Positions 1 through 64,000 of a DNA stretch of 64,000 bases are shown in pieces. How positions within the stretch are numbered: the stretch's first letter is position 1; each line of letters begins with the position of its first letter. The notes beneath the pieces were generated by a model. It was not told the DNA's origin. It worked only from the letters and a program-made list of their open reading frames with translations, and ran no database searches. Made by a program: the position numbers and the translations under genes. The stretch lies in assembly GCA_947478845.1 (NCBI GenBank), contig CANJXC010000015.1, positions 1 to 64,000 on the forward strand, in the 5' to 3' direction. The stretch comes from Spirochaetales bacterium. Lineage in GTDB: Bacteria; Spirochaetota; Spirochaetia; JABEVK01.

Positions 1-50
1 AACTAATCCCAACTAGGCTTTTCGTGGGTTTCCAGTTGGTGCGACTGCAT

Positions 51-56
51 TATACT
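51..56 (+). promoter_or_regulatory. -10 box for the PhoH-like gene
   Basis: TATACT lies 19 bases before the ATG at 76. The transcript would have a short leader that includes the G-rich ribosome-binding stretch just before the start. No convincing -35 box is seen at 16-18 bp. Confidence 0.4.
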
Positions 57-75
57 GACAAGGGGGGGGAACAGC

Positions 76-1416
76 ATGTCGAACAACCTTGAAGTGAGAC
101 CAGGTCCCAAAGACAAGAAAAAAGTCAAAGTGTTTGTACTAGATACAAATGTCTTCATCCACCGCCCCGATGCGCTGATGTCGTTCCGCGACAACGAAAT
201 CGTGATTCCCCTCTGGGTGCTCGAGGAGCTAGACAAGCTTAAGAGTGGCACCGAAGAGCGGGCCCGCAACGCCCGTCAGGCTATACGTCTTATCGACACC
301 ATGGGAAAACGGGGACGCCTCAGCGAAGGGGTATTTATCCCGGAGATTAACTCAACTCTAACCATTGCCATGATTTACGACAGCGAGTCTTCTCTCGACC
401 TTGACCTAGGGCGCATGGACAATAAGATCCTTCTCAGCGCGCTTCACCTGAAGAACTTTGGCAAAAACGTTTTTTTTGTCAGCAAGGACATCAACGCGCG
501 GGTCAAGGCCCAGGCCCTCGGGCTCAACGCCGTCGACTACGAGAAGCAAAAGGTGAACGTCGATCGCCTGTATACCGGCATTACCGAGCAAGAGGGTACC
601 GAAGAGCAGTTTCGGGCCCTTGAGAGCGACGGCCAGATTCCTACCGACCGCGACCTAGCGGCCAACCAGTTTGTGCAGCTCAACGAACGAAAGGGCCGCA
701 GCTTCCAGCTCACCCGCTACAACCAAGCGGAAAAATCCCTCTGGTCGGTACCGCCCTTAGGTGGCCCCGTCAGCGGAATCCGCCCCCTCAATTTGCGCCA
801 GCAACTGGCGTTCAACCTGCTGCTCGACCCGGCCATACAGCTGGTAACTCTGGTAGGAAAGGCCGGCACCGGCAAGACCCTGCTCGCCATAGCCGCCGCT
901 CTGAGCCAAACCCTTGAGAGCAAGCTCTACAGCCGGGTTCTCGTGAGCCGCCCAGTGATTCCCATGGGCCGGGACATCGGGTACCTCCCCGGAAGCAAAG
1001 ACGACAAAATGAGCAACTGGATGCAGCCTCTGTTCGACAACCTCGATTACCTCATAGCGCAGGCGCACAGCCAAAACCTGAAAAGCTCCGACCAGCTCAT
1101 TAAGGCCAAGATTCTCGAGATTGAGGCGCTGAGTTTCATCCGGGGGCGCAGCCTGCCCAACCAGTACATCATCATCGACGAGGCGCAGAACCTCAGTCCC
1201 CACGAGGTGAAAACCATCGTCAGCCGGGCCGGCAGCAGCACCAAAATCGTGCTCACCGGCGACCCTTTTCAAATCGACAACCCTTACCTCGACGCGAGTT
1301 CCAACGGTTTGACTTACTTGGTGGAGGCCTTCAAGGGGCAGTCGCTCTACGGGCACATGTTTCTCGATAAGTCCGAGCGCTCGCTGTTGGCCGAGTTGGC
1401 AGCCGAGCTTCTTTGA
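76..1416 (+). CDS. PIN domain-PhoH family ATPase/ribonuclease (PhoH2, YlaK-like)
   Basis: 446 aa, the usual length of PhoH2-type proteins. The N-terminal PIN nuclease fold shows its first acidic residues as D23 (VLDTNV) and E50/E51 (LEELDKL). A basic linker leads to a PhoH P-loop ATPase with Walker A GKAGTGKT (261-268) and Walker B IIIDEAQN (365-372), followed by the sensor-like VLTGDPFQID. Known members are cytoplasmic RNA helicases/ribonucleases of the toxin-antitoxin-related PhoH2 group; the exact role here is inferred. A purine-rich G tract precedes the ATG. The next gene begins 47 bases downstream with its own promoter-like element, so the two are probably not strictly co-expressed. Confidence 0.93.
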   Translation: MSNNLEVRPGPKDKKKVKVFVLDTNVFIHRPDALMSFRDNEIVIPLWVLEELDKLKSGTEERARNARQAIRLIDTMGKRGRLSEGVFIPEINSTLTIAMIYDSESSLDLDLGRMDNKILLSALHLKNFGKNVFFVSKDINARVKAQALGLNAVDYEKQKVNVDRLYTGITEQEGTEEQFRALESDGQIPTDRDLAANQFVQLNERKGRSFQLTRYNQAEKSLWSVPPLGGPVSGIRPLNLRQQLAFNLLLDPAIQLVTLVGKAGTGKTLLAIAAALSQTLESKLYSRVLVSRPVIPMGRDIGYLPGSKDDKMSNWMQPLFDNLDYLIAQAHSQNLKSSDQLIKAKILEIEALSFIRGRSLPNQYIIIDEAQNLSPHEVKTIVSRAGSSTKIVLTGDPFQIDNPYLDASSNGLTYLVEAFKGQSLYGHMFLDKSERSLLAELAAELL

Positions 1417-1426
1417 AAACGCGAAC

Positions 1427-1455
1427 TTCCCTAAGCCTGCAACCTCTGCTAGAAT
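1427..1455 (+). promoter_or_regulatory. Promoter with near-leaderless spacing (TTCCCT-N17-TAGAAT)
   Basis: TAGAAT (1450-1455) ends 8 bases before the ATG at 1464. A weak TTCCCT lies 17 bp upstream. There is no Shine-Dalgarno sequence before 1464, so a leaderless or nearly leaderless mRNA is inferred. Confidence 0.4.
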
Positions 1456-1463
1456 AAGCGTTC

Positions 1464-2729
1464 ATGGCATCGTTCCTCCGCTTCTTCATCCTGGCCCTTC
1501 CGCCCCTTCTGGGTGTCACCACCTTTGCGGGTCCGGCCTTTTTGTTTGCCGCGGTTCTCTTGGCCCTCATGCTCGCCACGCAGTTACTGGCCACCTTAGT
1601 GCGCCCCCGCCTGCGGGAAACGCCTTTTCTGTGGGTGGTTATTGCCCAAACTGTGCTTTTGATTACTTTGGTGGATGCTCTGGTGGGTTGGCTTGCTCCA
1701 GGTATCCGGTCGGCTTGGGGCATTTATCTCAGCCTGTTGGCTCTCAGCCCCCTCGTGTTGATACTCCCTTCTGAGCAGCGAATCCAATTCAGGCCAGTGG
1801 GTCTCCTGGTCTCCATGCTCATCGCTTTGGGCCTCTTGCGGGAGTTGTTCGGCTTGGGTTCCCTAAGTCTGGTGCCGGGCTTGGTGTTTTGGAATGTGCC
1901 TTGGCTCCACGAGCATCCCCTTAAGGTACTCAACAGCACAGCTGGCGGGTATTTTCTGGCTGCGGCTGCCATCGTTTTGTTCCGGTGGATGACGCCCCTC
2001 GTACCAGCGATGATGCGCGAATCAGAGGTTGTCCCGCTGCCCCGCTTTAATCCCGATGCCATCCCAAGCGCCAAGCCAAAGCTGGAGCCCATTGCCGTGG
2101 TGCAGCCCAACGCTGAGAAACGTGACCTGCAACGTCCTGTAGAACTAGACAAGTCCGAGTGGGGTGAGAACCTAGAGGAAGTTGTCCTCAAGTTGCCCGG
2201 CGAACACGGTACCGAAAAGAAGCGTATCTTGGTCATCGGGTCTGGCAACGGCGAATTGGTGTATTACCTGGCCATTCTGGGACTCGAGGCTCAAAAAGAC
2301 AACAAGAGCTTCCAGTTCCGCGTGCGCGGCGTCGACAATTTTTCCACCCGGGTCGAGGCTGCGGCGAGGGGAGTCTATCGCGATAACCTTCTCGAGTTCA
2401 TTCCCAAAGACCTTAAGGAAGTTTGGCTCACCCGGGGAAAAGAAGGCGACCGCAATCTGCTGCGGGTGACCAACGAACCACGCTTGCACGTTCAGTTTGA
2501 GGTGGCAGACCTCCAGGCGGGGCAACTCACCCTTCCTCAACCGAGCCATTTGACCCTTCTGATGAAAGGCATCGCGCATGCGAGTGCCGAGAAAACCGCC
2601 CAGTTTTACCGCCTCATCGCCGACAACCTGGTGCCCGGAGGCGCCTTGATTATGCTCGCTCCCTTTGAACGCACCGCTATTCCCGAAGGGATGCGTCGGA
2701 CGGGTACTACCGTCTTCCGCAAAACATGA
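1464..2729 (+). CDS. Membrane protein with C-terminal SAM-methyltransferase/spermidine-synthase-like domain
   Basis: 421 aa. The first ~180 residues form about five hydrophobic helices; the C-terminal ~200 residues are soluble. The soluble part opens with RILVIGSGNGELVYYLAI (glycine motif GSGNG at 259-263), followed about 35 residues later by a VRGVDNF segment. This resembles the SAM-binding start of class I methyltransferases and membrane-linked spermidine synthase-like proteins. The substrate cannot be told from sequence. Its TGA overlaps the helicase ATG (ATGA), so the two are translationally coupled. The family call is moderate; the fold call is stronger. Confidence 0.65.
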   Translation: MASFLRFFILALPPLLGVTTFAGPAFLFAAVLLALMLATQLLATLVRPRLRETPFLWVVIAQTVLLITLVDALVGWLAPGIRSAWGIYLSLLALSPLVLILPSEQRIQFRPVGLLVSMLIALGLLRELFGLGSLSLVPGLVFWNVPWLHEHPLKVLNSTAGGYFLAAAAIVLFRWMTPLVPAMMRESEVVPLPRFNPDAIPSAKPKLEPIAVVQPNAEKRDLQRPVELDKSEWGENLEEVVLKLPGEHGTEKKRILVIGSGNGELVYYLAILGLEAQKDNKSFQFRVRGVDNFSTRVEAAARGVYRDNLLEFIPKDLKEVWLTRGKEGDRNLLRVTNEPRLHVQFEVADLQAGQLTLPQPSHLTLLMKGIAHASAEKTAQFYRLIADNLVPGGALIMLAPFERTAIPEGMRRTGTTVFRKT

Positions 2730-4393
2730 ACGTGACCGACACCGACGAGCGCCCCCTCATTGTGCAAAGCGACCATTCGCTGTTGCTGGAAGTCCATCAC
2801 CGGGCTTTCGAAGCGGCTCGGGGCGACATAGCCCCGTTCACCGAACTGGAGAAATCACCTGAGCACATCCACACCTACCGCATGACGCCCCTTTCACTTT
2901 GGAACGCGGCCTCTGCGGGTTTGGACGCTGCGTCGATTCTCGCCTTCCTGGACGCTCGCAGTCGCTACCCCGTGCCCGACAACGTGAGGTTTTTCGTCAC
3001 CGACACCCTGAGCCGTTGGGGAATGTTCACTCTCGAAGCTGGGGAAAGCCCCGATTTCCTCGTGCTCGGTATCCGCGACCCCCTGCTCCGCAGAGAAATC
3101 CAGGCCCAGCGCAAACTCGCGGCGTTCTTGGTTCCCCACGGAGAAACGTTTTTGGTGCCGCTGCTTCACCGGGGTACCCTCAAAAAAGAGATGCTTACCT
3201 TGGGCTATCCGGTGCAAGACCTCGCGCCACTCAAGGCAGGCGACCCGCTCGAGGTATCGCTACGCTCCCAAACCTTAGGTGGCGACACCATGCTGGTGCG
3301 TGGCTACCAGCTCGAGGCTGCAGCGGGTCTGCTCGGTCGGGGCCAGCCAGGCACCGGCTTCGGCACCATTGTGATGCCCTGTGGCTCGGGTAAAACCATT
3401 GTGGGCCTCGAGATCCTCTCGCGCCTGCAAACAAACACCCTGATTCTGACCACTAACGTGGCTGCCGTGCACCAATGGATCGACGAACTTCTCGACAAGA
3501 CCAGCCTCACGGCCGAGGAAATCGGTGAATACACCGGAGACAAAAAAGTCATACGCCCGGTTACTGTGGCCACCTACCAGGTGTTGGTGTGGCGGGAAGA
3601 CCGCGAAGCCGAGTTCCCCCACTTCCGCCTGTTCCGCGAACGCAACTGGGGCCTAATTATTTACGACGAGGTGCATTTGCTTCCTGCACCGGTGTTCCGG
3701 GTGACGGCCGAGTTACAGGCGCTTCGACGCGTGGGCCTTACGGCCACCTTGGTGCGCGAAGACGGCGCCGAAGGTGACGTGTTCAGCCTAGTCGGCCCGA
3801 AGCGTTTCGACGTGCCCTGGAAGGAATTGGAGGCCAAGGGCTGGATAGCCACCGCCGTTTGCACCGAAATCCGCCTCGATTTACCCGAGCACCAGCGCAT
3901 TCCCTACGCGGTGGCCGCCAAACGCGAGAAGTTCCGCATCGCTAGCGAAAACCCACTGAAAGAAGAGGTGGTGAAACAGCTCATCGATAATCACCGAGAG
4001 GATGCCATTTTGGTCATAGGGCAATATATCGACCAGCTCGAGCGGTTGTCGCACATCCTCAAGGCCCCGCTGATCACTGGTAGCACGCCTAACTCCCAGC
4101 GGGAAGTGCTGTACCAGCAGTTCCGTTCAGGCGCCGTCCGGGTGCTCGTGGTGAGCAAGGTGGCCAACTTCGCCATCAACTTGCCCGACGCGTCGATGGC
4201 CATCCAGGTGTCGGGCAGTTTTGGCAGCCGTCAGGAAGAAGCCCAACGCCTGGGCCGGATTCTTCGCCCCAAGGAACGCAACGCCTACTTTTACACGCTG
4301 GTCAGCCGCGCCACCAACGAAGAGGAGTTTTCGGCCCACCGCCAGAAGTTCCTCACCGAGCAAGGGTACAAGTATTCCATAGAGGTTTGGTGA
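2726..4393 (+). CDS. DNA repair helicase XPB (ERCC3-like, SF2)
   Basis: 555 aa, close to bacterial XPB such as the mycobacterial enzyme. The N-terminus (LIVQSDHSLLLEVHH, then ELEKSPEHIHTYRMTPLSLW) is the XPB-specific N-terminal module. Walker A PCGSGKT lies around 218-224, motif II is DEVH (314-317), motif III LTAT follows, and motif VI is QEEAQRLGRILRPK. It should be an ATP-dependent 3'-5' helicase/translocase acting in DNA repair; this is family knowledge. It starts inside the stop of the upstream gene (ATGA). A likely functional partner, the XPB-associated protein, lies at 8344-10338. Confidence 0.93.
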   Translation: MNVTDTDERPLIVQSDHSLLLEVHHRAFEAARGDIAPFTELEKSPEHIHTYRMTPLSLWNAASAGLDAASILAFLDARSRYPVPDNVRFFVTDTLSRWGMFTLEAGESPDFLVLGIRDPLLRREIQAQRKLAAFLVPHGETFLVPLLHRGTLKKEMLTLGYPVQDLAPLKAGDPLEVSLRSQTLGGDTMLVRGYQLEAAAGLLGRGQPGTGFGTIVMPCGSGKTIVGLEILSRLQTNTLILTTNVAAVHQWIDELLDKTSLTAEEIGEYTGDKKVIRPVTVATYQVLVWREDREAEFPHFRLFRERNWGLIIYDEVHLLPAPVFRVTAELQALRRVGLTATLVREDGAEGDVFSLVGPKRFDVPWKELEAKGWIATAVCTEIRLDLPEHQRIPYAVAAKREKFRIASENPLKEEVVKQLIDNHREDAILVIGQYIDQLERLSHILKAPLITGSTPNSQREVLYQQFRSGAVRVLVVSKVANFAINLPDASMAIQVSGSFGSRQEEAQRLGRILRPKERNAYFYTLVSRATNEEEFSAHRQKFLTEQGYKYSIEVW

Positions 4394-4407
4394 CGCCCCC
4401 CGGCTGA

Positions 4408-5737
<1,330 letters not shown>

Positions 5738-5760
<23 letters not shown>

Positions 5761-6943
5761 GGGCTTCCTCCTCAAAGGTCATGCGGAAGCGAAGTCCACC
5801 GGCGGGGTTGAGGTCTGCCGTCAGGTCGCCGCCGTGAAGCTGCAGAATCCGCCGGCAAAACGAAAGGCCGAGGCCGGTGCCACCTTCCTTGGTGGTGAAA
5901 GGCGGGTGGAAAAGCCGGTTCGGCAGTTGCGGGTCGAGCCCGGTCAGCGAGTCTTCCCACACCAGGGCTCTCCCGTCGGCCCAGACCTTCACCGTCACCG
6001 CAGCGGGTTCCGAGGCCTGCGCGCTGTTGACCAGCAGGTTGAACACCACCTGTTCCAGCAAAAGCCGGTCTGCCACCAGGGGCCACGACGCCGGCGCCTT
6101 CCAGTCCAGGCCCAGTGTCACCGGATAGGTTCTGGCAGCGACTCCCTGCACGAGAGTCGCCAGGTCGAGGTGTTCGGGATTCAGCTCGCCAAAGGCCGTC
6201 AGTTCCTTGAGGCGGTTGACCAGCACCAGCAGTTTGGCGGTTTCTTCGCTCAGCACCTCGGCGTTCTGACGGGCAAGCGGCGTGTTGAGAGCCCCCAAGT
6301 CACCGAGGTTGCTGGCCGCCAGACCCAGGGCGGTGAGAGGATTCTTGATCTGATGCGACAGAAACCGTGCGGTTTCTTGCCAACCCTGCAGCTTGCCCAG
6401 TTCTGAAAGCCGTCGTTCCCCTGCGGCCAACGCGTCGAGCAATTGGTTGAGCTCGTGCCCCAGATCCCTCAATTCGCGGGCCGCCAGCGGAGGCAACCGC
6501 GTGGTGCGGTCACCGGTTTGAAGGCGCACCACCGCCTGGTTGAGCTGACGCACCTGCTTCGAAAGCACCCGCGAGGCCAGAACGGCCGTCAGCACCAAGC
6601 CAAACAACTGAAGCACCGCCAGCAGAAGCAAGTTGCGAAGGCCGGGCACGAGCGCCTCGGTCGCCAGACTCCGGGCGGCCTGATCTTCGCGGCGAATGCC
6701 CTCGAGCCCGGCGGTCAGCGACTTCCACGCGTCGCCGGTGGCCCATTCTGGGTGAAGGCTTTCGAGTGTCCGCGCCGCCGCCCAAGCCTGGTCCAGGGGC
6801 GCCTCGACCGCCGCGGCTTTGGGCGACCGGAGGGCACTCACCAAGCCGAAAAAGCTGGCCGGGAGCACCGCGAGCCAGAGCAGGCCCTGAAAGCCCAGCA
6901 GCGCCACCAGCAACTGGGTTTGGAACGACCACGGACGCCTCAC
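5738..6943 (-). CDS. NtrY-like membrane sensor histidine kinase
   Basis: 401 aa from a GTG at 6943 that overlaps the stop of the preceding gene (GTGA). A longer reading back to 7249 would run through that gene in another frame and is rejected. Layout: transmembrane helix (~10-32), ~80-residue extracytoplasmic sensor, second helix (~105-125), HAMP-like linker, dimerisation domain with the histidine in FLSHQIKNPLTAL, then a HATPase domain with VFNLLVNSAQAS (N box), VWEDSLTGLD and [10 protein letters not shown]. The order and motifs match NtrY-type kinases. The partner is the adjacent NtrC-like regulator. The stimulus is unknown; the two small upstream proteins may take part in sensing. Confidence 0.9.
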
Positions 6944-7443
6944 TGGGGAATCTCGGCCCAGGTGCGGTAGCGGAGCGACAGCGAAACTTTTTGGTACCCC
7001 CACAGCGACTCCTGTTCGCTGGGCAGGCTGACAGCCACCGTCAGCGTTGTCGCCAAGGCCGACGAAAGGGCTTCTCGCGTGCCCAGTTTGGTCGGTGGCC
7101 AGGTTTGCCACTCGGTCAGCGCGCGGGACTGGTCGGCGGTCTCGAGCACGGTACCCTGACTGTCGGCCACGGCGAAAACCCTGTCCCAGGCGTGGTAGGT
7201 GATGCTCCGGCTGGCACTCACGCTTCGGTCTCCCCAAGTGGCCACCCACCGGAGGGTCAAGGTATTCCCCGCCAGCAGGTAGTCGCGGGCCGCGGGAGAC
7301 AATCCCCCCGAAAGTTCGGCGGTGACCAAGACCGCCTGGGGTGTTTTGAGCGCCGACGATTCCAGCCTAAGCCCCTGGGCGGGGATGACCAGGCCGGTCA
7401 GCACCGCCAGGCCCACCGCCATACTGCGAAGCCACTCTTCCAT
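6940..7443 (-). CDS. Secreted DUF4390-like protein
   Basis: 167 aa with an N-terminal signal-like hydrophobic stretch (about residues 5-24, ending PAQG), then a beta-rich domain with WDRVFAVAD and a C-terminal VSLSLRYRTW. Size, layout and position directly before an NtrY-like kinase match DUF4390 proteins, which are found beside NtrYX systems in other bacteria. Assignment is by resemblance and context. It starts one base after the preceding gene ends and its stop overlaps the kinase start, so it belongs to the same operon. An accessory role in signal perception at the membrane is inferred. Confidence 0.6.
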   Translation of the reverse strand: MEEWLRSMAVGLAVLTGLVIPAQGLRLESSALKTPQAVLVTAELSGGLSPAARDYLLAGNTLTLRWVATWGDRSVSASRSITYHAWDRVFAVADSQGTVLETADQSRALTEWQTWPPTKLGTREALSSALATTLTVAVSLPSEQESLWGYQKVSLSLRYRTWAEIPQ

Positions 7444-7444
7444 G

Positions 7445-8122
7445 TCAGGGCACCGTGTTGCCGAGGGCTGCCTGATACTTCAGGTACAGGTACTCTTCGT
7501 CCGAAGGTTTGTACAATTGGGCCACCCCGCCGATGATGCCGAACACTTGGCTGGAGTTGACCGCGACCAGATTGTCGGTCCACGGTTTGTTGGTGCCCAG
7601 ATTGAGGGCGATCATCGCTGCGGTTGTTACGAGGGGGGTCAAAATCCCCGTCCAGGCCGAGGTGAGCCTCTTGCCCTTGGCCTCGTCGGCCAAAGCCCAC
7701 AGCGAGGCGGCCGCCAGAAGGTTCTGCGTTTCGGCGTCGGTAGCCTGCAGCACGTCGCTGAAGCGCAAGCGGTAGTCGGTGGGCTTGGCGTTCCGCACCA
7801 GAAAGCCCGTCCCGAGCAGAACAGCACCGCCGGCACCCAGGCCAACCGTGGTCCACAGCTTCACGTCAGGGTCGAGCGCAGTCCCGGCTGAAGACTTCGA
7901 CAAGTCGTCGCCCAGGTACCACAGCCCCAGCGCGCCAGCCCCGACCACGGCACCCAAGCCGTAGAGCACACCAGCCGCCGCTTTGGAGTCACCCGCGTGG
8001 CGTTCCTGCTCCTGGATGTAATTCATCAGGATGCGGTAAGCGATTTGCGGCGAGTCGCCCGACTGGGCAGGGAGCAGGGCCGAACCAGCGGTGAGCACCG
8101 CCAAGACCAAAAAGTATTTCAT
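7445..8122 (-). CDS. Unrecognised membrane protein heading the sigma-54 two-component operon
   Basis: 225 aa from the ATG at 8122, which has a clear GGAGG site; an upstream extension to 8266 has no support. A signal peptide (MKYFLVLAVLTAGSALLPAQ) is followed by a short acidic/basic region (IAYRILMNYIQEQERHAGDSK) and two glycine-rich hydrophobic segments (GVLYGLGAVVGAGALGLWYL and TVGLGAGGAVLLGTGFLV). A further hydrophobic stretch and a soluble tail with YLYLKYQAAL follow. I do not recognise a family. First gene of the operon, probably envelope-associated. Confidence 0.6.
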   Translation of the reverse strand: MKYFLVLAVLTAGSALLPAQSGDSPQIAYRILMNYIQEQERHAGDSKAAAGVLYGLGAVVGAGALGLWYLGDDLSKSSAGTALDPDVKLWTTVGLGAGGAVLLGTGFLVRNAKPTDYRLRFSDVLQATDAETQNLLAAASLWALADEAKGKRLTSAWTGILTPLVTTAAMIALNLGTNKPWTDNLVAVNSSQVFGIIGGVAQLYKPSDEEYLYLKYQAALGNTVP

Positions 8123-8141
8123 GATTCCTCCACTCCCTGCT

Positions 8142-8159
8142 ATGCAAGGGCAATGCCAA
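8142..8159 (-). promoter_or_regulatory. Sigma-54 (-24/-12) promoter
   Basis: On the minus strand the site reads TTGGCA, six bases, TTGCAT. The invariant GG and GC are 12 bases apart, as the sigma-54 consensus requires; about 12 of 14 defined positions agree. Start of transcription would be near 8132, leaving a ~10-base leader with the GGAGG site for the ATG at 8122. The operon encodes a sigma-54 activator, so autoregulation is likely. Confidence 0.72.
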
Positions 8160-8255
8160 TCTGGCACGAAAAAACTCAAGCCCTTTTCCAGAAAAGACTT
8201 ACCTCGGATATCGTGAAGAACACGGGTCGCACCCGCCTCAAACTCGCGCCCAGAA

Positions 8256-8294
8256 CTATCCCCCAAGATAGCCTCAACCTATCAATTGCGATAT
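8256..8294. promoter_or_regulatory. Tandem candidate activator-binding sites (TATC-N6-GATA twice)
   Basis: Two inverted repeats share half-sites: CTATCccccaaGATAG (8256-8271) and TATCaattgcGATA (8280-8293). Their centres are 23 bp apart, about two helical turns. They lie roughly 131 and 154 bp upstream of the predicted sigma-54 start, the usual place for enhancer sites. Binding by the NtrC-like regulator is inferred. Confidence 0.5.
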
Positions 8295-8331
8295 GGCGCG
8301 GTGACCCAAAGATCTTTATGCCGTTTTCAGG

Positions 8332-8337
8332 TATGAT
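8332..8337 (+). promoter_or_regulatory. -10 box with leaderless spacing
   Basis: TATGAT ends six bases before the ATG at 8344, and no Shine-Dalgarno sequence is present. No good -35 box is seen at 17 bp, so the promoter may need help; the nearer TATC-GATA repeat ends about 40 bp upstream. Confidence 0.45.
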
Positions 8338-8343
8338 ACCCTA

Positions 8344-10338
8344 ATGGACTCCCGAGAAGACTGGAAGAAATTCCTGCTGACCCTACCTGATGCGGCCTTT
8401 TTTTCGCTCGCCCGCCACTATTTGGGGGAGCTGCAGACTCCCTTCACGAAGCACCGCATTATTGTCGACCTCCAGGCTGCTCTGGCCAAACCTGAGTGGA
8501 AACAAGCGCGCCGCGACCTGCTGACCGACGAAGACATCGACCTCCTGACGGCCATACAAATTCTGGGTTCACCCTCGGCGGAACAGGCGGCTTCCTTTTT
8601 GGGCTGGAGTGCTCCCCGACTGGCCTCAAGGTCACTGAACTTGCAAGAGCGCTTCCTCATCTACCCGCGTGTCGCTGGTAAGTCTACCGAGCTCTGCCTC
8701 AGCCCGTTGGTCACCGAAGACGATCAACTGATGGGTTGGCTCCACCCGGGCCGCCTTTACCCCTCGGTGGCAGCCACCGAAGCCACAGCAACCACACCGT
8801 TTCTCTCCGAAGGTACTCTTCTGGCTCTGCTGAGCTTCCTGCTGGAAGTTCCGCTCGAAAAAACTGCCGCCGGAGCTTGGAAAAAGAAGCCGCGTCAGGA
8901 GTTTCTGGAGCGCTTTTCGGCCCTTGGCGACGCGGAAGGTATTCCTCGCGCCGACTTGTTGATGCATACGGCCGAGCGCTTGGGCTTAGTGATTTGGCAA
9001 GACGGAAAAACATCTCCTGTATGGAGTTACTGGGAAGATTTCCGCACGCTTCCCCGCGCAGGCCGTTTGGCGCTGCTTTGGATGGCAGCCGCGTACCCCA
9101 CTCAAGCACTCCTGTTTGAGGCCGCGCGCTGGCTCGGCCCTCTGGTGGCCTTGCTACCCGTGGGCCGAGCGTTTGGTCTTACCACCCTGATACGCCTGAG
9201 CTCCCGCATCATAGCTCTTGGTGGTGCCAAAGAGCGCGATGCCCTGTTCCGCTCGTGGATTCGCTGGGGCCTGCTTCTTCCAGGCCCGGTGGCCGATACC
9301 TACCTGCCTTCCCCCCTCCTGCGTCGCTCCGAAACCACCGCAGAAGGGGCCTGGGTGCAGGCCAACTTTGAGCTGCGCCTGCCCTGCGATGTCGACTTTG
9401 CCAAAGCCTGGCCTGCCGCGCTTGCCTCCCGTCTAGTCCGCTGGGACCGAACCATCCTTTGGGAACTGAGTAAACTCCCGGTCAAACGCGCCATGGCCCG
9501 CGGCGTAACCGCAAAAGATCTGGAAACAGCGCTTGAAGGACTCACCGGGGTTGCGCTCACCCAAAACCTGCGCATCAGCCTTCAAGAATGGGAAAAAGAG
9601 TTCCAAAGCCTGCGATTGTGGAAGGGCTTGGTGCTGACGGTGGGCGAAGACCGACGCCACCTGATTGAACACACCGACGGCTTCGCCAAGGCTATTTTGC
9701 ACCAGTTTGTGCCTGGTGTTTGGCTAGTCCGCGAGGATCTTTTGGCCGAATGGAGCCGTGAGCTGGAGCAAAAAGGCCTGCCTTCGCTGCCCGAACCACT
9801 CACCGGCGGCAGCGAGGCCGACTGGGGAAGGCCTTGGACGTTCGCAGGCTGGCATCAGGAGGCCACCGCAGACCCGGGGCCCCTCCCTCCGTTGGCAGAA
9901 GCGCCTCCCTTCGAACCTCGCTCGACCGACCTGCCAGAAATGGTGCGCGCCTTGCTTAAAAAGTTAGAATCGCTCCCCCTCGGAGTGGACGAAAAGGAAG
10001 AATGGAAGGCCCGTATTTTGCGGCGCATTGTGCTCGAAGAGGCCCAGCTGAAGCACCCCTTGAGCCGTGGCGAGCGTTTTGAGGCCAAAGGACTCGACTT
10101 TGCGGGGAAAATCCGCTTGGCCGAGCAGGCTTTGGGTACCCCCACCGACCTCTTGGAAGTCAGCTACCGGGCCGACGACGGAACTTCTGCCTCGGCGCTG
10201 CTCCGTCCGGTCAGGCTTGAAAAAAGTGGCCCCGAAACCATTCTGCACGCCGAAAGGGTAGATACCAACCTCCCCTTTCAGGCTTGGATAAGCCGTCTGA
10301 GCCAGGTGAAGAAAATCCGGGGCAGCCTGCTGTTTTGA
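8344..10338 (+). CDS. XPB-associated protein (helicase XPB/Ssl2 N-terminal-like)
   Basis: 664 aa, soluble, rich in Leu, Trp and charged residues, with no Walker motifs. The opening (FLLTLPDAAFFSLARHYLGE, then DLLTDEDIDLLTAIQILGS) and overall size resemble the large helicase-associated proteins encoded beside XPB in mycobacteria (Rv0862c type). The C-terminal ~100 residues (LLEVSYRADDG, ASALLRPVRLEKSG, ILHAERVDTNLPFQAW) look like a small WYL-like beta domain. Function is not known; a role with the XPB helicase at 2726-4393 is inferred. The start is the only suitable ATG and appears leaderless. The next gene starts within the stop codon. Confidence 0.6.
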   Translation: MDSREDWKKFLLTLPDAAFFSLARHYLGELQTPFTKHRIIVDLQAALAKPEWKQARRDLLTDEDIDLLTAIQILGSPSAEQAASFLGWSAPRLASRSLNLQERFLIYPRVAGKSTELCLSPLVTEDDQLMGWLHPGRLYPSVAATEATATTPFLSEGTLLALLSFLLEVPLEKTAAGAWKKKPRQEFLERFSALGDAEGIPRADLLMHTAERLGLVIWQDGKTSPVWSYWEDFRTLPRAGRLALLWMAAAYPTQALLFEAARWLGPLVALLPVGRAFGLTTLIRLSSRIIALGGAKERDALFRSWIRWGLLLPGPVADTYLPSPLLRRSETTAEGAWVQANFELRLPCDVDFAKAWPAALASRLVRWDRTILWELSKLPVKRAMARGVTAKDLETALEGLTGVALTQNLRISLQEWEKEFQSLRLWKGLVLTVGEDRRHLIEHTDGFAKAILHQFVPGVWLVREDLLAEWSRELEQKGLPSLPEPLTGGSEADWGRPWTFAGWHQEATADPGPLPPLAEAPPFEPRSTDLPEMVRALLKKLESLPLGVDEKEEWKARILRRIVLEEAQLKHPLSRGERFEAKGLDFAGKIRLAEQALGTPTDLLEVSYRADDGTSASALLRPVRLEKSGPETILHAERVDTNLPFQAWISRLSQVKKIRGSLLF

Positions 10339-11471
10339 CCCCGCTGGACGGGCCCTACCTCTGGAGGGCTTTCCGCTATCGGTCGCTTTCGCGCTCCCCG
10401 GGGGCTTTTCGCGAGTACCAACTCTTTCCCCGGGTGGAGCTTCCGGCGGTTTCTGCTGTTGCCACCCCTAGCCCCGAGCCGCCGCTGAGCCCTGCTTGGC
10501 AACAGCGTTTGGCGGCCACCCACACTCGGCAGTTCGCGGTGCTCCGGGAAGGGAGACTCACCGGCCGTTGGACGGACCCAAGCACGCTGGCGGACGAGCC
10601 GGGCCGGTTGTATTCGGTCACCAAATCGGTGCTCAGCTTGTCGATTGGGATAGCTTTGGCCGAGGGCTTTTTCCCGCCTATAGACAAACCGGTTGCCGTC
10701 ACGCTCCGAGGCGATCAGATGACCCCCCGCCAACTGCTTCGCATGGATTCTGGGTTAAGCTTCGACGAGGGCTTTGCAAGCCTAGGCCATCAGTCCAAAA
10801 CCTACCTGCACCCCAACGCCCGGCACACCGCGCTTTCAAGCCGGCTCGCAGACCCGGTAAGCCGGGAGTTTCACTACAACGATTACCATTCCCTTATTTT
10901 AGGGCTTTTGCTCGAACAGTCGCTGACGCAGGCCGACTGGCAGCCAAGCCTGGAGGCCTCGCGGACTCTACCCGTGGTCGTGTCCTGGATGTATGAGAAG
11001 CTTCTCGTACCGCTGGGGCTACGAAGTGCGGGGGCTTTCGTCGTCGATTCCTCGCACCACAGGTTTCCCAAAACCGAGTCGGGCTTGTGCCTGAACGCTC
11101 TCGAGTTGGCGAGCCTAGGGCAGCTTGTGTTGCAGGGTGGAACCTGGAATGGGGCGCAACTGGTGCCACAAGTTTGGCTCGCCGAAAGCACTGGCAAGGA
11201 AAACGCGTGGAACGCACCCGAGGCCTTTCGCCGCTACCGGAACCTCGCGTGGGGGCCTTGGCTTTCCACCGGGCGGGGCTGGTACGGTTACCACTGGTGG
11301 GGAACTTCGTACCGGGGCAGTTCGGCCGTGTTCGCTATGGGGATCCACGGGCAAGTTCTCCTGGTCAGCCCGCGCCACCGCGCCGTTGTGGTGCGCTTGG
11401 CAGACCGGTGGGCCCTCCGAGAATGGTGGCCCGAGGTGCTACTCGAGGCGCTCGAAACCGGCGAGCTTTAG
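10335..11471 (+). CDS. Beta-lactamase/class C-like serine hydrolase
   Basis: 378 aa from a TTG that overlaps the preceding stop (TTGA); a TTG at 10284 is an alternative that would overlap the upstream gene by 55 bases. The SxxK motif is SVTK in LYSVTKSVLSLSIG and the second motif is probably YND in FHYNDYHSLILG. There follow RMDSGLSFDEG and a C-terminal YHWWGTSYRGSSAVFAMGIHGQ typical of the beta-lactamase-related hydrolase family. No signal peptide is seen, so it is probably cytoplasmic and an esterase or amidase rather than a resistance enzyme. The substrate is unknown. Confidence 0.82.
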   Translation: MTPLDGPYLWRAFRYRSLSRSPGAFREYQLFPRVELPAVSAVATPSPEPPLSPAWQQRLAATHTRQFAVLREGRLTGRWTDPSTLADEPGRLYSVTKSVLSLSIGIALAEGFFPPIDKPVAVTLRGDQMTPRQLLRMDSGLSFDEGFASLGHQSKTYLHPNARHTALSSRLADPVSREFHYNDYHSLILGLLLEQSLTQADWQPSLEASRTLPVVVSWMYEKLLVPLGLRSAGAFVVDSSHHRFPKTESGLCLNALELASLGQLVLQGGTWNGAQLVPQVWLAESTGKENAWNAPEAFRRYRNLAWGPWLSTGRGWYGYHWWGTSYRGSSAVFAMGIHGQVLLVSPRHRAVVVRLADRWALREWWPEVLLEALETGEL

Positions 11472-11483
11472 CTACCTTGCTCC

Positions 11484-12407
11484 TTAGACGCCCCACCAGG
11501 GCAGCCCTAGGGGGGGATAGTCGGTTTCTGCCAATCCCCTTTGCAGGCTTTTGAGGTAGCCCTCAAAGCCATACTGCGGACGGTAGCCAAGGACTGCTGT
11601 TGCTTTTGCAACCGGCCACAGAGTCCGGCCCCAGGTCAACGCGAGGGCATCGATACCCTTCTGGGTAAACAAGGTGTTGCACCCGGGGTAGCGCTGCTCC
11701 AGCACCGCAAGCTTATCGTTGTGCAGGGCTTGGGCGTCCGAGAGCTCAAACGCCATTGGCGCCATGATGTTGAACGCATCTATGTCCCCCGCAGGTTGGT
11801 GGGTCAGCGCTAGGCCCACGGCCTGTGCGACATCCCGGTCATCCACACCACCAAAGAGCAAGCGGAAGCCGTAGCGGTCTAAGGTGCTTTCCGGAACAAA
11901 CATACCCAGGCGCAGCGCCACCGTTGTTAGTCCCCACTTGCGGGCGTAGAGTTCGGCCATTTCCTCGCACAGTTTTTTGGACAAGCCGTAAATGTCTGAC
12001 GGCAAGAGGGCCTTGTGCTCGTCCACAACACTCCACGCATCTTCCGCGGGCTGCGAGCTGTCACCGTAAACTCCCATCGTGGAGCATAAAACCACACGCT
12101 TGATTCCCGCCTCGCGGGCCGCCTCATAGACGTTAAACGTCCCGGTGACATTGATGCCCCAGAAGTCCTCTGGACGCCATTTGGCCAAATGAATGCCGTG
12201 CAGGGCAGCGGCGTGAACGACGGCATCCACGCCAGAGATTGCCTCGCGGACGTTGTTGATGTCGCGGACATCCCCTACCAGCGTTTCCCCGCTGGTGTCG
12301 CCAAGTTCGCGGAAATCGAAGAGACGAAGGCTGTGGCCAGCTGCGGTGAGCGCTGGTATGATGGCGCGGCCGAGGTTGCCTCCGGCGCCGGTGATCAGAA
12401 TCTTCAT
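11484..12407 (-). CDS. NAD-dependent epimerase/dehydratase (extended SDR)
   Basis: 307 aa. The Rossmann motif TGAGGNLG (6-13) opens the protein. Typical extended-SDR landmarks follow: DVRD, VVHAAALHG, INVTGTFNVYEAAR, the catalytic Ser region in CSTMGVYGD, and YGLSK (the YxxxK pair). The C-terminal substrate domain is short and does not identify the sugar or other substrate. Ribosome-binding sequence GGAAGG precedes the ATG at 12407. A promoter (TTGACA-N17-CAACAT) lies upstream. It converges on the hydrolase gene with only 12 bases between. Confidence 0.9.
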   Translation of the reverse strand: MKILITGAGGNLGRAIIPALTAAGHSLRLFDFRELGDTSGETLVGDVRDINNVREAISGVDAVVHAAALHGIHLAKWRPEDFWGINVTGTFNVYEAAREAGIKRVVLCSTMGVYGDSSQPAEDAWSVVDEHKALLPSDIYGLSKKLCEEMAELYARKWGLTTVALRLGMFVPESTLDRYGFRLLFGGVDDRDVAQAVGLALTHQPAGDIDAFNIMAPMAFELSDAQALHNDKLAVLEQRYPGCNTLFTQKGIDALALTWGRTLWPVAKATAVLGYRPQYGFEGYLKSLQRGLAETDYPPLGLPWWGV

Positions 12408-12427
12408 AGGTGGTTCCTTCCGCCTCG

Positions 12428-12456
12428 ATGTTGGGCTCGAAAAGGGCAGGTGTCAA
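12428..12456 (-). promoter_or_regulatory. Promoter TTGACA-N17-CAACAT for the SDR gene
   Basis: On the minus strand TTGACA (12451-12456) is 17 bp from CAACAT (12428-12433). This gives a leader of about 13-15 bases carrying the ribosome-binding sequence of the gene starting at 12407. Confidence 0.55.
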
Positions 12457-12550
12457 TCCAAACTCCGGAACCTTCGTCACTTCACGGCCGAGTTTAGCTG
12501 GGTCTTCTCAAATTTATTGCGCTTAATTTCACATTATTCGTAGTCACTGC

Positions 12551-12580
12551 TTGTAAGAAGTTCTGAATGGGGGTTAAACT
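12551..12580 (+). promoter_or_regulatory. Promoter TTGTAA-N18-TAAACT for pyruvate:ferredoxin oxidoreductase
   Basis: TTGTAA (12551-12556) and TAAACT (12575-12580) lie in an A+T-rich stretch. They give a ~24-base leader with AAGGAG before the ATG at 12611. Confidence 0.5.
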
Positions 12581-12610
12581 TAGTTTACTGACATAAACAA
12601 GGAGTCCTCC

Positions 12611-15600
12611 ATGGCACGCAAGACGAAGACGATGGACGGCAACATGGCCGCGGCGCACGTTTCCTATGCGTTTACCGAAGTGGCAGCCATTTACCCCATC
12701 ACTCCCTCCTCGGATATGGCCGAAAATACCGACCAAATGGCGGCCGCGGGCCACAAAAACCTGTTTGGAGAAACTGTCCGCCTGGTGGAGATGCAATCGG
12801 AAGCTGGGGCCGCGGGCGCGATGCATGGCTCCCTGCAGGCCGGGGCTCTGACCACCACCTACACCGCCAGCCAGGGACTCCTGCTGATGATTCCCAACAT
12901 GTACAAAATTGCCGGCGAGCTTCTGCCTTGCGTTATCCATGTGTCTGCCCGAGCAGTGTCCAGCCACGCGCTGAGCATTTTCGGAGACCATAGCGACATC
13001 TACGCCACCCGCCAAACTGGTTTTGCCATGCTCGCCACCGGCAGCGTGCAAGAGGTGATGGACTTGGCTGGAGTGGCTCACTTGGCCACCATTAAGACCC
13101 GTGTACCGTTTGTTCACTTCTTCGACGGTTTTCGGACCAGCCACGAGATTCAGAAGGTCGAAGTGATGGACTACGGCGACTTGGCCGGCTTAGTCGATCA
13201 AAGTGCCCTGAAGCGTTTTCGCGACGGAGCACTCAACCCCAACAAGCCCGTCACCCGCGGCACCGCGCAGAATCCGGATGTGTTCTTTCAGGCCCGAGAA
13301 GCCTCCAACCCGTATTACGATGCCGTTCCTGACGTGGTGGAAAGCTATATGGACCAGATCAGCAAAATTGTGGGCCGAAAATACCAACCTTTTGTGTACT
13401 ACGGCGCCCCGGACGCCGAAAACCTCGTGATCGCCATGGGCTCTGTCACCGAAACCCTGCGCGAAACTATTGACTACCTCAACGCTAGAGGCCAAAACGT
13501 CGGTGCCGTCATTGTGCACCTCTACAGGCCTTTTAGCGCCAAGCATTTCCTGAGGGTGCTGCCCGAAACGGTGAAGCGCATCTGCGTGCTCGACCGCACC
13601 AAGGAGCCCGGAGCCGTCGGTGATCCACTTTACCTCGACGTGAAGGGCGTGCTCTATGGGCGCAAAAAGGCCCCCGAGGTTATTGGAGGTCGGTATGGAC
13701 TCGGCTCGAAGGATACCACCCCTGCCCAAATTATCGGGGTGTTCGACAACCTTGCTGGCAAAGAGCCCAAGGACCATTTTACCATTGGCATCGTCGACGA
13801 CCTGAGTTTCCATTCGCTACCCATGCCCAAGGAAGAAGTCTCGGTGGTGCCGGAAGGAACCATCGAGTGCAAGTTCTTCGGGCTGGGGGCGGATGGCACG
13901 GTGGGCGCCAACAAAAACAGCATCAAGATCATCGGCGACAACACCGAACTGTATGCCCAAGCCTATTTTGCCTACGACTCGAAGAAATCTGGCGGCTTCA
14001 CCGTGAGCCATTTGCGCTTTGGCAAGAAACCCATTCGCTCGCCCTACTTGGTGGGAAGCCCCGACTTCATCAGCTGCTCGCAGCCAAGCTACCTCGACAA
14101 ATACGACATGCTGAAGGGAGTCAAAACCGGCGGAACCTTTCTGCTCAACACTTTGTGGAGCCCCGAAGAAACCAAAGCAAACCTTCCTGATTACATAAAG
14201 AAGCAGCTGGCCGACGCCAAGGTGAACTTCTACATCCTTAACGCTACCGCGATCGCCGAGGAGCTGGGCATTTCGGGCCGTACCAACACCATATTGCAGT
14301 CGGCTTTCTTCCAATTGTCGAACGTGATTCCCTACAAACAGGCTGTCATGCACATGAAGGACGCCATTGTAAAAAGCTACGGCAAAAAGGGCGAGGACGT
14401 GGTTCGAATGAACTTCGAAGCCGTTGACCGTGGCGTCGGAGCGCTGGTGAAGCTCGAGGTTCCCGCCGAGTGGTCACAACTGCCCGCCCTCGCCGTGATC
14501 CCCGGCAGCCTGAACGCCCCGCGTTTTATCACCGAAGTGGTCGATGTAATCAACGCGCAGAAGGGCGACCAGCTGCCCGTGAGCGCCTTCGCCGACCGCG
14601 CCGACGGCACTTGGCCGGCCAGTACTGCCAGTTACGAAAAACGAGGAATCGCGGTCAACGTGCCGGTTTGGCAGCCCAACGAATGCATCCAGTGCAATCA
14701 GTGCGCCTACGTTTGCCCCCATGGCGTGATACGGCCCTTCCTGGTGAGCAAGGACGAGGCCGCCAAGGCCCCCAAGGGCTTCGAAACCCTCAAGGCCCAG
14801 GGCTTTGCCCAGGGCAAGGACCTCGGCGACTATGGCTTCCGCATCCAGATCAGCCCCTACGACTGCACCGGTTGCGGTAACTGCGCCGACGTGTGCCCCT
14901 CCAAAAACAAAGCCCTATGGATGAAACCGCTGGCCAGCCAGATGCACCAGATGGACAACTGGAACTTTGCCTTGAAGAGCGTCACCTACAAAGACCACCT
15001 CACCGGCAAGGGCAACGTCAAAAACAGCCAGTTTGCCAAGCCGCTGTTTGAGTACTCCGGTGCCTGTGCCGGTTGCGGCGAAACTCCCTACATTAAACTC
15101 ATCACCCAGCTCTACGGCGACCGGATGATGGTCGCCAACGCCACCGGATGCTCTTCGATTTACGGTGGAAGCTGCCCCTCCACCCCCTACACCTTCAACA
15201 GCGAAGGCCAGGGACCCGCGTGGGCCAACAGCCTGTTTGAAGACAACGCCGAGTACGGCATGGGCATGCTCTTGGGTTACAATGAGATGCGCGACCGAGT
15301 GAGCAAACTCATCGAAGAAGCGAAAACTGCCGGAGCCAGTGGAGCCGCCCTTGCTGCGATGGAAGCCTGGGAAACCCACAAGGCCGATGGTGAGGTCACC
15401 CGCAAGGTGAGCACCGACCTCGAGACGGAGCTAGCCGGCCACCAGGAAAAGTGGGCCACCGACCTATTGGCTCTCAAGCAGTACTTCGTCAAGACCAGCC
15501 AGTGGATTTTCGGGGGCGACGGCTGGGCCTACGACATCGGCTTTGGCGGACTCGACCACGTCATTGCCAGTGGCGAGGACATCAACATTGTGGTGATGGA

Positions 15601-16162
15601 CACCGAGGTATATTCCAACACCGGCGGCCAGGCCTCAAAATCGACTCCCGTGGGCGCCATTGCTAAGTTCGCAGCGCAGGGCAAGCAGATCCGCAAAAAG
15701 GACCTCGGACTGATGGCTACTACCTACGGCTACGTGTACGTGGCCCAAGTAGCTATGGGCTCGAGCCAGAACCAGTTTTTCAAAGCCCTTCGCGAAGCCG
15801 AAGCCTACCCGGGACCGTCAGTCGTGATCGCCTACGCCCCGTGCATTAACCACGGGCTCAAGGGCGGAATGGGTAAGACCCAGGCCGAAGCCAAGGCTGC
15901 CGTAGCGTGCGGGTATTGGCACCTGTGGCGCTTCGACCCGCGCCTAGAGGCCGAGGGCAAGAACCCCTTCGTGCTCGACAGCAAACAACCCGACTGGAGC
16001 AAGTTTCAGGACTTCTTAGGCGGCGAGGTGCGCTACAGTTCGCTCAAAAAGGAAAATCCCGAGCACGCCGAAGCCCTGTTCCAAGCAGCCGAAGCCAACG
16101 CCAAGTGGCGCTACAACGGCTATAAGCGGCTATCAATGCTAAACTACGACAACACGCACTGA
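12611..16162 (+). CDS. nifJ: Pyruvate:ferredoxin (flavodoxin) oxidoreductase
   Basis: 1183 aa, the length of the single-chain homodimeric enzyme. It oxidises pyruvate with CoA to acetyl-CoA and CO2, reducing ferredoxin or flavodoxin in the cytoplasm. The N-terminal pyruvate-binding domain contains YPITPSSDMAE. Two 4Fe-4S motifs are C692-x2-C695-x2-C698-x3-C702P and C752-x2-C755-x2-C758-x3-C762P. The C-terminal TPP domain has CAGCGETPYIKL, GDGWAYDIGFGGLDH (G969-D970) and DTEVYSNTGGQASKSTP. AAGGAG precedes the ATG. Its 3' end overlaps the convergent gene by 24 bases. Central to a fermentative anaerobic metabolism. Confidence 0.97.
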   Translation: MARKTKTMDGNMAAAHVSYAFTEVAAIYPITPSSDMAENTDQMAAAGHKNLFGETVRLVEMQSEAGAAGAMHGSLQAGALTTTYTASQGLLLMIPNMYKIAGELLPCVIHVSARAVSSHALSIFGDHSDIYATRQTGFAMLATGSVQEVMDLAGVAHLATIKTRVPFVHFFDGFRTSHEIQKVEVMDYGDLAGLVDQSALKRFRDGALNPNKPVTRGTAQNPDVFFQAREASNPYYDAVPDVVESYMDQISKIVGRKYQPFVYYGAPDAENLVIAMGSVTETLRETIDYLNARGQNVGAVIVHLYRPFSAKHFLRVLPETVKRICVLDRTKEPGAVGDPLYLDVKGVLYGRKKAPEVIGGRYGLGSKDTTPAQIIGVFDNLAGKEPKDHFTIGIVDDLSFHSLPMPKEEVSVVPEGTIECKFFGLGADGTVGANKNSIKIIGDNTELYAQAYFAYDSKKSGGFTVSHLRFGKKPIRSPYLVGSPDFISCSQPSYLDKYDMLKGVKTGGTFLLNTLWSPEETKANLPDYIKKQLADAKVNFYILNATAIAEELGISGRTNTILQSAFFQLSNVIPYKQAVMHMKDAIVKSYGKKGEDVVRMNFEAVDRGVGALVKLEVPAEWSQLPALAVIPGSLNAPRFITEVVDVINAQKGDQLPVSAFADRADGTWPASTASYEKRGIAVNVPVWQPNECIQCNQCAYVCPHGVIRPFLVSKDEAAKAPKGFETLKAQGFAQGKDLGDYGFRIQISPYDCTGCGNCADVCPSKNKALWMKPLASQMHQMDNWNFALKSVTYKDHLTGKGNVKNSQFAKPLFEYSGACAGCGETPYIKLITQLYGDRMMVANATGCSSIYGGSCPSTPYTFNSEGQGPAWANSLFEDNAEYGMGMLLGYNEMRDRVSKLIEEAKTAGASGAALAAMEAWETHKADGEVTRKVSTDLETELAGHQEKWATDLLALKQYFVKTSQWIFGGDGWAYDIGFGGLDHVIASGEDINIVVMDTEVYSNTGGQASKSTPVGAIAKFAAQGKQIRKKDLGLMATTYGYVYVAQVAMGSSQNQFFKALREAEAYPGPSVVIAYAPCINHGLKGGMGKTQAEAKAAVACGYWHLWRFDPRLEAEGKNPFVLDSKQPDWSKFQDFLGGEVRYSSLKKENPEHAEALFQAAEANAKWRYNGYKRLSMLNYDNTH

Positions 16163-16729
16163 TAAATAGGCCACAAGAGCGAGGATACCTGTCACGATAG
16201 ACATGAACGAGAACAGCAAACGCATCACGCTTTTGGCGTTAAGCAACGATGCCCAGGCGGCAAACGACAAGCCGATGGCTGCGATGAGCATCACCAACTG
16301 CAACTCATCCCCACGTCCATTGAAGTTTTCGGCGATAGCGAGCTTGGCGTCCGATTCGGCCGATTTCTCGTCCGCCGCCTTTTTCATCGCGGCATAATAG
16401 GCGTCGCTAAAAGGGTCGTCCGGGTTAGTCTTGATCGAATCTTTGAGCTCGTCGGAGAAGTTCCCCTCATAGTAACTGGCTTTAGGCCCCGCTTCGTTGG
16501 TGGCCCAGTTATCATAGAGGGAGTAATCGTAAAGGGTGTACTGGTTGGCCATCAGGAACGCGGCGTTCGCATCGCTCAGGGCTTTCATTCCTTGGTTTTG
16601 GTATTTGTTCTGGTCTGAGCTCGCCATCTGACTCTGGTAGCTCGATAAGCCGGTAAAGACGCTCAGAATGGCAATTGCTGCTCCCAGCAACACCTCTGAG
16701 CCCAACCAAGAGTAGGTTTTTGCTAGCAT
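16139..16729 (-). CDS. Membrane protein with three helices and a coil-rich loop (DUF4337-like)
   Basis: 196 aa. One hydrophobic helix at ~12-30 (LLGAAIAILSVFTGLSSY), a ~100-residue hydrophilic region rich in Ala, Lys, Asp and Tyr, then two helices at the C-terminus (LQLVMLIAAIGLSFAAWASL and FMSIVTGILALVAYLSV). Size and layout resemble DUF4337 proteins; function is unknown. GGGGAG is the ribosome-binding site. The last 24 bases lie opposite the end of nifJ. Probably expressed separately from, or by read-through of, the upstream minus-strand genes. Confidence 0.6.
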   Translation of the reverse strand: MLAKTYSWLGSEVLLGAAIAILSVFTGLSSYQSQMASSDQNKYQNQGMKALSDANAAFLMANQYTLYDYSLYDNWATNEAGPKASYYEGNFSDELKDSIKTNPDDPFSDAYYAAMKKAADEKSAESDAKLAIAENFNGRGDELQLVMLIAAIGLSFAAWASLLNAKSVMRLLFSFMSIVTGILALVAYLSVRVVVV

Positions 16730-16740
16730 GTGTACTCCCC

Positions 16741-16783
16741 GCCGGATTTTTTTGGAGTCAAACGGTACTCTTAGCTATCCGGC
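16741..16783. repeat. Inverted repeat GCCGGAT...ATCCGGC
   Basis: Perfect 7-bp arms (16741-16747, 16777-16783) enclose a second possible pairing (GAGT/ACTC). The element spans the end of the gene at 16771-17169 and the leader of the DUF4337-like gene. It could fold in that mRNA. It lacks a U tract on the minus strand, so it is not a standard terminator. Confidence 0.45.
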
Positions 16784-17169
16784 GAACTGATTATACCATT
16801 GCCGGGCAAGCTGTCAACTCCAACAGGAGATTCGTTTCCCGAATCCCTAGCTTTCCAGTGGAGAATCCGAAAGCTGCCCTTGTGGGCGGGGACTCCGAAC
16901 CCGACAACTGGGCGCTCGAGCACCCCGGTCCACCAATAGGTGAGCGGCAACAACTTCGGCAGATCCTCTTGAAGCTTCCCCGCCGGATAATACAAAAGAC
17001 CTTTTTCATCACGGATCATCCACACCAAGTGAGGAGCCGACCCGTAGGCAACCAACTGGCCCATCAGCTTGACCTCATGCCCGAAATCGAGGGCGGAAAG
17101 CGGAGAAGACCAAACCGCGACCACGAGGATCAGGGCCCAGAAAAACGCCGTTTTCGTCCGCGGGCCCAT
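16771..17169 (-). CDS. Small secreted protein downstream of the M30-like peptidase
   Basis: 132 aa with a signal peptide (about 1-26, ending SPLSALD). The mature part is short and contains VKLMGQLVAYGSAPHLVWMI and GLLYYPAGKLQEDLPKLLPLTYWWTGVLE. No family is recognised. The start is placed at 17169 because GGTGA lies just upstream in the end of the peptidase gene, one base away. The tight spacing suggests co-translation with the peptidase, so it may be a secreted partner or inhibitor; that is a guess from context. Confidence 0.55.
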   Translation of the reverse strand: MGPRTKTAFFWALILVVAVWSSPLSALDFGHEVKLMGQLVAYGSAPHLVWMIRDEKGLLYYPAGKLQEDLPKLLPLTYWWTGVLERPVVGFGVPAHKGSFRILHWKARDSGNESPVGVDSLPGNGIISSPDS

Positions 17170-17170
17170 T

Positions 17171-18811
17171 TTATTTCACCATCACCCAGTACTGAACCGT
17201 AGACTTCGGCGCTGTCAGTGTAAAGCTCTGCGAGTTGGTGGCCGAGGCAGAAAGCCGGTGCATGGTAAAGCCCCACGGCCTGAGAAGCGTCTGGTCGGCG
17301 GCAGTGTTCCCATAAATGAAGGGGCCACTCGTCGAAGCATCATCTAGCTGTTCCAAGTTCCACAAGTCGATTTTTTCGGCGACGTAGGTTGTGCTACCGA
17401 GAATCTTAGACACCTCTGTATTGAAGGTAGACACCGAACTTCCAACCGGTGGTGTTGTGTACACCAAGGCCGTCAAATAGCTTTCGAAGGCCTTCTTAAA
17501 GTCGCCATTCGAGCCCATAGCTTCCGTTATCGCTTCCTGGCCTACCTTCGAGTTGGCCATCATCGAATGGAAGAACTCCGCACCGCCGTAGCGACGCTCC
17601 AGAAAAGCCCCGAAGGCGAAGGCGCTGGCGTAGCTTTTGAGCACGTCGTTGCCGGCGAGCCAGTCCGTGACGCCGGAAACGGCATAATGGGACAAGAAAT
17701 CTGGCAGTCGGTTTTGGGCGCCGACGGTAACAGGGTCGTAGCCCACTTGAGCTACCACCAAATCCTCCGCCACCATGGCGCACATTTCATTGTACCAGGC
17801 GGGCGCAAACTGGTTATTCTTAATGTTTTTTTGGTTGTACAAGATCATATGAGTGTATTCGTGGGCCAAGGTGGAAATCATGTTGTCAAACATATCATTG
17901 GTAAAGAATGCATCGAGGTAAAAGATCTCCGCCAGGTTGGTCTTGGTGGTTGCTAACTCGGCTTGCGTGAACTCGTCCTTGCCCCAAAAGAAGCCCATCG
18001 TGCCCCCGCTTCCGGCACTAGTGGAATCAACATCAAAATCAATGTCGTAAATCAGGATCGAAATATGCTGGTCGCCATCGATGCCACCATTACCGCCGGG
18101 GCCACCCCCTAGCTCATAACCGTAGAGGGTGGTGACGTTGGTAAACACGTCCTCGAACTGTGTAGCTAACTCGATGGCCTGTTGAGAGCTGACTTTGTTA
18201 TCGTCTAGTTGCGCCGAGGAACCGAGGTAATTGTCGTCGGCTACCCAGATATAGCAATGTTCGTCACGGGCACGAAGTGTGGCCGAAATCTGTTTCCAAA
18301 CTTTCCCTTCGTTGGAATCAACGTGAAACAACTTGGTAGCTCCAAGGTTGAAGTTATAGTTATTTGTTCCGTAAGTAATAGGAGCATTACCAGAAACCGA
18401 CCGCGAGCGGTTGGCGGCGGCCGACCACTTTGCCACGCTCAGCTCGTTGAAGCGCTGCGCCCGCGGCAGATCAGGAAAGGGGGCCCGAGGTGGCGCAGAC
18501 AACAAAACCTTGGGAGCCGCCAGCCCAACTCCGGTGGCCACAACTTCCGTATCGGTGGGGTTGGCCTTCACCAGAAAGATTTCTTTGCCTGCGGCTCCTT
18601 TCACGGTGAGCGTGAGCTTGCCGCTTAAAGCTTGGGCAAAGTCGACCAGATAGGTGGGAGCCACGGCTGTGTAGGCGAAACTCACCTGCCCAGAGTCAGC
18701 AGGAGCCAGCACAGGAGCCTTGGTACCGAAAAGGTCGCAGCCACCAAGGAGGAATAAGCTACCAACGAGCAGTAAGGATTGAGAAACGGATACAGAAGAT
18801 GACGGCTTCAT
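17171..18811 (-). CDS. M30-like zinc metallopeptidase lipoprotein (hyicolysin family)
   Basis: 546 aa from the ATG at 18811; an upstream start at 18865 would bury the signal peptide. The signal ends in a lipobox LLGGC with C25, so it is probably lipid-anchored. The zinc site HEYTH is at 317-321 within STLAHEYTHMILY, with W-N-E-M-CAMVAEDL downstream, as in M30 peptidases. The preceding region has GGIDGDQHISILIYDID, also typical of that family. The C-terminal ~130 residues form a beta-rich extension. Probably digests host or environmental protein at the cell surface or in the periplasm (inferred). Confidence 0.82.
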   Translation of the reverse strand: MKPSSSVSVSQSLLLVGSLFLLGGCDLFGTKAPVLAPADSGQVSFAYTAVAPTYLVDFAQALSGKLTLTVKGAAGKEIFLVKANPTDTEVVATGVGLAAPKVLLSAPPRAPFPDLPRAQRFNELSVAKWSAAANRSRSVSGNAPITYGTNNYNFNLGATKLFHVDSNEGKVWKQISATLRARDEHCYIWVADDNYLGSSAQLDDNKVSSQQAIELATQFEDVFTNVTTLYGYELGGGPGGNGGIDGDQHISILIYDIDFDVDSTSAGSGGTMGFFWGKDEFTQAELATTKTNLAEIFYLDAFFTNDMFDNMISTLAHEYTHMILYNQKNIKNNQFAPAWYNEMCAMVAEDLVVAQVGYDPVTVGAQNRLPDFLSHYAVSGVTDWLAGNDVLKSYASAFAFGAFLERRYGGAEFFHSMMANSKVGQEAITEAMGSNGDFKKAFESYLTALVYTTPPVGSSVSTFNTEVSKILGSTTYVAEKIDLWNLEQLDDASTSGPFIYGNTAADQTLLRPWGFTMHRLSASATNSQSFTLTAPKSTVQYWVMVK

Positions 18812-18861
18812 AAGCAATGGGCCTCTTGAAGTCCGCTCTAGTCTCCAGGGGCCCCGATTGC

Positions 18862-19638
18862 TCAACCTTTCAGGTTTTTTTCAAAAAACGCCTTCATTTC
18901 GTTCCAGCCGTCTTGCGAGGCACCTGGGATATCAAGGGTATCAAACTTGACGAAAGCGTGCCCCTGCCCCTCGTACAAGTGCACCTCACCGACTCCTTTG
19001 GACTTGAGGGCTTCGCCGAAAGCCTCGGCCTGAGCGGTAGGAATTTGGCTGTCCACGGTACCGAAGATGCCGAGTACCGGCCCGCTTTCGCCCAGATGGC
19101 CAAGCTTTGAGGCATCCGTGATGGGCCCCGAGCCGTAAAAAATCACCGCAGCCTTGAGCGAGCCGTCACGGGCTCCCAGGCGCATGGTGGTGGTGCCACC
19201 GAAACAGAAGCCCGTGGCTCCCACTCGGGAGGAGTCCACTTCCGGCAACGATTTCAGGTAAACCATGGCAGCATCAACGTCGGTGTCAATTTGCGCTACA
19301 GGGGTGGAACTCACCAAGATAATGGCCCCAGGAATGGAGTTGGCGTTCTTACCCCGCATGGCATCCACAGCAAGGACGACAAAGCCGTCCTCGGCCAACC
19401 TGTCGGCTTTGCGGTCCATTTCTTCCGTGAGACCCCACCACTCGTGCACCATGAGCACTGCTGGGTATTTCCCGGGAGCCGAAGGCTTGGCAAGGTAGCC
19501 ACCGAGCGTGACTTTGCCGTCGAGGGATGGGTAGGTGACGTTGATCAGGTCTTTCACGGCGGTTCCGGAGGGCATACCAGTTGTGGAACAGCCAAGGAGC
19601 AACGAAAGAAGGAAAGCGGAGAGCGTTAAACGCAGCAT
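18862..19638 (-). CDS. Dienelactone hydrolase family lipoprotein
   Basis: 258 aa. The signal ends in LLLGC with lipidated C17. The alpha/beta hydrolase domain carries the family nucleophile cysteine in GFCFGG, the acid in FGTVDSQIP and the histidine in GQGHAFV. These match the Cys-Asp-His triad of dienelactone hydrolases; VMVHEWWGL is another family hallmark. The true substrate is unknown and export is unusual for classical enzymes of the family. AGAGG precedes the ATG. A TATATT element lies about 20 bases upstream of the start. Confidence 0.87.
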   Translation of the reverse strand: MLRLTLSAFLLSLLLGCSTTGMPSGTAVKDLINVTYPSLDGKVTLGGYLAKPSAPGKYPAVLMVHEWWGLTEEMDRKADRLAEDGFVVLAVDAMRGKNANSIPGAIILVSSTPVAQIDTDVDAAMVYLKSLPEVDSSRVGATGFCFGGTTTMRLGARDGSLKAAVIFYGSGPITDASKLGHLGESGPVLGIFGTVDSQIPTAQAEAFGEALKSKGVGEVHLYEGQGHAFVKFDTLDIPGASQDGWNEMKAFFEKNLKG

Positions 19639-19753
19639 AATTACCTCTGGCGCTCAATATAGTCAGGTTTACGTTCCTTGGCCATTCGCAAGCCCCGGAA
19701 ACCCAAAACCCTGAGAGGTCTCCGTCGCTCCAACCCAGCATCTGGGGGTTTCA

Positions 19754-19768
19754 CCGAGAATCTCTCGG
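19754..19768. repeat. Short hairpin CCGAGA-ATC-TCTCGG after the DUF6159-like gene
   Basis: Perfect 6-bp arms with a 3-base loop, just past the stop of the minus-strand gene at 19781. It could be a weak terminator or mRNA end, but there is no U run. The rest of the 142-base gap holds the leader of the 18862-19638 gene. Confidence 0.4.
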
Positions 19769-19780
19769 GGTCTCAAGGCG

Positions 19781-20680
19781 CTAGGTTCCGTTCGATGTGC
19801 GCACCGCTGCGCTGATCACTTCCGAATCAAAACCCTCGGCCACCTTACCCGACTTGGCGTACACATAGAGCGCAGTATTGAACACGGTGTTCGCCACCGA
19901 AAATACAAGGGCGGTCAAAAGAAGCAGCAGGATTCCCACCCCAACCGCTGCCACGGCGCCAACCAAGTTTGCAGGTTCATAGAGACTGTAGGCACTGCCA
20001 GCAGTGGCCAAAATCAACAGCAGGTAGGTCAGGAACTGAACCAGTCCAAGGCCGATGCCTTTCACAAGACTTTCGCCCCAGGTCTTACCGATGACTTCCA
20101 CGGAACGCTTGATGGCCGCGAACGGACCTTTGTCTTCGTAGACGAGAACCGGGATAACAAAAAGTGTCAAAACGGTCCAAGCCATTCCGAGAATCCCGGT
20201 CACCGCGTTACCAATAAACTCACCCACCTTTCCCAGTTTCTGTGTGGCCTGTTGAAGCAAGTTCAGGACCAACCCAACCGTAGCCGACACCAGGCTCCAT
20301 TGAAGGATACGAAACCACCGCGAGAAGGCAAAAGCTAGGCTTTGCATAAAAGTGGCATTTCCGCCCTCGAAACGCGTTTTGGCGGTAAACACCACACAAA
20401 CGTTGAAAAAAGTGGCAATAAAGGCCAGCCCGATGTAGGTGACAAAGAGGCAGCCAAGTTGCACCAAGAGCTGGGTTTCCTCGCTCCAATGGGTATCGGT
20501 GAGGTAGGGCAGCAACGCCGGATAAACCATGGCCACGGCGAACATTGCCGAAAAAAAGAACGAGAGCAAAGCGAAGATCAGGAGTTCTTTATCTTTGTTG
20601 ATAACGGTGAAAGTAAGCTTGGTCAATTTCCAACTGCGACGGAAAACGTCAATAGAAAAACAGCTTGGTGCACACCCCAA
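19781..20680 (-). CDS. DUF6159-like multi-pass membrane protein
   Basis: 299 aa if started at the TTG at 20680. About six hydrophobic helices, with charged loops such as VYEDKGPFAAIKRSVEVIGKTWGE, the hallmark of DUF6159 proteins. Family members start around FRRSWKLTK, which here is codon 12. A promoter TTGACA-N17-CAAGCT overlaps the first codons, so translation may really begin at the ATT at 20653 (codon 10). No other ATG, GTG or TTG in frame fits. Function of the family is unknown. It diverges from the PAS kinase gene. Confidence 0.72.
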   Translation of the reverse strand: MGCAPSCFSIDVFRRSWKLTKLTFTVINKDKELLIFALLSFFFSAMFAVAMVYPALLPYLTDTHWSEETQLLVQLGCLFVTYIGLAFIATFFNVCVVFTAKTRFEGGNATFMQSLAFAFSRWFRILQWSLVSATVGLVLNLLQQATQKLGKVGEFIGNAVTGILGMAWTVLTLFVIPVLVYEDKGPFAAIKRSVEVIGKTWGESLVKGIGLGLVQFLTYLLLILATAGSAYSLYEPANLVGAVAAVGVGILLLLLTALVFSVANTVFNTALYVYAKSGKVAEGFDSEVISAAVRTSNGT

Positions 20681-20690
20681 CCGCTGTCAA
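20662..20690 (-). promoter_or_regulatory. Promoter TTGACA-N17-CAAGCT inside the annotated start of the DUF6159-like gene
   Basis: On the minus strand TTGACA (20685-20690) is 17 bp from CAAGCT (20662-20667). The -10 ends 8 bases before an in-frame ATT at 20653. If used, the TTG at 20680 would lie in the promoter spacer and could not be transcribed. Confidence 0.4.
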
Positions 20691-20718
20691 GCCCAGTTCA
20701 GGCGGGTTAAGATTGCCC

Positions 20719-20747
20719 TTGCTACCAGAGGTACCACAGACTAAACT
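20719..20747 (+). promoter_or_regulatory. Leaderless promoter TTGCTA-N17-TAAACT-N6-ATG
   Basis: TTGCTA (20719-20724) and TAAACT (20742-20747) are 17 bp apart and the -10 ends six bases before the ATG at 20754. No ribosome-binding site exists. The same TTGCTA box with the same spacings occurs at 56024-56052. Confidence 0.68.
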
Positions 20748-20753
20748 TTGACC

Positions 20754-21896
20754 ATGCTCCCATCGCTCGAAGATCAGGTTCAGTCACTACGGCGGCAGGT
20801 GGCCCATCTCGAAGTGGAACTCAACAATTCCTACCAGCTCAAGTTTCCTTGGGCAGGAAATCTCGGACGTTGGGAGTGGGATTACTTAAGTGGCCAAGTC
20901 GTCTGCAGCGAGCTTAAAGTTCGGGCGATTGGCTTTGAACCCGCAGAGATGGGGCCCTTGGTGGACGACTGGACGGCACGCATCCACCCGGAAGACTACG
21001 AAAGCGCGATGAACGCCATGCGGCTGCACCTCGCGGGCGAACTTGACGTGTATGAGACAGAGTATCGCATCCGAACAAAAGACGGCGGCTACCGCTGGTT
21101 TTACGACCGGGGCAAAACCACGCAGACGGATCCTCAGGGAAAGCCTCTTTCGATTGCGGGGGTTGTCTTCGACGTCACCGAACGGAAACGCATCGAAGAA
21201 CAACTTCGGGCCAGCGTCGAGTTCAAGGGTCACCTCATTGCCGTTCTGTCTCATGATATCCGGGGCCCCTTGGGGGCCATCCGCAGCTTGATGGAAAGCA
21301 TTGATCTCTACGAGCCCCAAGAATATGAGCAGCTCTTTCGGACGGTAGGCAATGCTGCTCTCAAAGTGGAAGTCCTTCTCGGGGGCATGCTCGAGTGGGC
21401 CCGTCTCGACCAGAACCACTCTCAGGTTTCGCCCAAGCCCGAAAAGCTGGCCCCGATCATCGAAGAGCAACTGGAGTTTTTCGAACAGCAAGCGAGGGCC
21501 AAGACCATAACTTTGAGCTCAGATATCGACCCAAAACTCCTTATCGTAGCCGACCCCAGAATCGTCGAGGTCGTGGTTCGCAACCTGATCAGTAATGCCC
21601 TCAAGTTCACACCAGCCGGAGGGCAGGTAAGCCTCTATGCACACGCCGTCGCGCAGGGAATCGAGGTCAAGGTCGTCGACACGGGCGAAGGGATGATTGA
21701 GTCGGTAGCCCAGAGCCTGCGGGAGTTTTCGGGAAGCTACACAACTCGGGGAACCGATGGAGAAACTGGTTCTGGCCTTGGTCTCGTCCTTTGCCGTGAG
21801 TTTCTCCGCCTCAGTGGAGGCAGCCTAACTATCGCGAGCCAGCCCGATATAGGGAGCACCTTCAGCTTTGTCTTGCCGGGTGTGATGTCTCCTTGA
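20754..21896 (+). CDS. PAS-domain sensor histidine kinase (soluble, orphan)
   Basis: 380 aa from the ATG at 20754, favoured by the leaderless promoter over the in-frame TTG at 20748. A short coiled coil (1-25) precedes a PAS_3-type domain (~30-145: GRWEWDY, TEYRIRTKDGGYRWFYDRGK). The histidine box is LSHDIRGPLGAI with H167. The HATPase domain has NLISNALKFTP, VVDTGEGM and GSGLGLVLC. No transmembrane helix, so it senses a cytoplasmic cue. No response regulator is adjacent; the next gene overlaps its stop (TTGA). Confidence 0.9.
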   Translation: MLPSLEDQVQSLRRQVAHLEVELNNSYQLKFPWAGNLGRWEWDYLSGQVVCSELKVRAIGFEPAEMGPLVDDWTARIHPEDYESAMNAMRLHLAGELDVYETEYRIRTKDGGYRWFYDRGKTTQTDPQGKPLSIAGVVFDVTERKRIEEQLRASVEFKGHLIAVLSHDIRGPLGAIRSLMESIDLYEPQEYEQLFRTVGNAALKVEVLLGGMLEWARLDQNHSQVSPKPEKLAPIIEEQLEFFEQQARAKTITLSSDIDPKLLIVADPRIVEVVVRNLISNALKFTPAGGQVSLYAHAVAQGIEVKVVDTGEGMIESVAQSLREFSGSYTTRGTDGETGSGLGLVLCREFLRLSGGSLTIASQPDIGSTFSFVLPGVMSP

Positions 21897-23515
21897 AAGC
21901 TCAAAGTTGGTTTCTCGCCACAGGACTTTCTCTCCTGTTGATTCTTCAGCTCACCTTTGGTTTGCTGCTGGCAACTCCAAACGGGGTTCGTCTTGCCTCC
22001 CCAGCAGAGGGTCAGGTGGGACTTCATGTTGAACTGGCCGGCGACGCCTGGTTTGCTGGCGGACCTGAGGACCTGGCAAGCATTCACCTCGTGGCTCGGG
22101 GCCCCAAAGGGGAGAATGTTTCGTTGCCCATGGAACGCATCGAGGTGATGGACGGCCTTAAAGTGCTCTATCCGCTTGCTCGTTGGCGGGGAGCAATTGA
22201 CCTCCCTTCGCCGGGTTCTTGGAACCTCACAGCGGTGGCCACTTCTACGGCAAACGGGGGAACCGCCCAGTTCAGGTCGTCAACCACCCGCACTGTGATC
22301 GCCAGCGACGGAAGCCTAGGCACCTTTGAAAGGTTTGGCCCTCAGCATTTATGGCCGGTGCTGCTCGTGGTCGTGCTCTCGGTAACAGCCTTCGTCACCG
22401 TTAGGCGCCGGGGTGCTTTGTCGCCGAAACTCGCTTGGACCCTTTCCCTCCTTCTGTGGGGGAACGAACTGTTCTACCAAAGTGTGTGTTTCGCCCAAGG
22501 GGGTTGGAGCCTATACGGTTCGCTGATGCTTCAGGTGGGCGGCCTGACGACCCTCCTGATTCCCTTTGCCCTGCTCCTTCGTGAGGGGAGGGTTAGGCGG
22601 CAGGTGGTAGAACTGGTGTGGTTCTGGGGAATCGGCGGAGCCACAGTGGCCCTGCTCACAACCGACCTGGGCGCGGCGGGCTTTCCCAGCGTTCACTACT
22701 TCTGTTTCTTCCTTTCGCACGGCCTGATTCTGATAAGTGCCTGTGCGCTCGCCGGCCAACGGCCGCAGGCGATTACGGTGGGCTCGCTTGTCAGGGTGCT
22801 GATAGTTTCCAACCTGGTGCTTCTACCGCTTGTTGCTATCAATTTTGGGCTAACTATGCTTCCTCCGCACAACCCGGGCAACTACTTTGTTCTAACCTAC
22901 CCGCCTCCCGAAGGTAGCCCGGTAGACCTTTTGGCCAGAGTGTTCGGCCCTTCTCCGGGTTATGTGCTGGGGTTGGAACTGCTTGCTATCGCCGTTTTTG
23001 TTGTGCTGTGGCTTCCATTTGCCCTCAGCCGACGCCTGCCACACCGCGAACATCCATTGACCTCGGGAAGAGGCTATGTGGCAGTTCAATTTGTGTTGCT
23101 CGGGGCGGCGGCGGTGCTTCCCTTTGTGGCAGGCTCGCCTTGGGGCCCCCGCTTTACCGGCTGGGAACTGCAGGTGGGAGTCCTGCTTGGCGTGGCTTCG
23201 CTGGTTCTCACTTGGGATGCCGTCACCGTTTTAGGAAGCAACCTAAGCGCCCTTCCCCGGCCGCTGGAAACTTCCGCCCTCGTGAGGCGTGGACCCTACC
23301 GTCTCCTTCGACATCCCATTTACACCTCGCTGCTTGGTGCCCTTACTGGCTGGACCCTCGTCTGGAAGGATGTGGGACTGGTTGCCCTGGCTCTGACTCT
23401 TTTGGTGTTGTTTGTTTTTAAAAGCCGCCTGGAAGAACGCTGGCTCTTGCAGCGTTACCCCGAGTACGAGGCCTACCGCGCCGAGACGGGCGGGCTTTTC
23501 CCCAGGGTGTTCTAG
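21893..23515 (+). CDS. Membrane protein with C-terminal isoprenylcysteine methyltransferase-like domain
   Basis: 540 aa from a TTG overlapping the previous stop (TTGA). An N-terminal signal/anchor helix is followed by a ~110-residue extracytoplasmic beta domain (VRLASPAEGQVGLHVELAGDA... GSWNLTAVATS). About ten helices come next. The final ~100 residues carry LVRRGPYRLLRHPIYTSLLG and RYPEYEAYRAETGGLFPRVF, the signature of ICMT/PEMT-type methyltransferases. Substrate unknown; a membrane lipid or exported small molecule is possible. The combination of extracytoplasmic domain, long membrane part and ICMT-like end is unusual. Confidence 0.7.
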   Translation: MKAQSWFLATGLSLLLILQLTFGLLLATPNGVRLASPAEGQVGLHVELAGDAWFAGGPEDLASIHLVARGPKGENVSLPMERIEVMDGLKVLYPLARWRGAIDLPSPGSWNLTAVATSTANGGTAQFRSSTTRTVIASDGSLGTFERFGPQHLWPVLLVVVLSVTAFVTVRRRGALSPKLAWTLSLLLWGNELFYQSVCFAQGGWSLYGSLMLQVGGLTTLLIPFALLLREGRVRRQVVELVWFWGIGGATVALLTTDLGAAGFPSVHYFCFFLSHGLILISACALAGQRPQAITVGSLVRVLIVSNLVLLPLVAINFGLTMLPPHNPGNYFVLTYPPPEGSPVDLLARVFGPSPGYVLGLELLAIAVFVVLWLPFALSRRLPHREHPLTSGRGYVAVQFVLLGAAAVLPFVAGSPWGPRFTGWELQVGVLLGVASLVLTWDAVTVLGSNLSALPRPLETSALVRRGPYRLLRHPIYTSLLGALTGWTLVWKDVGLVALALTLLVLFVFKSRLEERWLLQRYPEYEAYRAETGGLFPRVF

Positions 23516-23516
23516 A

Positions 23517-24848
23517 GTGGCATGGCTCAAGCTGGAGCAAGTTGCTATCGGCGACTGGCGCCACCGCATTCTGGAAAACCTCGACTGGAGCTGGCAAAAG
23601 GGCGAAAGCTGGGTGGTCACCGGACCCAACGGTAGCGGAAAATCCGCCCTTGCGGCGCTGTGGGTGGGACGCCTCGACGCGGTGGCGGGCCACTTTGAGC
23701 GAGCGCCCGAGTTCCATGACGCCGAGGAAGCTTGGATAGGCTTTGAGCGTCAGCAGTTGCTTCTCGACGCCGAAAGAGCGTTCGACGATAGCGACTACCG
23801 GGAATCACCTGACCCCGGAACTCTCGTCGGGGAGTTTGTTGGTGGCACGGGCGCCCTTGAGCGTTTCGGGCTGAAGGACAAGAAAGCCCGTGGCCTAAAG
23901 CACCTCTCCACGGGCGAATTGCGGCGAGCCTGTTTGGCCAGAGCTTGGGTTAGGGGCCTGCCTTTCCTCATCCTCGATGAGCCCTACGAGGGACTCGATG
24001 CCCAGGGAGTCTCACTCCTTGCTCAAGTACTCCAAACCGCCCTGGCCGAGGGTATCGACCTAGCGTTTCTCACCCAGAACGCGGAACTCGCACCAAAGGG
24101 CATTACCCGCCTCTGGACTCTGGCACCGGCCCGTGCGGCTCAAAGGGCACCGGTTGCCTTTGGTCCCACCCCGAAGGGGAGTCACCCGGTGCTCGAGTTC
24201 CGCAGCGTGAATGCCGGCTACGGTGATTTGGCCGTGCTCAAGAACTTTTCGTGGACGGTGCGCCAAGGCGAACGCTGGCTGGTCACCGGCCCCAACGGCA
24301 TTGGGAAAAGCACCTTGTTGTCGTTGATTTCTGGCGATCATCCGCAGGTGTTCAGCAACGACGTACGCATTGCCGGACGCCGTCGGGGGCCGGAACTCAC
24401 CCTCGATGACCTGCGGCTCGAGGTCGCTTTGGTCAGCTACGCCGCCCACCTCAGGTTTCGTAATTTGTTCCGCAACACCGGCTTGGAGGTGCTCGCTTCT
24501 GGGTTTGCCGGTACCATAGGCTTGTGGCGCGACCCTACTTGGAGCGAGGTGCAGGCTTGCCGCGCCTTGGCAGCCGAATGGGGCTTGGAAGAGGCGTGTT
24601 CGCGCTTGTGGGAAGAACTCAGCTGGGGGACGCAGCGGCTTATTCTGTTGGGTCGCGCTTTAGTAGCCGGCCAGAAACTCCTGCTTCTCGACGAGCCGTG
24701 CCAGGGTTTGGACCAGCCGGCGCAGGAGCGATTTCTCAGCCGTGTGGCCGTGTGGGTGAAAAACCCCCAGCATACTCTGGTGTATGTAACCCATCGCCAG
24801 AATGAGGTGGACGCTTCGTCGTTTTTCCGCCTGACGCTCGGTGACTAA
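23517..24848 (+). CDS. Double ABC ATPase, ModF/PhrA-like
   Basis: 443 aa from a GTG one base after the upstream stop, with AGGG ahead of it; longer readings run back through the neighbour. Two ATP-binding domains: Walker A GPNGSGKSAL (first) and GPNGIGKSTL (second), Walker B segments FLILDEPYEGLDAQG and LLLLDEPCQGLDQPA. Signature regions are LSTGELRRACLARA and LSWGTQRLILLGRA. No membrane domain, as in E. coli ModF. Its role is not established in the family; molybdate uptake genes are absent here. It ends four bases inside the convergent TetR gene. Confidence 0.85.
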   Translation: MAWLKLEQVAIGDWRHRILENLDWSWQKGESWVVTGPNGSGKSALAALWVGRLDAVAGHFERAPEFHDAEEAWIGFERQQLLLDAERAFDDSDYRESPDPGTLVGEFVGGTGALERFGLKDKKARGLKHLSTGELRRACLARAWVRGLPFLILDEPYEGLDAQGVSLLAQVLQTALAEGIDLAFLTQNAELAPKGITRLWTLAPARAAQRAPVAFGPTPKGSHPVLEFRSVNAGYGDLAVLKNFSWTVRQGERWLVTGPNGIGKSTLLSLISGDHPQVFSNDVRIAGRRRGPELTLDDLRLEVALVSYAAHLRFRNLFRNTGLEVLASGFAGTIGLWRDPTWSEVQACRALAAEWGLEEACSRLWEELSWGTQRLILLGRALVAGQKLLLLDEPCQGLDQPAQERFLSRVAVWVKNPQHTLVYVTHRQNEVDASSFFRLTLGD

Positions 24849-25450
24849 CCCGAGGACTCCTGAAACATCACGTTTAACCACGCTTCCAGCTCGGGAGGTT
24901 GGACGGCGGGTGGCAGAAGGTTGTCGCTCAAAAGTCCTGCCCAACCGTGCAAGGCCGACCAGAGGAACAGCACCACAGGCGCGAGGTCCTGGCCGTGCTT
25001 CCAGCCGTTAGCCTGAGCCCTGGCAACTCCCGTCACCAGCGACTGAAAGGCCCGCTCGGCTTCGAACTGGCAGCTTTCGCTGTGGAGCGAATAACCGTAG
25101 GGCGAGAACATCAGGCGGTACAAGGCCGGGTTGGCCAGCGCAAACACCAAATAGGCCCTTGCTTGGCCGCGAAGCGCGTCGATGGCCTCGGCTAAGCCTG
25201 CGGAACCGGCCCCTTCTGCCCTTGCGGTAACGGCATCGGCAAAGCGTCGAAACCCCTCGGCGGCCAGCGCCCCCATCAGCGACCCTTTGTCGGCAAAGTG
25301 GCGGTAAGGGGCGTTAGGCGAAACTCCGGTGGCTTTCGCCAGGGCCCGCAGGCTGAGTTCACCCTCACCCGCTTGTTCGAGCTTCAGCAAACCCTCGGCG
25401 ACCAGTGCAGTACGGAGGTCGCCATGATGGTAGGTTTGTCGGACATTCAC
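24845..25450 (-). CDS. TetR-family transcriptional repressor
   Basis: 201 aa from a GTG at 25450. The N-terminal helix-turn-helix reads LSLRALAKATGVSPNAPYRHFADKGSLMGALA, standard for TetR. The C-terminal ligand domain (RAYLVFALANPALYRLMFSPYG) is of the TetR_C_33-like type. There is no Shine-Dalgarno; a TTGACT-N18-TAAAAT promoter ends six bases before the GTG, so the mRNA is probably leaderless. It diverges from an oxidoreductase gene that it most likely controls. An inverted repeat CTGAAGTTCAG in its own promoter spacer is the best operator candidate. Confidence 0.88.
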   Translation of the reverse strand: MNVRQTYHHGDLRTALVAEGLLKLEQAGEGELSLRALAKATGVSPNAPYRHFADKGSLMGALAAEGFRRFADAVTARAEGAGSAGLAEAIDALRGQARAYLVFALANPALYRLMFSPYGYSLHSESCQFEAERAFQSLVTGVARAQANGWKHGQDLAPVVLFLWSALHGWAGLLSDNLLPPAVQPPELEAWLNVMFQESSG

Positions 25451-25456
25451 AGCGCC

Positions 25457-25486
25457 ATTTTACTGAAGTTCAGCAAGCTCAGTCAA
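25457..25486 (-). promoter_or_regulatory. Leaderless promoter TTGACT-N18-TAAAAT-N6-GTG
   Basis: On the minus strand TTGACT (25481-25486), an 18-bp spacer, TAAAAT (25457-25462), then six bases to the GTG at 25450. It faces away from the promoter at 25492-25520. Confidence 0.62.
25463..25473. promoter_or_regulatory. Candidate TetR operator CTGAAGTTCAG
   Basis: Arms CTGAA/TTCAG around a central G lie in the spacer of the repressor's own promoter and just upstream of the divergent -35 box. Binding would block the tetR promoter; an effect on the oxidoreductase gene is less direct. Confidence 0.4.
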
Positions 25487-25491
25487 GAATG

Positions 25492-25520
25492 TTGACAATG
25501 CCCACACCAGAGGTTAAGGT
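25492..25520 (+). promoter_or_regulatory. Promoter TTGACA-N17-TAAGGT
   Basis: A consensus -35 and a good -10, 17 bp apart, about 30 bases before the ATG at 25551. The leader carries AGGAG. Confidence 0.65.
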
Positions 25521-25550
25521 AATGTAAGCACTGATCACATAGGAGTTCTT

Positions 25551-26489
25551 ATGCCCACACCACTGGCCGTTATTCTTGGCGCTGGTCCCGTCGGTCTCGC
25601 CACCGGCAAACTTTTTTTGGAGCGCCACATCGCCGTGAGGTACGTTACCCGAAGCGGGAAACCGGTCGCCGTACCGGGCTCGGAGACCCGTCAGGCGGAC
25701 GTTTCTGACGCTGTAGCCTTAGGCAAGGCTGCCGAAGGCGCTACCATCCTCATCCACGCCGTGGGCCTGCCCTACCCTGAGTGGGCCGAAAAACTGCCCG
25801 CCCTTCAAGACAGCGTTTTGAAGGTTGCCGAGCAAACCGGTGCGGTGGCGGTGTTTGTGGAAAACCTCTACAGCTACGATGCCTCGTCCATGCCCCTCAC
25901 AGAAAAAACGGCCGAAAACCCGCCAACCCGAAAAGGCGCTCTGAGGCTGAAGCTCAGCCAGCAGTGGTTGGCCCTGCACCAGAGCGGCCGTATCAAGGGC
26001 GTCGCGGTGCGCGCGAGCGACTACTTTGGCCCAGGAGCCACCCTATCCGGCAATTCTCACTTCGGTTTGAGGTTCTTCCCCCCCTTCGCGGCGGGCAAAT
26101 CCGTGGCTTTCCTAGGCCACCCCGATGCCGAGCACTGCTACACCTACCTGCCCGACTACGCCCGAGCTTTAGTCGAGGTGGCGCTGGCTCCCGAATCGTG
26201 GGGCAAAGTGTGGATTTGTCCCAGTGTTGGCCCTACAACGGCGCGCAAAATGGTCGAAGATCTGGGTAAAATTGCAGGAAAGAACCCCAAAGTGGGGGCC
26301 TTGCCCAGTTTCCTTGTCAGAATGCTCGGGCTGTTTGATCCGTTGATCCGCGAGGTATACGAGATGCTTTACCAGTTTGACCGAACCTTCACCCTCGATT
26401 CTTCGGCTTTTGAGGCTCGTTTTGGTTGGAAAGCGACGCCTCAGGCCCAGGCTCTGGCCGAAACCTGGAAGGCCCACACCTCTTTGTGA
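25551..26489 (+). CDS. NAD(P)-binding epimerase/reductase-like protein
   Basis: 312 aa. The N-terminal Rossmann motif is GAGPVGLATG, then VRYVTRSG and GATILIHAVGLPYPEW. An SDR-like Asn/Tyr region (FVENLYSYDA) is followed by VRASDYFGPGA, which is typical of epimerase-like atypical SDRs. The YxxxK pair of classical SDRs is not evident, so catalysis may differ. AGGAG precedes the ATG. Divergent from a TetR gene, so it is probably induced by the ligand of that repressor. Substrate unknown. Confidence 0.82.
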   Translation: MPTPLAVILGAGPVGLATGKLFLERHIAVRYVTRSGKPVAVPGSETRQADVSDAVALGKAAEGATILIHAVGLPYPEWAEKLPALQDSVLKVAEQTGAVAVFVENLYSYDASSMPLTEKTAENPPTRKGALRLKLSQQWLALHQSGRIKGVAVRASDYFGPGATLSGNSHFGLRFFPPFAAGKSVAFLGHPDAEHCYTYLPDYARALVEVALAPESWGKVWICPSVGPTTARKMVEDLGKIAGKNPKVGALPSFLVRMLGLFDPLIREVYEMLYQFDRTFTLDSSAFEARFGWKATPQAQALAETWKAHTSL

Positions 26490-26520
26490 AACCCGCCACG
26501 GACGAATAACTCCAAAAAGG

Positions 26521-26549
26521 TTGCAAGCCAGGGTCGGTGGGCAGATACT
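26521..26549 (+). promoter_or_regulatory. Leaderless promoter TTGCAA-N17-GATACT-N7-ATG
   Basis: TTGCAA (26521-26526) and GATACT (26544-26549) are 17 bp apart. The -10 ends seven bases before the ATG at 26557, which lacks a ribosome-binding site. Confidence 0.55.
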
Positions 26550-26556
26550 TGAGCGT

Positions 26557-28764
26557 ATGAAAACCTCCACCCGCTCTCCGATTTCGGGCGATATCTTCGG
26601 CGGACTCACAGCAATGCTGGTGGCCCTTCCCTCGGCCATAGCCTATGCCCTCATCGTGTTTGCCCCGCTGGGATCCGAGTTCACGGGTCAGGCAGCCTTC
26701 GCCGGCATTGTGGGCACCTTTGCCTTGGGTCTGGTCGCGGGGGTTTTCGGGGGCACGCCGAGGCTGATTTCGGCGCCTTGCGCGCCCGCTGCTGCCGTTC
26801 TGTCGGTGTTTGCGGCAACTCTGGTGGCCCAAGGCAACCTCACCCCGCCCCGTATCCTATTGCTGCTTTCGCTGACTGCCGTGCTGGCAGGTCTAACTCA
26901 GCTTCTGGTGGGCAGGCTGGGCGGGGGCAAAATCATCAAGTACATCCCTTACCCTGTGGTGGCCGGCTATTTAAGCGGGGTGGGAATGATCATTATCCTT
27001 GGTCAATTGCCCAAATTGCTAGGAGCTCCCAAGGAATGGAACCTTTGGCAACTGCTTACCGGCGTCCAAGCCTGGCACTGGCAGGGTATCGTGGTCGGCT
27101 TGGTTTCAATGGCCATCATGATTTTTGCCGGCAAGCTCATCAAGGCGATTCCTGCCGCCATCATCGCCCTCATCGGAGGTACCCTCACCTACTTCGCCAT
27201 CGGCCTGTTTGACCCCAGCCTCCTGGTGCTCGAGCACAACAAAATGGTTATTGGGTCTATTCCTGTGGCCGAGCTCGGCTATTTTAGCGGTTTGGTCGAT
27301 TCGTGGTCGCAGGTTTTCAACCTTGGTCCCGCCGACTTTTCTCTTCTTCTGACCCCGGTGCTCACCTTGGCCGCTCTGTTGTCCATCGACACGCTCAAAA
27401 CCTGCGTTATTCTCGATGTAGTGACCCACTCCCGGCACAAATCCAACCAGGAACTGATGGGCCAGGGCATGGGCAACATCGCCGCCGGCCTGTTGGGGGG
27501 TATGCCTGGCGCCGGCACCATGGGAGCCACCATGGTCAACCTGAACTCGGGGGCCCAAACCAAGCTTTCGGCCATCCTCTCGGGCACTTTTTCACTCCTG
27601 GTTGCCCTCCTGCTACTGCCCATCATTGCTTGGCTTCCGGTGGCGGCACTGGCAGGCATTCTCATCGTGGTAGGGTTTAGGATGATCGACAGGCACAGCT
27701 TGCATCTCTTGCGCCACCACGACACAAGGTTCGATTTCGCGGTCATTTTGGCTGTCATTGTCGCGGCGCTGAGCTTTAGCCTCATCGTGGCGAGCGGAGT
27801 GGGCATCACTCTGGCGATTGTGTTGTTTCTGCGCGACCAGCTTCGCAGTTCGGTGGTTCGGCGCAAGATCTCTGGCGACCGCATGTTCAGCCGCAAGAGC
27901 AGGCCTACCGAGCAGCACCAGCTTCTGGAAAGCTCGGGCAACCGCACCATGGTGTTTGAGATTCAAGGCCAGCTGTTTTTTGGCACTGCCGACCAACTTT
28001 ACACGGAAATGGAGGCGTACTTCCGCACCAGCCGCTACCTGATTCTCAACATGCGCAACGTCCAGTCGGTAGACTATACAGCGGCCAACATGCTTCGCCA
28101 GATTCTGGGCCAAGTGACGGGCTTTGGCGGCACCTTGGTGCTGGCTTCGGTACCCCGAAGCCTTCCTACCGGCGCCAATGCCCGGGAGTATCTGGAGGAA
28201 CTGGGTTTGGTAGACGACGCCAATCACATCCGGTTTTTCCCTGATCTCGACGCGGCGCTGGAGTTTGCTGAGGATGAAACCATCCGCGAGCTGATGGAGA
28301 AACGCCCCGACGAGGGTGCCGACCTCGACCTAGGAGACTTCGAACTCTTCGCCGACTTTTTCCCCGATCGCTTGGTTAGTTTCCGGGCCAAGGCCGAGGA
28401 AAAAGTGTACCAAGACGGTGAGCTGATTTTCCATCAAGGCGACACCGGACGCGAGTTGTACCTGATACGCGCCGGCGAAGTGAAAATCGTGCTACCGCTC
28501 GGTGCGAGTCAAGAGTTTCATTTGGCCACATTCAACCGCGGTGGCTTCTTCGGCGATATGGCCTTTCTCGACAAAGAAACCCGTTCGGCCGATGCCCGGG
28601 CACGAGGACGGGTGAGTTTGTATGTGCTTCACCGCGAGGCTTTCGACGAGGCTGCCCACGAGAATCCGCACGCGGCGAGTTCATTTTTTGAGAAGCTGAG
28701 CTCGGTAATATCAAAGCGTCTACGCAACAGCCACACGGCCGTGGCGGCGCTTCAGGACAGTTGA
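26557..28764 (+). CDS. SulP-family anion transporter with STAS and cyclic-nucleotide-binding domains
   Basis: 735 aa from the ATG at 26557, chosen because the transport domain begins at once (SGDIFGGLTAMLVALPSAIAYA) and a promoter abuts it; the open frame back to 26377 covers the neighbour. The SulP membrane domain occupies ~10-440, with PGAGTMGATMVNLNSGAQTKLSA as a family mark. STAS is at ~460-580 (ILNMRNVQSVDYTAANML). A cNMP-binding-like domain at ~605-735 has FHQGDTGRELYLIRAGEVKI and GGFFGDMAFLDKETRSADARA. It probably moves sulfate, bicarbonate or another anion across the inner membrane under regulatory-domain control. Confidence 0.9.
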   Translation: MKTSTRSPISGDIFGGLTAMLVALPSAIAYALIVFAPLGSEFTGQAAFAGIVGTFALGLVAGVFGGTPRLISAPCAPAAAVLSVFAATLVAQGNLTPPRILLLLSLTAVLAGLTQLLVGRLGGGKIIKYIPYPVVAGYLSGVGMIIILGQLPKLLGAPKEWNLWQLLTGVQAWHWQGIVVGLVSMAIMIFAGKLIKAIPAAIIALIGGTLTYFAIGLFDPSLLVLEHNKMVIGSIPVAELGYFSGLVDSWSQVFNLGPADFSLLLTPVLTLAALLSIDTLKTCVILDVVTHSRHKSNQELMGQGMGNIAAGLLGGMPGAGTMGATMVNLNSGAQTKLSAILSGTFSLLVALLLLPIIAWLPVAALAGILIVVGFRMIDRHSLHLLRHHDTRFDFAVILAVIVAALSFSLIVASGVGITLAIVLFLRDQLRSSVVRRKISGDRMFSRKSRPTEQHQLLESSGNRTMVFEIQGQLFFGTADQLYTEMEAYFRTSRYLILNMRNVQSVDYTAANMLRQILGQVTGFGGTLVLASVPRSLPTGANAREYLEELGLVDDANHIRFFPDLDAALEFAEDETIRELMEKRPDEGADLDLGDFELFADFFPDRLVSFRAKAEEKVYQDGELIFHQGDTGRELYLIRAGEVKIVLPLGASQEFHLATFNRGGFFGDMAFLDKETRSADARARGRVSLYVLHREAFDEAAHENPHAASSFFEKLSSVISKRLRNSHTAVAALQDS

Positions 28765-28769
28765 AACGT

Positions 28770-30233
28770 ATGAAACCTTTGAAGATACTCATGGTGAGTT
28801 CTGAGTGCGTGCCTTTCGCCAAAACTGGTGGCTTGGCTGATGTGGTGGGAGCCCTGCCCTTGGCTCTGGAGAAGCTGGGCCATCAGGCCTTGGTGGTCTT
28901 GCCTCTCTATTCGGCCATCGACCGCGAGAAGTTCCAACTGCACGAAGAGCTTTCGCCCTTTGGCGTGTGGATGGGCAACTGCCAGCAATGGTGCGCCGTT
29001 TACAAGTCGGAAGTGGCAGGCTTTGCTACCTATTTCATCGAGTTTGAAAAGTACTTCGGACGTGAGGGCTACTACCACGATGAGCTGTTGAACGACTACG
29101 TGGACAACGCCGAACGGTTTGGATTCCTCAGTCTGGCGGCACTTCAACTGTGCAAGGCCATTGGCTTTGACCCCGACATCGTTCACGGCCACGACTGGCA
29201 GGGGGCGGTGGCGGTAGCGGCCGTTCGCGACTGGTATCACAGCGACCCGGTGCTGGGGAAAGCGGCTGGCGTGTTGACCATTCACAACCTTGCCTACCAG
29301 GGGCTCTACGACAAATCAGCGGTAGACTATCTGGGCTTGGGCTGGCAGAACTTCCATTCCGACAGGTGGGAGAGCTGGGGCCAACTCAACCTGCTTAAGG
29401 GAGGTATCGTGGCGGCCCACTGGGTCAACACCGTGAGCCCGACTTATGCCGTGGAGACCAAGACTCCCGAGTTTGGTTGCGGGTTGGCACCTTACCTGAA
29501 CAACCGCGGTGAAAGTTACTGGGGCATTCTCAATGGTGTCGATTACGCCCAATGGACACCCGAAACCGACAAAACCCTCGTAGCCACCTATGGTGCCAAA
29601 GACCTCAAAGGCAAGGCCCTCAATAAAAAGGCGCTTCAGGCCCGAATGAACTTGGAATCAGACCCCAGCATTCCCCTCATTGGCGTGGTAAGCCGTTTTG
29701 CGCCACAGAAAGGCCTGGATCAGCTGGCGGAGGTGATAGAACGCATTGTTACCGATATGCGGGTGCAATTTGTGGTTCTCGGCTCAGGCAACAAGGCCCT
29801 GGAAGCTTTTTACGGGGGTATTTCCCAGCGTTTTCCCGGCAAAATCGGTAGTTCCATCGGCTACGACGATTCCGTGAGCCACCTCATCGAGGCAGGTAGC
29901 GACTTTTTCATCATGCCATCGCTCTTCGAGCCCTGCGGCCTCAACCAGTTGTACTCGCTCAAGTATGGCACCCTACCCATCGTCCGGGCCACCGGCGGCT
30001 TGGAAGACTCGGTAATTCAGTACGACGAGGTAACGGGCGCCGGAACGGGCTTCAAATACTACGACGCCAACCCGACGGCCATCTATTACTGCGTTGGCTG
30101 GGCCGTAAGTACTTGGTACGACAGGCCCAAACACTACCGGAAGTTACAACAGGCCGCGATGGCTCAGGATTACTCTTGGGACCGCAGCGCGCGCCTGTAC
30201 GTCGAGATGTACCTAAAGGCCCTGGGCAAGTAA
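28770..30233 (+). CDS. glgA: Glycogen synthase (ADP-glucose, GT5)
   Basis: 487 aa from the ATG at 28770, five bases after the SulP stop; a TTG at 28761 is less likely. The substrate-binding motif KTGGLADVVGALP is at about 15-28. The C-terminal half carries the GT-B signature IGVVSRFAPQKGLDQL and IMPSLFEPCGLNQLYSLKYGTLPIVRATGGLEDSV. It extends alpha-1,4-glucan from ADP-glucose in the cytoplasm. No other glycogen genes are adjacent. The 3' end carries a 15-bp tandem duplication that includes the stop codon. Confidence 0.95.
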   Translation: MKPLKILMVSSECVPFAKTGGLADVVGALPLALEKLGHQALVVLPLYSAIDREKFQLHEELSPFGVWMGNCQQWCAVYKSEVAGFATYFIEFEKYFGREGYYHDELLNDYVDNAERFGFLSLAALQLCKAIGFDPDIVHGHDWQGAVAVAAVRDWYHSDPVLGKAAGVLTIHNLAYQGLYDKSAVDYLGLGWQNFHSDRWESWGQLNLLKGGIVAAHWVNTVSPTYAVETKTPEFGCGLAPYLNNRGESYWGILNGVDYAQWTPETDKTLVATYGAKDLKGKALNKKALQARMNLESDPSIPLIGVVSRFAPQKGLDQLAEVIERIVTDMRVQFVVLGSGNKALEAFYGGISQRFPGKIGSSIGYDDSVSHLIEAGSDFFIMPSLFEPCGLNQLYSLKYGTLPIVRATGGLEDSVIQYDEVTGAGTGFKYYDANPTAIYYCVGWAVSTWYDRPKHYRKLQQAAMAQDYSWDRSARLYVEMYLKALGK

Positions 30234-30263
30234 GCCCTGGGCAAGTAAGCCCTGGCAGGTAAG
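30220..30263 (+). repeat. 15-bp tandem repeat over the glgA stop codon
   Basis: Two perfect copies of CCCTGGGCAAGTAAG (30220-30234, 30235-30249) and a degenerate third (30250-30263). The first copy encodes the last residues and TAA stop of glgA; later copies repeat the stop in the same frame. Confidence 0.85.
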
Positions 30264-30305
30264 TCAGACTCTCGATTTTTTCTCCACGAAGGGGTGTTTC
30301 AGTGT

Positions 30306-30334
30306 TTGACTAACCCCCGCGATGGGTCTAATCT
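30306..30334 (+). promoter_or_regulatory. Promoter TTGACT-N17-TAATCT for the nucleoside transporter operon
   Basis: TTGACT (30306-30311) and TAATCT (30329-30334), 17 bp apart, give a ~36-base leader with AAGGAGG before the ATG at 30377. Confidence 0.68.
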
Positions 30335-30376
30335 GTCAATCATCTTTCTCAAGTTCTTCAAGGAGGAACCCACTTT

Positions 30377-31486
30377 ATGAAACTGACTAAACTCAGTGTT
30401 CTGACTTTGGCCGGCGTTGCCGGTTTGTTGCTTGCCGGTTGTGCGCCAACTGCGCCAGCGGCTCCCGAGGTCAAGGCTACTACTGTGCGCCTGCTGACCG
30501 ACGCCACAGGCATCGATGACAAGTCTTTCAACGCCGCCGCCTGGCGCGGAATTGTTGGCTTCTACGGTGAGACCGTCGATCAGGCCACCAGCAAAGGAAA
30601 GACCTACGACGTGGTCACTGCTCAGACTCAGGACATGTACATTCCCAACCTGAAGCAGGCTGCCGACGAAAAGTACGACCTGATCATCGTCACTGGCTTC
30701 ACCTGGGCCGACGCGCTCACCGAAACCGCCAAAAAGTACCCCGACCAAAAGTTCCTCATCGTAGACGTGAGCTGGGTAGGCCTCCCTAACGTGTTGCAGG
30801 CTGTGTTCAGCGAGCACGAAGGTTCCTACCTCGTTGGTGTCGCTGCCGCCCTCAAGGCCAAAGCCGAGGGAATCAAGAATCCTAAGTTTGGCTTTATTGG
30901 TGGTGTGCCCGGCGCGGTTATTACCAAGTTCGAAGTGGGCTACATTCAGGGAATCCTTTCGGTTCTGCCCAATGCTAAGGTTGTGGATTACTACGCCAAC
31001 GATTGGGGCAAGCCTGAACTGGCCAAGACTCAGGCCAAAAACTGGTACGATGCGGGCGTCACCACCATCTTCTCCGCAGCGGGCGGTACCGGCAACGGAA
31101 CCATCGCTCAGGCCAAGGAATACCGCCTCAAAAACAAGAACGTTTGGGCCATCGGTGTCGATAGTGACCAATACGAAGATGGCGTTTACGCTGATGGTAA
31201 GTCGGCTGTCCTGACCTCAATGATCAAGCGCGTTGAAGCTTCGACCGCTTATGCTTTGAACGCCGTGAAGAACGGCACTTTCAAGGCCGAAGTCACTGTG
31301 TTTGACACCAAGGCCGACGGCGTTGGTTTCAGCGACAAGAACCCGGAACTCGGCCAAGAAATTGTGGACGCGGTGAACAAGGCCAAGGCCGACATCATCG
31401 CCGGGACCATCATGGTAGCGGCTACCTACAAGGAAGCCAAGGCTCTCCCAGGCTTCCCTCAGGACCTGCAGGCCAAAGACGACTAA
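30377..31486 (+). CDS. BMP/PnrA-family nucleoside-binding lipoprotein
   Basis: 369 aa. The signal ends in LLAGC with lipidated C22. The mature protein follows the BMP fold (ATGIDDKSFNAAAWRGI, GFTWADALTETAKKYPDQKF, FGFIGGVPGAVITKFEVGY, AIGVDSDQYEDG), as in the treponemal purine nucleoside receptor PnrA/TmpC. It captures nucleosides in the periplasm for the ABC transporter that follows and the DeoD phosphorylase. Strong AAGGAGG site. A large terminator-like hairpin separates it from the ATPase gene, which should give more binding protein than transporter. Confidence 0.93.
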   Translation: MKLTKLSVLTLAGVAGLLLAGCAPTAPAAPEVKATTVRLLTDATGIDDKSFNAAAWRGIVGFYGETVDQATSKGKTYDVVTAQTQDMYIPNLKQAADEKYDLIIVTGFTWADALTETAKKYPDQKFLIVDVSWVGLPNVLQAVFSEHEGSYLVGVAAALKAKAEGIKNPKFGFIGGVPGAVITKFEVGYIQGILSVLPNAKVVDYYANDWGKPELAKTQAKNWYDAGVTTIFSAAGGTGNGTIAQAKEYRLKNKNVWAIGVDSDQYEDGVYADGKSAVLTSMIKRVEASTAYALNAVKNGTFKAEVTVFDTKADGVGFSDKNPELGQEIVDAVNKAKADIIAGTIMVAATYKEAKALPGFPQDLQAKDD

Positions 31487-31508
31487 GCTTTTGCTCTGAA
31501 CTGATTGT

Positions 31509-31555
31509 GCCGGCGGATCGACGTGGGTTGAACCCTGATCTGCCGGCTCTTTTTT
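31509..31555 (+). terminator. Hairpin terminator/attenuator between the binding protein and ABC genes
   Basis: GCCGGCGGATC pairs with GATCTGCCGGC (one G-U pair). The loop contains an inner GGGTT/AACCC stem, and CTCTTTTTT follows. Partial read-through would supply the downstream transporter genes. Confidence 0.85.
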
Positions 31556-31569
31556 CGTAAGGGGGTTCC

Positions 31570-33093
31570 ATGGCCGACTACGCCATCGAGATGCTAGGTA
31601 TTACGAAGGTTTTCCCGGGCATCATCGCCAACGACAACGTCACCCTCCAGGTTAAACCAAACGAAGTGCACGCCCTGCTCGGTGAAAACGGCGCAGGAAA
31701 ATCCACGCTGATGTCCATTCTCTTCGGGCTCTACGACCCCGACGGTGGCTCCATCCGTATCGGTGGCCGAGAGGTGAAAATTTCCAACCCCAACGACGCC
31801 TATGCCCACGGCATTGGTATGGTCCACCAGCATTTCAAGCTGGTGCATAACTATACTGTTACCGAGAACATCGTTTTAGGGCAGATTCCCCGGGGTTTTG
31901 GGGGGAATACCGATTTGCGGGAGGCCGAGGCGAGAGTGGCCGCGCTGTCGGAAAAGTATGGCTTGAACGTGGACCCGCGGGCCAAGATTGAGAGCATCAC
32001 CGTGGGGATGCAACAGCGGGTGGAAATCCTGAAAATCCTCTACCGTAATGCCGATTTGATGATTTTTGACGAACCAACGGCCGTGCTCACCCCCCAGGAA
32101 ATCGATGAGCTCATGGTGACTTTCCAGCGCCTCAAGGCCGAGGGGAAGACCATAATTCTCATCACTCACAAGTTGAAGGAGATCACCGAGGCCGCCGACC
32201 GTTGCACGGTGCTTCGCCGCGGCCAGGTCGTTGGCACGGTGACCGTGTCCGATACCACCGAACAGGCCCTCGCCGAAATGATGGTAGGCCGGCCCGTCAC
32301 CTTCGGTATTGAAAAAGCCCCGGCCCAGCCGGGTGAGGTGGTTCTCTCGCTTCAGGGCCTCACCGTCAAGGGCGACAAGGGTAACGAGGCGGTGCGCAAC
32401 CTTAGCCTCGAAGTGAGGGCCGGCGAAATCGTCGGCATCGCGGGGGTCGATGGAAACGGCCAGACGGAGCTGCTGGCGGCCATCACCGGCCTTGCAACCC
32501 CCAGTGGCGGCAAGGTGCTTCTCAAGGGAAAAGACATCACACGGGTCAGCATCCGGGAGCGTATTCGCAAGGGAATCGGACACGTGCCCGAGGACCGTCA
32601 CAAGTATGGTTTGGTGCTCGAGTTCCGCCTCGACGAAAACCTCATCCTCAAGACCTTCGACCGAACTCCCTACTCCAACTCGCTGGGCCTGTTGAACACC
32701 GCCCCCAGGTTGGAACACGCCCAACAGATGATCGAGCAGTTCGATATTCGGGCTGGCCAAGGGCCTTTCACCAAGGCCCGCTCCATGTCGGGTGGAAACC
32801 AGCAGAAGGCCATCATCGCGCGGGAAATCGACTTGAGCCCCGAGCTGTTGGTGGTGGCCCAGCCCACCAGGGGGCTCGACGTCGGCGCCATCGAGTACAT
32901 CCACAAGCGGTTGGTGGACGAGCGCGATAAAGGGCGGGCGGTTCTGGTGGTGAGTTTCGAGCTTGACGAAATTCTGAACCTTTGCGACCGCATTGCGGCC
33001 TTGAGCAAGGGCGAGATTGTGGGCATTGTGCCCGCCGACCATGCCGACGTGAGCCAAATCGGCGCCATGATGGCGGGAGTTAGACATGCCTGA
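31570..33093 (+). CDS. Nucleoside ABC transporter ATP-binding protein (NupA-like)
   Basis: 507 aa, two fused ABC domains. The first has an intact Walker A GENGAGKSTL, a degenerate signature (ITVGMQQRVEILK) and Walker B LMIFDEPTAVL. The second lacks the Walker lysine (GVDGNGQTELL) but has a full signature MSGGNQQK. This asymmetry is normal for BMP-type sugar/nucleoside importers and leaves one complete ATP site. AAGGGGG precedes the ATG. It overlaps the first permease gene by 8 bases and follows the binding lipoprotein gene. Confidence 0.93.
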   Translation: MADYAIEMLGITKVFPGIIANDNVTLQVKPNEVHALLGENGAGKSTLMSILFGLYDPDGGSIRIGGREVKISNPNDAYAHGIGMVHQHFKLVHNYTVTENIVLGQIPRGFGGNTDLREAEARVAALSEKYGLNVDPRAKIESITVGMQQRVEILKILYRNADLMIFDEPTAVLTPQEIDELMVTFQRLKAEGKTIILITHKLKEITEAADRCTVLRRGQVVGTVTVSDTTEQALAEMMVGRPVTFGIEKAPAQPGEVVLSLQGLTVKGDKGNEAVRNLSLEVRAGEIVGIAGVDGNGQTELLAAITGLATPSGGKVLLKGKDITRVSIRERIRKGIGHVPEDRHKYGLVLEFRLDENLILKTFDRTPYSNSLGLLNTAPRLEHAQQMIEQFDIRAGQGPFTKARSMSGGNQQKAIIAREIDLSPELLVVAQPTRGLDVGAIEYIHKRLVDERDKGRAVLVVSFELDEILNLCDRIAALSKGEIVGIVPADHADVSQIGAMMAGVRHA

Positions 33094-34204
33094 CAAAGCC
33101 CTACCCCCCAAAGAGAAGTTTGACCTGATCGATCTGTTTACCCGGTCCAATGGAGCCGTTTCGCTGCTGGTCATCGCCTTGGGGTTTGTTTTTGGTAGCC
33201 TTTTCGTCTTGTTAGTGGGCCGCGACCCGGTCAATATGTTCAGCGCTCTGCTCCAGGTGGTGACAGGCTGGGATTCCAGCCGGGGCGTGTGGAACGCCCG
33301 TTACATCGGGGAGTGGTTCGTGGCCTCGATGCCGCTGGTGCTTTGCGGCCTTTCCATGGCTTTTGCGGCCCGCACCGGCCTGTTCAATATAGGCGCCGAA
33401 GGCCAGTACATCGCCGGCCTTACCGCTGCGCAATTTGTCGCGTTGCTGTTTCCGCCCATTCCCGGGCTACATTGGCTGGTTTGTGTGCTGGCCGGCCTAC
33501 TCGCCGGGGCGGCTTGGGGAGGAATCGCTGGTTGGCTCAAGGCCAAGTACACAGTTAGCGAGGTAGTGACCACCATCATGCTCAACTACATCGCCCTTTA
33601 CGTGAGCCAATGGTTGACGCACGCCTTTGCACCGGGAGCCAACACCTACCGCACTAAGGCGTATCCCGCGACTTCCCTTTTGGCAAACCCGTGGATTGAA
33701 GACCTCACCAACGGCTCGCGGCTAGGCAACGGGCTCTGGTTCATGCTCCTTTCGGTGCTCGTGTTCTGGTTCATCATCGACCGTACCCGGTTAGGGTTCT
33801 CGCTTCGGGCCACGGGCTTCAACAAAGAAGCAGCCCGCGCCTCAGGGATCAAAGTGCAGAGTGCCATTACCACCTCGATGGTGATTTCCGGGGCTTTTGC
33901 CGGCTTGGCCGGAGTGATTGTCTCGATGGGAAGTTTCAGCTACGGGCGCGTGCTTCCTGGGATGGAAAACTACGGCTTCAACGGCATCGCCGTGGCCTTG
34001 GTGGGCAATGTTACCGCCATCGGCTCCCTCTTGGCCGGCCTCTTGTTCGGCATGCTGAACTCGGCTCAGCCCTTGATGCAAAGCCGGGAGATACCCAAGG
34101 AGATTACCTGGATCATCTTTGGTTTAGTGGTGGTGTTCATCTCGTTCCGCAACGGCTTTAAGCTTCTGGCCGACTGGCGAGCCAAACAAAGGACCAAGTC
34201 ATGA
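33086..34204 (+). CDS. Nucleoside ABC transporter permease (NupB-like)
   Basis: 372 aa, about ten helices. The family core FAARTGLFNIGAEGQYIAGLTAAQF and KAKYTVSEVVTTIMLNYIALYVS mark the BPD_transp_2 type of permease. RTRLGFSLRATGFNKEAARASGI is the cytoplasmic loop that contacts the ATPase. It pairs with the next gene as a heterodimeric channel in the inner membrane. Overlaps: 8 bases with the ATPase gene, ATGA with the next. Confidence 0.92.
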   Translation: MPDKALPPKEKFDLIDLFTRSNGAVSLLVIALGFVFGSLFVLLVGRDPVNMFSALLQVVTGWDSSRGVWNARYIGEWFVASMPLVLCGLSMAFAARTGLFNIGAEGQYIAGLTAAQFVALLFPPIPGLHWLVCVLAGLLAGAAWGGIAGWLKAKYTVSEVVTTIMLNYIALYVSQWLTHAFAPGANTYRTKAYPATSLLANPWIEDLTNGSRLGNGLWFMLLSVLVFWFIIDRTRLGFSLRATGFNKEAARASGIKVQSAITTSMVISGAFAGLAGVIVSMGSFSYGRVLPGMENYGFNGIAVALVGNVTAIGSLLAGLLFGMLNSAQPLMQSREIPKEITWIIFGLVVVFISFRNGFKLLADWRAKQRTKS

Positions 34205-35106
34205 TCGATTTTGCGAGCTTGTTGCCTTCCATCCTCATGATGGTGGCCCCCATTCTCATCGCGGCCCTTGGCGGCATGATCAGTGAAAAGGCCGGAGTGG
34301 TGAACATCGCCCTTGAGGGGTTGATGGGCATTGGCGCCTTCACCGCCGCCACCGTGCATGTACTGTTGGAACCAGTGCTTCCCGGCTGGTCGCTTTTGAT
34401 CGGCGTTGCCTCGGGCATGGTGGCTGGCGGTTTGTTTAGCCTCATCCACGCCTACGCGTCGATCAGCCTCAACGCCGACCAAGTGGTGTCGGGAACTGGC
34501 ATCAACCTTTTGGCCGTAGGAATCGCTGTGTTCCTATGCCAGATCATCTTTCACCAGGACCGCACTTCAGCGTTTCAAATCGGTATGACCACAGATGCCC
34601 TGGGACTTTACCCCACTGTTTGGATAGCGCTGGTCGTGCTCCTAGGTGTTTGGTTTTTCCTCTACAAGCGTCCCGCCGGGTTGCGCCTGCGCTCTTGTGG
34701 TGAAAACCCCCAGGCCGCCGCGGCCGCGGGCATCGACGTGCGACGCCTGCGCTACCTCGCGGTGATGACCTCTGGCCTTCTCGGTGGCTTGGCTGGCGCC
34801 AGTTTGGTGCTCACCGAGACCATTCAGTACTCGATGAGCTCGATCAACGGCCAAGGCTTCATTGCCTTGGCAGCGGTCAGCTTTGGTCGCTGGATGCCAG
34901 GCGGTGTCGCGGGAGCAGCAACTCTTTTCGGCACGTCGGTGGCTCTGGCCATTTCGATGGTCAACGTGCAGGATCTTCGCTTTTTGCCCCCACAATTCTT
35001 CAGTCTAGTGCCCTATGTGCTCACCATTCTCACCCTCGTGCTGTTCTCGGGCAAGGATTTTGCTCCCCGTGCCATTGGACAGCCCTACGAGAAAGGACTA
35101 CGATAA
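34201..35106 (+). CDS. Nucleoside ABC transporter permease (NupC-like)
   Basis: 301 aa, about eight helices. LGGMISEKAGVVNIALEGLMGIGAF is the conserved permease core; AGLRLRSCGENPQAAAAAGIDVRRLR is the ATPase-coupling loop. Second half of the heterodimeric nucleoside permease. It starts in the stop of the first permease (ATGA) and its stop overlaps the DeoD start (TAATG), so import and phosphorolysis are translated from one transcript. Confidence 0.92.
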   Translation: MIDFASLLPSILMMVAPILIAALGGMISEKAGVVNIALEGLMGIGAFTAATVHVLLEPVLPGWSLLIGVASGMVAGGLFSLIHAYASISLNADQVVSGTGINLLAVGIAVFLCQIIFHQDRTSAFQIGMTTDALGLYPTVWIALVVLLGVWFFLYKRPAGLRLRSCGENPQAAAAAGIDVRRLRYLAVMTSGLLGGLAGASLVLTETIQYSMSSINGQGFIALAAVSFGRWMPGGVAGAATLFGTSVALAISMVNVQDLRFLPPQFFSLVPYVLTILTLVLFSGKDFAPRAIGQPYEKGLR

Positions 35107-35843
35107 TGGCTTTTTGGAAAACGACCACGCCCCATAACGCCGCCCTCCCCGGCGACATCGCTGCCACCGTTTTGATGCCCGGTGATCCGCTTCGGGCCGA
35201 ACATTTGGCCAACACCCTGCTCGACAAGCCGGTGAAGTTCAACAGTATTCGCGGCATGCTGGGCTTCACCGGCACCTACCAGGGCGTTCGCGTGAGCGTC
35301 ATGGGTTCGGGAATGGGCGGCCCGTCGATGGGCCTTTATTCCTTCGAGCTGTATGAGCACTATGGTGTGAAGAACATCCTGCGCATCGGTACCTGTGGTG
35401 GCCTCACGGCTGATGTCGAGGTTGGTGACATTCTGTTCGCGATGAGCGCCTCCACGGATTCCAATTACGCCAGCCAGTATGGGTTGCCGGGAGTTTTTGC
35501 GCCCTGCGCTGACTTCGGCCTTCTGGAAACGGCCGTTGGTGCGGCCCGCAAACTCGGCGTCCGCCACTGGGCCGGCAACGTGTTCAGCTCCGATTTGTTC
35601 AGCCTCTACAGCGCGCGCGGTGAGGAGGGCTGGAAGGCTTGGGCCGCTATGGGGTGCGCGGGCACAGACATGGAGTGCTACGCCCTATACTGCAACGCAG
35701 CCTACCTCCACCGCAAAGCCCTCACCATACTCACCTGCAGCGACTCCAACGTGACGCACAAGGAAATGACGGCCCTCGAACGCCAGACGGCCCTCACGGC
35801 GATGTTCACCATTGGCCTCGAAACGGCGGCAAGTCTCGGCTAG
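35106..35843 (+). CDS. deoD: Purine-nucleoside phosphorylase, DeoD type
   Basis: 245 aa, usual length. It splits purine (deoxy)nucleosides with phosphate into base and (deoxy)ribose 1-phosphate. Motifs: TPHN near the start, MPGDPLRAEHLA (phosphate-binding Arg), VMGSGMGGPSMGLYSFEL, RIGTCGG, and a nucleoside-binding TDMECYALY where E. coli has an EMEAAGIY-type motif. Near the end, SDSN replaces the usual SDH segment but keeps the acidic residue. It is the last gene of the nucleoside operon. A short hairpin lies 79 bases after the stop. Confidence 0.93.
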   Translation: MAFWKTTTPHNAALPGDIAATVLMPGDPLRAEHLANTLLDKPVKFNSIRGMLGFTGTYQGVRVSVMGSGMGGPSMGLYSFELYEHYGVKNILRIGTCGGLTADVEVGDILFAMSASTDSNYASQYGLPGVFAPCADFGLLETAVGAARKLGVRHWAGNVFSSDLFSLYSARGEEGWKAWAAMGCAGTDMECYALYCNAAYLHRKALTILTCSDSNVTHKEMTALERQTALTAMFTIGLETAASLG

Positions 35844-35921
35844 CTGAACTGCTTGATGAGCATTTGGACAGAAATCAGCGAGTTTCTGGCTTGGATTCCG
35901 GGGTTTGTGTGAGGATTATGC

Positions 35922-35946
35922 GAACTCAGTGAGTTCCCCTGTTTTG
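35922..35946 (+). terminator. Possible weak terminator after deoD
   Basis: GAACTC-AGT-GAGTTC forms a 6-bp hairpin followed by CCCCTGTTTT. The rest of the 154-base gap (35844-35997) shows only a possible 18-codon reading frame (35856-35912) and the leader of the next gene. Confidence 0.4.
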
Positions 35947-35997
35947 CCTAGTTGCTCCTGTGCCTCACCGGTATAACCGAGGCCAAGGAGATTCTTG

Positions 35998-36987
35998 ATG
36001 AAGAAAATGACATTGATCGCGATGCTCGCAGCCCTTTCGGGTGCGGTCTTCGCCCAATCCCAAGTCGATGTGGCCGTGTTGACCGTTGGAGCCGACCTGA
36101 GCCAGGCTTACCCGGGAACATCCGCGAAAAACGGTATCCTCGGCAGTACCAAGAACAGTTTTGTGCAGACCACCGCCACCTACACCTACACTGCCAAGCT
36201 CGATGACGACAACACCGTGAAGCTTGGAGCCATAGGCGACCTGACCCTGCCAATGGTGAGCGGTACCAACAGCGCTTACACCTCGGGCCAGTTTGCCGGC
36301 AAGTTTGACCCATTTGTACAGTACCAAGGCGTTGGCCTTGACGCCAAGTTCACCTTTCCGGTAGCTCTTGCAGGCTCGGCTGACACCGCTGGCCTGACCG
36401 CTGCCCAGGTAAATTACATCGCGTTTAAGCCTGTTTCTGCTTCCGGAACTTACAAAATTGCTTCAAACACCGTGGCGGTTTCCAACTATCAAAAAGTGCT
36501 CTACAAATACGCCATCGATAAGACCACCTCCGTTTCGGCCGGCTACGAGGCTGAGTTTGTGTTGGTTCCAGCGGTCTTCTTCTACAGCGTTCTGCCCCAG
36601 ATCACCGCTGTCTTCGGCCCCGTTCAGCTCGATGCCAAGTACAGCATGTACAACACTTGGGCCGATGCCGTTGCCACGGGAACCGCTGCCGCCTACAAGA
36701 CCTATGTTGAGCCCAAGCTGACCTTTGACTTCGCTTCGGTGGGTGTGAAGGGCCTCAAGGCTTACGTCGCCGGGCGCGCTTCACTGACCACGGTGACGGC
36801 GGCTGGGGTTTCCAGCGCTTTGTCCGATTCTCGGGTCCAGCCCGGAGTAAGCTACAGCACGGCCGTGGAAGGAATCGGAACTTTAGGCACCGACTTAAGT
36901 GTGCGCGTCAACTCCCTCGAAAATGTGAGCGGAACCCCTACCTCCACTGACGTGCGCCTCAACCTGACCTACACGGTTAAGTTCTAG
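35998..36987 (+). CDS. Secreted beta-rich envelope protein (outer-membrane-barrel-like)
   Basis: 329 aa from the ATG at 35998, with AAGGAG upstream. Signal peptide MKKMTLIAMLAALSGAVFA. The mature protein is built of alternating polar/hydrophobic strands with many Thr, Ser, Val and Tyr (TATYTYTAKLDDDNTVKLG, KVLYKYAIDKTTSVSAGYEAEF). It ends in a strand with a terminal aromatic residue (VRLNLTYTVKF), the usual barrel-assembly signal. No family is recognised. Probably an outer-membrane barrel or porin. A strong terminator follows. Confidence 0.7.
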   Translation: MKKMTLIAMLAALSGAVFAQSQVDVAVLTVGADLSQAYPGTSAKNGILGSTKNSFVQTTATYTYTAKLDDDNTVKLGAIGDLTLPMVSGTNSAYTSGQFAGKFDPFVQYQGVGLDAKFTFPVALAGSADTAGLTAAQVNYIAFKPVSASGTYKIASNTVAVSNYQKVLYKYAIDKTTSVSAGYEAEFVLVPAVFFYSVLPQITAVFGPVQLDAKYSMYNTWADAVATGTAAAYKTYVEPKLTFDFASVGVKGLKAYVAGRASLTTVTAAGVSSALSDSRVQPGVSYSTAVEGIGTLGTDLSVRVNSLENVSGTPTSTDVRLNLTYTVKF

Positions 36988-37009
36988 TCCATCAGATTGT
37001 GGTAAGCAG

Positions 37010-37050
37010 ACCCCCCGGGTAGAGCGACTGCCCGGGGGGTTTCTTTTCTT
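37010..37050 (+). terminator. Rho-independent terminator
   Basis: ACCCCCCGGG pairs perfectly with CCCGGGGGGT around an 11-base loop, followed by TTCTTTTCTT. It ends the transcript of the barrel gene at 35998-36987. The T tract (TTTCTT at 37040-37045) is 17 bp from TAAAGT (37063-37068), so it may double as the -35 region of the next gene. Confidence 0.92.
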
Positions 37051-37086
37051 CTTGAGCACGATTAAAGTAGCTTCAAGGAGTCTTTC

Positions 37087-38025
37087 ATGTTTGTTCGCAA
37101 CCGTTTTGTCCTTGTACTGGTCGGTCTCTTGTCGGCAACCTCGGCTTTGTGGGCCCAAATGCCTGACGACCAAGCTCCTGACGACCGACCCGCCCCCGAC
37201 CAGTGGTTCTTCCAGATTGTCCCCCATTATGAAACCGGTGCTTTGGCCATTCTCTCGCACCAGTACCAATCGGGCGGCGACAGCACGGGTATCACGGGCT
37301 CTGGCGCTGCGAAAGACGGGGCAATTTTCGACTTTATCAAACAGGGTGGCCAGGACATTCTTTTCCCCTACCAACGGTTGTCGATGGATCTGCATTTCGG
37401 TGAGGCGAACATCGTGACCTTTCTGTACCAGCCGCTCACCCTCACCACTAAAACGGTGGTGGGCCGCAACGGTACTACGGCACCCGTCGTCGTCGATGGG
37501 GTGAGCTTTCCCAGTGGCACCGTGCTCGACCTCGTGTATGGCTTTGACTTCTGGCGTGGAAGCTGGCTGTTCAATTTTGCGCATGGTCGGGGAGAGATTC
37601 TGGGCGCCGGACTAAGCTTGCAAGTGCGCAACGCTACGATCTCTTTCACCACCACCGACGGCACCCTGCGCGCCATCAGCCAGAACATTGGCCCAGTACC
37701 GATTTTGAAGGCCCGCTATGCCCACTGGTTTTCGAAAGACTTCGGGATCGACATGACAGGAGACGGAATCTACGTGGCGAGCGCCTTCTTTAATGGCTCT
37801 ACCAAGGCGTTTGCGGGTTGGCTGTGGGATGTCAGTTTGAGCGCCAAGACGACCTTTGTCGAAGGCTCAACGGCCTTCCTGACGTTGCGCTCGGTAGGTG
37901 GCGGAGCACAGGGCAACAACGCCTACGACGCAAACTCGGCGACAACTTCCTCGGCAAGCAGTTATAGCTACAATGCCTTGGCTACGGCGGCCGTCACGCT
38001 TGGCTTTGAAATCGAGCGATTCTAG
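37087..38025 (+). CDS. Secreted beta-barrel-like envelope protein
   Basis: 312 aa. Signal peptide about 1-24 (LLSATSALWAQ), then an acidic Asp/Pro linker (MPDDQAPDDRPAPDQ) and a beta-rich domain. It ends in a strand with terminal Phe (AAVTLGFEIERF), consistent with an outer-membrane barrel. Aromatic girdles such as YGFDFWRGSWLFNFAHGRG are present. No family is recognised. AAGGAG precedes the ATG. It is separated from the upstream barrel gene by a terminator and converges on the uridine kinase gene with 10 bases between. Confidence 0.68.
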   Translation: MFVRNRFVLVLVGLLSATSALWAQMPDDQAPDDRPAPDQWFFQIVPHYETGALAILSHQYQSGGDSTGITGSGAAKDGAIFDFIKQGGQDILFPYQRLSMDLHFGEANIVTFLYQPLTLTTKTVVGRNGTTAPVVVDGVSFPSGTVLDLVYGFDFWRGSWLFNFAHGRGEILGAGLSLQVRNATISFTTTDGTLRAISQNIGPVPILKARYAHWFSKDFGIDMTGDGIYVASAFFNGSTKAFAGWLWDVSLSAKTTFVEGSTAFLTLRSVGGGAQGNNAYDANSATTSSASSYSYNALATAAVTLGFEIERF

Positions 38026-38035
38026 GCTTCGGCCT

Positions 38036-38641
38036 TTAGTGGAGCACTTTCCCAAAGAAGCTGGAGAGAACTTCAAGAGCGCGTGGGTTCTCCCCTCCCT
38101 CGGGAATAATAAGGTCGGCGAAGGCCTTCATGGGTTCGATGAACTCGAAGTGACCAGGACGTACCATCTCGAGGTACTGCTGAATCACCGAATCTACGGT
38201 GCGTTCCCGCTCGCTGATGTCGCGCCGCATGCGCCGTATGAAACGTATGTCGTCGGGAGTATCGACGTAAATCTTGAGGTCAAGCAGGTCACGAACCCGC
38301 TTTTCCGTCAGGATGAGTATGCCTTCGAGGAGCACCAGCCGACCGGGTACAAGCCTCTTCACCTGATCTGAGCGGCGGTGGTGTACAAAGTCGTAGACGG
38401 GCATGTCGACCGGCCGCCCTTGCCTGAGTTCCGACAATTGCTGGTACATCAGGTCGTTGTCGAACGCGGAAGGGTGATCAAAGTTAAACGCCGTGATGTT
38501 GCTGTTGCTCATTTCGGGCGCATCTTTGTAGTAGTTGTCCTGGGCAATGACCAGAAACTCGCCCGCTATCTCGGTGAGTTTGCGTACAATGGTGGTTTTT
38601 CCACTTCCCGATCCGCCAGCGATACCGATGATCCTTGTCAT
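38036..38641 (-). CDS. udk: Uridine kinase
   Basis: 201 aa from the ATG at 38641, which overlaps the stop of the hybrid kinase gene (TGATG). Walker A GGSGSGKTT (9-17), then QDNYYKD and NFDHPSAFD, then YDFVHHRR and a lid RRMRRDISERERT. All are typical of uridine kinase, which phosphorylates uridine and cytidine with ATP or GTP in pyrimidine salvage. A longer reading to 38902 runs through the neighbour and is rejected. Fits with the nucleoside uptake genes nearby. Confidence 0.93.
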   Translation of the reverse strand: MTRIIGIAGGSGSGKTTIVRKLTEIAGEFLVIAQDNYYKDAPEMSNSNITAFNFDHPSAFDNDLMYQQLSELRQGRPVDMPVYDFVHHRRSDQVKRLVPGRLVLLEGILILTEKRVRDLLDLKIYVDTPDDIRFIRRMRRDISERERTVDSVIQQYLEMVRPGHFEFIEPMKAFADLIIPEGGENPRALEVLSSFFGKVLH

Positions 38642-40587
38642 CACAGCACAACCAGGCTTCTGAGCAACTGAAGTAAAACGGCCTTTTCGATGGGTTTGGG
38701 AATGAGTCCGTTCATGCCGATGGCCAGGCATTTTTCCCGTTCCTCGTCCATCACGCCAGCGGTAAGCGCAATGATGGGAACCGCTAGGTCGAGGTCGTGC
38801 CGGATGGCCAGGGTGGCCTCGAAGCCATCCATTACAGGCATCTGGACGTCCATGAGAACCACATTGTATTTGTCGGGATTCTTTTTGAGGATTTCCAGAC
38901 ACTGGCTACCATCATTGGCAACCTCCACCTCGGCCCCGGCACTTCGGAGCATCGTGCGGGCAACTACCTGGTTGATAGGAGTGTCTTCCACCAGCAGGAT
39001 GTGGTAACCCTCGAGCCGGCCTAAGGGAGGAGTCGGCGGACTCGGGGTTTGGGGGCCAATTTTCTTCAGTTCCTTGATCGGAACCCGGAACCAGAAACAG
39101 CTGCCCTCACGGCTTCGGCTTTCCACCCCGATTTCTCCGCCCATCAATTCGACTAGTCTCTTGCAGATGGAAAGTCCTAGTCCGGTTCCTCCGAACAGTC
39201 GGGTGGTCTCGGTTTCGGCCTGCTCGAAGGGCCGGAAAAGCCGTGAAATCTGGTCCTCTGTGAGGCCCAAACCGGTATCTATGACTCGGAACTCCCAGTT
39301 TGTCACCTCATCCGTTGCCCCTTTTCGGCTCACCTCGACCCGAACTTGGCCCTGAGAGGTAAACTTCAGGGCGTTTCCCACCAGATTCATCAAAACCTGC
39401 TGGAGACGCAGTGAATCCCCCCAAACGCGTGGCGGAAGGGCAAAATCGGCCTCGACCGACAAAGTCAGGCCCTTTTCGTCTGCTTTTGGCCCCAGTAAGC
39501 CCGAAACTGCCCCAAGAAGTTCCCCCGGATCAAACGAAGTGGGTGAGATTTCCATCTTGCCCGCCTCAATCTTGGAGAAATCGAGGATGTCGTCAATGAT
39601 TTGCAGAAGGGAGGCACCTGCACTGTGCATCATTCCCACATAGTCACGTTGGACTGGGTCAAGCGAGGTCTCTAGGAGCAGTTGGGTTAGGCCAAGCACT
39701 CCGTTCATCGGAGTTCGGATTTCATGGCTCATGTTGGTCAGAAAGACGCTTTTCGCATGGCTGGCGGCCTCAGCGGCTTCTGTGGACTCAAGGATGCGTT
39801 GCCGCGATTCCAGCTCGCTCGCAATGTTGCGGGCGATGAACAGAAAACTTGCGCTCTCTTCGCTACCCTCGATGGGCGTTACGACTACCGAAGCAGGAAA
39901 CCGCCGTCCATGGTTGGCGCAATAGGTCCACGTGTGACTCTCACTTTTGCCCTTGCGGGCCTGCTGGATGAACACTTCAAACCCGCGCACGGGTACACCT
40001 TTCTCTGAGGTGAGCTCGAGCTCACGTGCGCGCAATTCGTCCCTATCGTGAAAAAGAGTCAAATCTTTCTGTCCAACGACCTGGTGAGCTTCGTAGCCGA
40101 GGAGAATCTCAGCACCACGGTTGAACAGGCGCACCATTCCGTTTCGGTCGGTGGCAATCAGGGCAAAGTCCTGTGCTGCGTCAAAAACACTTCGAAGTTC
40201 GGACAGCTGAGGGGGGCCCTCTCTGTTTACCCCTTCGGCTTGAAGAACCACCTGACCGCCAGCGCCCTCGCGGACCAAGACGGACAACTTTTGCCGGCAT
40301 AGAAGGGTCTTCCCCGACTTTGTCAGGTATCGCTCGACACCTGAAGTTTCTTGCAACTTTCCAGCAGCCATTTGCGCCAAGGTTTCACGAAATTTGAGAA
40401 GGTCTTCAGGATGAGTGAACAGCAAATGATTCTGGCCGACCAACTCGCTAGGGGAGTAGCCCAACAGGCGGCAAAAGGCAGGATTGGCCTCGAGCAGGTT
40501 GCCAGAGAAGTCCTCCACCGCGAAACCGGTAGAGGTGGAGCTCAGTATTTTGCTCCACCAATCCGGCGGCTCAGTGTTCAAACGCAT
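38641..40587 (-). CDS. Hybrid sensor histidine kinase (PAS-PAS-HisKA-HATPase-REC)
   Basis: 648 aa, soluble. Two PAS domains (~15-125, ~140-260) are followed by HisKA with H288 in [16 protein letters not shown] and an HATPase domain ([36 protein letters not shown]). A C-terminal receiver has phospho-acceptor D580 in [13 protein letters not shown]. No transmembrane segment, so the signal is internal, perhaps redox or a small ligand. The output partner is not in the window. A TACATT box six bases before the ATG suggests leaderless expression from within the end of metH. Confidence 0.93.
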
Positions 40588-40593
40588 CGGATC

Positions 40594-40599
40594 AATGTA
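40594..40599 (-). promoter_or_regulatory. -10 box TACATT with leaderless spacing
   Basis: On the minus strand TACATT ends six bases before the ATG at 40587. No Shine-Dalgarno sequence is present; the region at -35 (TAGCCT) is poor. Confidence 0.42.
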
Positions 40600-40611
40600 G
40601 GTAAAAACCGG

Positions 40612-43600
40612 CTAGTAGGCTAGTACTGGCGAAAGTAGCATTTCAGCTTTAGCGGTTGTTAAACCCTTACGGCGGGCCCAGTCTTCCACCTGATTCTTCT
40701 CAATTTTTCCCAGAGCCCAGTAGCTCGATTCAGCGTGGCTGAAGATGAAAGCGCACACACTGGCCGCCGGGGTCATCATGTAACTTTCCGTAAGGCCTAT
40801 CCCCAGCCCCTCGGGCTTCAGGATATCGAATAGCATGAGTTTATCGTGGTGGTCGGGGCACGGTGGGTAACCAGGTGCTGGGCGAATACCCTGGTATTTC
40901 ACATTGAACAGGTCGGCGTTGTTCAGGGCCTCAGCTGGAGCATACCCCCACAACTTGGTTCTCACCTCGCGGTGCAACCATTCGGCGGAGGCTTCGGCCA
41001 GCCGGTCGGCCAGAATCTTGACCAAGATGCCCGTGTAGTCGTCGTTTTGGTCGAGAAAGGTTTGCGACCATTCGTCGGCCCCGAACACCGAGCACGCGAA
41101 CCCTCCGAGCCAGTCGGCGACGCCGGAATCCTCGGGAGCGATGTAGTCGGCCAAACTCAGGTAAATCGGGGTCTTGTCTTTCCGCTTTTGTTGGCGCAGC
41201 ACGGGCCAAGAACCCGCGGGCTGAGACTTCGCCTCGTCGTGGTAGAGATGAATAGTGTCGTCTTTTGCTTGGGCAGGCAGCAGGAACAAGGAAGCTTTCA
41301 CCACATAGCGGCGCTTCTCCACCAAATCGGCCAAAAGTCGTTTGGCATCGGCCATAAGCTTCTTGGCCTCGGTTCCGTATTTGGCATCGGTGAGAATTTC
41401 GGGGTAGTTGACCGGCATTTGCCAGGCCCAGAAAAAATAGGTCCAGTCGATGATGGGGGCCAGCTCCGCCAGAGGAATCGAGGCGAACTCCTTCACCCCG
41501 GTGAAGTTTGGCTTCGGCGGCCGGTACGAGGCCCAGTCGGTGACCAAACCCTTGGAGCGCACAAACTCCAAGGGGAGGTATTCCTTCTGGTCGTTGCGGC
41601 TGGCTTTGTCGACGCGCACCCGTTCGTGCTCGGCCGCCAGTTCCGCTTCGATGACGGGGCGCTGTTCGGCGCTCAGAAGGCGCGAAACAACATTCACGGC
41701 CAAACTCGCGTCTTTGACGTGGGCTACTGGGCCGGCGTAGGCGGGAGCGATTTTCACCGCCGTATGCACCTTGCTGGTGGTGGCGCCGCCGATGAGCAGG
41801 GGTATAGGCAGCCCGTTGGGGGCGCGAAAGTCGAGGCGTTGCAGCTCGCTGGCCACGTGCACCATCTCTTCGAGGCTGGGGGTAATGAGCCCCGACAGGC
41901 CAATGGCGTCGCAGTTCTGTTCGCGGGCTACCCGCAGGATTTCCTCGGCAGGAACCATCACGCCCAAATCGACGATGTCGTAGTTGTTGCAACCGAGAAC
42001 CACCCCAACGATGTTCTTGCCAATGTCGTGGACGTCGCCTTTTACGGTTGCCATCAGGATTTTACCCTTGGGCTTGTCGCCCACTTTTTTTTGGGCCTCG
42101 ATGAAAGGCAAGAGCACCGCCACCGCGGCTTTCATCACCCGCGCGGACTTCACCACTTGGGGCAAAAACATTTTGCCCTCGCCGAAGAGGCCTCCTACCA
42201 CATTCATGCCGTCCATCAGCGGGCCCTCGATCACCTCGATGGCCGTGGAATAGGCCTTCATGGACTCGAGCACATCGGGCTCCACCCACGCGGCCAACCC
42301 TTTGACCAAAGCGTGCGATAAGCGCTCGTTGACGGGCTTTTCCCTCCACGTGAGGTCTTCGGTCTTGCTCTCTCCAGCGGTGAAGCGATGGGCCGCATCC
42401 ATGAGGTTTTCCGTGGCCTCAGGAGTGCGGTCGAGAACCAAATCTTCCACCAGCTCCCGAAGCTCGGGCTCGAGGTCGTCGTAAAGGGCCAATTGACCGG
42501 CATTGACGATACCCATGGTCATCCCGGCTCGGATGGCATGGTAGAGAAACACCGCGTGAATGGCTTCCCTCAGCCCATTGTTGCCCCGAAAGCTGAAACT
42601 CACGTTGCTCACGCCGCCCGAGATCTTGGCGTGGGGCAAAAGGCGTTTGATTTCAACGATGGCCTCGAGAAAATCCACCGCGTAATGGCGGTGTTCCTCG
42701 ATGCCCGTGCCGATGGCGAAAATATTGGGGTCGAAAATGATGTCTTCGGGGGGAAAGCCAAGCTCGACCAAAAGCCGGTAGGCCCGGGAGCAGATCTCCA
42801 CCTTGCGGGCCCGGGTGTCGGCCTGCCCCTTCTCGTCAAAGGCCATCACAATGACGGCGGCCCCAAAACGGCGCACCTCGCGGGCCTGGGCCAGAAACGC
42901 CGCCTCCCCTTCTTTCAGACTGATCGAATTGACAATGGGTTTTCCCTGCACGCACTTTAGGCCGGCAAGGATGACGCTGAACTTGGAGCTGTCGATCACC
43001 ACCGGCACCCGGCAGATGTCGGGCTCGCTGGCCACAAGGTTGAGAAAAGTGTGCATTTCAGCGGCCGAGTCGAGCATGGCCTCGTCGAGGTTGATGTCGA
43101 TCAGTTGCGCGCCGTTTTCCACCTGTTCGCGGGCCACTTCGAGGGCCTCGAGGTATTGCTTTTCCACGATGAGGCGGCTGAACTTGCGGCTGCCAGTGAT
43201 GTTGGTGCGTTCCCCGATGTTGACGAACAGGTTGTCGTCGCGGATGAGCACAGGCTCGAGACCGGCCAAGCGCAGGACGTGGTTGTCGGAGGGAACAACC
43301 CGCGGCACGAGGCCCGCTACGGCGGCAGCGATGGCTTGAATGTGTTCAGGGCTCGAACCGCAGCACCCCCCCACGATGTTCACTAGGCCCGAGGTGGCGA
43401 ACTCACCGAGGAGTTTCGCCATCGTGGCCGGGGTTTCGTCGTAGCCCCCCAGTTCGTTAGGCAAACCTGCGTTGGGGTGGGCACTCACCGGGCATTCTGC
43501 CAGACGAGCCAATTCGGCGACATAGGGCCGCAAAAGTTCGCCGCCCAAGGCGCAATTGAGACCCACACTCACGGGCTTGGCGTGGCGTACCGAGTACCAA

Positions 43601-44304
43601 AAGGCCTCTGTGGTCTGACCCGAGAGGGTTCGCCCCGACGCATCGGTGATGGTGCCACTGATCATGACCGGGAGCGTCAACTGGTGCTCATCGTTGTATT
43701 TCAGAATCGCGTAGATGGCGGCCTTGGCGTTGAGGGTATCAAAGATGGTCTCGATGAGCACTAGGTCGGCACCGCCATCGATAAGTCCTTTTAATGCAAG
43801 GCTATAATCGTCGACAAGGGCATCGAAACTGGTGGCTCGGAAGCCAGGGTCGTTCACATCGGGACTCAGCGAGAGGGTCTTGCTAGTGGGTCCGAGCACT
43901 CCGGCCACCCAACGGGGCTTTTCGGGGGTTTGGGCACTGAACTTGTCGGCGGCGGCGCGAGCGAGGCGGGCGCCTTGCAGGTTGAGCTCGTACACCAATT
44001 CCTGCGTGCCGTAATCGCTTTGGCTGGCAGAGGTCGAGTTGAAGGTATTGGTTTCGACCAGATCGCTTCCTGCCGCAAGGTAGCTTTCGTGGATGCCTTG
44101 GATAAGCTCGGGCTTTGTGAGGCTCAGAAGGTCGTTGTTGCCTTGCAACGGTTTGGGAAAGCGCTCCCGGCTGAGGTCGATGCCCTGCGCCAGACGAAAG
44201 GCCGACTCATCGAGCCGGTGCTTCTGGATCTCTGTCCCCATGGCCCCGTCGAGAACAAGGATGCGGTGTTGGAGCGCGTGTTGGAAATCCGTCAGTCTGG
44301 TCAT
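40612..44304 (-). CDS. metH: Cobalamin-dependent methionine synthase
   Basis: 1230 aa from the ATG at 44304 (E. coli 1227). Full four-module enzyme: homocysteine domain ([26 protein letters not shown] with zinc cysteines), pterin domain ([14 protein letters not shown]), cobalamin domain ([13 protein letters not shown] with the cobalt ligand H759, the same number as in E. coli) and AdoMet reactivation domain ([12 protein letters not shown]). It methylates homocysteine from methyltetrahydrofolate. The matching H759 supports this start over one at 44397. No cobalamin riboswitch is possible if the leader is absent, as the promoter spacing suggests. Confidence 0.96.
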
Positions 44305-44310
44305 AGGGGG

Positions 44311-44339
44311 ATTTTGACAGAAAACCCACAATGATGGAA
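44311..44339 (-). promoter_or_regulatory. Candidate leaderless metH promoter TTCCAT-N17-CAAAAT-N6-ATG
   Basis: On the minus strand CAAAAT (44311-44316) ends six bases before the metH ATG; TTCCAT (44334-44339) is 17 bp further. It overlaps the promoter of the divergent peptidase gene. Confidence 0.42.
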
Positions 44340-44342
44340 CAT
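44314..44342 (+). promoter_or_regulatory. Leaderless promoter TTGACA-N17-GAACAT-N6-ATG
   Basis: A consensus TTGACA (44314-44319) is 17 bp from GAACAT (44337-44342), which ends six bases before the ATG at 44349. Earlier in-frame ATGs at 44331 and 44334 lie in the promoter spacer. Confidence 0.52.
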
Positions 44343-44348
44343 GCTCCC

Positions 44349-44753
44349 ATGAGCAAACCGCGATCGACGCTGTTGGGCTGGTTCTTCGCTCCCCCACCCC
44401 GCCGCAGCCGTGTTCACCCTGAGCGCGACTTGGCTGCCGAGAAACGGCAACGCGCCGAGCTCAAAGCCGCCATTGGTCCGTTGTTGGCCTTGTGGGAGCC
44501 CCGAATGGGCGTCAAGGCAGCTTTTTGGGGCGTCAAACGCATGCGCACCCGCTGGGGCACTTGCAACCCATCTGCCCGGCGCATCTGGCTGTCTCTGGCC
44601 CTGGCATCCAGGCCACCCGAGGCGCTCGAATACGTCGTTGTCCACGAACTGGTGCATCTGCTGGAACCAAGCCACAACGCCCGCTTCAAGGCGTTGATGT
44701 CGCAGTTCCTTCCCGACTGGAAGGCACGCAAAAGCCTCCTTGCAATGCCGTAA
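44349..44753 (+). CDS. YgjP/DUF45-like zinc metallopeptidase
   Basis: 134 aa from the ATG at 44349. Family hallmark [20 protein letters not shown], then the zinc motif [15 protein letters not shown] (HExxH plus the third ligand His seven residues on). These are the conserved parts of YgjP-type (M48-related, DUF45) proteins. Shorter than the ~230 aa common for the family because the N-terminal beta region is missing; a basic stretch stands in its place. Cytoplasmic; substrate unknown. It overlaps nothing but shares a promoter region with metH. Confidence 0.85.
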
Positions 44754-44804
44754 ATTGGTTGACTTTTGGCTTGTGCACAATCATTTTAGGCCTGAGGTAC
44801 AACT

Positions 44805-45290
44805 ATGAGCACTACTTTTTTTGACCTTTCGGCGCCCACTCCGGCGGGCAAGACCGTCGACTTCTCCGCTTGGAAAGGTCACCCCGTTTTGGTGGTCAAC
44901 ACCGCGACGCAGTGCGGCCTGACTCCCCAGTTTGCGGGGCTCGAGAAGCTCCATCAAACCTACAAAGATCAAGGCCTCATCGTGGTGGGTTTTCCGTGCA
45001 ACCAATTTGGTGGTCAGGAACCCCTTTCCAACGAAGAGATGGAACAGGTTTGCCAGGTTAACCACGGCGTAAGCTTCCCGCTCATGGCCAAGTCAGACGT
45101 CAACGGGGCAAATACAAACCCGGTGTTTAAGTACCTCAAAGACAAAGCCAAAGGGCTGTTGGGTGAAGACATCAAATGGAACTTCACGAAGTTCCTGATC
45201 TCCAAAGATGGCAGCACCATCGACCGTTACGCACCCACCACCGCCCCCGAGGCCATTGAAAAGGATATCCTCGCTGCTCTGAAGGCCTGA
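44805..45290 (+). CDS. Glutathione peroxidase-family thiol peroxidase
   Basis: 161 aa. The active residue is Cys (codon TGC), C37 in NTATQCGLTPQF, not selenocysteine. FPCNQFGGQEP and WNFTKFLI complete the Gln/Trp/Asn catalytic set. In bacteria such Cys enzymes often use thioredoxin to reduce hydroperoxides; the reductant here is not shown. GAGGT precedes the ATG. A TTGACT-N17-CATTTT promoter may start at 44759, inside the preceding intergenic gap. Useful to an anaerobe meeting traces of oxygen. Confidence 0.93.
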   Translation: MSTTFFDLSAPTPAGKTVDFSAWKGHPVLVVNTATQCGLTPQFAGLEKLHQTYKDQGLIVVGFPCNQFGGQEPLSNEEMEQVCQVNHGVSFPLMAKSDVNGANTNPVFKYLKDKAKGLLGEDIKWNFTKFLISKDGSTIDRYAPTTAPEAIEKDILAALKA

Positions 45291-45316
45291 CCCGAGGCGC
45301 GGCACTCACCTTCCCC

Positions 45317-45345
45317 TTGACACCTTGCAACAATGACCGCAAAGT
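45317..45345 (+). promoter_or_regulatory. Promoter TTGACA-N17-CAAAGT for the arabinose operon
   Basis: TTGACA (45317-45322) and CAAAGT (45340-45345), 17 bp apart. Start would be near 45352, giving a ~38-base leader with AGGAGG before the ATG at 45390. Confidence 0.6.
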
Positions 45346-45348
45346 GTG

Positions 45349-45360
45349 TGCGTTACCGCA
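45349..45360. promoter_or_regulatory. Candidate operator TGCGTTACCGCA at the arabinose promoter
   Basis: Imperfect 12-bp palindrome (5 of 6 pairs) over the predicted transcription start, where a LacI-type repressor would block initiation. The linked LacI gene at 49270-50322 is the natural candidate to bind it. Confidence 0.3.
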
Positions 45361-45389
45361 ACCGCGAGAACGAACACAGGAGGCCCATC

Positions 45390-47033
45390 ATGAACCTAGG
45401 TGACCATGTGGTTTTGGGTGCCGACTTCGGTACCGACTCTGTGCGTGTGCTAGCTTTAGACCCCGCCAACGGAGCGGTTCTAGGACAAGGCGTGCGCAAC
45501 TATCCCCGCTGGAAAAAGGGTCTGTACTGCGACCCACTGAAGAATCAGTTCCGGCAGCACCCCTTAGACTATTTGGAAGCGCTCGAGGGGGCCACGAAAG
45601 AAGCGCTCAAGGCCTCGGGTCCCGAGGCCTCGTCAAAAGTGCGCGGGCTTTCCCTCGACACCACGGGTTCCACTCCTGTCTTCGCCGACGGCAACGGGGT
45701 TCCCTTATCTTTACTGCCCGCCTTTGCCGAAGACCCCGATGCCATGTTCCTGCTTTGGAAAGATCACACTGCGATTGCCGAGGCCGAGGCCATCAACCAT
45801 GCCGCCGCCGGGGGCAAGGTGCTCGACTTCGTGGGCGGTATCTACTCCTCGGAATGGCTTTGGGCCAAAGCCTGGCACGTACTGAAGTCTAACCCCAAAG
45901 TTGCCGCCGCCGGAAAAACCCTCGTGGAGCATTGCGACTGGATTGGCGCCCGACTTACCGGCAATGAGCACCCCGACAAAGTCAAGCGCGGACGTTGCGC
46001 TGCCGGTCACAAAGGGTTGTGGCACGCTAGTTTTGGCGGCTACCCTGAAGAGTTTCTCGGCAAGCTCGAAGCGCGGTTGGTGCCTCTGGTGAAAAGTTTG
46101 GGCACCCATACCGTGACGGCCGATACGGCAGCAGGAGTAATCACCGCCGAATGGGCTGCCAAGCTAGGAGTGCCAGCTACCACTGTGATTGGTACCGGGG
46201 CCTTCGATGTGCACATGGGCGCGCTCGGCGGCGGTATCAAGGCCAACCAACTGGTGAAGGTGATGGGAACTAGCTGCTGTGACGTGGTCACCGCTGCGCT
46301 TCCTCAAAAGGGTCATGCGGAACGCGTTGTCGCCGGCATCTGTGGCCAGGTGGACGGGTCGATTGTCCCAGGCTGGTTGGGCTATGAAGCTGGTCAATCT
46401 GCCTACGGTGATGTGTACGCTTGGTTCCGCCAGGTGCTCGCTTGGCCCCTCACCAAGTTCCTCCCCGCCGCCGAAGCGGAAAAGCTCACCGAGAAGATCA
46501 TCCCCGCCCTCGAGGCCGAGGCCCTTTTGCTCAAGCCCCAGGAAGAGCACACCCTAGCCCTCGACTGGCTCAACGGCCGCCGTACTCCCGACGCTGACCA
46601 AAGCCTGGTGGGAGCTGTCACCGGGCTCACCCTGGGCACCGATGCCCCGCGGTTGTACCGCGCTCTGGTAGAAGCCACAGCCTACGGTAGCCGGGCCATT
46701 TTGGAGCGCTTCGAGGCCCAAGGGGTCCAGGTTGACAGCGTCATTGCCATCGGTGGCATCACGCGCAAGAGCAAGCTGGTGATGCAGGTGTTGGCCGACG
46801 TGCTCGGGCGCTCCATACGGGTGGGCGCCAGCGACCAAGCCTGTGCGCTGGGAGCCGGAATGTTCGCGGCCACGGTGGCAGGGCTCTACCCCACGGTTGA
46901 GGCCGCACAAGCCAAAATGTTCCCTGGCTTTGACTTAACCTTTACCCCCGACCCCAAAATGGCCAAGGTTTACGATGGTCTTTATAAGAAATACCTCGCG
47001 CTGGGGGCCTTTGTAGCCTCCGCGAAACACTAA
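45390..47033 (+). CDS. araB: Ribulokinase
   Basis: 547 aa from the ATG at 45390, which has AGGAGG at ideal spacing; the frame back to 45333 crosses the promoter. FGGY kinase with VLGADFGTDSVRVLALD (phosphate-binding), LSLDTTGSTPVF, CDWIGARLTGN and the C-terminal IAIGGITRKSKLVMQVLADVLGR. It phosphorylates L-ribulose in L-arabinose breakdown. First gene of araB-araA-araD; 10 bases separate it from araA. Confidence 0.95.
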   Translation: MNLGDHVVLGADFGTDSVRVLALDPANGAVLGQGVRNYPRWKKGLYCDPLKNQFRQHPLDYLEALEGATKEALKASGPEASSKVRGLSLDTTGSTPVFADGNGVPLSLLPAFAEDPDAMFLLWKDHTAIAEAEAINHAAAGGKVLDFVGGIYSSEWLWAKAWHVLKSNPKVAAAGKTLVEHCDWIGARLTGNEHPDKVKRGRCAAGHKGLWHASFGGYPEEFLGKLEARLVPLVKSLGTHTVTADTAAGVITAEWAAKLGVPATTVIGTGAFDVHMGALGGGIKANQLVKVMGTSCCDVVTAALPQKGHAERVVAGICGQVDGSIVPGWLGYEAGQSAYGDVYAWFRQVLAWPLTKFLPAAEAEKLTEKIIPALEAEALLLKPQEEHTLALDWLNGRRTPDADQSLVGAVTGLTLGTDAPRLYRALVEATAYGSRAILERFEAQGVQVDSVIAIGGITRKSKLVMQVLADVLGRSIRVGASDQACALGAGMFAATVAGLYPTVEAAQAKMFPGFDLTFTPDPKMAKVYDGLYKKYLALGAFVASAKH

Positions 47034-47043
47034 GGAGTTCTCC

Positions 47044-48552
47044 ATGATTGCCCAGAAACCCGAGTTTGAGATCTGGTTCGTTACCGGCAGCCAAGATCTG
47101 TATGGTCCGGCTACCCTCGAGCAGGTCGCCAAAGATAGCCAAGTTGTCGTCAAAGGCCTCAACGCCGCCGGCACCGTGCCCTACCCCATTGTGTGGAAGC
47201 CAACGGTGCGGTCCGCTGAAGAAATCTCGGCGGTTTGCGAGGCCGCCACTGCCGACCGCAAGTGCGCGGGTGTCATCACTTGGATGCACACCTTCAGCCC
47301 GGCCAAAATGTGGATTCGCGGGTTGCTGGTGCTCGGTAAACCCCTGCTTCAGTTCCACACCCAGTTCCACCGCGACCTGCCCTGGGGCTCCATCGACATG
47401 GATTACATGAACCTCCATCAAAGTGCACACGGCGACCGCGAATACGGCCATATCACCGCCAGGCTGGGCCTCAAGCGCTCCATCATAGCTGGCCATTGGC
47501 AAGACAAGGAAACCCAGCGCCGCCTGGGAGCCTGGAGCCGTGTTGCCGGTGCGGTCACCGAAGGCCGCTCGGGTCGCTACGTACGCTTCGGCGATAACAT
47601 GCGGGAAGTGGCCGTTACCGACGGTGACAAGGTTGCGGCCCAGATTCAGCTCGGCTGGAGCATCAACAGCTACGGCGTCGGCGAACTGGTCAAGAGGGTC
47701 AACGCCGTCACCCCCGCGCAGGTGGACAAACTTCTCGAGGAATACAAAAAAACCTATGTGATTGCCCCCGAACTGCTGAACACCCCCAAACAGCTTGAGC
47801 GCCTCAAAGTGCAGGCTCGCTTGGAAATCGCCATCGAAGCCTTCCTAGTGGAAGGCAAATACCTGGCCTTTACCACCAGCTTCGAAGACCTCTACGGCCT
47901 CGACCAACTGCCGGGCCTCGCTGCCCAGCGTCTCATGGCCAAGGGCTACGGCTTTGCCGGCGAAGGCGACTGGAAGACGGCCGCCCTTGTGCGGGCGGTC
48001 AAACTCATGGGCGAGGGACTTTCAGGTGCCACCAGCTTCATGGAAGACTACACCTACCACCTCGAAGGTGGCAAAGAAATGGTGCTTGGTAGCCACATGC
48101 TCGAAATCTGCCCCAGCATCGCTGCTGGCCCCGTGAAAATCGAGATCCACCCGCTGGGCATCGGCGGCAAGGACGACCCCGCGCGCCTAGTGTTCAACGC
48201 CGCCCCGGGCGAGGCCACGAACGCGAGCCTTGTTGAGTTTGGCGACCGCTTCCGCTTGCTGGTCAACGAAGTGAAGACCATCGCCGTACCGCACGAAATG
48301 CCCAAGCTCCCGGTGGCCCAGGCCATGTGGATCCCCTACCCCGACTTCCGCACCGGCCTCGAAGGTTGGATCTGGTCGGGTGGTGCCCACCACACGGCCT
48401 ATTCCACCGCCGTGGGAGCCGAGATGCTGCAGATGTACGCCGACCAATTGGGCCTGGAGTACGTCTGCATCGGCAAAACAAGCACCCTCGAAAGTGTAAG
48501 ACAAACCCTTGCTGTACAGGAACTTCTGGCTCACAAGGGCAACTTCCGATGA
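47044..48552 (+). CDS. araA: L-arabinose isomerase
   Basis: 502 aa, usual length. [20 protein letters not shown] is the family N-terminus; [29 protein letters not shown] and MEDYTYHL are further conserved blocks carrying the Mn-binding Glu and His residues. It interconverts L-arabinose and L-ribulose in the cytoplasm. AAGGAG lies in the leader after araB. Its stop overlaps the araD ATG (ATGA). Confidence 0.97.
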
Positions 48553-49265
48553 GTTCAGTCTACCAGAGCCTGAAGCAGGAGGCCCTCGAGGCCAACCTTC
48601 AGATTCCCAAGCACGGCTTGGCCCTATTCACCTGGGGAAACGTATCGGCGTTCGACCGCTCACGGGGAGTGTTTGCCATTAAGCCCAGCGGCGTGCCCTA
48701 CGACGAGCTGAAGGTGGACGATATCGTGGTGGTAGACCTAGACGGCCGCGTGGTGGAGGGCAAACTGCGGCCTTCCAGCGATACCCCCACCCACCGGGTG
48801 CTCTACCAGGCTTTTCCCACCCTCGGAGGCATCGTGCACACCCACTCGACCCATGCCACGGCGTGGGCCCAAGCACAGATTCCCTTGCCCGTTTGGGGAA
48901 CCACCCACGCCGACCACAGCCCCTTTGAAGTCCCGTGTACGCCCCAACTCTCGGCCGAGCAGGTGAAAGGCGACTACGAGCTCGAAACCGGTCACCTCAT
49001 TGTTCAGACGTTTCAGAAGGCCAAGCCCGCCCTCGACCCCAACGAAGTGAGCTGGGTTCTCGTAGGGGGCCATGCTCCTTTTACTTGGGGCAAAGACGCC
49101 TCCAAGGCGCTCTACCACGCTGTAGTCCTCGAAGAGGTGGCCCGTATGGCCATCTTATCGCGCTTGGCAGCCGGAGCGGGCCAGGTTCCCGGGCTCCCCC
49201 CCCACCTGATTGCCAAGCACTATGAACGCAAACACGGGCCGGGAGCTTACTACGGCCAAAAATGA
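48549..49265 (+). CDS. araD: L-ribulose-5-phosphate 4-epimerase
   Basis: 238 aa from the ATG in the araA stop. Class II aldolase/epimerase fold: [25 protein letters not shown], then the zinc histidines in [17 protein letters not shown], and [15 protein letters not shown], then [12 protein letters not shown]. It yields D-xylulose 5-phosphate for the pentose phosphate pathway. Longer readings back to 48327 run through araA and are rejected. The LacI gene starts four bases after its stop. Confidence 0.95.
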
Positions 49266-49269
49266 GGTC

Positions 49270-50322
49270 ATGACCATCAAGGAGATTGCCCGCTTGGCGG
49301 GTGTCTCCATTGGTACGGTCGACCGGGTGCTTCATGGCAGGGGGCGGGTGTCGGCTCAAAACACCGCCCGCATCCAGGCGTTGGTCGCTGAGCGGGGTTA
49401 CAAGGCCAACCTCTTTGCCAGCCGCTTGTCGGCGGGAGCCGGCCTAAAAACCATAGGCGTACTTTTGCCCCAAACCGACCAGGACGCGGGGTATTGGAAG
49501 TTCATCGAGCACGGGATGGGCAAAGCTGCCGAAGAATTGGAACCCCTGAAGATCACCATTCATCTCGAAGGCTTCGACCGCCTGTCGGCCACAGACTGCG
49601 CGAGGGCGTTTGGCCGATTGGTGGAAGAGGGTTGCGATGCGCTGGCGCTGGCTCCTATTCACAACACCGTTTTGCGTCCCCTCATCGATGCCCTGCCGGA
49701 AGGCTTTCCGTTGGTATTTTTTGACACCGACCTCGATTGCCGTCACCTCCACGGGTTTGTCGGTCAGGATCCTTTTCAGGGGGGACTCCTTGCTGGAAAG
49801 CTGCTCGGAATGGCCACCCTACGCGGTCGTCCGCTGGCCCTCGTGCGCTTTGACGAAGACGACGCCCATTTGAACCGACGCGCCGAGGGGTTTGTGCGCT
49901 CGTGCCTGAAGCAAAACCGAGAAGTATTGGAACTGCACCAGAGACTGGGGGTAGGCGTCGAGGACCGACGGCTCGACTTGGCGCACTTTGTGCTCGGCCA
50001 TCCTGAAGTTGCCGGCCTGTTCGTCCCCAACGCCAACGTGAGCGACTACGCGCGCTCGGGTTCCGGCCTTCGGGTCGTGGGCTACGACCTGACTCCACCC
50101 AACGTTGCCGCCTTGCGGGAAGGCCGCATCGATGTGTTGATTTCCCAACGGCCGGAAACCATGGGCGCTGAGGCCATACGCCTGCTCAGCCGAGCACTGC
50201 TGTTTGGCGAGAAACTGCCCGCCAATGTCAATTTGCCCCTTGACGTCGTTTTGCCCGAAAACCTGGAAGGGTTTTTAGAGGCTACTTCGACAGGGCCTCC
50301 GTCAGCCTCTGTAGCGCTGTAA
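49270..50322 (+). CDS. LacI-family regulator of the arabinose operon
   Basis: 350 aa from the ATG at 49270 (MTIKEIARLAGVSIGTVDRVLHGRGRVS), the normal start of a LacI helix-turn-helix; an ATG at 49222 would overlap araD. The hinge is followed by a periplasmic-binding-like ligand domain (KTIGVLLPQTDQDAGYWKFIEHGM), suited to a sugar. It lies directly after araBAD and probably represses it until arabinose or a derivative binds. Its last 41 bases are antisense to the end of the convergent 740-aa gene. Confidence 0.9.
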   Translation: MTIKEIARLAGVSIGTVDRVLHGRGRVSAQNTARIQALVAERGYKANLFASRLSAGAGLKTIGVLLPQTDQDAGYWKFIEHGMGKAAEELEPLKITIHLEGFDRLSATDCARAFGRLVEEGCDALALAPIHNTVLRPLIDALPEGFPLVFFDTDLDCRHLHGFVGQDPFQGGLLAGKLLGMATLRGRPLALVRFDEDDAHLNRRAEGFVRSCLKQNREVLELHQRLGVGVEDRRLDLAHFVLGHPEVAGLFVPNANVSDYARSGSGLRVVGYDLTPPNVAALREGRIDVLISQRPETMGAEAIRLLSRALLFGEKLPANVNLPLDVVLPENLEGFLEATSTGPPSASVAL

Positions 50323-52504
50323 GGTAGAGGTAGCGTTGATAGGACCGGGAGGTGGTTATTCCCTTGAGTACCGCGCTTTTGTCGATGAGGAACAGGGCCA
50401 CCTTGGCCGAGTTCTCCTCGGCCATCATGTCGACGTTGAGCAATTTAGCATAGTGGGCAATTTCTTTGTCGACCGACTGCTGGGTTTGTTTGGCAGCTGA
50501 CGGATCAAGCTTTAAGTTCCATTGCCCAAGGGATTTCTCACGCTCGGCGATCAGGGTTGCCCGGTCTTCCGAAAGGGGGGCTAGTTCGATGAGCTTTTTG
50601 AAATCTTCGGCGCTTTGCGACGGAACCGCATGGGCTCGGCTTTTTTCCGCGGAATGACCTTTCGCCGCCTTGGGCTCGTTGGCCACCTTTGACCCTTTAG
50701 CCTCTTTGGCCTTTTTGGGAGGCTTTGGTTTGCCGCCAAACATCGCCATGAGCTTTCTGAGCAAGTAACTGAGGTAGCCTTCTTCCCGGACAATGAGATT
50801 CCATGTCGCTTTGACAATTTGCGGGTACAAGGTGGTCAGGCCCAACACCCCCACCAAAGACCGAAGCCTGAGACGGTCACGGTCTTCATAGAGCACCGGA
50901 TCAAGGCCGCGGGTGACAACCTCCGCTGGCGCCGGCAACCCCTTGGATCCGTCGGGAAACAACCAGCGGACGATATCGGTCTGTCCCCGGTCGACGGGCA
51001 AATAATCTCGCACAAAATCGGCCGTAGTCAGGGCAAGCAATCGTTCTTGGCGCAGGAGTTCCAAAGACCGGAGAAAAAGCTTCGAAACGTCTTTTTCGAG
51101 CAGAAAAAGCTCGATTTGCTCGGGAATTCCCTCGCGGGCCCATAGTTGGGACAGCCGTTCCTGCTGGGCTTTTGCCTCTTGCTGTCGCAAATCTAAGAAG
51201 GTCCGTATCAGGTTGTCGCGGTGCACAAACTCGTCCAAGAACTCAAAAACAAGGGGACGCAGGCCCTCTTTGGAAGCGGAAAGAGGAAGGAGTTCGACCA
51301 GAGACGGGTACTTGGAACCCAACTCACTTTTCTTGGAAATGTCGGGGGTTTTCTTGAGGTCTTCCAGCGAAACGGGACCCGAGCTTTCCCTCAGGCGCGA
51401 AACCAGAAGGGCTGTATCCTGGCTTCGCACAAGTGCCGCTTTTTCCTCTTTGCGCTTGGCCACCCGCATTGCCATACAGCTCGCCCACGCTATACGAGCA
51501 GCTTGGTACACCACCGGATTCGCCGTTTTGCGGATCACCTGTACCACCACATACACCGCGTTGGCAAAGCCTTCGCTATCGGGATCTGTGGTGGTGAGTA
51601 CCTTGTGAAGGCGGTCGGTGGCTGGAGGGGCTTGGTTCGCTGCGAACTTTTCGCGGTAGCGCTGCATGTAGGTGGCATATCGCACCTGGAGTGTAGCAGC
51701 CTCATCCTGGTTTCCCGCTCCTTTGAAGAACTCATCAAGAATCGGAAGGCATTTGGTGCGCACCAGATTATCCAGGGTTATCTCACCGGGAAACAGCAAC
51801 GAGAACTCGGGTTCATCGGCGGTGGGAGTGGCCTCTTTCTTGGGGTTGGGCAAGGGCCAGAACTGCAAAAGCACAAGCGGTGCGTCGGCAGCTTCGATGG
51901 TCTTTTGTAGGAAGGGATTCGGGTTGGTCTCGTTGGTTTCCGGCCGGTCTTGCACAGCCACACAGTTTGCGCCGGGCTGGAGAAGCTCACTTCCCGCCTT
52001 GGCGGCCCTAGCGACCGAATCAGGGGTGGGAAACGTAGAGGGCTGGGTTGCCGCTGAGCTTGGCTCGAGATCCGTGAGGGCTTTGCGTAGGTGTTGCAAG
52101 ACGGCTTGCAAAGCATTGGCACTGGCCAATTGTGCGGCCGTCTGACGCTCGGTGAGCTGCACCTTAGACATCGATTCCTTCGAGGTTTCCAGCACCTTCA
52201 AGAGCCCTGCAGCCTTGAGTATGGTGAGCACAGCCTGCATTTCTTTCGTACGGTAGTTAGGAGGAGTCGTGCCGTAGACCGAATCGGGGACACTCTTGAT
52301 CAGCTGGGCAACTTCGAGCACGGCATTACTGGTTTGGAGGTAGGAAAACTTGACGAGGTGCACGAACAAGGAGCCCCTGACATCGATCATGCCCTCTTTG
52401 CGCAGCTCTCCAAATAATTCGTCAAACGCCTGGCGGTTAGCCGAGCGCTCATTGGGTGTACGAGCCCATTCGGTCCAAGAAGGGGGTGCAACTCTTTCTG
52501 CCAT
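50282..52504 (-). CDS. Large unrecognised cytoplasmic protein, possibly DUF5312
   Basis: 740 aa, no signal peptide and no clear transmembrane span. It is largely helical and charged, with an extended low-complexity Lys/Ala/Pro segment near residues 595-640 (GGKPKPPKKAKEAKGSKVAN). Motif-like stretches include FVRDYLPVDRGQTDIVRWLFPDGSKGLP and LRLRSLVGVLGLTTLYPQIV. Size, composition and the spirochaete setting suggest DUF5312, but I cannot confirm that. Its ATG overlaps the stop of the FGGY kinase gene (TAATG), so the two are coupled. Function unknown. Confidence 0.62.
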   Translation of the reverse strand: MAERVAPPSWTEWARTPNERSANRQAFDELFGELRKEGMIDVRGSLFVHLVKFSYLQTSNAVLEVAQLIKSVPDSVYGTTPPNYRTKEMQAVLTILKAAGLLKVLETSKESMSKVQLTERQTAAQLASANALQAVLQHLRKALTDLEPSSAATQPSTFPTPDSVARAAKAGSELLQPGANCVAVQDRPETNETNPNPFLQKTIEAADAPLVLLQFWPLPNPKKEATPTADEPEFSLLFPGEITLDNLVRTKCLPILDEFFKGAGNQDEAATLQVRYATYMQRYREKFAANQAPPATDRLHKVLTTTDPDSEGFANAVYVVVQVIRKTANPVVYQAARIAWASCMAMRVAKRKEEKAALVRSQDTALLVSRLRESSGPVSLEDLKKTPDISKKSELGSKYPSLVELLPLSASKEGLRPLVFEFLDEFVHRDNLIRTFLDLRQQEAKAQQERLSQLWAREGIPEQIELFLLEKDVSKLFLRSLELLRQERLLALTTADFVRDYLPVDRGQTDIVRWLFPDGSKGLPAPAEVVTRGLDPVLYEDRDRLRLRSLVGVLGLTTLYPQIVKATWNLIVREEGYLSYLLRKLMAMFGGKPKPPKKAKEAKGSKVANEPKAAKGHSAEKSRAHAVPSQSAEDFKKLIELAPLSEDRATLIAEREKSLGQWNLKLDPSAAKQTQQSVDKEIAHYAKLLNVDMMAEENSAKVALFLIDKSAVLKGITTSRSYQRYLYLTALQRLTEALSK

Positions 52505-53889
52505 TAAGACTCCACCTCTTTGTTGTACTTTCGGTAACTCTCGTACAAACCGTTATAGGCTTGGTGCCGCACCGCGCGGGGGTTAAAGACGGCCCGCACC
52601 TTCACCAAGGCCCCGCTGGCCTCGCGCAAGCTACCAAACTCACCTTGACGGACCAGGGCGCAGGCGGCGCTTCCCAGCAGTTCCGCGTCCTCGATTTCGG
52701 GCACCAGAATGCGTTTGCCGGTGATGTCGGCTTTCAATTGGTTCCAGATCACGTTGCGGGCCTGGCCGCCGGTCACCCTCAGCTCGTCGATGGCTAGGCC
52801 GTTGCTTTCCATGGTCTCGAGCACACGCCGGATGCCAAAGGCAATCGACTCAACCACAGCTCGGCCCATATCGTCCCGGGTGTGGTCGGGGTGCAGCTCG
52901 AGAAAACCACCGCGGGCAAACTCGAAATCGCCGTTTTTTTCGAAGCTGGGAAAAAAGTAGGGGCGCGAGCGCTCGAGGGGCAGGTTCTCAATCTCTTGAA
53001 GGATTTCCCGGTAACTGCGGTCGCTTTGGCCGGTGATGCGCCGCAGCCATTCGAACAAGCGCCCCGTGGAACTCAAAATGCCCGAAATGTTGTACAGGCC
53101 GTCGATGGCGTGCGGGAGCGTGCGCAGGCGCTTGTCGGCGAGGGGAGCCGTGGCGCAGTGGTTGATACCTTCGCTGGTGCCGGCGCGGTCGCAGGTGCGC
53201 CCGGGTTCAACGGCACCGGCGCCGAGCAGGGCCACCAGAAAGTCGCTGCCTGCCGCCACTACCGGCACCCCGGCAGGGATGCCCGTGAAGGTGGAGGAAT
53301 GTTCGGTGACGCTGCCCACCGCCTCGGTCATGGTGGCGAAAGGGGGAAGCTTGGCAAGGTCGAGGCCATATTTGGCCGAATCGTCGCTGTGCCAAATGTA
53401 GGGAATGAACTCTTTGCTGGGGGTAATGGTGCGGGCCTCACCGGTAAGGAAGAAGTTCAAATACTCGGCGCAGCTGAGGAACCACTTGGTTTTTTCGTAC
53501 AGATCGGGGTGGTTTTCCCGAAACCAAGCGATTTTGGGCAGGAAGAAACTCTTAGTACCCTCTTGGCGCAGGTTGCGCTTATCCATCCATAAGAGGGCGT
53601 AAAACAGCACCTTGCCGTCGGAATCGACGGGAATCACCGTGGGCCCCTGCCCCGAGACGGCCACCGCGCTGATGCGCTGATACCCGCCTACCGAGGCGAC
53701 AATTTCGCGTAGGGCCTCGACCCAAACACCCGGGTCCCAGGCATGGAAATCCTGCCGGGTCTTTTCCCAGTAAGTGACCCTATGGTAGGCCACCAGCTCG
53801 CCTTCGCTAGAGACCAGCCCGCCTTTCATGGCCGTCGTTCCGATGTCGACCGCAAGAATCAGCTTTTGGGGGGTTCGCAAACTCGGCAT
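52504..53889 (-). CDS. FGGY-family carbohydrate kinase
   Basis: 461 aa. ILAVDIGTTAMKGGLVSSEGELV is the phosphate-binding N-terminus; AVSGQGPTVIPVD, DRAGTSEGINHC and the C-terminal LRVTGGQARNVIWNQLKADITGK complete the FGGY fold. It is nearest to xylulokinase-like members by eye, but the substrate (xylulose, gluconate or other) cannot be fixed. Shorter than araB. Probably leaderless (TATTGT six bases before the ATG). Translated together with the unknown 740-aa protein. Confidence 0.87.
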   Translation of the reverse strand: MPSLRTPQKLILAVDIGTTAMKGGLVSSEGELVAYHRVTYWEKTRQDFHAWDPGVWVEALREIVASVGGYQRISAVAVSGQGPTVIPVDSDGKVLFYALLWMDKRNLRQEGTKSFFLPKIAWFRENHPDLYEKTKWFLSCAEYLNFFLTGEARTITPSKEFIPYIWHSDDSAKYGLDLAKLPPFATMTEAVGSVTEHSSTFTGIPAGVPVVAAGSDFLVALLGAGAVEPGRTCDRAGTSEGINHCATAPLADKRLRTLPHAIDGLYNISGILSSTGRLFEWLRRITGQSDRSYREILQEIENLPLERSRPYFFPSFEKNGDFEFARGGFLELHPDHTRDDMGRAVVESIAFGIRRVLETMESNGLAIDELRVTGGQARNVIWNQLKADITGKRILVPEIEDAELLGSAACALVRQGEFGSLREASGALVKVRAVFNPRAVRHQAYNGLYESYRKYNKEVES

Positions 53890-53895
53890 GCCTTC

Positions 53896-53924
53896 ACAAT
53901 ACCAACTACAGGCCTGTTGGGGAA
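53896..53924 (-). promoter_or_regulatory. Leaderless promoter TTCCCC-N17-TATTGT-N6-ATG
   Basis: On the minus strand TATTGT (53896-53901) ends six bases before the kinase ATG at 53889. A weak TTCCCC (53919-53924) is 17 bp upstream. Confidence 0.45.
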
Positions 53925-53984
53925 CCTCCTTTTACGCGGTGGAGGGGCCAGCCGGGGGTATAGTAGCGGCCGCGGGAGCTTGCA

Positions 53985-54167
53985 TCAGTCGTCCCGTGCC
54001 AAAGAGGTGGAGTTGCCTTTAGCTTCGTCAAGGCGGAAGTCCTCCTGCCCCAACAGCTTCGCTACTCCGCCGATGACCAACAACAAAGTCACGAGGATGC
54101 CGATACGGCTCACAAGACTGCCGATCAAGCGCGCCTGCCTAGGGCTCAGGGTCTTCACTGAAAACAT
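53985..54167 (-). CDS. Small single-helix membrane protein
   Basis: 60 aa. One transmembrane helix (about 20-38: SRIGILVTLLLVIGGVAKLL) with a basic N-terminus and an acidic C-terminal tail (GQEDFRLDEAKGN), so probably inserted with the tail outside. A short -10-like TATAGG lies 9 bases before the ATG. No family is recognised. Supported by membrane-like composition and the otherwise empty 365-base gap between the FGGY kinase and the NarL-type regulator. Confidence 0.45.
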   Translation of the reverse strand: MFSVKTLSPRQARLIGSLVSRIGILVTLLLVIGGVAKLLGQEDFRLDEAKGNSTSLARDD

Positions 54168-54218
54168 CTGGGTTTACCTATAATGCTTCAGAATACCGAA
54201 ACCGCCCCCCACCCGCTA

Positions 54219-54233
54219 TCAGGAAATTCCTGA
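54219..54233. promoter_or_regulatory. Perfect 15-bp palindrome TCAGGAAATTCCTGA
   Basis: Seven-base arms around a central A, between the stop of the NarL-type regulator gene and the start of the 60-aa gene, about 50 bases upstream of the latter. No U tract, so an operator is likelier than a terminator. The cognate protein is unknown; the adjacent regulator is one candidate. Confidence 0.45.
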
Positions 54234-54254
54234 GCCTAACTAGGGAAACCAGCT

Positions 54255-54896
54255 CTAAATCAGCTGATGGGCCTGGGCAAACTGAACTAGTTCGACCGGT
54301 CCGCTCACTTTCAGCTTGGTGTAAACAGCGGCCTTGTGGTTGTCGGCGGTTTTCGGCGAAATACCGAGCTGGAAGGCGATTGACTTGACGCTCTGGCCAG
54401 CGAGTAGAAGAGCAAACACTTCGTGCTCCCTTGCCGTGAGCAAACCCAAACCCTTCTGGCTGTCGATGGCACCATCGGGAATCTGAACCAACTGCCCGGC
54501 CAGAGCGTCTAGGCTCAACTGGTCGAGATACACGTGCCCCTCCCCAACGGCCTTCAGGGCCTCGAGGAGCACGGTATCGGCGCTTTCCTTGTTGACGAAG
54601 CCACGGGCGCCAGCCTGCAGGGCCCGAAGCACCAATGTTCCCTCTTGGTACATCGAAAGCATCAGCACCTGCGTCCGCGGGAACTTGGCCTTCAGCCGGG
54701 GCAGGTGGTCGAGGCTCACCCCATGGCCAAAGCGGAAGTCGAGCAGCAGCAGGTCGGTGGGTAGCGATTCCAAGGTTGCCTCAAGGTCTTCGAGCCGGCT
54801 CACTTCCCCGGTTAGCTCCACCTCGCTCATCGACTCAAGAATGACCCGAAGGCCCGCCCGAACCGTAGCGTGATCGTCAGCGATCAGGACTTTCAA
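54255..54896 (-). CDS. NarL/FixJ-family response regulator
   Basis: 213 aa. Receiver with acidic pair DD7-8 and phospho-acceptor D53 (LLLLDFRFGHG), then a LuxR-type helix-turn-helix (LTAREHEVFALLLAGQSVKSIAFQLGISPKTADNHKAAVYTKL). It overlaps the kinase gene by 20 bases and is its obvious partner. Targets are unknown; the divergent membrane protein gene at 56059 and the palindrome at 54219 are candidates. Confidence 0.93.
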   Translation of the reverse strand: MKVLIADDHATVRAGLRVILESMSEVELTGEVSRLEDLEATLESLPTDLLLLDFRFGHGVSLDHLPRLKAKFPRTQVLMLSMYQEGTLVLRALQAGARGFVNKESADTVLLEALKAVGEGHVYLDQLSLDALAGQLVQIPDGAIDSQKGLGLLTAREHEVFALLLAGQSVKSIAFQLGISPKTADNHKAAVYTKLKVSGPVELVQFAQAHQLI

Positions 54897-56022
54897 GTGG
54901 CACCTCCAACGTCACGACAACCCCATCCGAAGAGGATTTCCAGTCGAAACTTCCGCCGAGCAGTGCGGCCCTTTCGCGCATGCCGCTCATCCCCAGCGAG
55001 GCCTCAGAATCCGAGCCGGGCAAAACTCCTACCCCATCGTCGGTTACTTGAACCACGAGGCGCACGCTAGTCTGCGACCCCGACACCCTCACGGTTTTGG
55101 CACGGGAGTGCTTCCAAACGTTTTGCAGGGCCTCCTGAACGATGCGGTACACATGGATATCCGACCCCGCTGCGAGGCCAGACCCCAAATTGGAGTCAAG
55201 TTCGGTTCGCACGGTGAGAGAGGTTCGCTGGCCAAACTCGTCTAGCAGATCAACAACCGCCTGCCGGAATCCCACCAGGTCGAGCGCGGGCGGACGGAGT
55301 CCCCGGGCCAAACCGCGAACTTGGTTTTGAGCGCGTTCGAGGCCTTCCAGCAGTGGCGCTTTGTTGTCTCCGGGCCCGAGCCGCGAGAGCAGCATTTTGG
55401 TTCCTGCCAACTCTTGAGCCAGGGTATCGTGCAGGTCGAGGGCAATCCGTTGACGGTCGGCCTCGAGCCCGGCCAGCGAAAGCCGGTACACCTTTTGCAG
55501 TTCCTCAAAACGGGCCCGGCGGCGCGCTTCTTCGCGCAACCAAAACACCGAGAACGCAGAAAGGCTGATCAGGACGATGAGAAGCCCCAACTCCAGCAGA
55601 GTGAAGGCGAGGCTCTGGCCTTCCACAAAACCATCAAGCTGAGTTTCCAATTGTTTCATCAGGGCGTGAAACGCAGGGGTTGGATGGCCACGATTCCATT
55701 CGGTTACCAGGAGGTTTAGGTCAGGGGTCTTGATCAGACCGAGAACAATCAAGGCCTTCACCGACGGCGAGTGGGAAAAGTCCTTCCATTCCAGTTCGAA
55801 GGCATCGACGAGAAGTTGGAGGGTGTTGGTCGCATCGGCCGGCAAGTATCCGACAAAAGCGACAGCATCGGCGAGGTGCACCAGGCGGAGCTGGTCTTTA
55901 GCAACCAGAGTTCGGGTCTGGTTGGCCGCCGAGTAAAGAAACAGAAACGTTCCCAACACCACAAAGAGCAACAGGAGAAACGCGATGCCGTTGCGGGTCG
56001 GTTGGGAGTCCCGGGCTACCAT
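54877..56022 (-). CDS. NarX/DegS-type membrane sensor histidine kinase
   Basis: 381 aa. Transmembrane helix ~12-32, an extracytoplasmic sensor of ~110 residues, second helix ~148-170, then HisKA_3 with H198 in ALDLHDTLAQELAGTKMLL and a HATPase_c domain (EALQNVWKHSRAKTV, VTDDGVGVLPG, LGMSGMRERAALLGG). Partner is the NarL-type regulator. The sensor resembles no domain I can name. Its ATG is six bases from a TACAAT box, so the message is probably leaderless; the promoter faces that of the gene at 56059 within 36 bases. Confidence 0.92.
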   Translation of the reverse strand: MVARDSQPTRNGIAFLLLLFVVLGTFLFLYSAANQTRTLVAKDQLRLVHLADAVAFVGYLPADATNTLQLLVDAFELEWKDFSHSPSVKALIVLGLIKTPDLNLLVTEWNRGHPTPAFHALMKQLETQLDGFVEGQSLAFTLLELGLLIVLISLSAFSVFWLREEARRRARFEELQKVYRLSLAGLEADRQRIALDLHDTLAQELAGTKMLLSRLGPGDNKAPLLEGLERAQNQVRGLARGLRPPALDLVGFRQAVVDLLDEFGQRTSLTVRTELDSNLGSGLAAGSDIHVYRIVQEALQNVWKHSRAKTVRVSGSQTSVRLVVQVTDDGVGVLPGSDSEASLGMSGMRERAALLGGSFDWKSSSDGVVVTLEVPLESPDR

Positions 56023-56023
56023 G

Positions 56024-56052
56024 TTGCTATTGTAAAGTATTTTTTCTAATCT
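56024..56052 (+). promoter_or_regulatory. Leaderless promoter TTGCTA-N17-TAATCT-N6-ATG
   Basis: TTGCTA (56024-56029) and TAATCT (56047-56052), 17 bp apart; the -10 ends six bases before the ATG at 56059. It repeats the geometry and -35 box of 20719-20747. Confidence 0.68.
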
Positions 56053-56057
56053 GAAAG
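56029..56057 (-). promoter_or_regulatory. Leaderless promoter CTTTCA-N17-TACAAT-N6-ATG
   Basis: On the minus strand TACAAT (56029-56034) ends six bases before the kinase ATG at 56022; a partial -35 (CTTTCA, 56052-56057) is 17 bp away. It overlaps the plus-strand promoter almost completely. Confidence 0.52.
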
Positions 56058-56058
56058 T

Positions 56059-56634
56059 ATGAAACTACCAACCTGGCTCGTCCTGCTTTGCTGGATTCTG
56101 GCTGCTTCGGTGGGAAACACGGTGCTGAACGTTGTGGACCGCCTTCTCGGCCTTCCGTTTTTCTTCGACAGCCTCTTCACAGCGGTGGGCGCCGGGGTTT
56201 TGGGATGGATTCCAGGGCTGTTGATTGCCACGCTGACCCAGTTGCTGATTTCGGTCACCCTTCTGTTTATCGAGCAACAGCAGTGGGGTTTGGCCCTTCC
56301 GTTTGTCTTGTGCCAATTCGAAACGGTGCTGGTTATCGGCCTCATGGTGCGCTTTGGGTCGCTGCGTACCATTTTGTCGCTGATCGTTGCGATTTTTGCG
56401 GTGGCGCTCGGCAACTCGGTCTTGGGGTCGATGATTGCAACCTTTCTGTACGGTGGCATCACCCTCCACGGAGCCGATTTCCTGGTAGCGGGCCTTTTGA
56501 TGGGCGGGCAGAGCCTCTTCGAGGCCGCTTTCTGGGCCCGCGTACCGATCAACTTGGTCGACAAAGCCATCGCCGTGGTATTGGCCTATTTTGCGGTGCA
56601 ACGATGGGGAGGGGCGTTCGCGGTGAACCGCTAG
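56059..56634 (+). CDS. Five- to six-helix membrane protein, ECF S-component-like
   Basis: 191 aa, almost entirely hydrophobic. The segment FFFDSLFTAVGAGVLGWIPGLLIATLTQLLIS resembles the substrate-binding membrane components of ECF-type vitamin transporters and related sensor membrane domains. It has no ATPase neighbours. Leaderless start at 56059. Divergent from a NarL-type two-component pair, so it may be a regulated uptake protein or co-sensor (inferred). Its last four bases overlap the end of the PRPP synthetase gene. Confidence 0.5.
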   Translation: MKLPTWLVLLCWILAASVGNTVLNVVDRLLGLPFFFDSLFTAVGAGVLGWIPGLLIATLTQLLISVTLLFIEQQQWGLALPFVLCQFETVLVIGLMVRFGSLRTILSLIVAIFAVALGNSVLGSMIATFLYGGITLHGADFLVAGLLMGGQSLFEAAFWARVPINLVDKAIAVVLAYFAVQRWGGAFAVNR

Positions 56635-57869
56635 CTCTTCAACAATTTCTGAATGATCTGCGAGTTGTCGAGGAGCGAACTTAGTGAGCGGTTGTGATGC
56701 AACCGGCTCATTGCTCGGGCGAACAGGTTGCTCACGTTAGCGGTGGTGTACCAAGGACGGGTGAGCAGGGCCTCTTCGTGATACACGGCGTTGGTACCGA
56801 TGATTTTGGTGAACAGGCCTTTCTCAAAGGCTTCGTCGAAGCTGCGTAGAGCGTTGCCGGTAAAAAGAGGCAAGCTGATGCCCGCAATGATTTTCTTGGC
56901 ACCCATTTCCTTGAGCAGCACGAAGGCTTTGATGAGGGTGCCACCGGTTCCCAAAAGGTCGTCGGCGAGAAAAACGTTTTTGCCCGACACATCGCCTAAC
57001 AGCTTGGTGCTGGTGATGTTGCTTTCGTTGGCGCTGGTGCTGAGCTTGGAGTAGTCGCGTTCCTTATACAACATGGCCAGCGGGCGCTGCACACAGCTGG
57101 CGTAGAACTTGTTGCGGTCCACCGCGCCCGTGTCGGGGCTTACAATGACCAGATCAGGGTCTTTGAGGTCGATCAGATCGTGAAGTCGGCGGAGAATCTG
57201 GTAGCTTGCGTGCAGGTTCTCGAGTTTGAGCCGGACGAAGGTGTTTTCGATTTCCTTGGAATGGATGTCGAGGGTGATGATGCGGTTGACGCCCATGTTC
57301 TCGAGCATCTGGCCGAAGCGCGCGGCCGTGAGACCTTCGCGTCCTTTTTTTTTGTGCTGGCGGGCGTAGGGGTAACTGGGAAACACCACCGTAACGCTCT
57401 CGGCACCTGCCTGCACCGCGGCATCGACGGCGGTCATGAGGCAAATGAGATGATCGTTGATGCTCAGCGCGAACTTCTCGTCTCCGTTGTGAAACTTCAC
57501 CGGGTACGCGTTGGCCACGTCCTGGATGATGAACAGATCCATGCCACGGATGGAAGTTCCGATTTCGGTTTTGAACTCACCGTTGGCGAAGCGGGTGAAG
57601 TTAGCCGGAACCAGCAGCCTAGGGGGCCGGTAGGCAGTAACAGCACCTTTGGCCTCGTAGTCGTTCGAATGGAGATCGTAGTCGAAGTTGAGCTGACGGG
57701 TGAGCTCGTCGCGGGGCAAGTTGTATTGGCCCGACAATTCGGCCATTTTCTTGTCGAACTGCCGATGATAGATGTTTTTGAGATGCGACAGGATTTCTCC
57801 CGCCAAAGCTTTTCCGCCCGGACAGGCGAGGATACCCATAGAGGCGGGGCGGTTGAAGCTCATGCGCAT
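56631..57869 (-). CDS. prs: Ribose-phosphate pyrophosphokinase, long form
   Basis: 412 aa from the ATG at 57869, set by a TATGGT box six bases upstream; ATG at 57914 is an alternative. It makes PRPP from ribose 5-phosphate and ATP. The core motifs are FANGEFKTEIGTSIRGMDLFIIQD, YPYARQHKKKGREGLTAARFGQMLENMG, DIHSKEIENTF, VSPDTGAVDRNKFYA and the PRPP loop LADDLLGTGGTLI. It exceeds the usual ~315 aa mainly by an insertion of about 55 residues between GGKALAGEI and FANGE, plus a longer C-terminus. It shares its upstream region with hflK. Confidence 0.9.
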   Translation of the reverse strand: MRMSFNRPASMGILACPGGKALAGEILSHLKNIYHRQFDKKMAELSGQYNLPRDELTRQLNFDYDLHSNDYEAKGAVTAYRPPRLLVPANFTRFANGEFKTEIGTSIRGMDLFIIQDVANAYPVKFHNGDEKFALSINDHLICLMTAVDAAVQAGAESVTVVFPSYPYARQHKKKGREGLTAARFGQMLENMGVNRIITLDIHSKEIENTFVRLKLENLHASYQILRRLHDLIDLKDPDLVIVSPDTGAVDRNKFYASCVQRPLAMLYKERDYSKLSTSANESNITSTKLLGDVSGKNVFLADDLLGTGGTLIKAFVLLKEMGAKKIIAGISLPLFTGNALRSFDEAFEKGLFTKIIGTNAVYHEEALLTRPWYTTANVSNLFARAMSRLHHNRSLSSLLDNSQIIQKLLKS

Positions 57870-57875
57870 CAACCT

Positions 57876-57881
57876 ACCATA
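57876..57881 (-). promoter_or_regulatory. -10 box TATGGT with leaderless spacing for prs
   Basis: On the minus strand TATGGT ends six bases before the ATG at 57869. The best -35 (TTGCCA) is 19 bp away, which is long. Confidence 0.4.
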
Positions 57882-57886
57882 TTGAG

Positions 57887-57915
57887 TTGACCCCGGCAAC
57901 TGGCAACAGTACATT
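57887..57915 (+). promoter_or_regulatory. Promoter TTGACC-N17-TACATT for hflK
   Basis: TTGACC (57887-57892) and TACATT (57910-57915), 17 bp apart, give a ~17-base leader with AAAGGAG before the ATG at 57939. Confidence 0.68.
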
Positions 57916-57938
57916 CATTGGTGTGAAAAGGAGACAAA

Positions 57939-58952
57939 ATGTCTGATTTTAAGATGTCTGCTTTCGGGATGAACTTAAGCCCGAAGCTCATCATTGCCAT
58001 CATCGTTTTGGCGGTTGTCGGGTACACGGTGTTCAGCGCCGTCTACATTGTCGACCAAACCGAGGAAGCCGTTGTGCTCACCTTCGGCAAATACAGCAGG
58101 ACCGAGGGGCCCGGCATGAAGTTTAAGATTCCCCTGATCGAGGAAAACTTCAACGTTCCCACCAAGGTGGTACAAAAGATGGACTTCGGTTTCCGCATGG
58201 ACAACCAGGAGTTCCTAGGCGGCACCACGGAGGCAGCGAGAGCGAGCTACAAGGATGAGTCGACCATGCTTACCGGCGACCTCAACATTGTCGATATCAC
58301 CTGGATCATTCAGTACCGCATCACCGACCCGAAGGCTTGGCTTTTTGGCCTCGACGCCAAGGAAAAAACCGTACGCGATATCAGCCAGTCGGTGGTGAGC
58401 CAACTCGTCGGCGACCGGGCCATCCTCGATATTCTAGGCAACGAGCGCGAAAGCATCCAGTCGAAGGCCACAGAAATGATGAACGTGCTGTTCTCCAGCT
58501 ACGGCATCGGCGTGTTGGTCACCGGCACCCAGCTAAAAGACATTTTCCCGCCTGAGGGAACGGTCAAAGCAGCCTTTGACGACGTCAACGTCGCGTTTCA
58601 AGACATGAGCCGCCTCATCAACGAGGGCAACGAAACCTACAACAAAGAGATCCCCCGGGCCGCAGGCGAGGCCCAACAGGCCATCCAAGTGGCCGAAGGT
58701 TATGCCACCGAGCGTGTGAACAAGGCCACCGGAGACGTGGCGCGTTTCAAGGCGGTGCTCAAGGAATACCAGCGCAGCCCCGAAGTGACCCGCAACCGCC
58801 TGTACCTCGAAATGGTAGAGAACGTCTTCGCAGGCCAGGAAAATACCGACCTGGTAGACAAAAAGCTCGGCAGTTTCCTGCCCTTAAAGCAACTGACGGG
58901 TAGAACAGGGTCGCCCTCTAACGTGGCTCCTGCTGCCGGAGGAACCCAATAA
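57939..58952 (+). CDS. hflK: HflK, FtsH modulator (SPFH/prohibitin family)
   Basis: 337 aa. One N-terminal helix (~18-37), then the SPFH/Band 7 domain (VVLTFGKYSRTEGPGMKFKIPLIE, WIIQYRITDPKAW, LVGDRAILDILGNERESI) and a helical segment (VNVAFQDMSRLINEGNETYNKEIPRAAGEAQQ). Family knowledge: it forms a membrane assembly with HflC that encloses FtsH protease. Its stop overlaps the hflC start (TAATG). Shorter than E. coli HflK, lacking the Gly-rich N-terminus. ftsH is not in the window. Confidence 0.93.
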   Translation: MSDFKMSAFGMNLSPKLIIAIIVLAVVGYTVFSAVYIVDQTEEAVVLTFGKYSRTEGPGMKFKIPLIEENFNVPTKVVQKMDFGFRMDNQEFLGGTTEAARASYKDESTMLTGDLNIVDITWIIQYRITDPKAWLFGLDAKEKTVRDISQSVVSQLVGDRAILDILGNERESIQSKATEMMNVLFSSYGIGVLVTGTQLKDIFPPEGTVKAAFDDVNVAFQDMSRLINEGNETYNKEIPRAAGEAQQAIQVAEGYATERVNKATGDVARFKAVLKEYQRSPEVTRNRLYLEMVENVFAGQENTDLVDKKLGSFLPLKQLTGRTGSPSNVAPAAGGTQ

Positions 58953-59950
58953 TGGCTAAGAAAAACACCAACACCCTGGCTATCGCGGGCATTGCCGCTG
59001 CCGTCCTCGTGGTCGGTTTCCTCGTGGCAGGCCCGTTCTACCAGATTCAGGAAGGCCAGCAGTCTGTTGTAACCCAGTTTGGCGAAGCCGTGGGCACAGA
59101 AACCACCGCGGGCCTGAAGTTCAAGTTCCCCCTCATACAGGAAGCCAACCTCTACCCCAAGAAGATTATGAGCTGGGATGGAGAGCCTCAGCTGATTCCA
59201 ACCCAAGAAAACCAGTTCATCTGGGTCGACAGCACCGCCCGTTGGCGCATCACCGACCTGCGCAAGTTCTACGAGTCCACCAAAAACCTAAGCCGCGCCT
59301 ATAGCCGCCTCGACGAAATCATCGACCCTGCTGTGCGCAAGGTGATTTCCACCAATCCGCTTCAGGAAGCTGTTCGGAGCACCGACATCATCAACGAAAC
59401 CAAGCGGGGTGGCGCCCTCACGGGGGCCAACGGTGAGGAGATTGAAGCGCTCAAGAGCCTGATCAGCAGCAACACAGACTTCAATGCCATCAAGACCGGC
59501 CGGCGCAAAATCAGCCAGGAAGTGTTGGGAGGCGTCAAGGCCAACATTCAGAACCAGTTCGGCATCGAGATCATCGACGTGCTCATCCGCCAAATTCGGT
59601 ACAGCGACCAGCTGACCGAGTCGGTGTACAGCCGCATGATCACCGAGCGCAAGCAGTTGGCCGAAGGCTACCGCTCGTACGGACAGGGTAAGAAGCAGGA
59701 GTTGTTGGGCAAGATGCAGCGGGAGAAGAAATCGCTGCTTTCCGAGGCCTACGCCAAGGCTGAGGGAATCAAGGGTGACGCGGATGCCAAAGCAGCCCGG
59801 ACCTATTCTGACGCTTACGGGGCTGATCCTGAGTTTTACAACTTCTGGAAGTCGATTGAGAGCTACAAGACTACGATGCCACAGTTCCAGAAGACGATGA
59901 CTACCGACATGGACTATTTCAAGTACCTTTATTCACCGCGCGGGCGCTGA
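58952..59950 (+). CDS. hflC: HflC, FtsH modulator (SPFH/prohibitin family)
   Basis: 332 aa, usual length. N-terminal helix (~9-27), then the SPFH domain (VVTQFGEAVGTETTAGLKFKFPLIQEANLYPKKIMSWDGEPQLIPT). The conserved HflC tail has IRQIRYSDQLTESVYSRMITERKQLAEGYRSYGQGKKQELL, AYAKAEGIKGDADAKAARTY and FYNFWKSIESYKTTM. It partners HflK in controlling FtsH at the inner membrane. The nucleoside-binding gene follows 31 bases later and may be read from the same message. Confidence 0.94.
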   Translation: MAKKNTNTLAIAGIAAAVLVVGFLVAGPFYQIQEGQQSVVTQFGEAVGTETTAGLKFKFPLIQEANLYPKKIMSWDGEPQLIPTQENQFIWVDSTARWRITDLRKFYESTKNLSRAYSRLDEIIDPAVRKVISTNPLQEAVRSTDIINETKRGGALTGANGEEIEALKSLISSNTDFNAIKTGRRKISQEVLGGVKANIQNQFGIEIIDVLIRQIRYSDQLTESVYSRMITERKQLAEGYRSYGQGKKQELLGKMQREKKSLLSEAYAKAEGIKGDADAKAARTYSDAYGADPEFYNFWKSIESYKTTMPQFQKTMTTDMDYFKYLYSPRGR

Positions 59951-59981
59951 CCCGTACTTTTTGGCAAGGAGTTTTTGCTGT

Positions 59982-60983
59982 ATGCGTAGTTCTCGCTTTG
60001 CTTTGGTTTTTGCCTTACTTTTGGCCGGTTTTTTGACAACCCCTGTGTTTGCGGCCACGATAGGAGTCTTTATTCCGGGGGCGCTTCAGGGAAGCCCCAC
60101 CTACGAGCTTTTGGACGCCGGCGTGCGCAAAGCGGCGGCTGAGGTACCCGGAATAACGGTGAAAACGATCGAAGGCGGCTTCAACCAGGCCCAATGGGGT
60201 GAGCAAATTGCCGCCTTGGTGGCCAGTGGTGAATACAAGTGGATTGTCACGTCCAACCCGGCTATGCCGGAAATCTGCACCCCGGTGGCTCAGGCGTACC
60301 CCGCCCAGAGGTTCATCATCCTCGAGTCCTGGTCTAAGAATGCGTCCTTTGCCACCCTGAGCTACAACCACAGGGAGTTGGCCTTCCTCCATGGGGCCTT
60401 GGCCGGACTGCTTACCCAGTCGCGCAAGGGGGCGGCGGTCGCCGGGTTGGTGGCGGGTCAGGAATATCCGGACATGAACAACGCCATCCTTCCAGGCTTC
60501 CGGGAGGGCTTCCAGTCGATTCTGCCCGCAGGCAAGGTCGAGTTCCGCGTGGTTGGCAACTGGTACGATGCCGGTAAGGGCGCCGAGCTGGCCAAAAACC
60601 TTTTTGACCAAAACGTGAGTGTGGTGTTGCCCATTGCCGGTGGTGCCGGCCAGGGAGTCATCTCGGCGGCGAAACAGGCGGGCAAGTCGGTGCTTTGGTA
60701 CGACACCGACGGATATGCTTTAGAGAAGGGCATCGTCGTTGGCAGCGGCGTCATCCGCCAGGACACCGCAAGCTACCAACTGGTAAAAAAAGCCCTAGCG
60801 GGCACTCTCGAGTATGGCAAGCCGCTGGTTGTTGGTGTCAAGGAAGGGTACCTCGACTACCTGACCTCTCTGCCGGCCTTCGTTTCCGGCCTACCCGCGG
60901 CGATACGCACACCGTTTGAAGCTATCGTCAACCAGTTCCGTACAGGCAAAAAGACTCTGGCCATGCCACTGCCTACAAGCTGA
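59982..60983 (+). CDS. BMP-family nucleoside-binding protein (second system, not lipidated)
   Basis: 333 aa from the ATG at 59982 with AAGGAG upstream. Signal peptide ends TTPVFA; unlike the first system's protein there is no lipobox cysteine, so signal peptidase I should release a soluble periplasmic protein. The mature part has the BMP layout (IGVFIPGALQGSPTYELLDAGVRKAA, NHRELAFLHGALAGLL, VAGLVAGQEYPDMNNAILPGFREGF, WYDTDGYALEKG). Ligand likely a nucleoside or related compound. Its stop overlaps the ATPase start (TGATG). Confidence 0.88.
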   Translation: MRSSRFALVFALLLAGFLTTPVFAATIGVFIPGALQGSPTYELLDAGVRKAAAEVPGITVKTIEGGFNQAQWGEQIAALVASGEYKWIVTSNPAMPEICTPVAQAYPAQRFIILESWSKNASFATLSYNHRELAFLHGALAGLLTQSRKGAAVAGLVAGQEYPDMNNAILPGFREGFQSILPAGKVEFRVVGNWYDAGKGAELAKNLFDQNVSVVLPIAGGAGQGVISAAKQAGKSVLWYDTDGYALEKGIVVGSGVIRQDTASYQLVKKALAGTLEYGKPLVVGVKEGYLDYLTSLPAFVSGLPAAIRTPFEAIVNQFRTGKKTLAMPLPTS

Positions 60984-62452
60984 TGGCCCCAAACTCCCCC
61001 GCTGTTCTCGCTTCGTTGGTTCGGCTGAGCAAAACTTTTGCCGACAACGGGGTGAGGGCTGTCGATGAGGTGAGTCTGGAGCTTCAAGCCGGCGAGGTGC
61101 TGGCTCTCTTGGGAGAGAACGGCGCGGGCAAGACAACCCTAATGGCCCTTTTGGCGGGCCTCGAAGTTCCCGACTCAGGCGAAGTGGTCTTGGCCAGCGG
61201 TCAGCCCCCTTCTCTGAAAGCCGGTATAGCCTTGGTTCAGCAACATCCCCCGTTTGCACCTGAGCTTACCCTTTGGGAACACGCGGTGCTGGGACTTCCC
61301 GGCAGGTTCCCGGGCAAGAAGGCCGCTCGGAGCCTACTGGAGGCCTCTGCCGCCCGATGGGGCTTTGCCCTCAATTGGGACGAGTTGTGCCGCGACGCCG
61401 GACCATTGGCCCTGCAAAAGGCCACGCTGACGGCGTTTTTCCTGCACCCGCTGACCATTCTCATTCTCGATGAACCTACCGCGGCCCTAGGCCCGGCCGA
61501 GGCGCGCTCTCTTTTGGCATCCGTCCGTGCGTGGGTGCGTGAAAACCACGCCTGCGCTGTGTTCGTTACCCACAAATTGCACGAGAGTCTGGAGTGGGCC
61601 GACCGGGTGGCCGTGATGCGCGCGGGGCGTCTGGTGGCCACCACCACCCCCGCCGACTCGAGCCTCGAAGCTTTGAGTTCGCTCTTGTTTCCCAGGCGTC
61701 AACAGCCGCAGGTGCAAGAGAGTCTTCCTGCTCCTGCGGCTTCCCTCCCGCCGGTGTTTATGGCCCAGGGGACTCGCGCCGATTTTGAGCTGCGGGGGGG
61801 TGAGATTCTAGGGCTGACGTCGCTGCGGGGCGAAGGCGCGGAAGAGCTCGAAGAAGAGCTCACCGGTTTGGCGGACCTGCCCGAGGGACGCTTGTTCTTG
61901 GCCGGAACCGACGTGACCACAGCGAGCATCGCCGCGTTGCGCCGCCTGGGTCTGAGCTACGTTCCGAGTGACCGCATGGGTCGCGGCTCGAGCCCGTATT
62001 CGGCACTAGCGAGTAATGTCATTCCGTATCAAGTGACCAGGCTCGCTCCGGGAGGAATCTTACGCAGCCATTCGGTGCGGGGGTATTTTCGCGAGCTTGC
62101 CAAGCGCTTTTCGCTGCAAGGGGAGCCCGGACAGCGTTTGGTGACCCTATCGGGTGGCAACATTCAGAAACTCATTGTTGCCCGCGAAATGGATCACGGC
62201 CCCAAAGTGCTGATTCTGGCCGAACCCTCCTGGGGCCTAGACCTCGAGGCCCGCCGTGAGCTCTACAGGCTGATTCGGCAGGCGGCGCGAGCGGGAAGCG
62301 CCATCCTGATTCTGAGTTCGGAACCTCAGGAACTGCTTGAGGTGTGCACCCGCGTCGGTGTGTTGCGCGAGGGCAGGCTTCAAGGTATCCGCCTAGTGGA
62401 GCATTGGACCTCGGAGCTGCTGGGCCGAGAACTTCTGGGAGTGGTCAATTGA
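60983..62452 (+). CDS. BMP-type ABC transporter ATP-binding protein (second system)
   Basis: 489 aa, two ABC domains. Domain 1: Walker A GENGAGKTTL, degraded signature (GPLALQKATL), Walker B LTILILDEPTAAL. Domain 2: Walker A lost (SLRGEGAEELEEE), signature LSGGNIQKLIVARE intact, Walker B VLILAEPSWGLD. One normal composite ATP site therefore remains. The degeneration goes further than in the first system (31570-33093). It starts in the stop of the binding protein gene and overlaps the first permease gene. Confidence 0.88.
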   Translation: MAPNSPAVLASLVRLSKTFADNGVRAVDEVSLELQAGEVLALLGENGAGKTTLMALLAGLEVPDSGEVVLASGQPPSLKAGIALVQQHPPFAPELTLWEHAVLGLPGRFPGKKAARSLLEASAARWGFALNWDELCRDAGPLALQKATLTAFFLHPLTILILDEPTAALGPAEARSLLASVRAWVRENHACAVFVTHKLHESLEWADRVAVMRAGRLVATTTPADSSLEALSSLLFPRRQQPQVQESLPAPAASLPPVFMAQGTRADFELRGGEILGLTSLRGEGAEELEEELTGLADLPEGRLFLAGTDVTTASIAALRRLGLSYVPSDRMGRGSSPYSALASNVIPYQVTRLAPGGILRSHSVRGYFRELAKRFSLQGEPGQRLVTLSGGNIQKLIVAREMDHGPKVLILAEPSWGLDLEARRELYRLIRQAARAGSAILILSSEPQELLEVCTRVGVLREGRLQGIRLVEHWTSELLGRELLGVVN

Positions 62453-63480
62453 ATCTGCCTAGGGCCCACGCCAACCCGCTGATCGGTTTGTCGAGCACAC
62501 TGCTGGCGTTGGCGGTTTCACTTTTGGCTACGGTTGTCCTGCTTGTGGTTTTTGGCAGCCATCCCCTTTCGGCCTTGAGGAGCTTTTTTGTGGGACCCTT
62601 TTCGTCACCCTTGGCTTGGGGCAACACGCTCAACCAGAGCTCTCTGCTCGTCCTGACGGGTTTGGCTGCTTCAGTGGCCTTCGGGGCCGGAGCTTTCAAC
62701 CTTGGCGGCGAGGGCCAGGTGTACCTCGGTGGTTTGGCGGCTCTGGCCGCCGCTCTGTTTTTGCCCCCCGTTTGGGGAGCGCTGGGAATCTTGGCGGCGC
62801 TTGTTTCCGGCATGGTGGCGGGGGCAGGTTTGGGTGCCGTGAGCGGTGCCCTCAAGGCTCGCTGGCAAGCCGACGAGTTAATCACCACGTTTCTGCTTTC
62901 TGCCAGCGTTGTGCCCGTCGTTGACAGCCTCATCACCAGCCCCCTGTTCGGCGCGGCCGGTAGCTTTCTGATCACTTCGCGCAAAATACCGCAGGAGTTT
63001 TGGCTTCCTGGGTTGTTGGCGCCGTCTAACTTGCACTGGGGGGCGTTGTTGACCCTGCCGCTGGCTGTTGTTTTTGGAGTTCTGGTGAACTCCACGCCGT
63101 GGGGCTACCGACTGCGCTTGTTGGGCCGCAACAGGGCCTTTGCGCAATACACCGGGCTTTCTATGGCCAGCTACAGCCTGCTCCCCTTGGGGCTTTCGGG
63201 AGCGCTTCACGGCCTTGCCGGAGCTCTGGGAGTGCTGGGAACCCAGCATGCGCTGGTGCAGGGCTTTAGTTCCGGCTGGGGCTGGAACGGCATCGCGGTA
63301 GCCCTTATCGCCCGAACCAACCCGTGGGCAGTGGTGCCTGCGGCGCTGCTTTTCACCTTTCTCGATCAGGCCTCCCGAATGGTGGTTCTTCAGGGCCAAT
63401 TCCCTTTCCAGTTGAGCGCGCTGTTTCAGGCCGCCATCCTGTTCTTCATCACAGCGCAAATCGTACGGAGGCGGTCATGA
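62449..63480 (+). CDS. BMP-type ABC transporter permease (second system, first subunit)
   Basis: 343 aa from a TTG overlapping the ATPase stop (TTGA), with GGGAGTGG upstream; the frame back to 62344 covers the ATPase gene. About ten helices. VAFGAGAFNLGGEGQVYLGGLAALA is the permease core and GYRLRLLGRNRAFAQYTGLSM the coupling loop. Counterpart of the gene at 33086-34204. Stop overlaps the next ATG (ATGA). Confidence 0.88.
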   Translation: MNLPRAHANPLIGLSSTLLALAVSLLATVVLLVVFGSHPLSALRSFFVGPFSSPLAWGNTLNQSSLLVLTGLAASVAFGAGAFNLGGEGQVYLGGLAALAAALFLPPVWGALGILAALVSGMVAGAGLGAVSGALKARWQADELITTFLLSASVVPVVDSLITSPLFGAAGSFLITSRKIPQEFWLPGLLAPSNLHWGALLTLPLAVVFGVLVNSTPWGYRLRLLGRNRAFAQYTGLSMASYSLLPLGLSGALHGLAGALGVLGTQHALVQGFSSGWGWNGIAVALIARTNPWAVVPAALLFTFLDQASRMVVLQGQFPFQLSALFQAAILFFITAQIVRRRS

Positions 63481-64000
63481 ACCTCCCCTTTGACCTGTTT
63501 ACGCCTTTGCTGTTGGCGGCTCTGGGAGCGCTTTTTTCCGAACGAGCGGGACTTCTGAATATCGCTCTTGAGGGCCAGATGCTAGGCGGTGCGTTCACAG
63601 CCATCCTGGTGCAGCAACTCACGGGGAATCTGGCCCTGACGGTGCTCGCCGTGACGTCGTTCGGAGCGCTCAGCAGCTTGGTTCTGGCTTGGGGAACCTT
63701 GAAGCTCAAGGCCGACCCGTTTATTGCCGCGCTGGGGTTGAACCTCTTGGTTCCCGCCCTCACGAGCTGGGTGAGTTTCCTGCTGTTTGGCAACCTCGGC
63801 GTGATCAGGTTGGCAACCAATGTGGCGCCGCGGTGGGAGGGCATTCCGGTGACCTTTTTGCTGGCGCTGGCGCTCGCTGGCTTAGCTCATTTTGTTCTCT
63901 TCCATACGTCGTGGGGGCTACGCCTGCGCTCTGCTGGTGCTTCCGAACACCTGATGGCCAGCCGGAGTTTAGGTACCAGAGGGATCAAGACGGCCGCGGT
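63477..64000 (+). CDS. BMP-type ABC transporter permease (second system, second subunit), partial
   Basis: At least 174 aa, cut by the window end. LLAALGALFSERAGLLNIALEGQMLGGAFTAI is the permease core, and SWGLRLRSAGASEHLMASRSLG the coupling loop, matching the gene at 34201-35106. It starts in the stop of the first permease (ATGA). Confidence 0.87.
   Translation, partial: MNLPFDLFTPLLLAALGALFSERAGLLNIALEGQMLGGAFTAILVQQLTGNLALTVLAVTSFGALSSLVLAWGTLKLKADPFIAALGLNLLVPALTSWVSFLLFGNLGVIRLATNVAPRWEGIPVTFLLALALAGLAHFVLFHTSWGLRLRSAGASEHLMASRSLGTRGIKTAA

Follow-up and report, generated by a model that had tools for sequence, protein, structure and literature searches.

ZraPSR (HydG) of Escherichia coli is a sigma-54 envelope-stress two-component system whose NtrC-family activator drives its own genes and that of a periplasmic accessory protein, and has very few targets besides (PMC7657598). 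In Bordetella, the DUF4390 protein PlrP has been reported to be a periplasmic third component that holds back the phosphatase activity of PlrS, a kinase of the NtrY family (PMC13001219). As a broad survey already noted sigma-54 promoters at ntrY-ntrX and the self-regulation of ZraR (PMC12316311), the principle of a two-component operon that drives itself through sigma-54 is known. Here we compare with these systems a four-gene operon found in a window of 64 kb (the whole stretch of DNA that was analyzed) from the genome of a Spirochaetales bacterium. Like ZraPSR, it has an NtrC-family sigma-54 regulator together with putative envelope accessory proteins, and its architecture and sites fit the self-activated type. 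Distant relatives have the same operon with the same sites, and elsewhere in their genomes the paired sites are almost absent; the operon is thus very probably a sensor circuit that switches itself, activated by its own sigma-54 activator. The features of the locus, from the distal site to the last gene, are as follows.

8280–8293, minus strand: distal enhancer palindrome (putative) TATCGCAATTGATA, center at −154.5, 23 bp from the proximal center
8257–8270, minus strand: promoter-proximal enhancer palindrome (putative) TATCTTGGGGGATA, center at −131.5, the pair being conserved in relatives
8142–8159, minus strand: sigma-54 (−24/−12) promoter TTGGCATTGCCCTTGCAT, an exact box with GG at 8157–8156, GC at 8145–8144 and a predicted start at ~8132; five other genomes have equivalents upstream of g1
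8127–8131, minus strand: ribosome-binding site GGAGG ahead of g1, read from the sequence
7445–8122, minus strand: g1, a small membrane protein of 225 aa with a signal-peptide-like N-terminus; orthologues head the operon in five other genomes
6940–7443, minus strand: g2, an exported or membrane-anchored protein of 167 aa, remotely DUF4390 (PlrP)-like by alignment and by the PF14334 matches of orthologues
5738–6943, minus strand: NtrY-like histidine kinase with two membrane spans, an outer loop of ~75 residues, HAMP and the H-box FLSHQIKNPL
4408–5760, minus strand: NtrX-like response regulator with receiver, sigma-54 activator AAA+ and Fis-type HTH; ATG at 5760 with AGGAGG

An earlier note on this DNA had described an operon of four genes with an NtrY/NtrC pair at its end, and both the gene order and the pair types are correct. 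The −24/−12 box of correct spacing that it placed before the operon is exact at 8159–8142 on the minus strand, and its two TATC-N6-GATA sites, said to have centers 23 bp apart at 131 and 154 bp from the predicted start, were found exactly so.

In E. coli, zraP is divergent from zraSR, whereas the spirochaete g1, g2, kinase and regulator genes stand in one operon. Further differences from ZraPSR are that g1 and g2 were not recognized as ZraP by the libraries searched, that the spirochaete regulator is closer to NtrX, and that its putative binding site differs. We regard ZraPSR as the best functional analogue: by this analogy the operon would work like ZraPSR, but we do not file it as a member. 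The Bordetella PlrP-PlrS-PlrR cluster is similar in that a DUF4390-type gene directly precedes the NtrY-like kinase gene, with the same 4-bp overlap, and is followed by an NtrX-like regulator (PMC13001219). The Plr cluster differs in having rsmB ahead of it and internal promoters, and sigma factors go unmentioned in the text of that paper (PMC13001219). PlrS has a PDC domain where the spirochaete kinase has its short loop, and the spirochaete operon has g1 as an extra gene. The likeness to NtrYX resides in the regulator, whose best NCBIfam match among all models is NtrX (NF051870); at 370 bits it is well under the equivalog cut-off of 600 bits, and the protein is called NtrX-like only. Its best solved structure is 5m7n, a nitrogen assimilation regulatory protein. 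Unlike NtrYX, it has a recognition helix and a putative binding site of its own.

The regulator has the receiver, Sigma54_activat AAA+ and Fis-type HTH domains of NtrC-family bEBPs, with GSFSGA as a variant of the GAFTGA loop. The orthologous regulators have GAFTGA, GSFTGA and, in one orthologue, GAYTGA; the GSFSGA and GAYTGA loops are conservative changes but are off the GAFTGA consensus. The H-box of the kinase is of the NtrY/NtrB-like type, and the kinase gene begins at a GTG, with a 4-bp overlap onto the g2 stop. The window copy of g2 matched no database family, PF14334 included. DUF4390 (PF14334) is the top family for g2 orthologues, with scores of 21.4 and 20.0 bits (E 1.9e-4 and 5.2e-4), and because both are below the curated cut-off of 27 bits we name g2 DUF4390-like, not a DUF4390 member. 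True DUF4390 genes were sought in the fetched operon loci and none was found; the g2 gene lies directly 5′ of the NtrY-like kinase gene, as in DUF4390/PlrP clusters. For the window copy of g1, no Pfam or NCBIfam family was matched, and a search against solved structures was without match.

The promoter box is the sole exact TTGGCA-N6-TTGCAT in the 64-kb window and in the entire 2.99-Mb genome. Thirteen further sites in the genome match with one mismatch, and since the total of 14 compares with 6 for the control pattern, the box by itself is just modestly enriched. The predicted 5′ leader of the operon is short (~10 nt), and a scan of 4350–8400 for sigma-70 promoters gave no match. The rpoN gene, the presence of which the earlier note took as a check on its proposal, was found on contig 17 of the window's genome, the genome that was searched (E 8e-46). 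In the rpoN region (contig 17, 24000–40000) there are two NtrC-type regulators with kinases nearby, one of them NtrX-like with 41% identity to the operon's regulator.

Both palindromes ahead of the operon are exact TATC-N6-GATA sites, and a third in the window lies at 20590, far from any −24/−12 promoter. Single palindromes are uninformative because their genome count of 17 is at background (14 for the control). The pair is found just once in the 2.99-Mb genome, so that the genome search for paired sites near −24/−12 promoters, which had been proposed in the same note, leads to this operon only. When the 300-bp leader was shuffled 20,000 times, zero trials contained two exact sites and zero contained a near-exact pair 20–24 bp apart. 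Only the operon pair, among the 17 genome palindromes, has a −24/−12 box scoring 11 within 40–260 bp downstream; the best score downstream of the others is 10, with off-consensus letters.

Five further genomes of the class have the order g1-g2-kinase-regulator; they belong to four other families and have the operon at unrelated loci. The holders (the window genome G000 with G280, G115, G177, G362 and G140) amount to 6 of the 395 class genomes and represent five genera and five families. G280, G115, G177 and G362 were found via weak g2 matches in the 395 class genomes, and G140 was added by a g1 profile; a final search across these 395 genomes gave no further clear holder. As G115 and G177 share a genus, the set contains five independent lineages at most. 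The g1 orthologues have 24–36% identity to the window copy, and the regulator, when queried against 84,980 genomes, returned only generic NtrC-family relatives of ≤46% identity. G105 was rejected as a holder, its weak g1 match having no adjoining kinase or regulator. The g1 homologues of family f8 were rejected as operon members as well, with no such kinase near them and no TATC-N6-GATA sites; at the three loci concerned (~1420–2140) they sit after a phosphatase-like gene. Genus and family mates of the window's genome lack the operon at the corresponding position, where the gap contains other genes or nothing, and the footprint is therefore drawn from the distant holders.

The −24/−12 boxes upstream of g1 are TTGGCACGAATACTGCT in G280, GTGGCATAATTATTGCT in G115, GTGGTATAATTTTTGCT in G177, ATGGCACGCTTTTTGCT in G362 and ATGGCATGAGATTTGCA in G140. 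All six operon genomes have the −24 GG and the −12 GC at an interval of 10 bp, and the boxes of the six leaders score 9–12 of 13 consensus positions. Each of these leaders also has two or three TATC-N6-GATA sites upstream of g1. The pair spacing is 22 or 23 bp in G000, G115, G177, G362 and G140 (one G140 site with one mismatch), and the G280 leader presents three tandem palindromes at 15- and 17-bp steps (6634–6679 of the fetched locus). Between the outer two of the G280 palindromes there are 32 bp, or about three turns. The distance from the sites to the predicted start ranges from 84 to 210 bp, and the promoter-proximal centers from −83.5 to −187.5; this combination of constant spacing with variable promoter distance is as expected of an enhancer. 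We searched five whole genomes for the exact pair pattern and obtained one match per genome in four of the five, each at this operon, compared with zero matches for the reversed control pattern in the same five. G280 gives no exact-pair match because its sites differ in spacing. Conservation in relatives, on which the earlier note had let its proposal depend, is thus seen for both the box and the repeats, which are kept in all five other holders.

The operon regulators form one clade (support 100/99). All four regulators with complete ends (G000, G280, G362 and G140) have PNNLSR(K/R)L as their recognition helix, which reads PNNLSRKL in the window copy; the DNA-binding ends of the G115 and G177 regulators could not be read because the genes run off their contigs. 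This helix is absent from ~65 fetched NtrC-family relatives, and the genome's own NtrX-like paralogue has ASNLHTKL instead. We infer that the distinctive helix ties the palindrome motif to the operon's own regulator, although a palindrome pair would fit any dimeric regulator. The palindromes might then be the operators of another, unlinked factor, for example a repressor, that controls the same operon in all of these genomes. We consider this improbable. The spacing is fixed while the promoter distance varies by 100 bp, unlike what an occluding repressor would show, the pair is essentially confined to this operon, where it occurs together with the regulator, and the recognition helix of the regulators is both conserved and distinctive. 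The six-genome footprint, the operon-exclusive pair and the common helix instead favor the activator as the probable driver of its own operon, as had been suggested from the window alone.

On its upstream side the operon faces a divergent gene, and it is flanked by an XPB-like helicase gene and the gene of the XPB partner.

8344–10338, plus strand: XPB-partner gene (Helicase_C_3-like), divergent neighbor, not judged part of the circuit
2726–4393, plus strand: XPB-like helicase, neighbor only; it adjoins or lies near the homologue of the 8344 gene in other family members

The palindromes stand 50–87 bp ahead of the start codon of the 8344 gene, and the earlier note held that this XPB-associated gene could be co-controlled. 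An enhancer between the divergent genes that also controlled the XPB partner would tie the circuit to DNA repair, a reading that we find slightly less probable still than an unlinked factor. No −24/−12 box faces the 8344 gene, and the other operon holders have a different upstream neighbor; the suggested co-control is not upheld. Two relatives from the same family have XPB and its partner as near neighbors with no such operon in between: the two genes are 20 bp apart in one genome and separated in the second by a gap of ~400 bp that contains a small ORF on the opposite strand. The corresponding gap in a genus mate is filled by unrelated genes, dehydrogenase-like and AraC-type. In the window it is the sensor operon, on the opposite strand, that separates XPB from the partner (4394–8343). 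The operon is specific to the window's lineage at this place, and the position of the 8344 gene beside it looks accidental, a result of the operon's location between XPB and the partner gene. As for chance matches, which the background frequency of single TATC-N6-GATA sites and the commonness of near-consensus −24/−12 boxes might suggest, this reading is refuted for practical purposes, as the joint arrangement recurs before the same operon in six genomes and in shuffled leaders the frequency of these pairs is 0 to 1e-4 per genome.

In the self-activating circuit that we favor, the kinase would phosphorylate the NtrX-like regulator, and the envelope proteins g1 and g2 would probably tune the kinase activity. 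Regulator dimers would occupy the two TATC-N6-GATA palindromes, which are separated by about two helical turns, an ATPase ring would assemble there, and by DNA looping the sigma-54 RNA polymerase would be opened at 8159–8142. Expression of g1, g2, the kinase and the regulator would rise together, in a positive loop devoted to one operon. The observed basis of this model comprises the DNA elements, which are conserved and located almost exclusively at the operon, together with rpoN and the four-gene orthology. More tentatively, and with somewhat less than even confidence, we propose that the sigma-54 loop is dedicated to what is essentially one target, and that g1, found only in this system and a few relatives, and the DUF4390/PlrP-like g2 may, as co-transcribed envelope proteins, set the phosphatase state of the kinase. 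If this is true, NtrYX systems outside Proteobacteria would also have a third component of the PlrP type, with g1 as a possible fourth component; g2 itself is a hint of DUF4390-like kinase modulators outside that group. The operon would define a near single-target positive-feedback sigma-54 switch, and it supplies a binding motif and a circuit that can be tested in a two-component family that appears undescribed.

Two observations on the surrounding DNA may be added. The gap between XPB and its partner could be an insertion hot spot. Right before the 8344 start codon, GGTATGATACC at 8331–8341 is a short palindrome, which is a possible extended −10 or operator belonging to that divergent gene.
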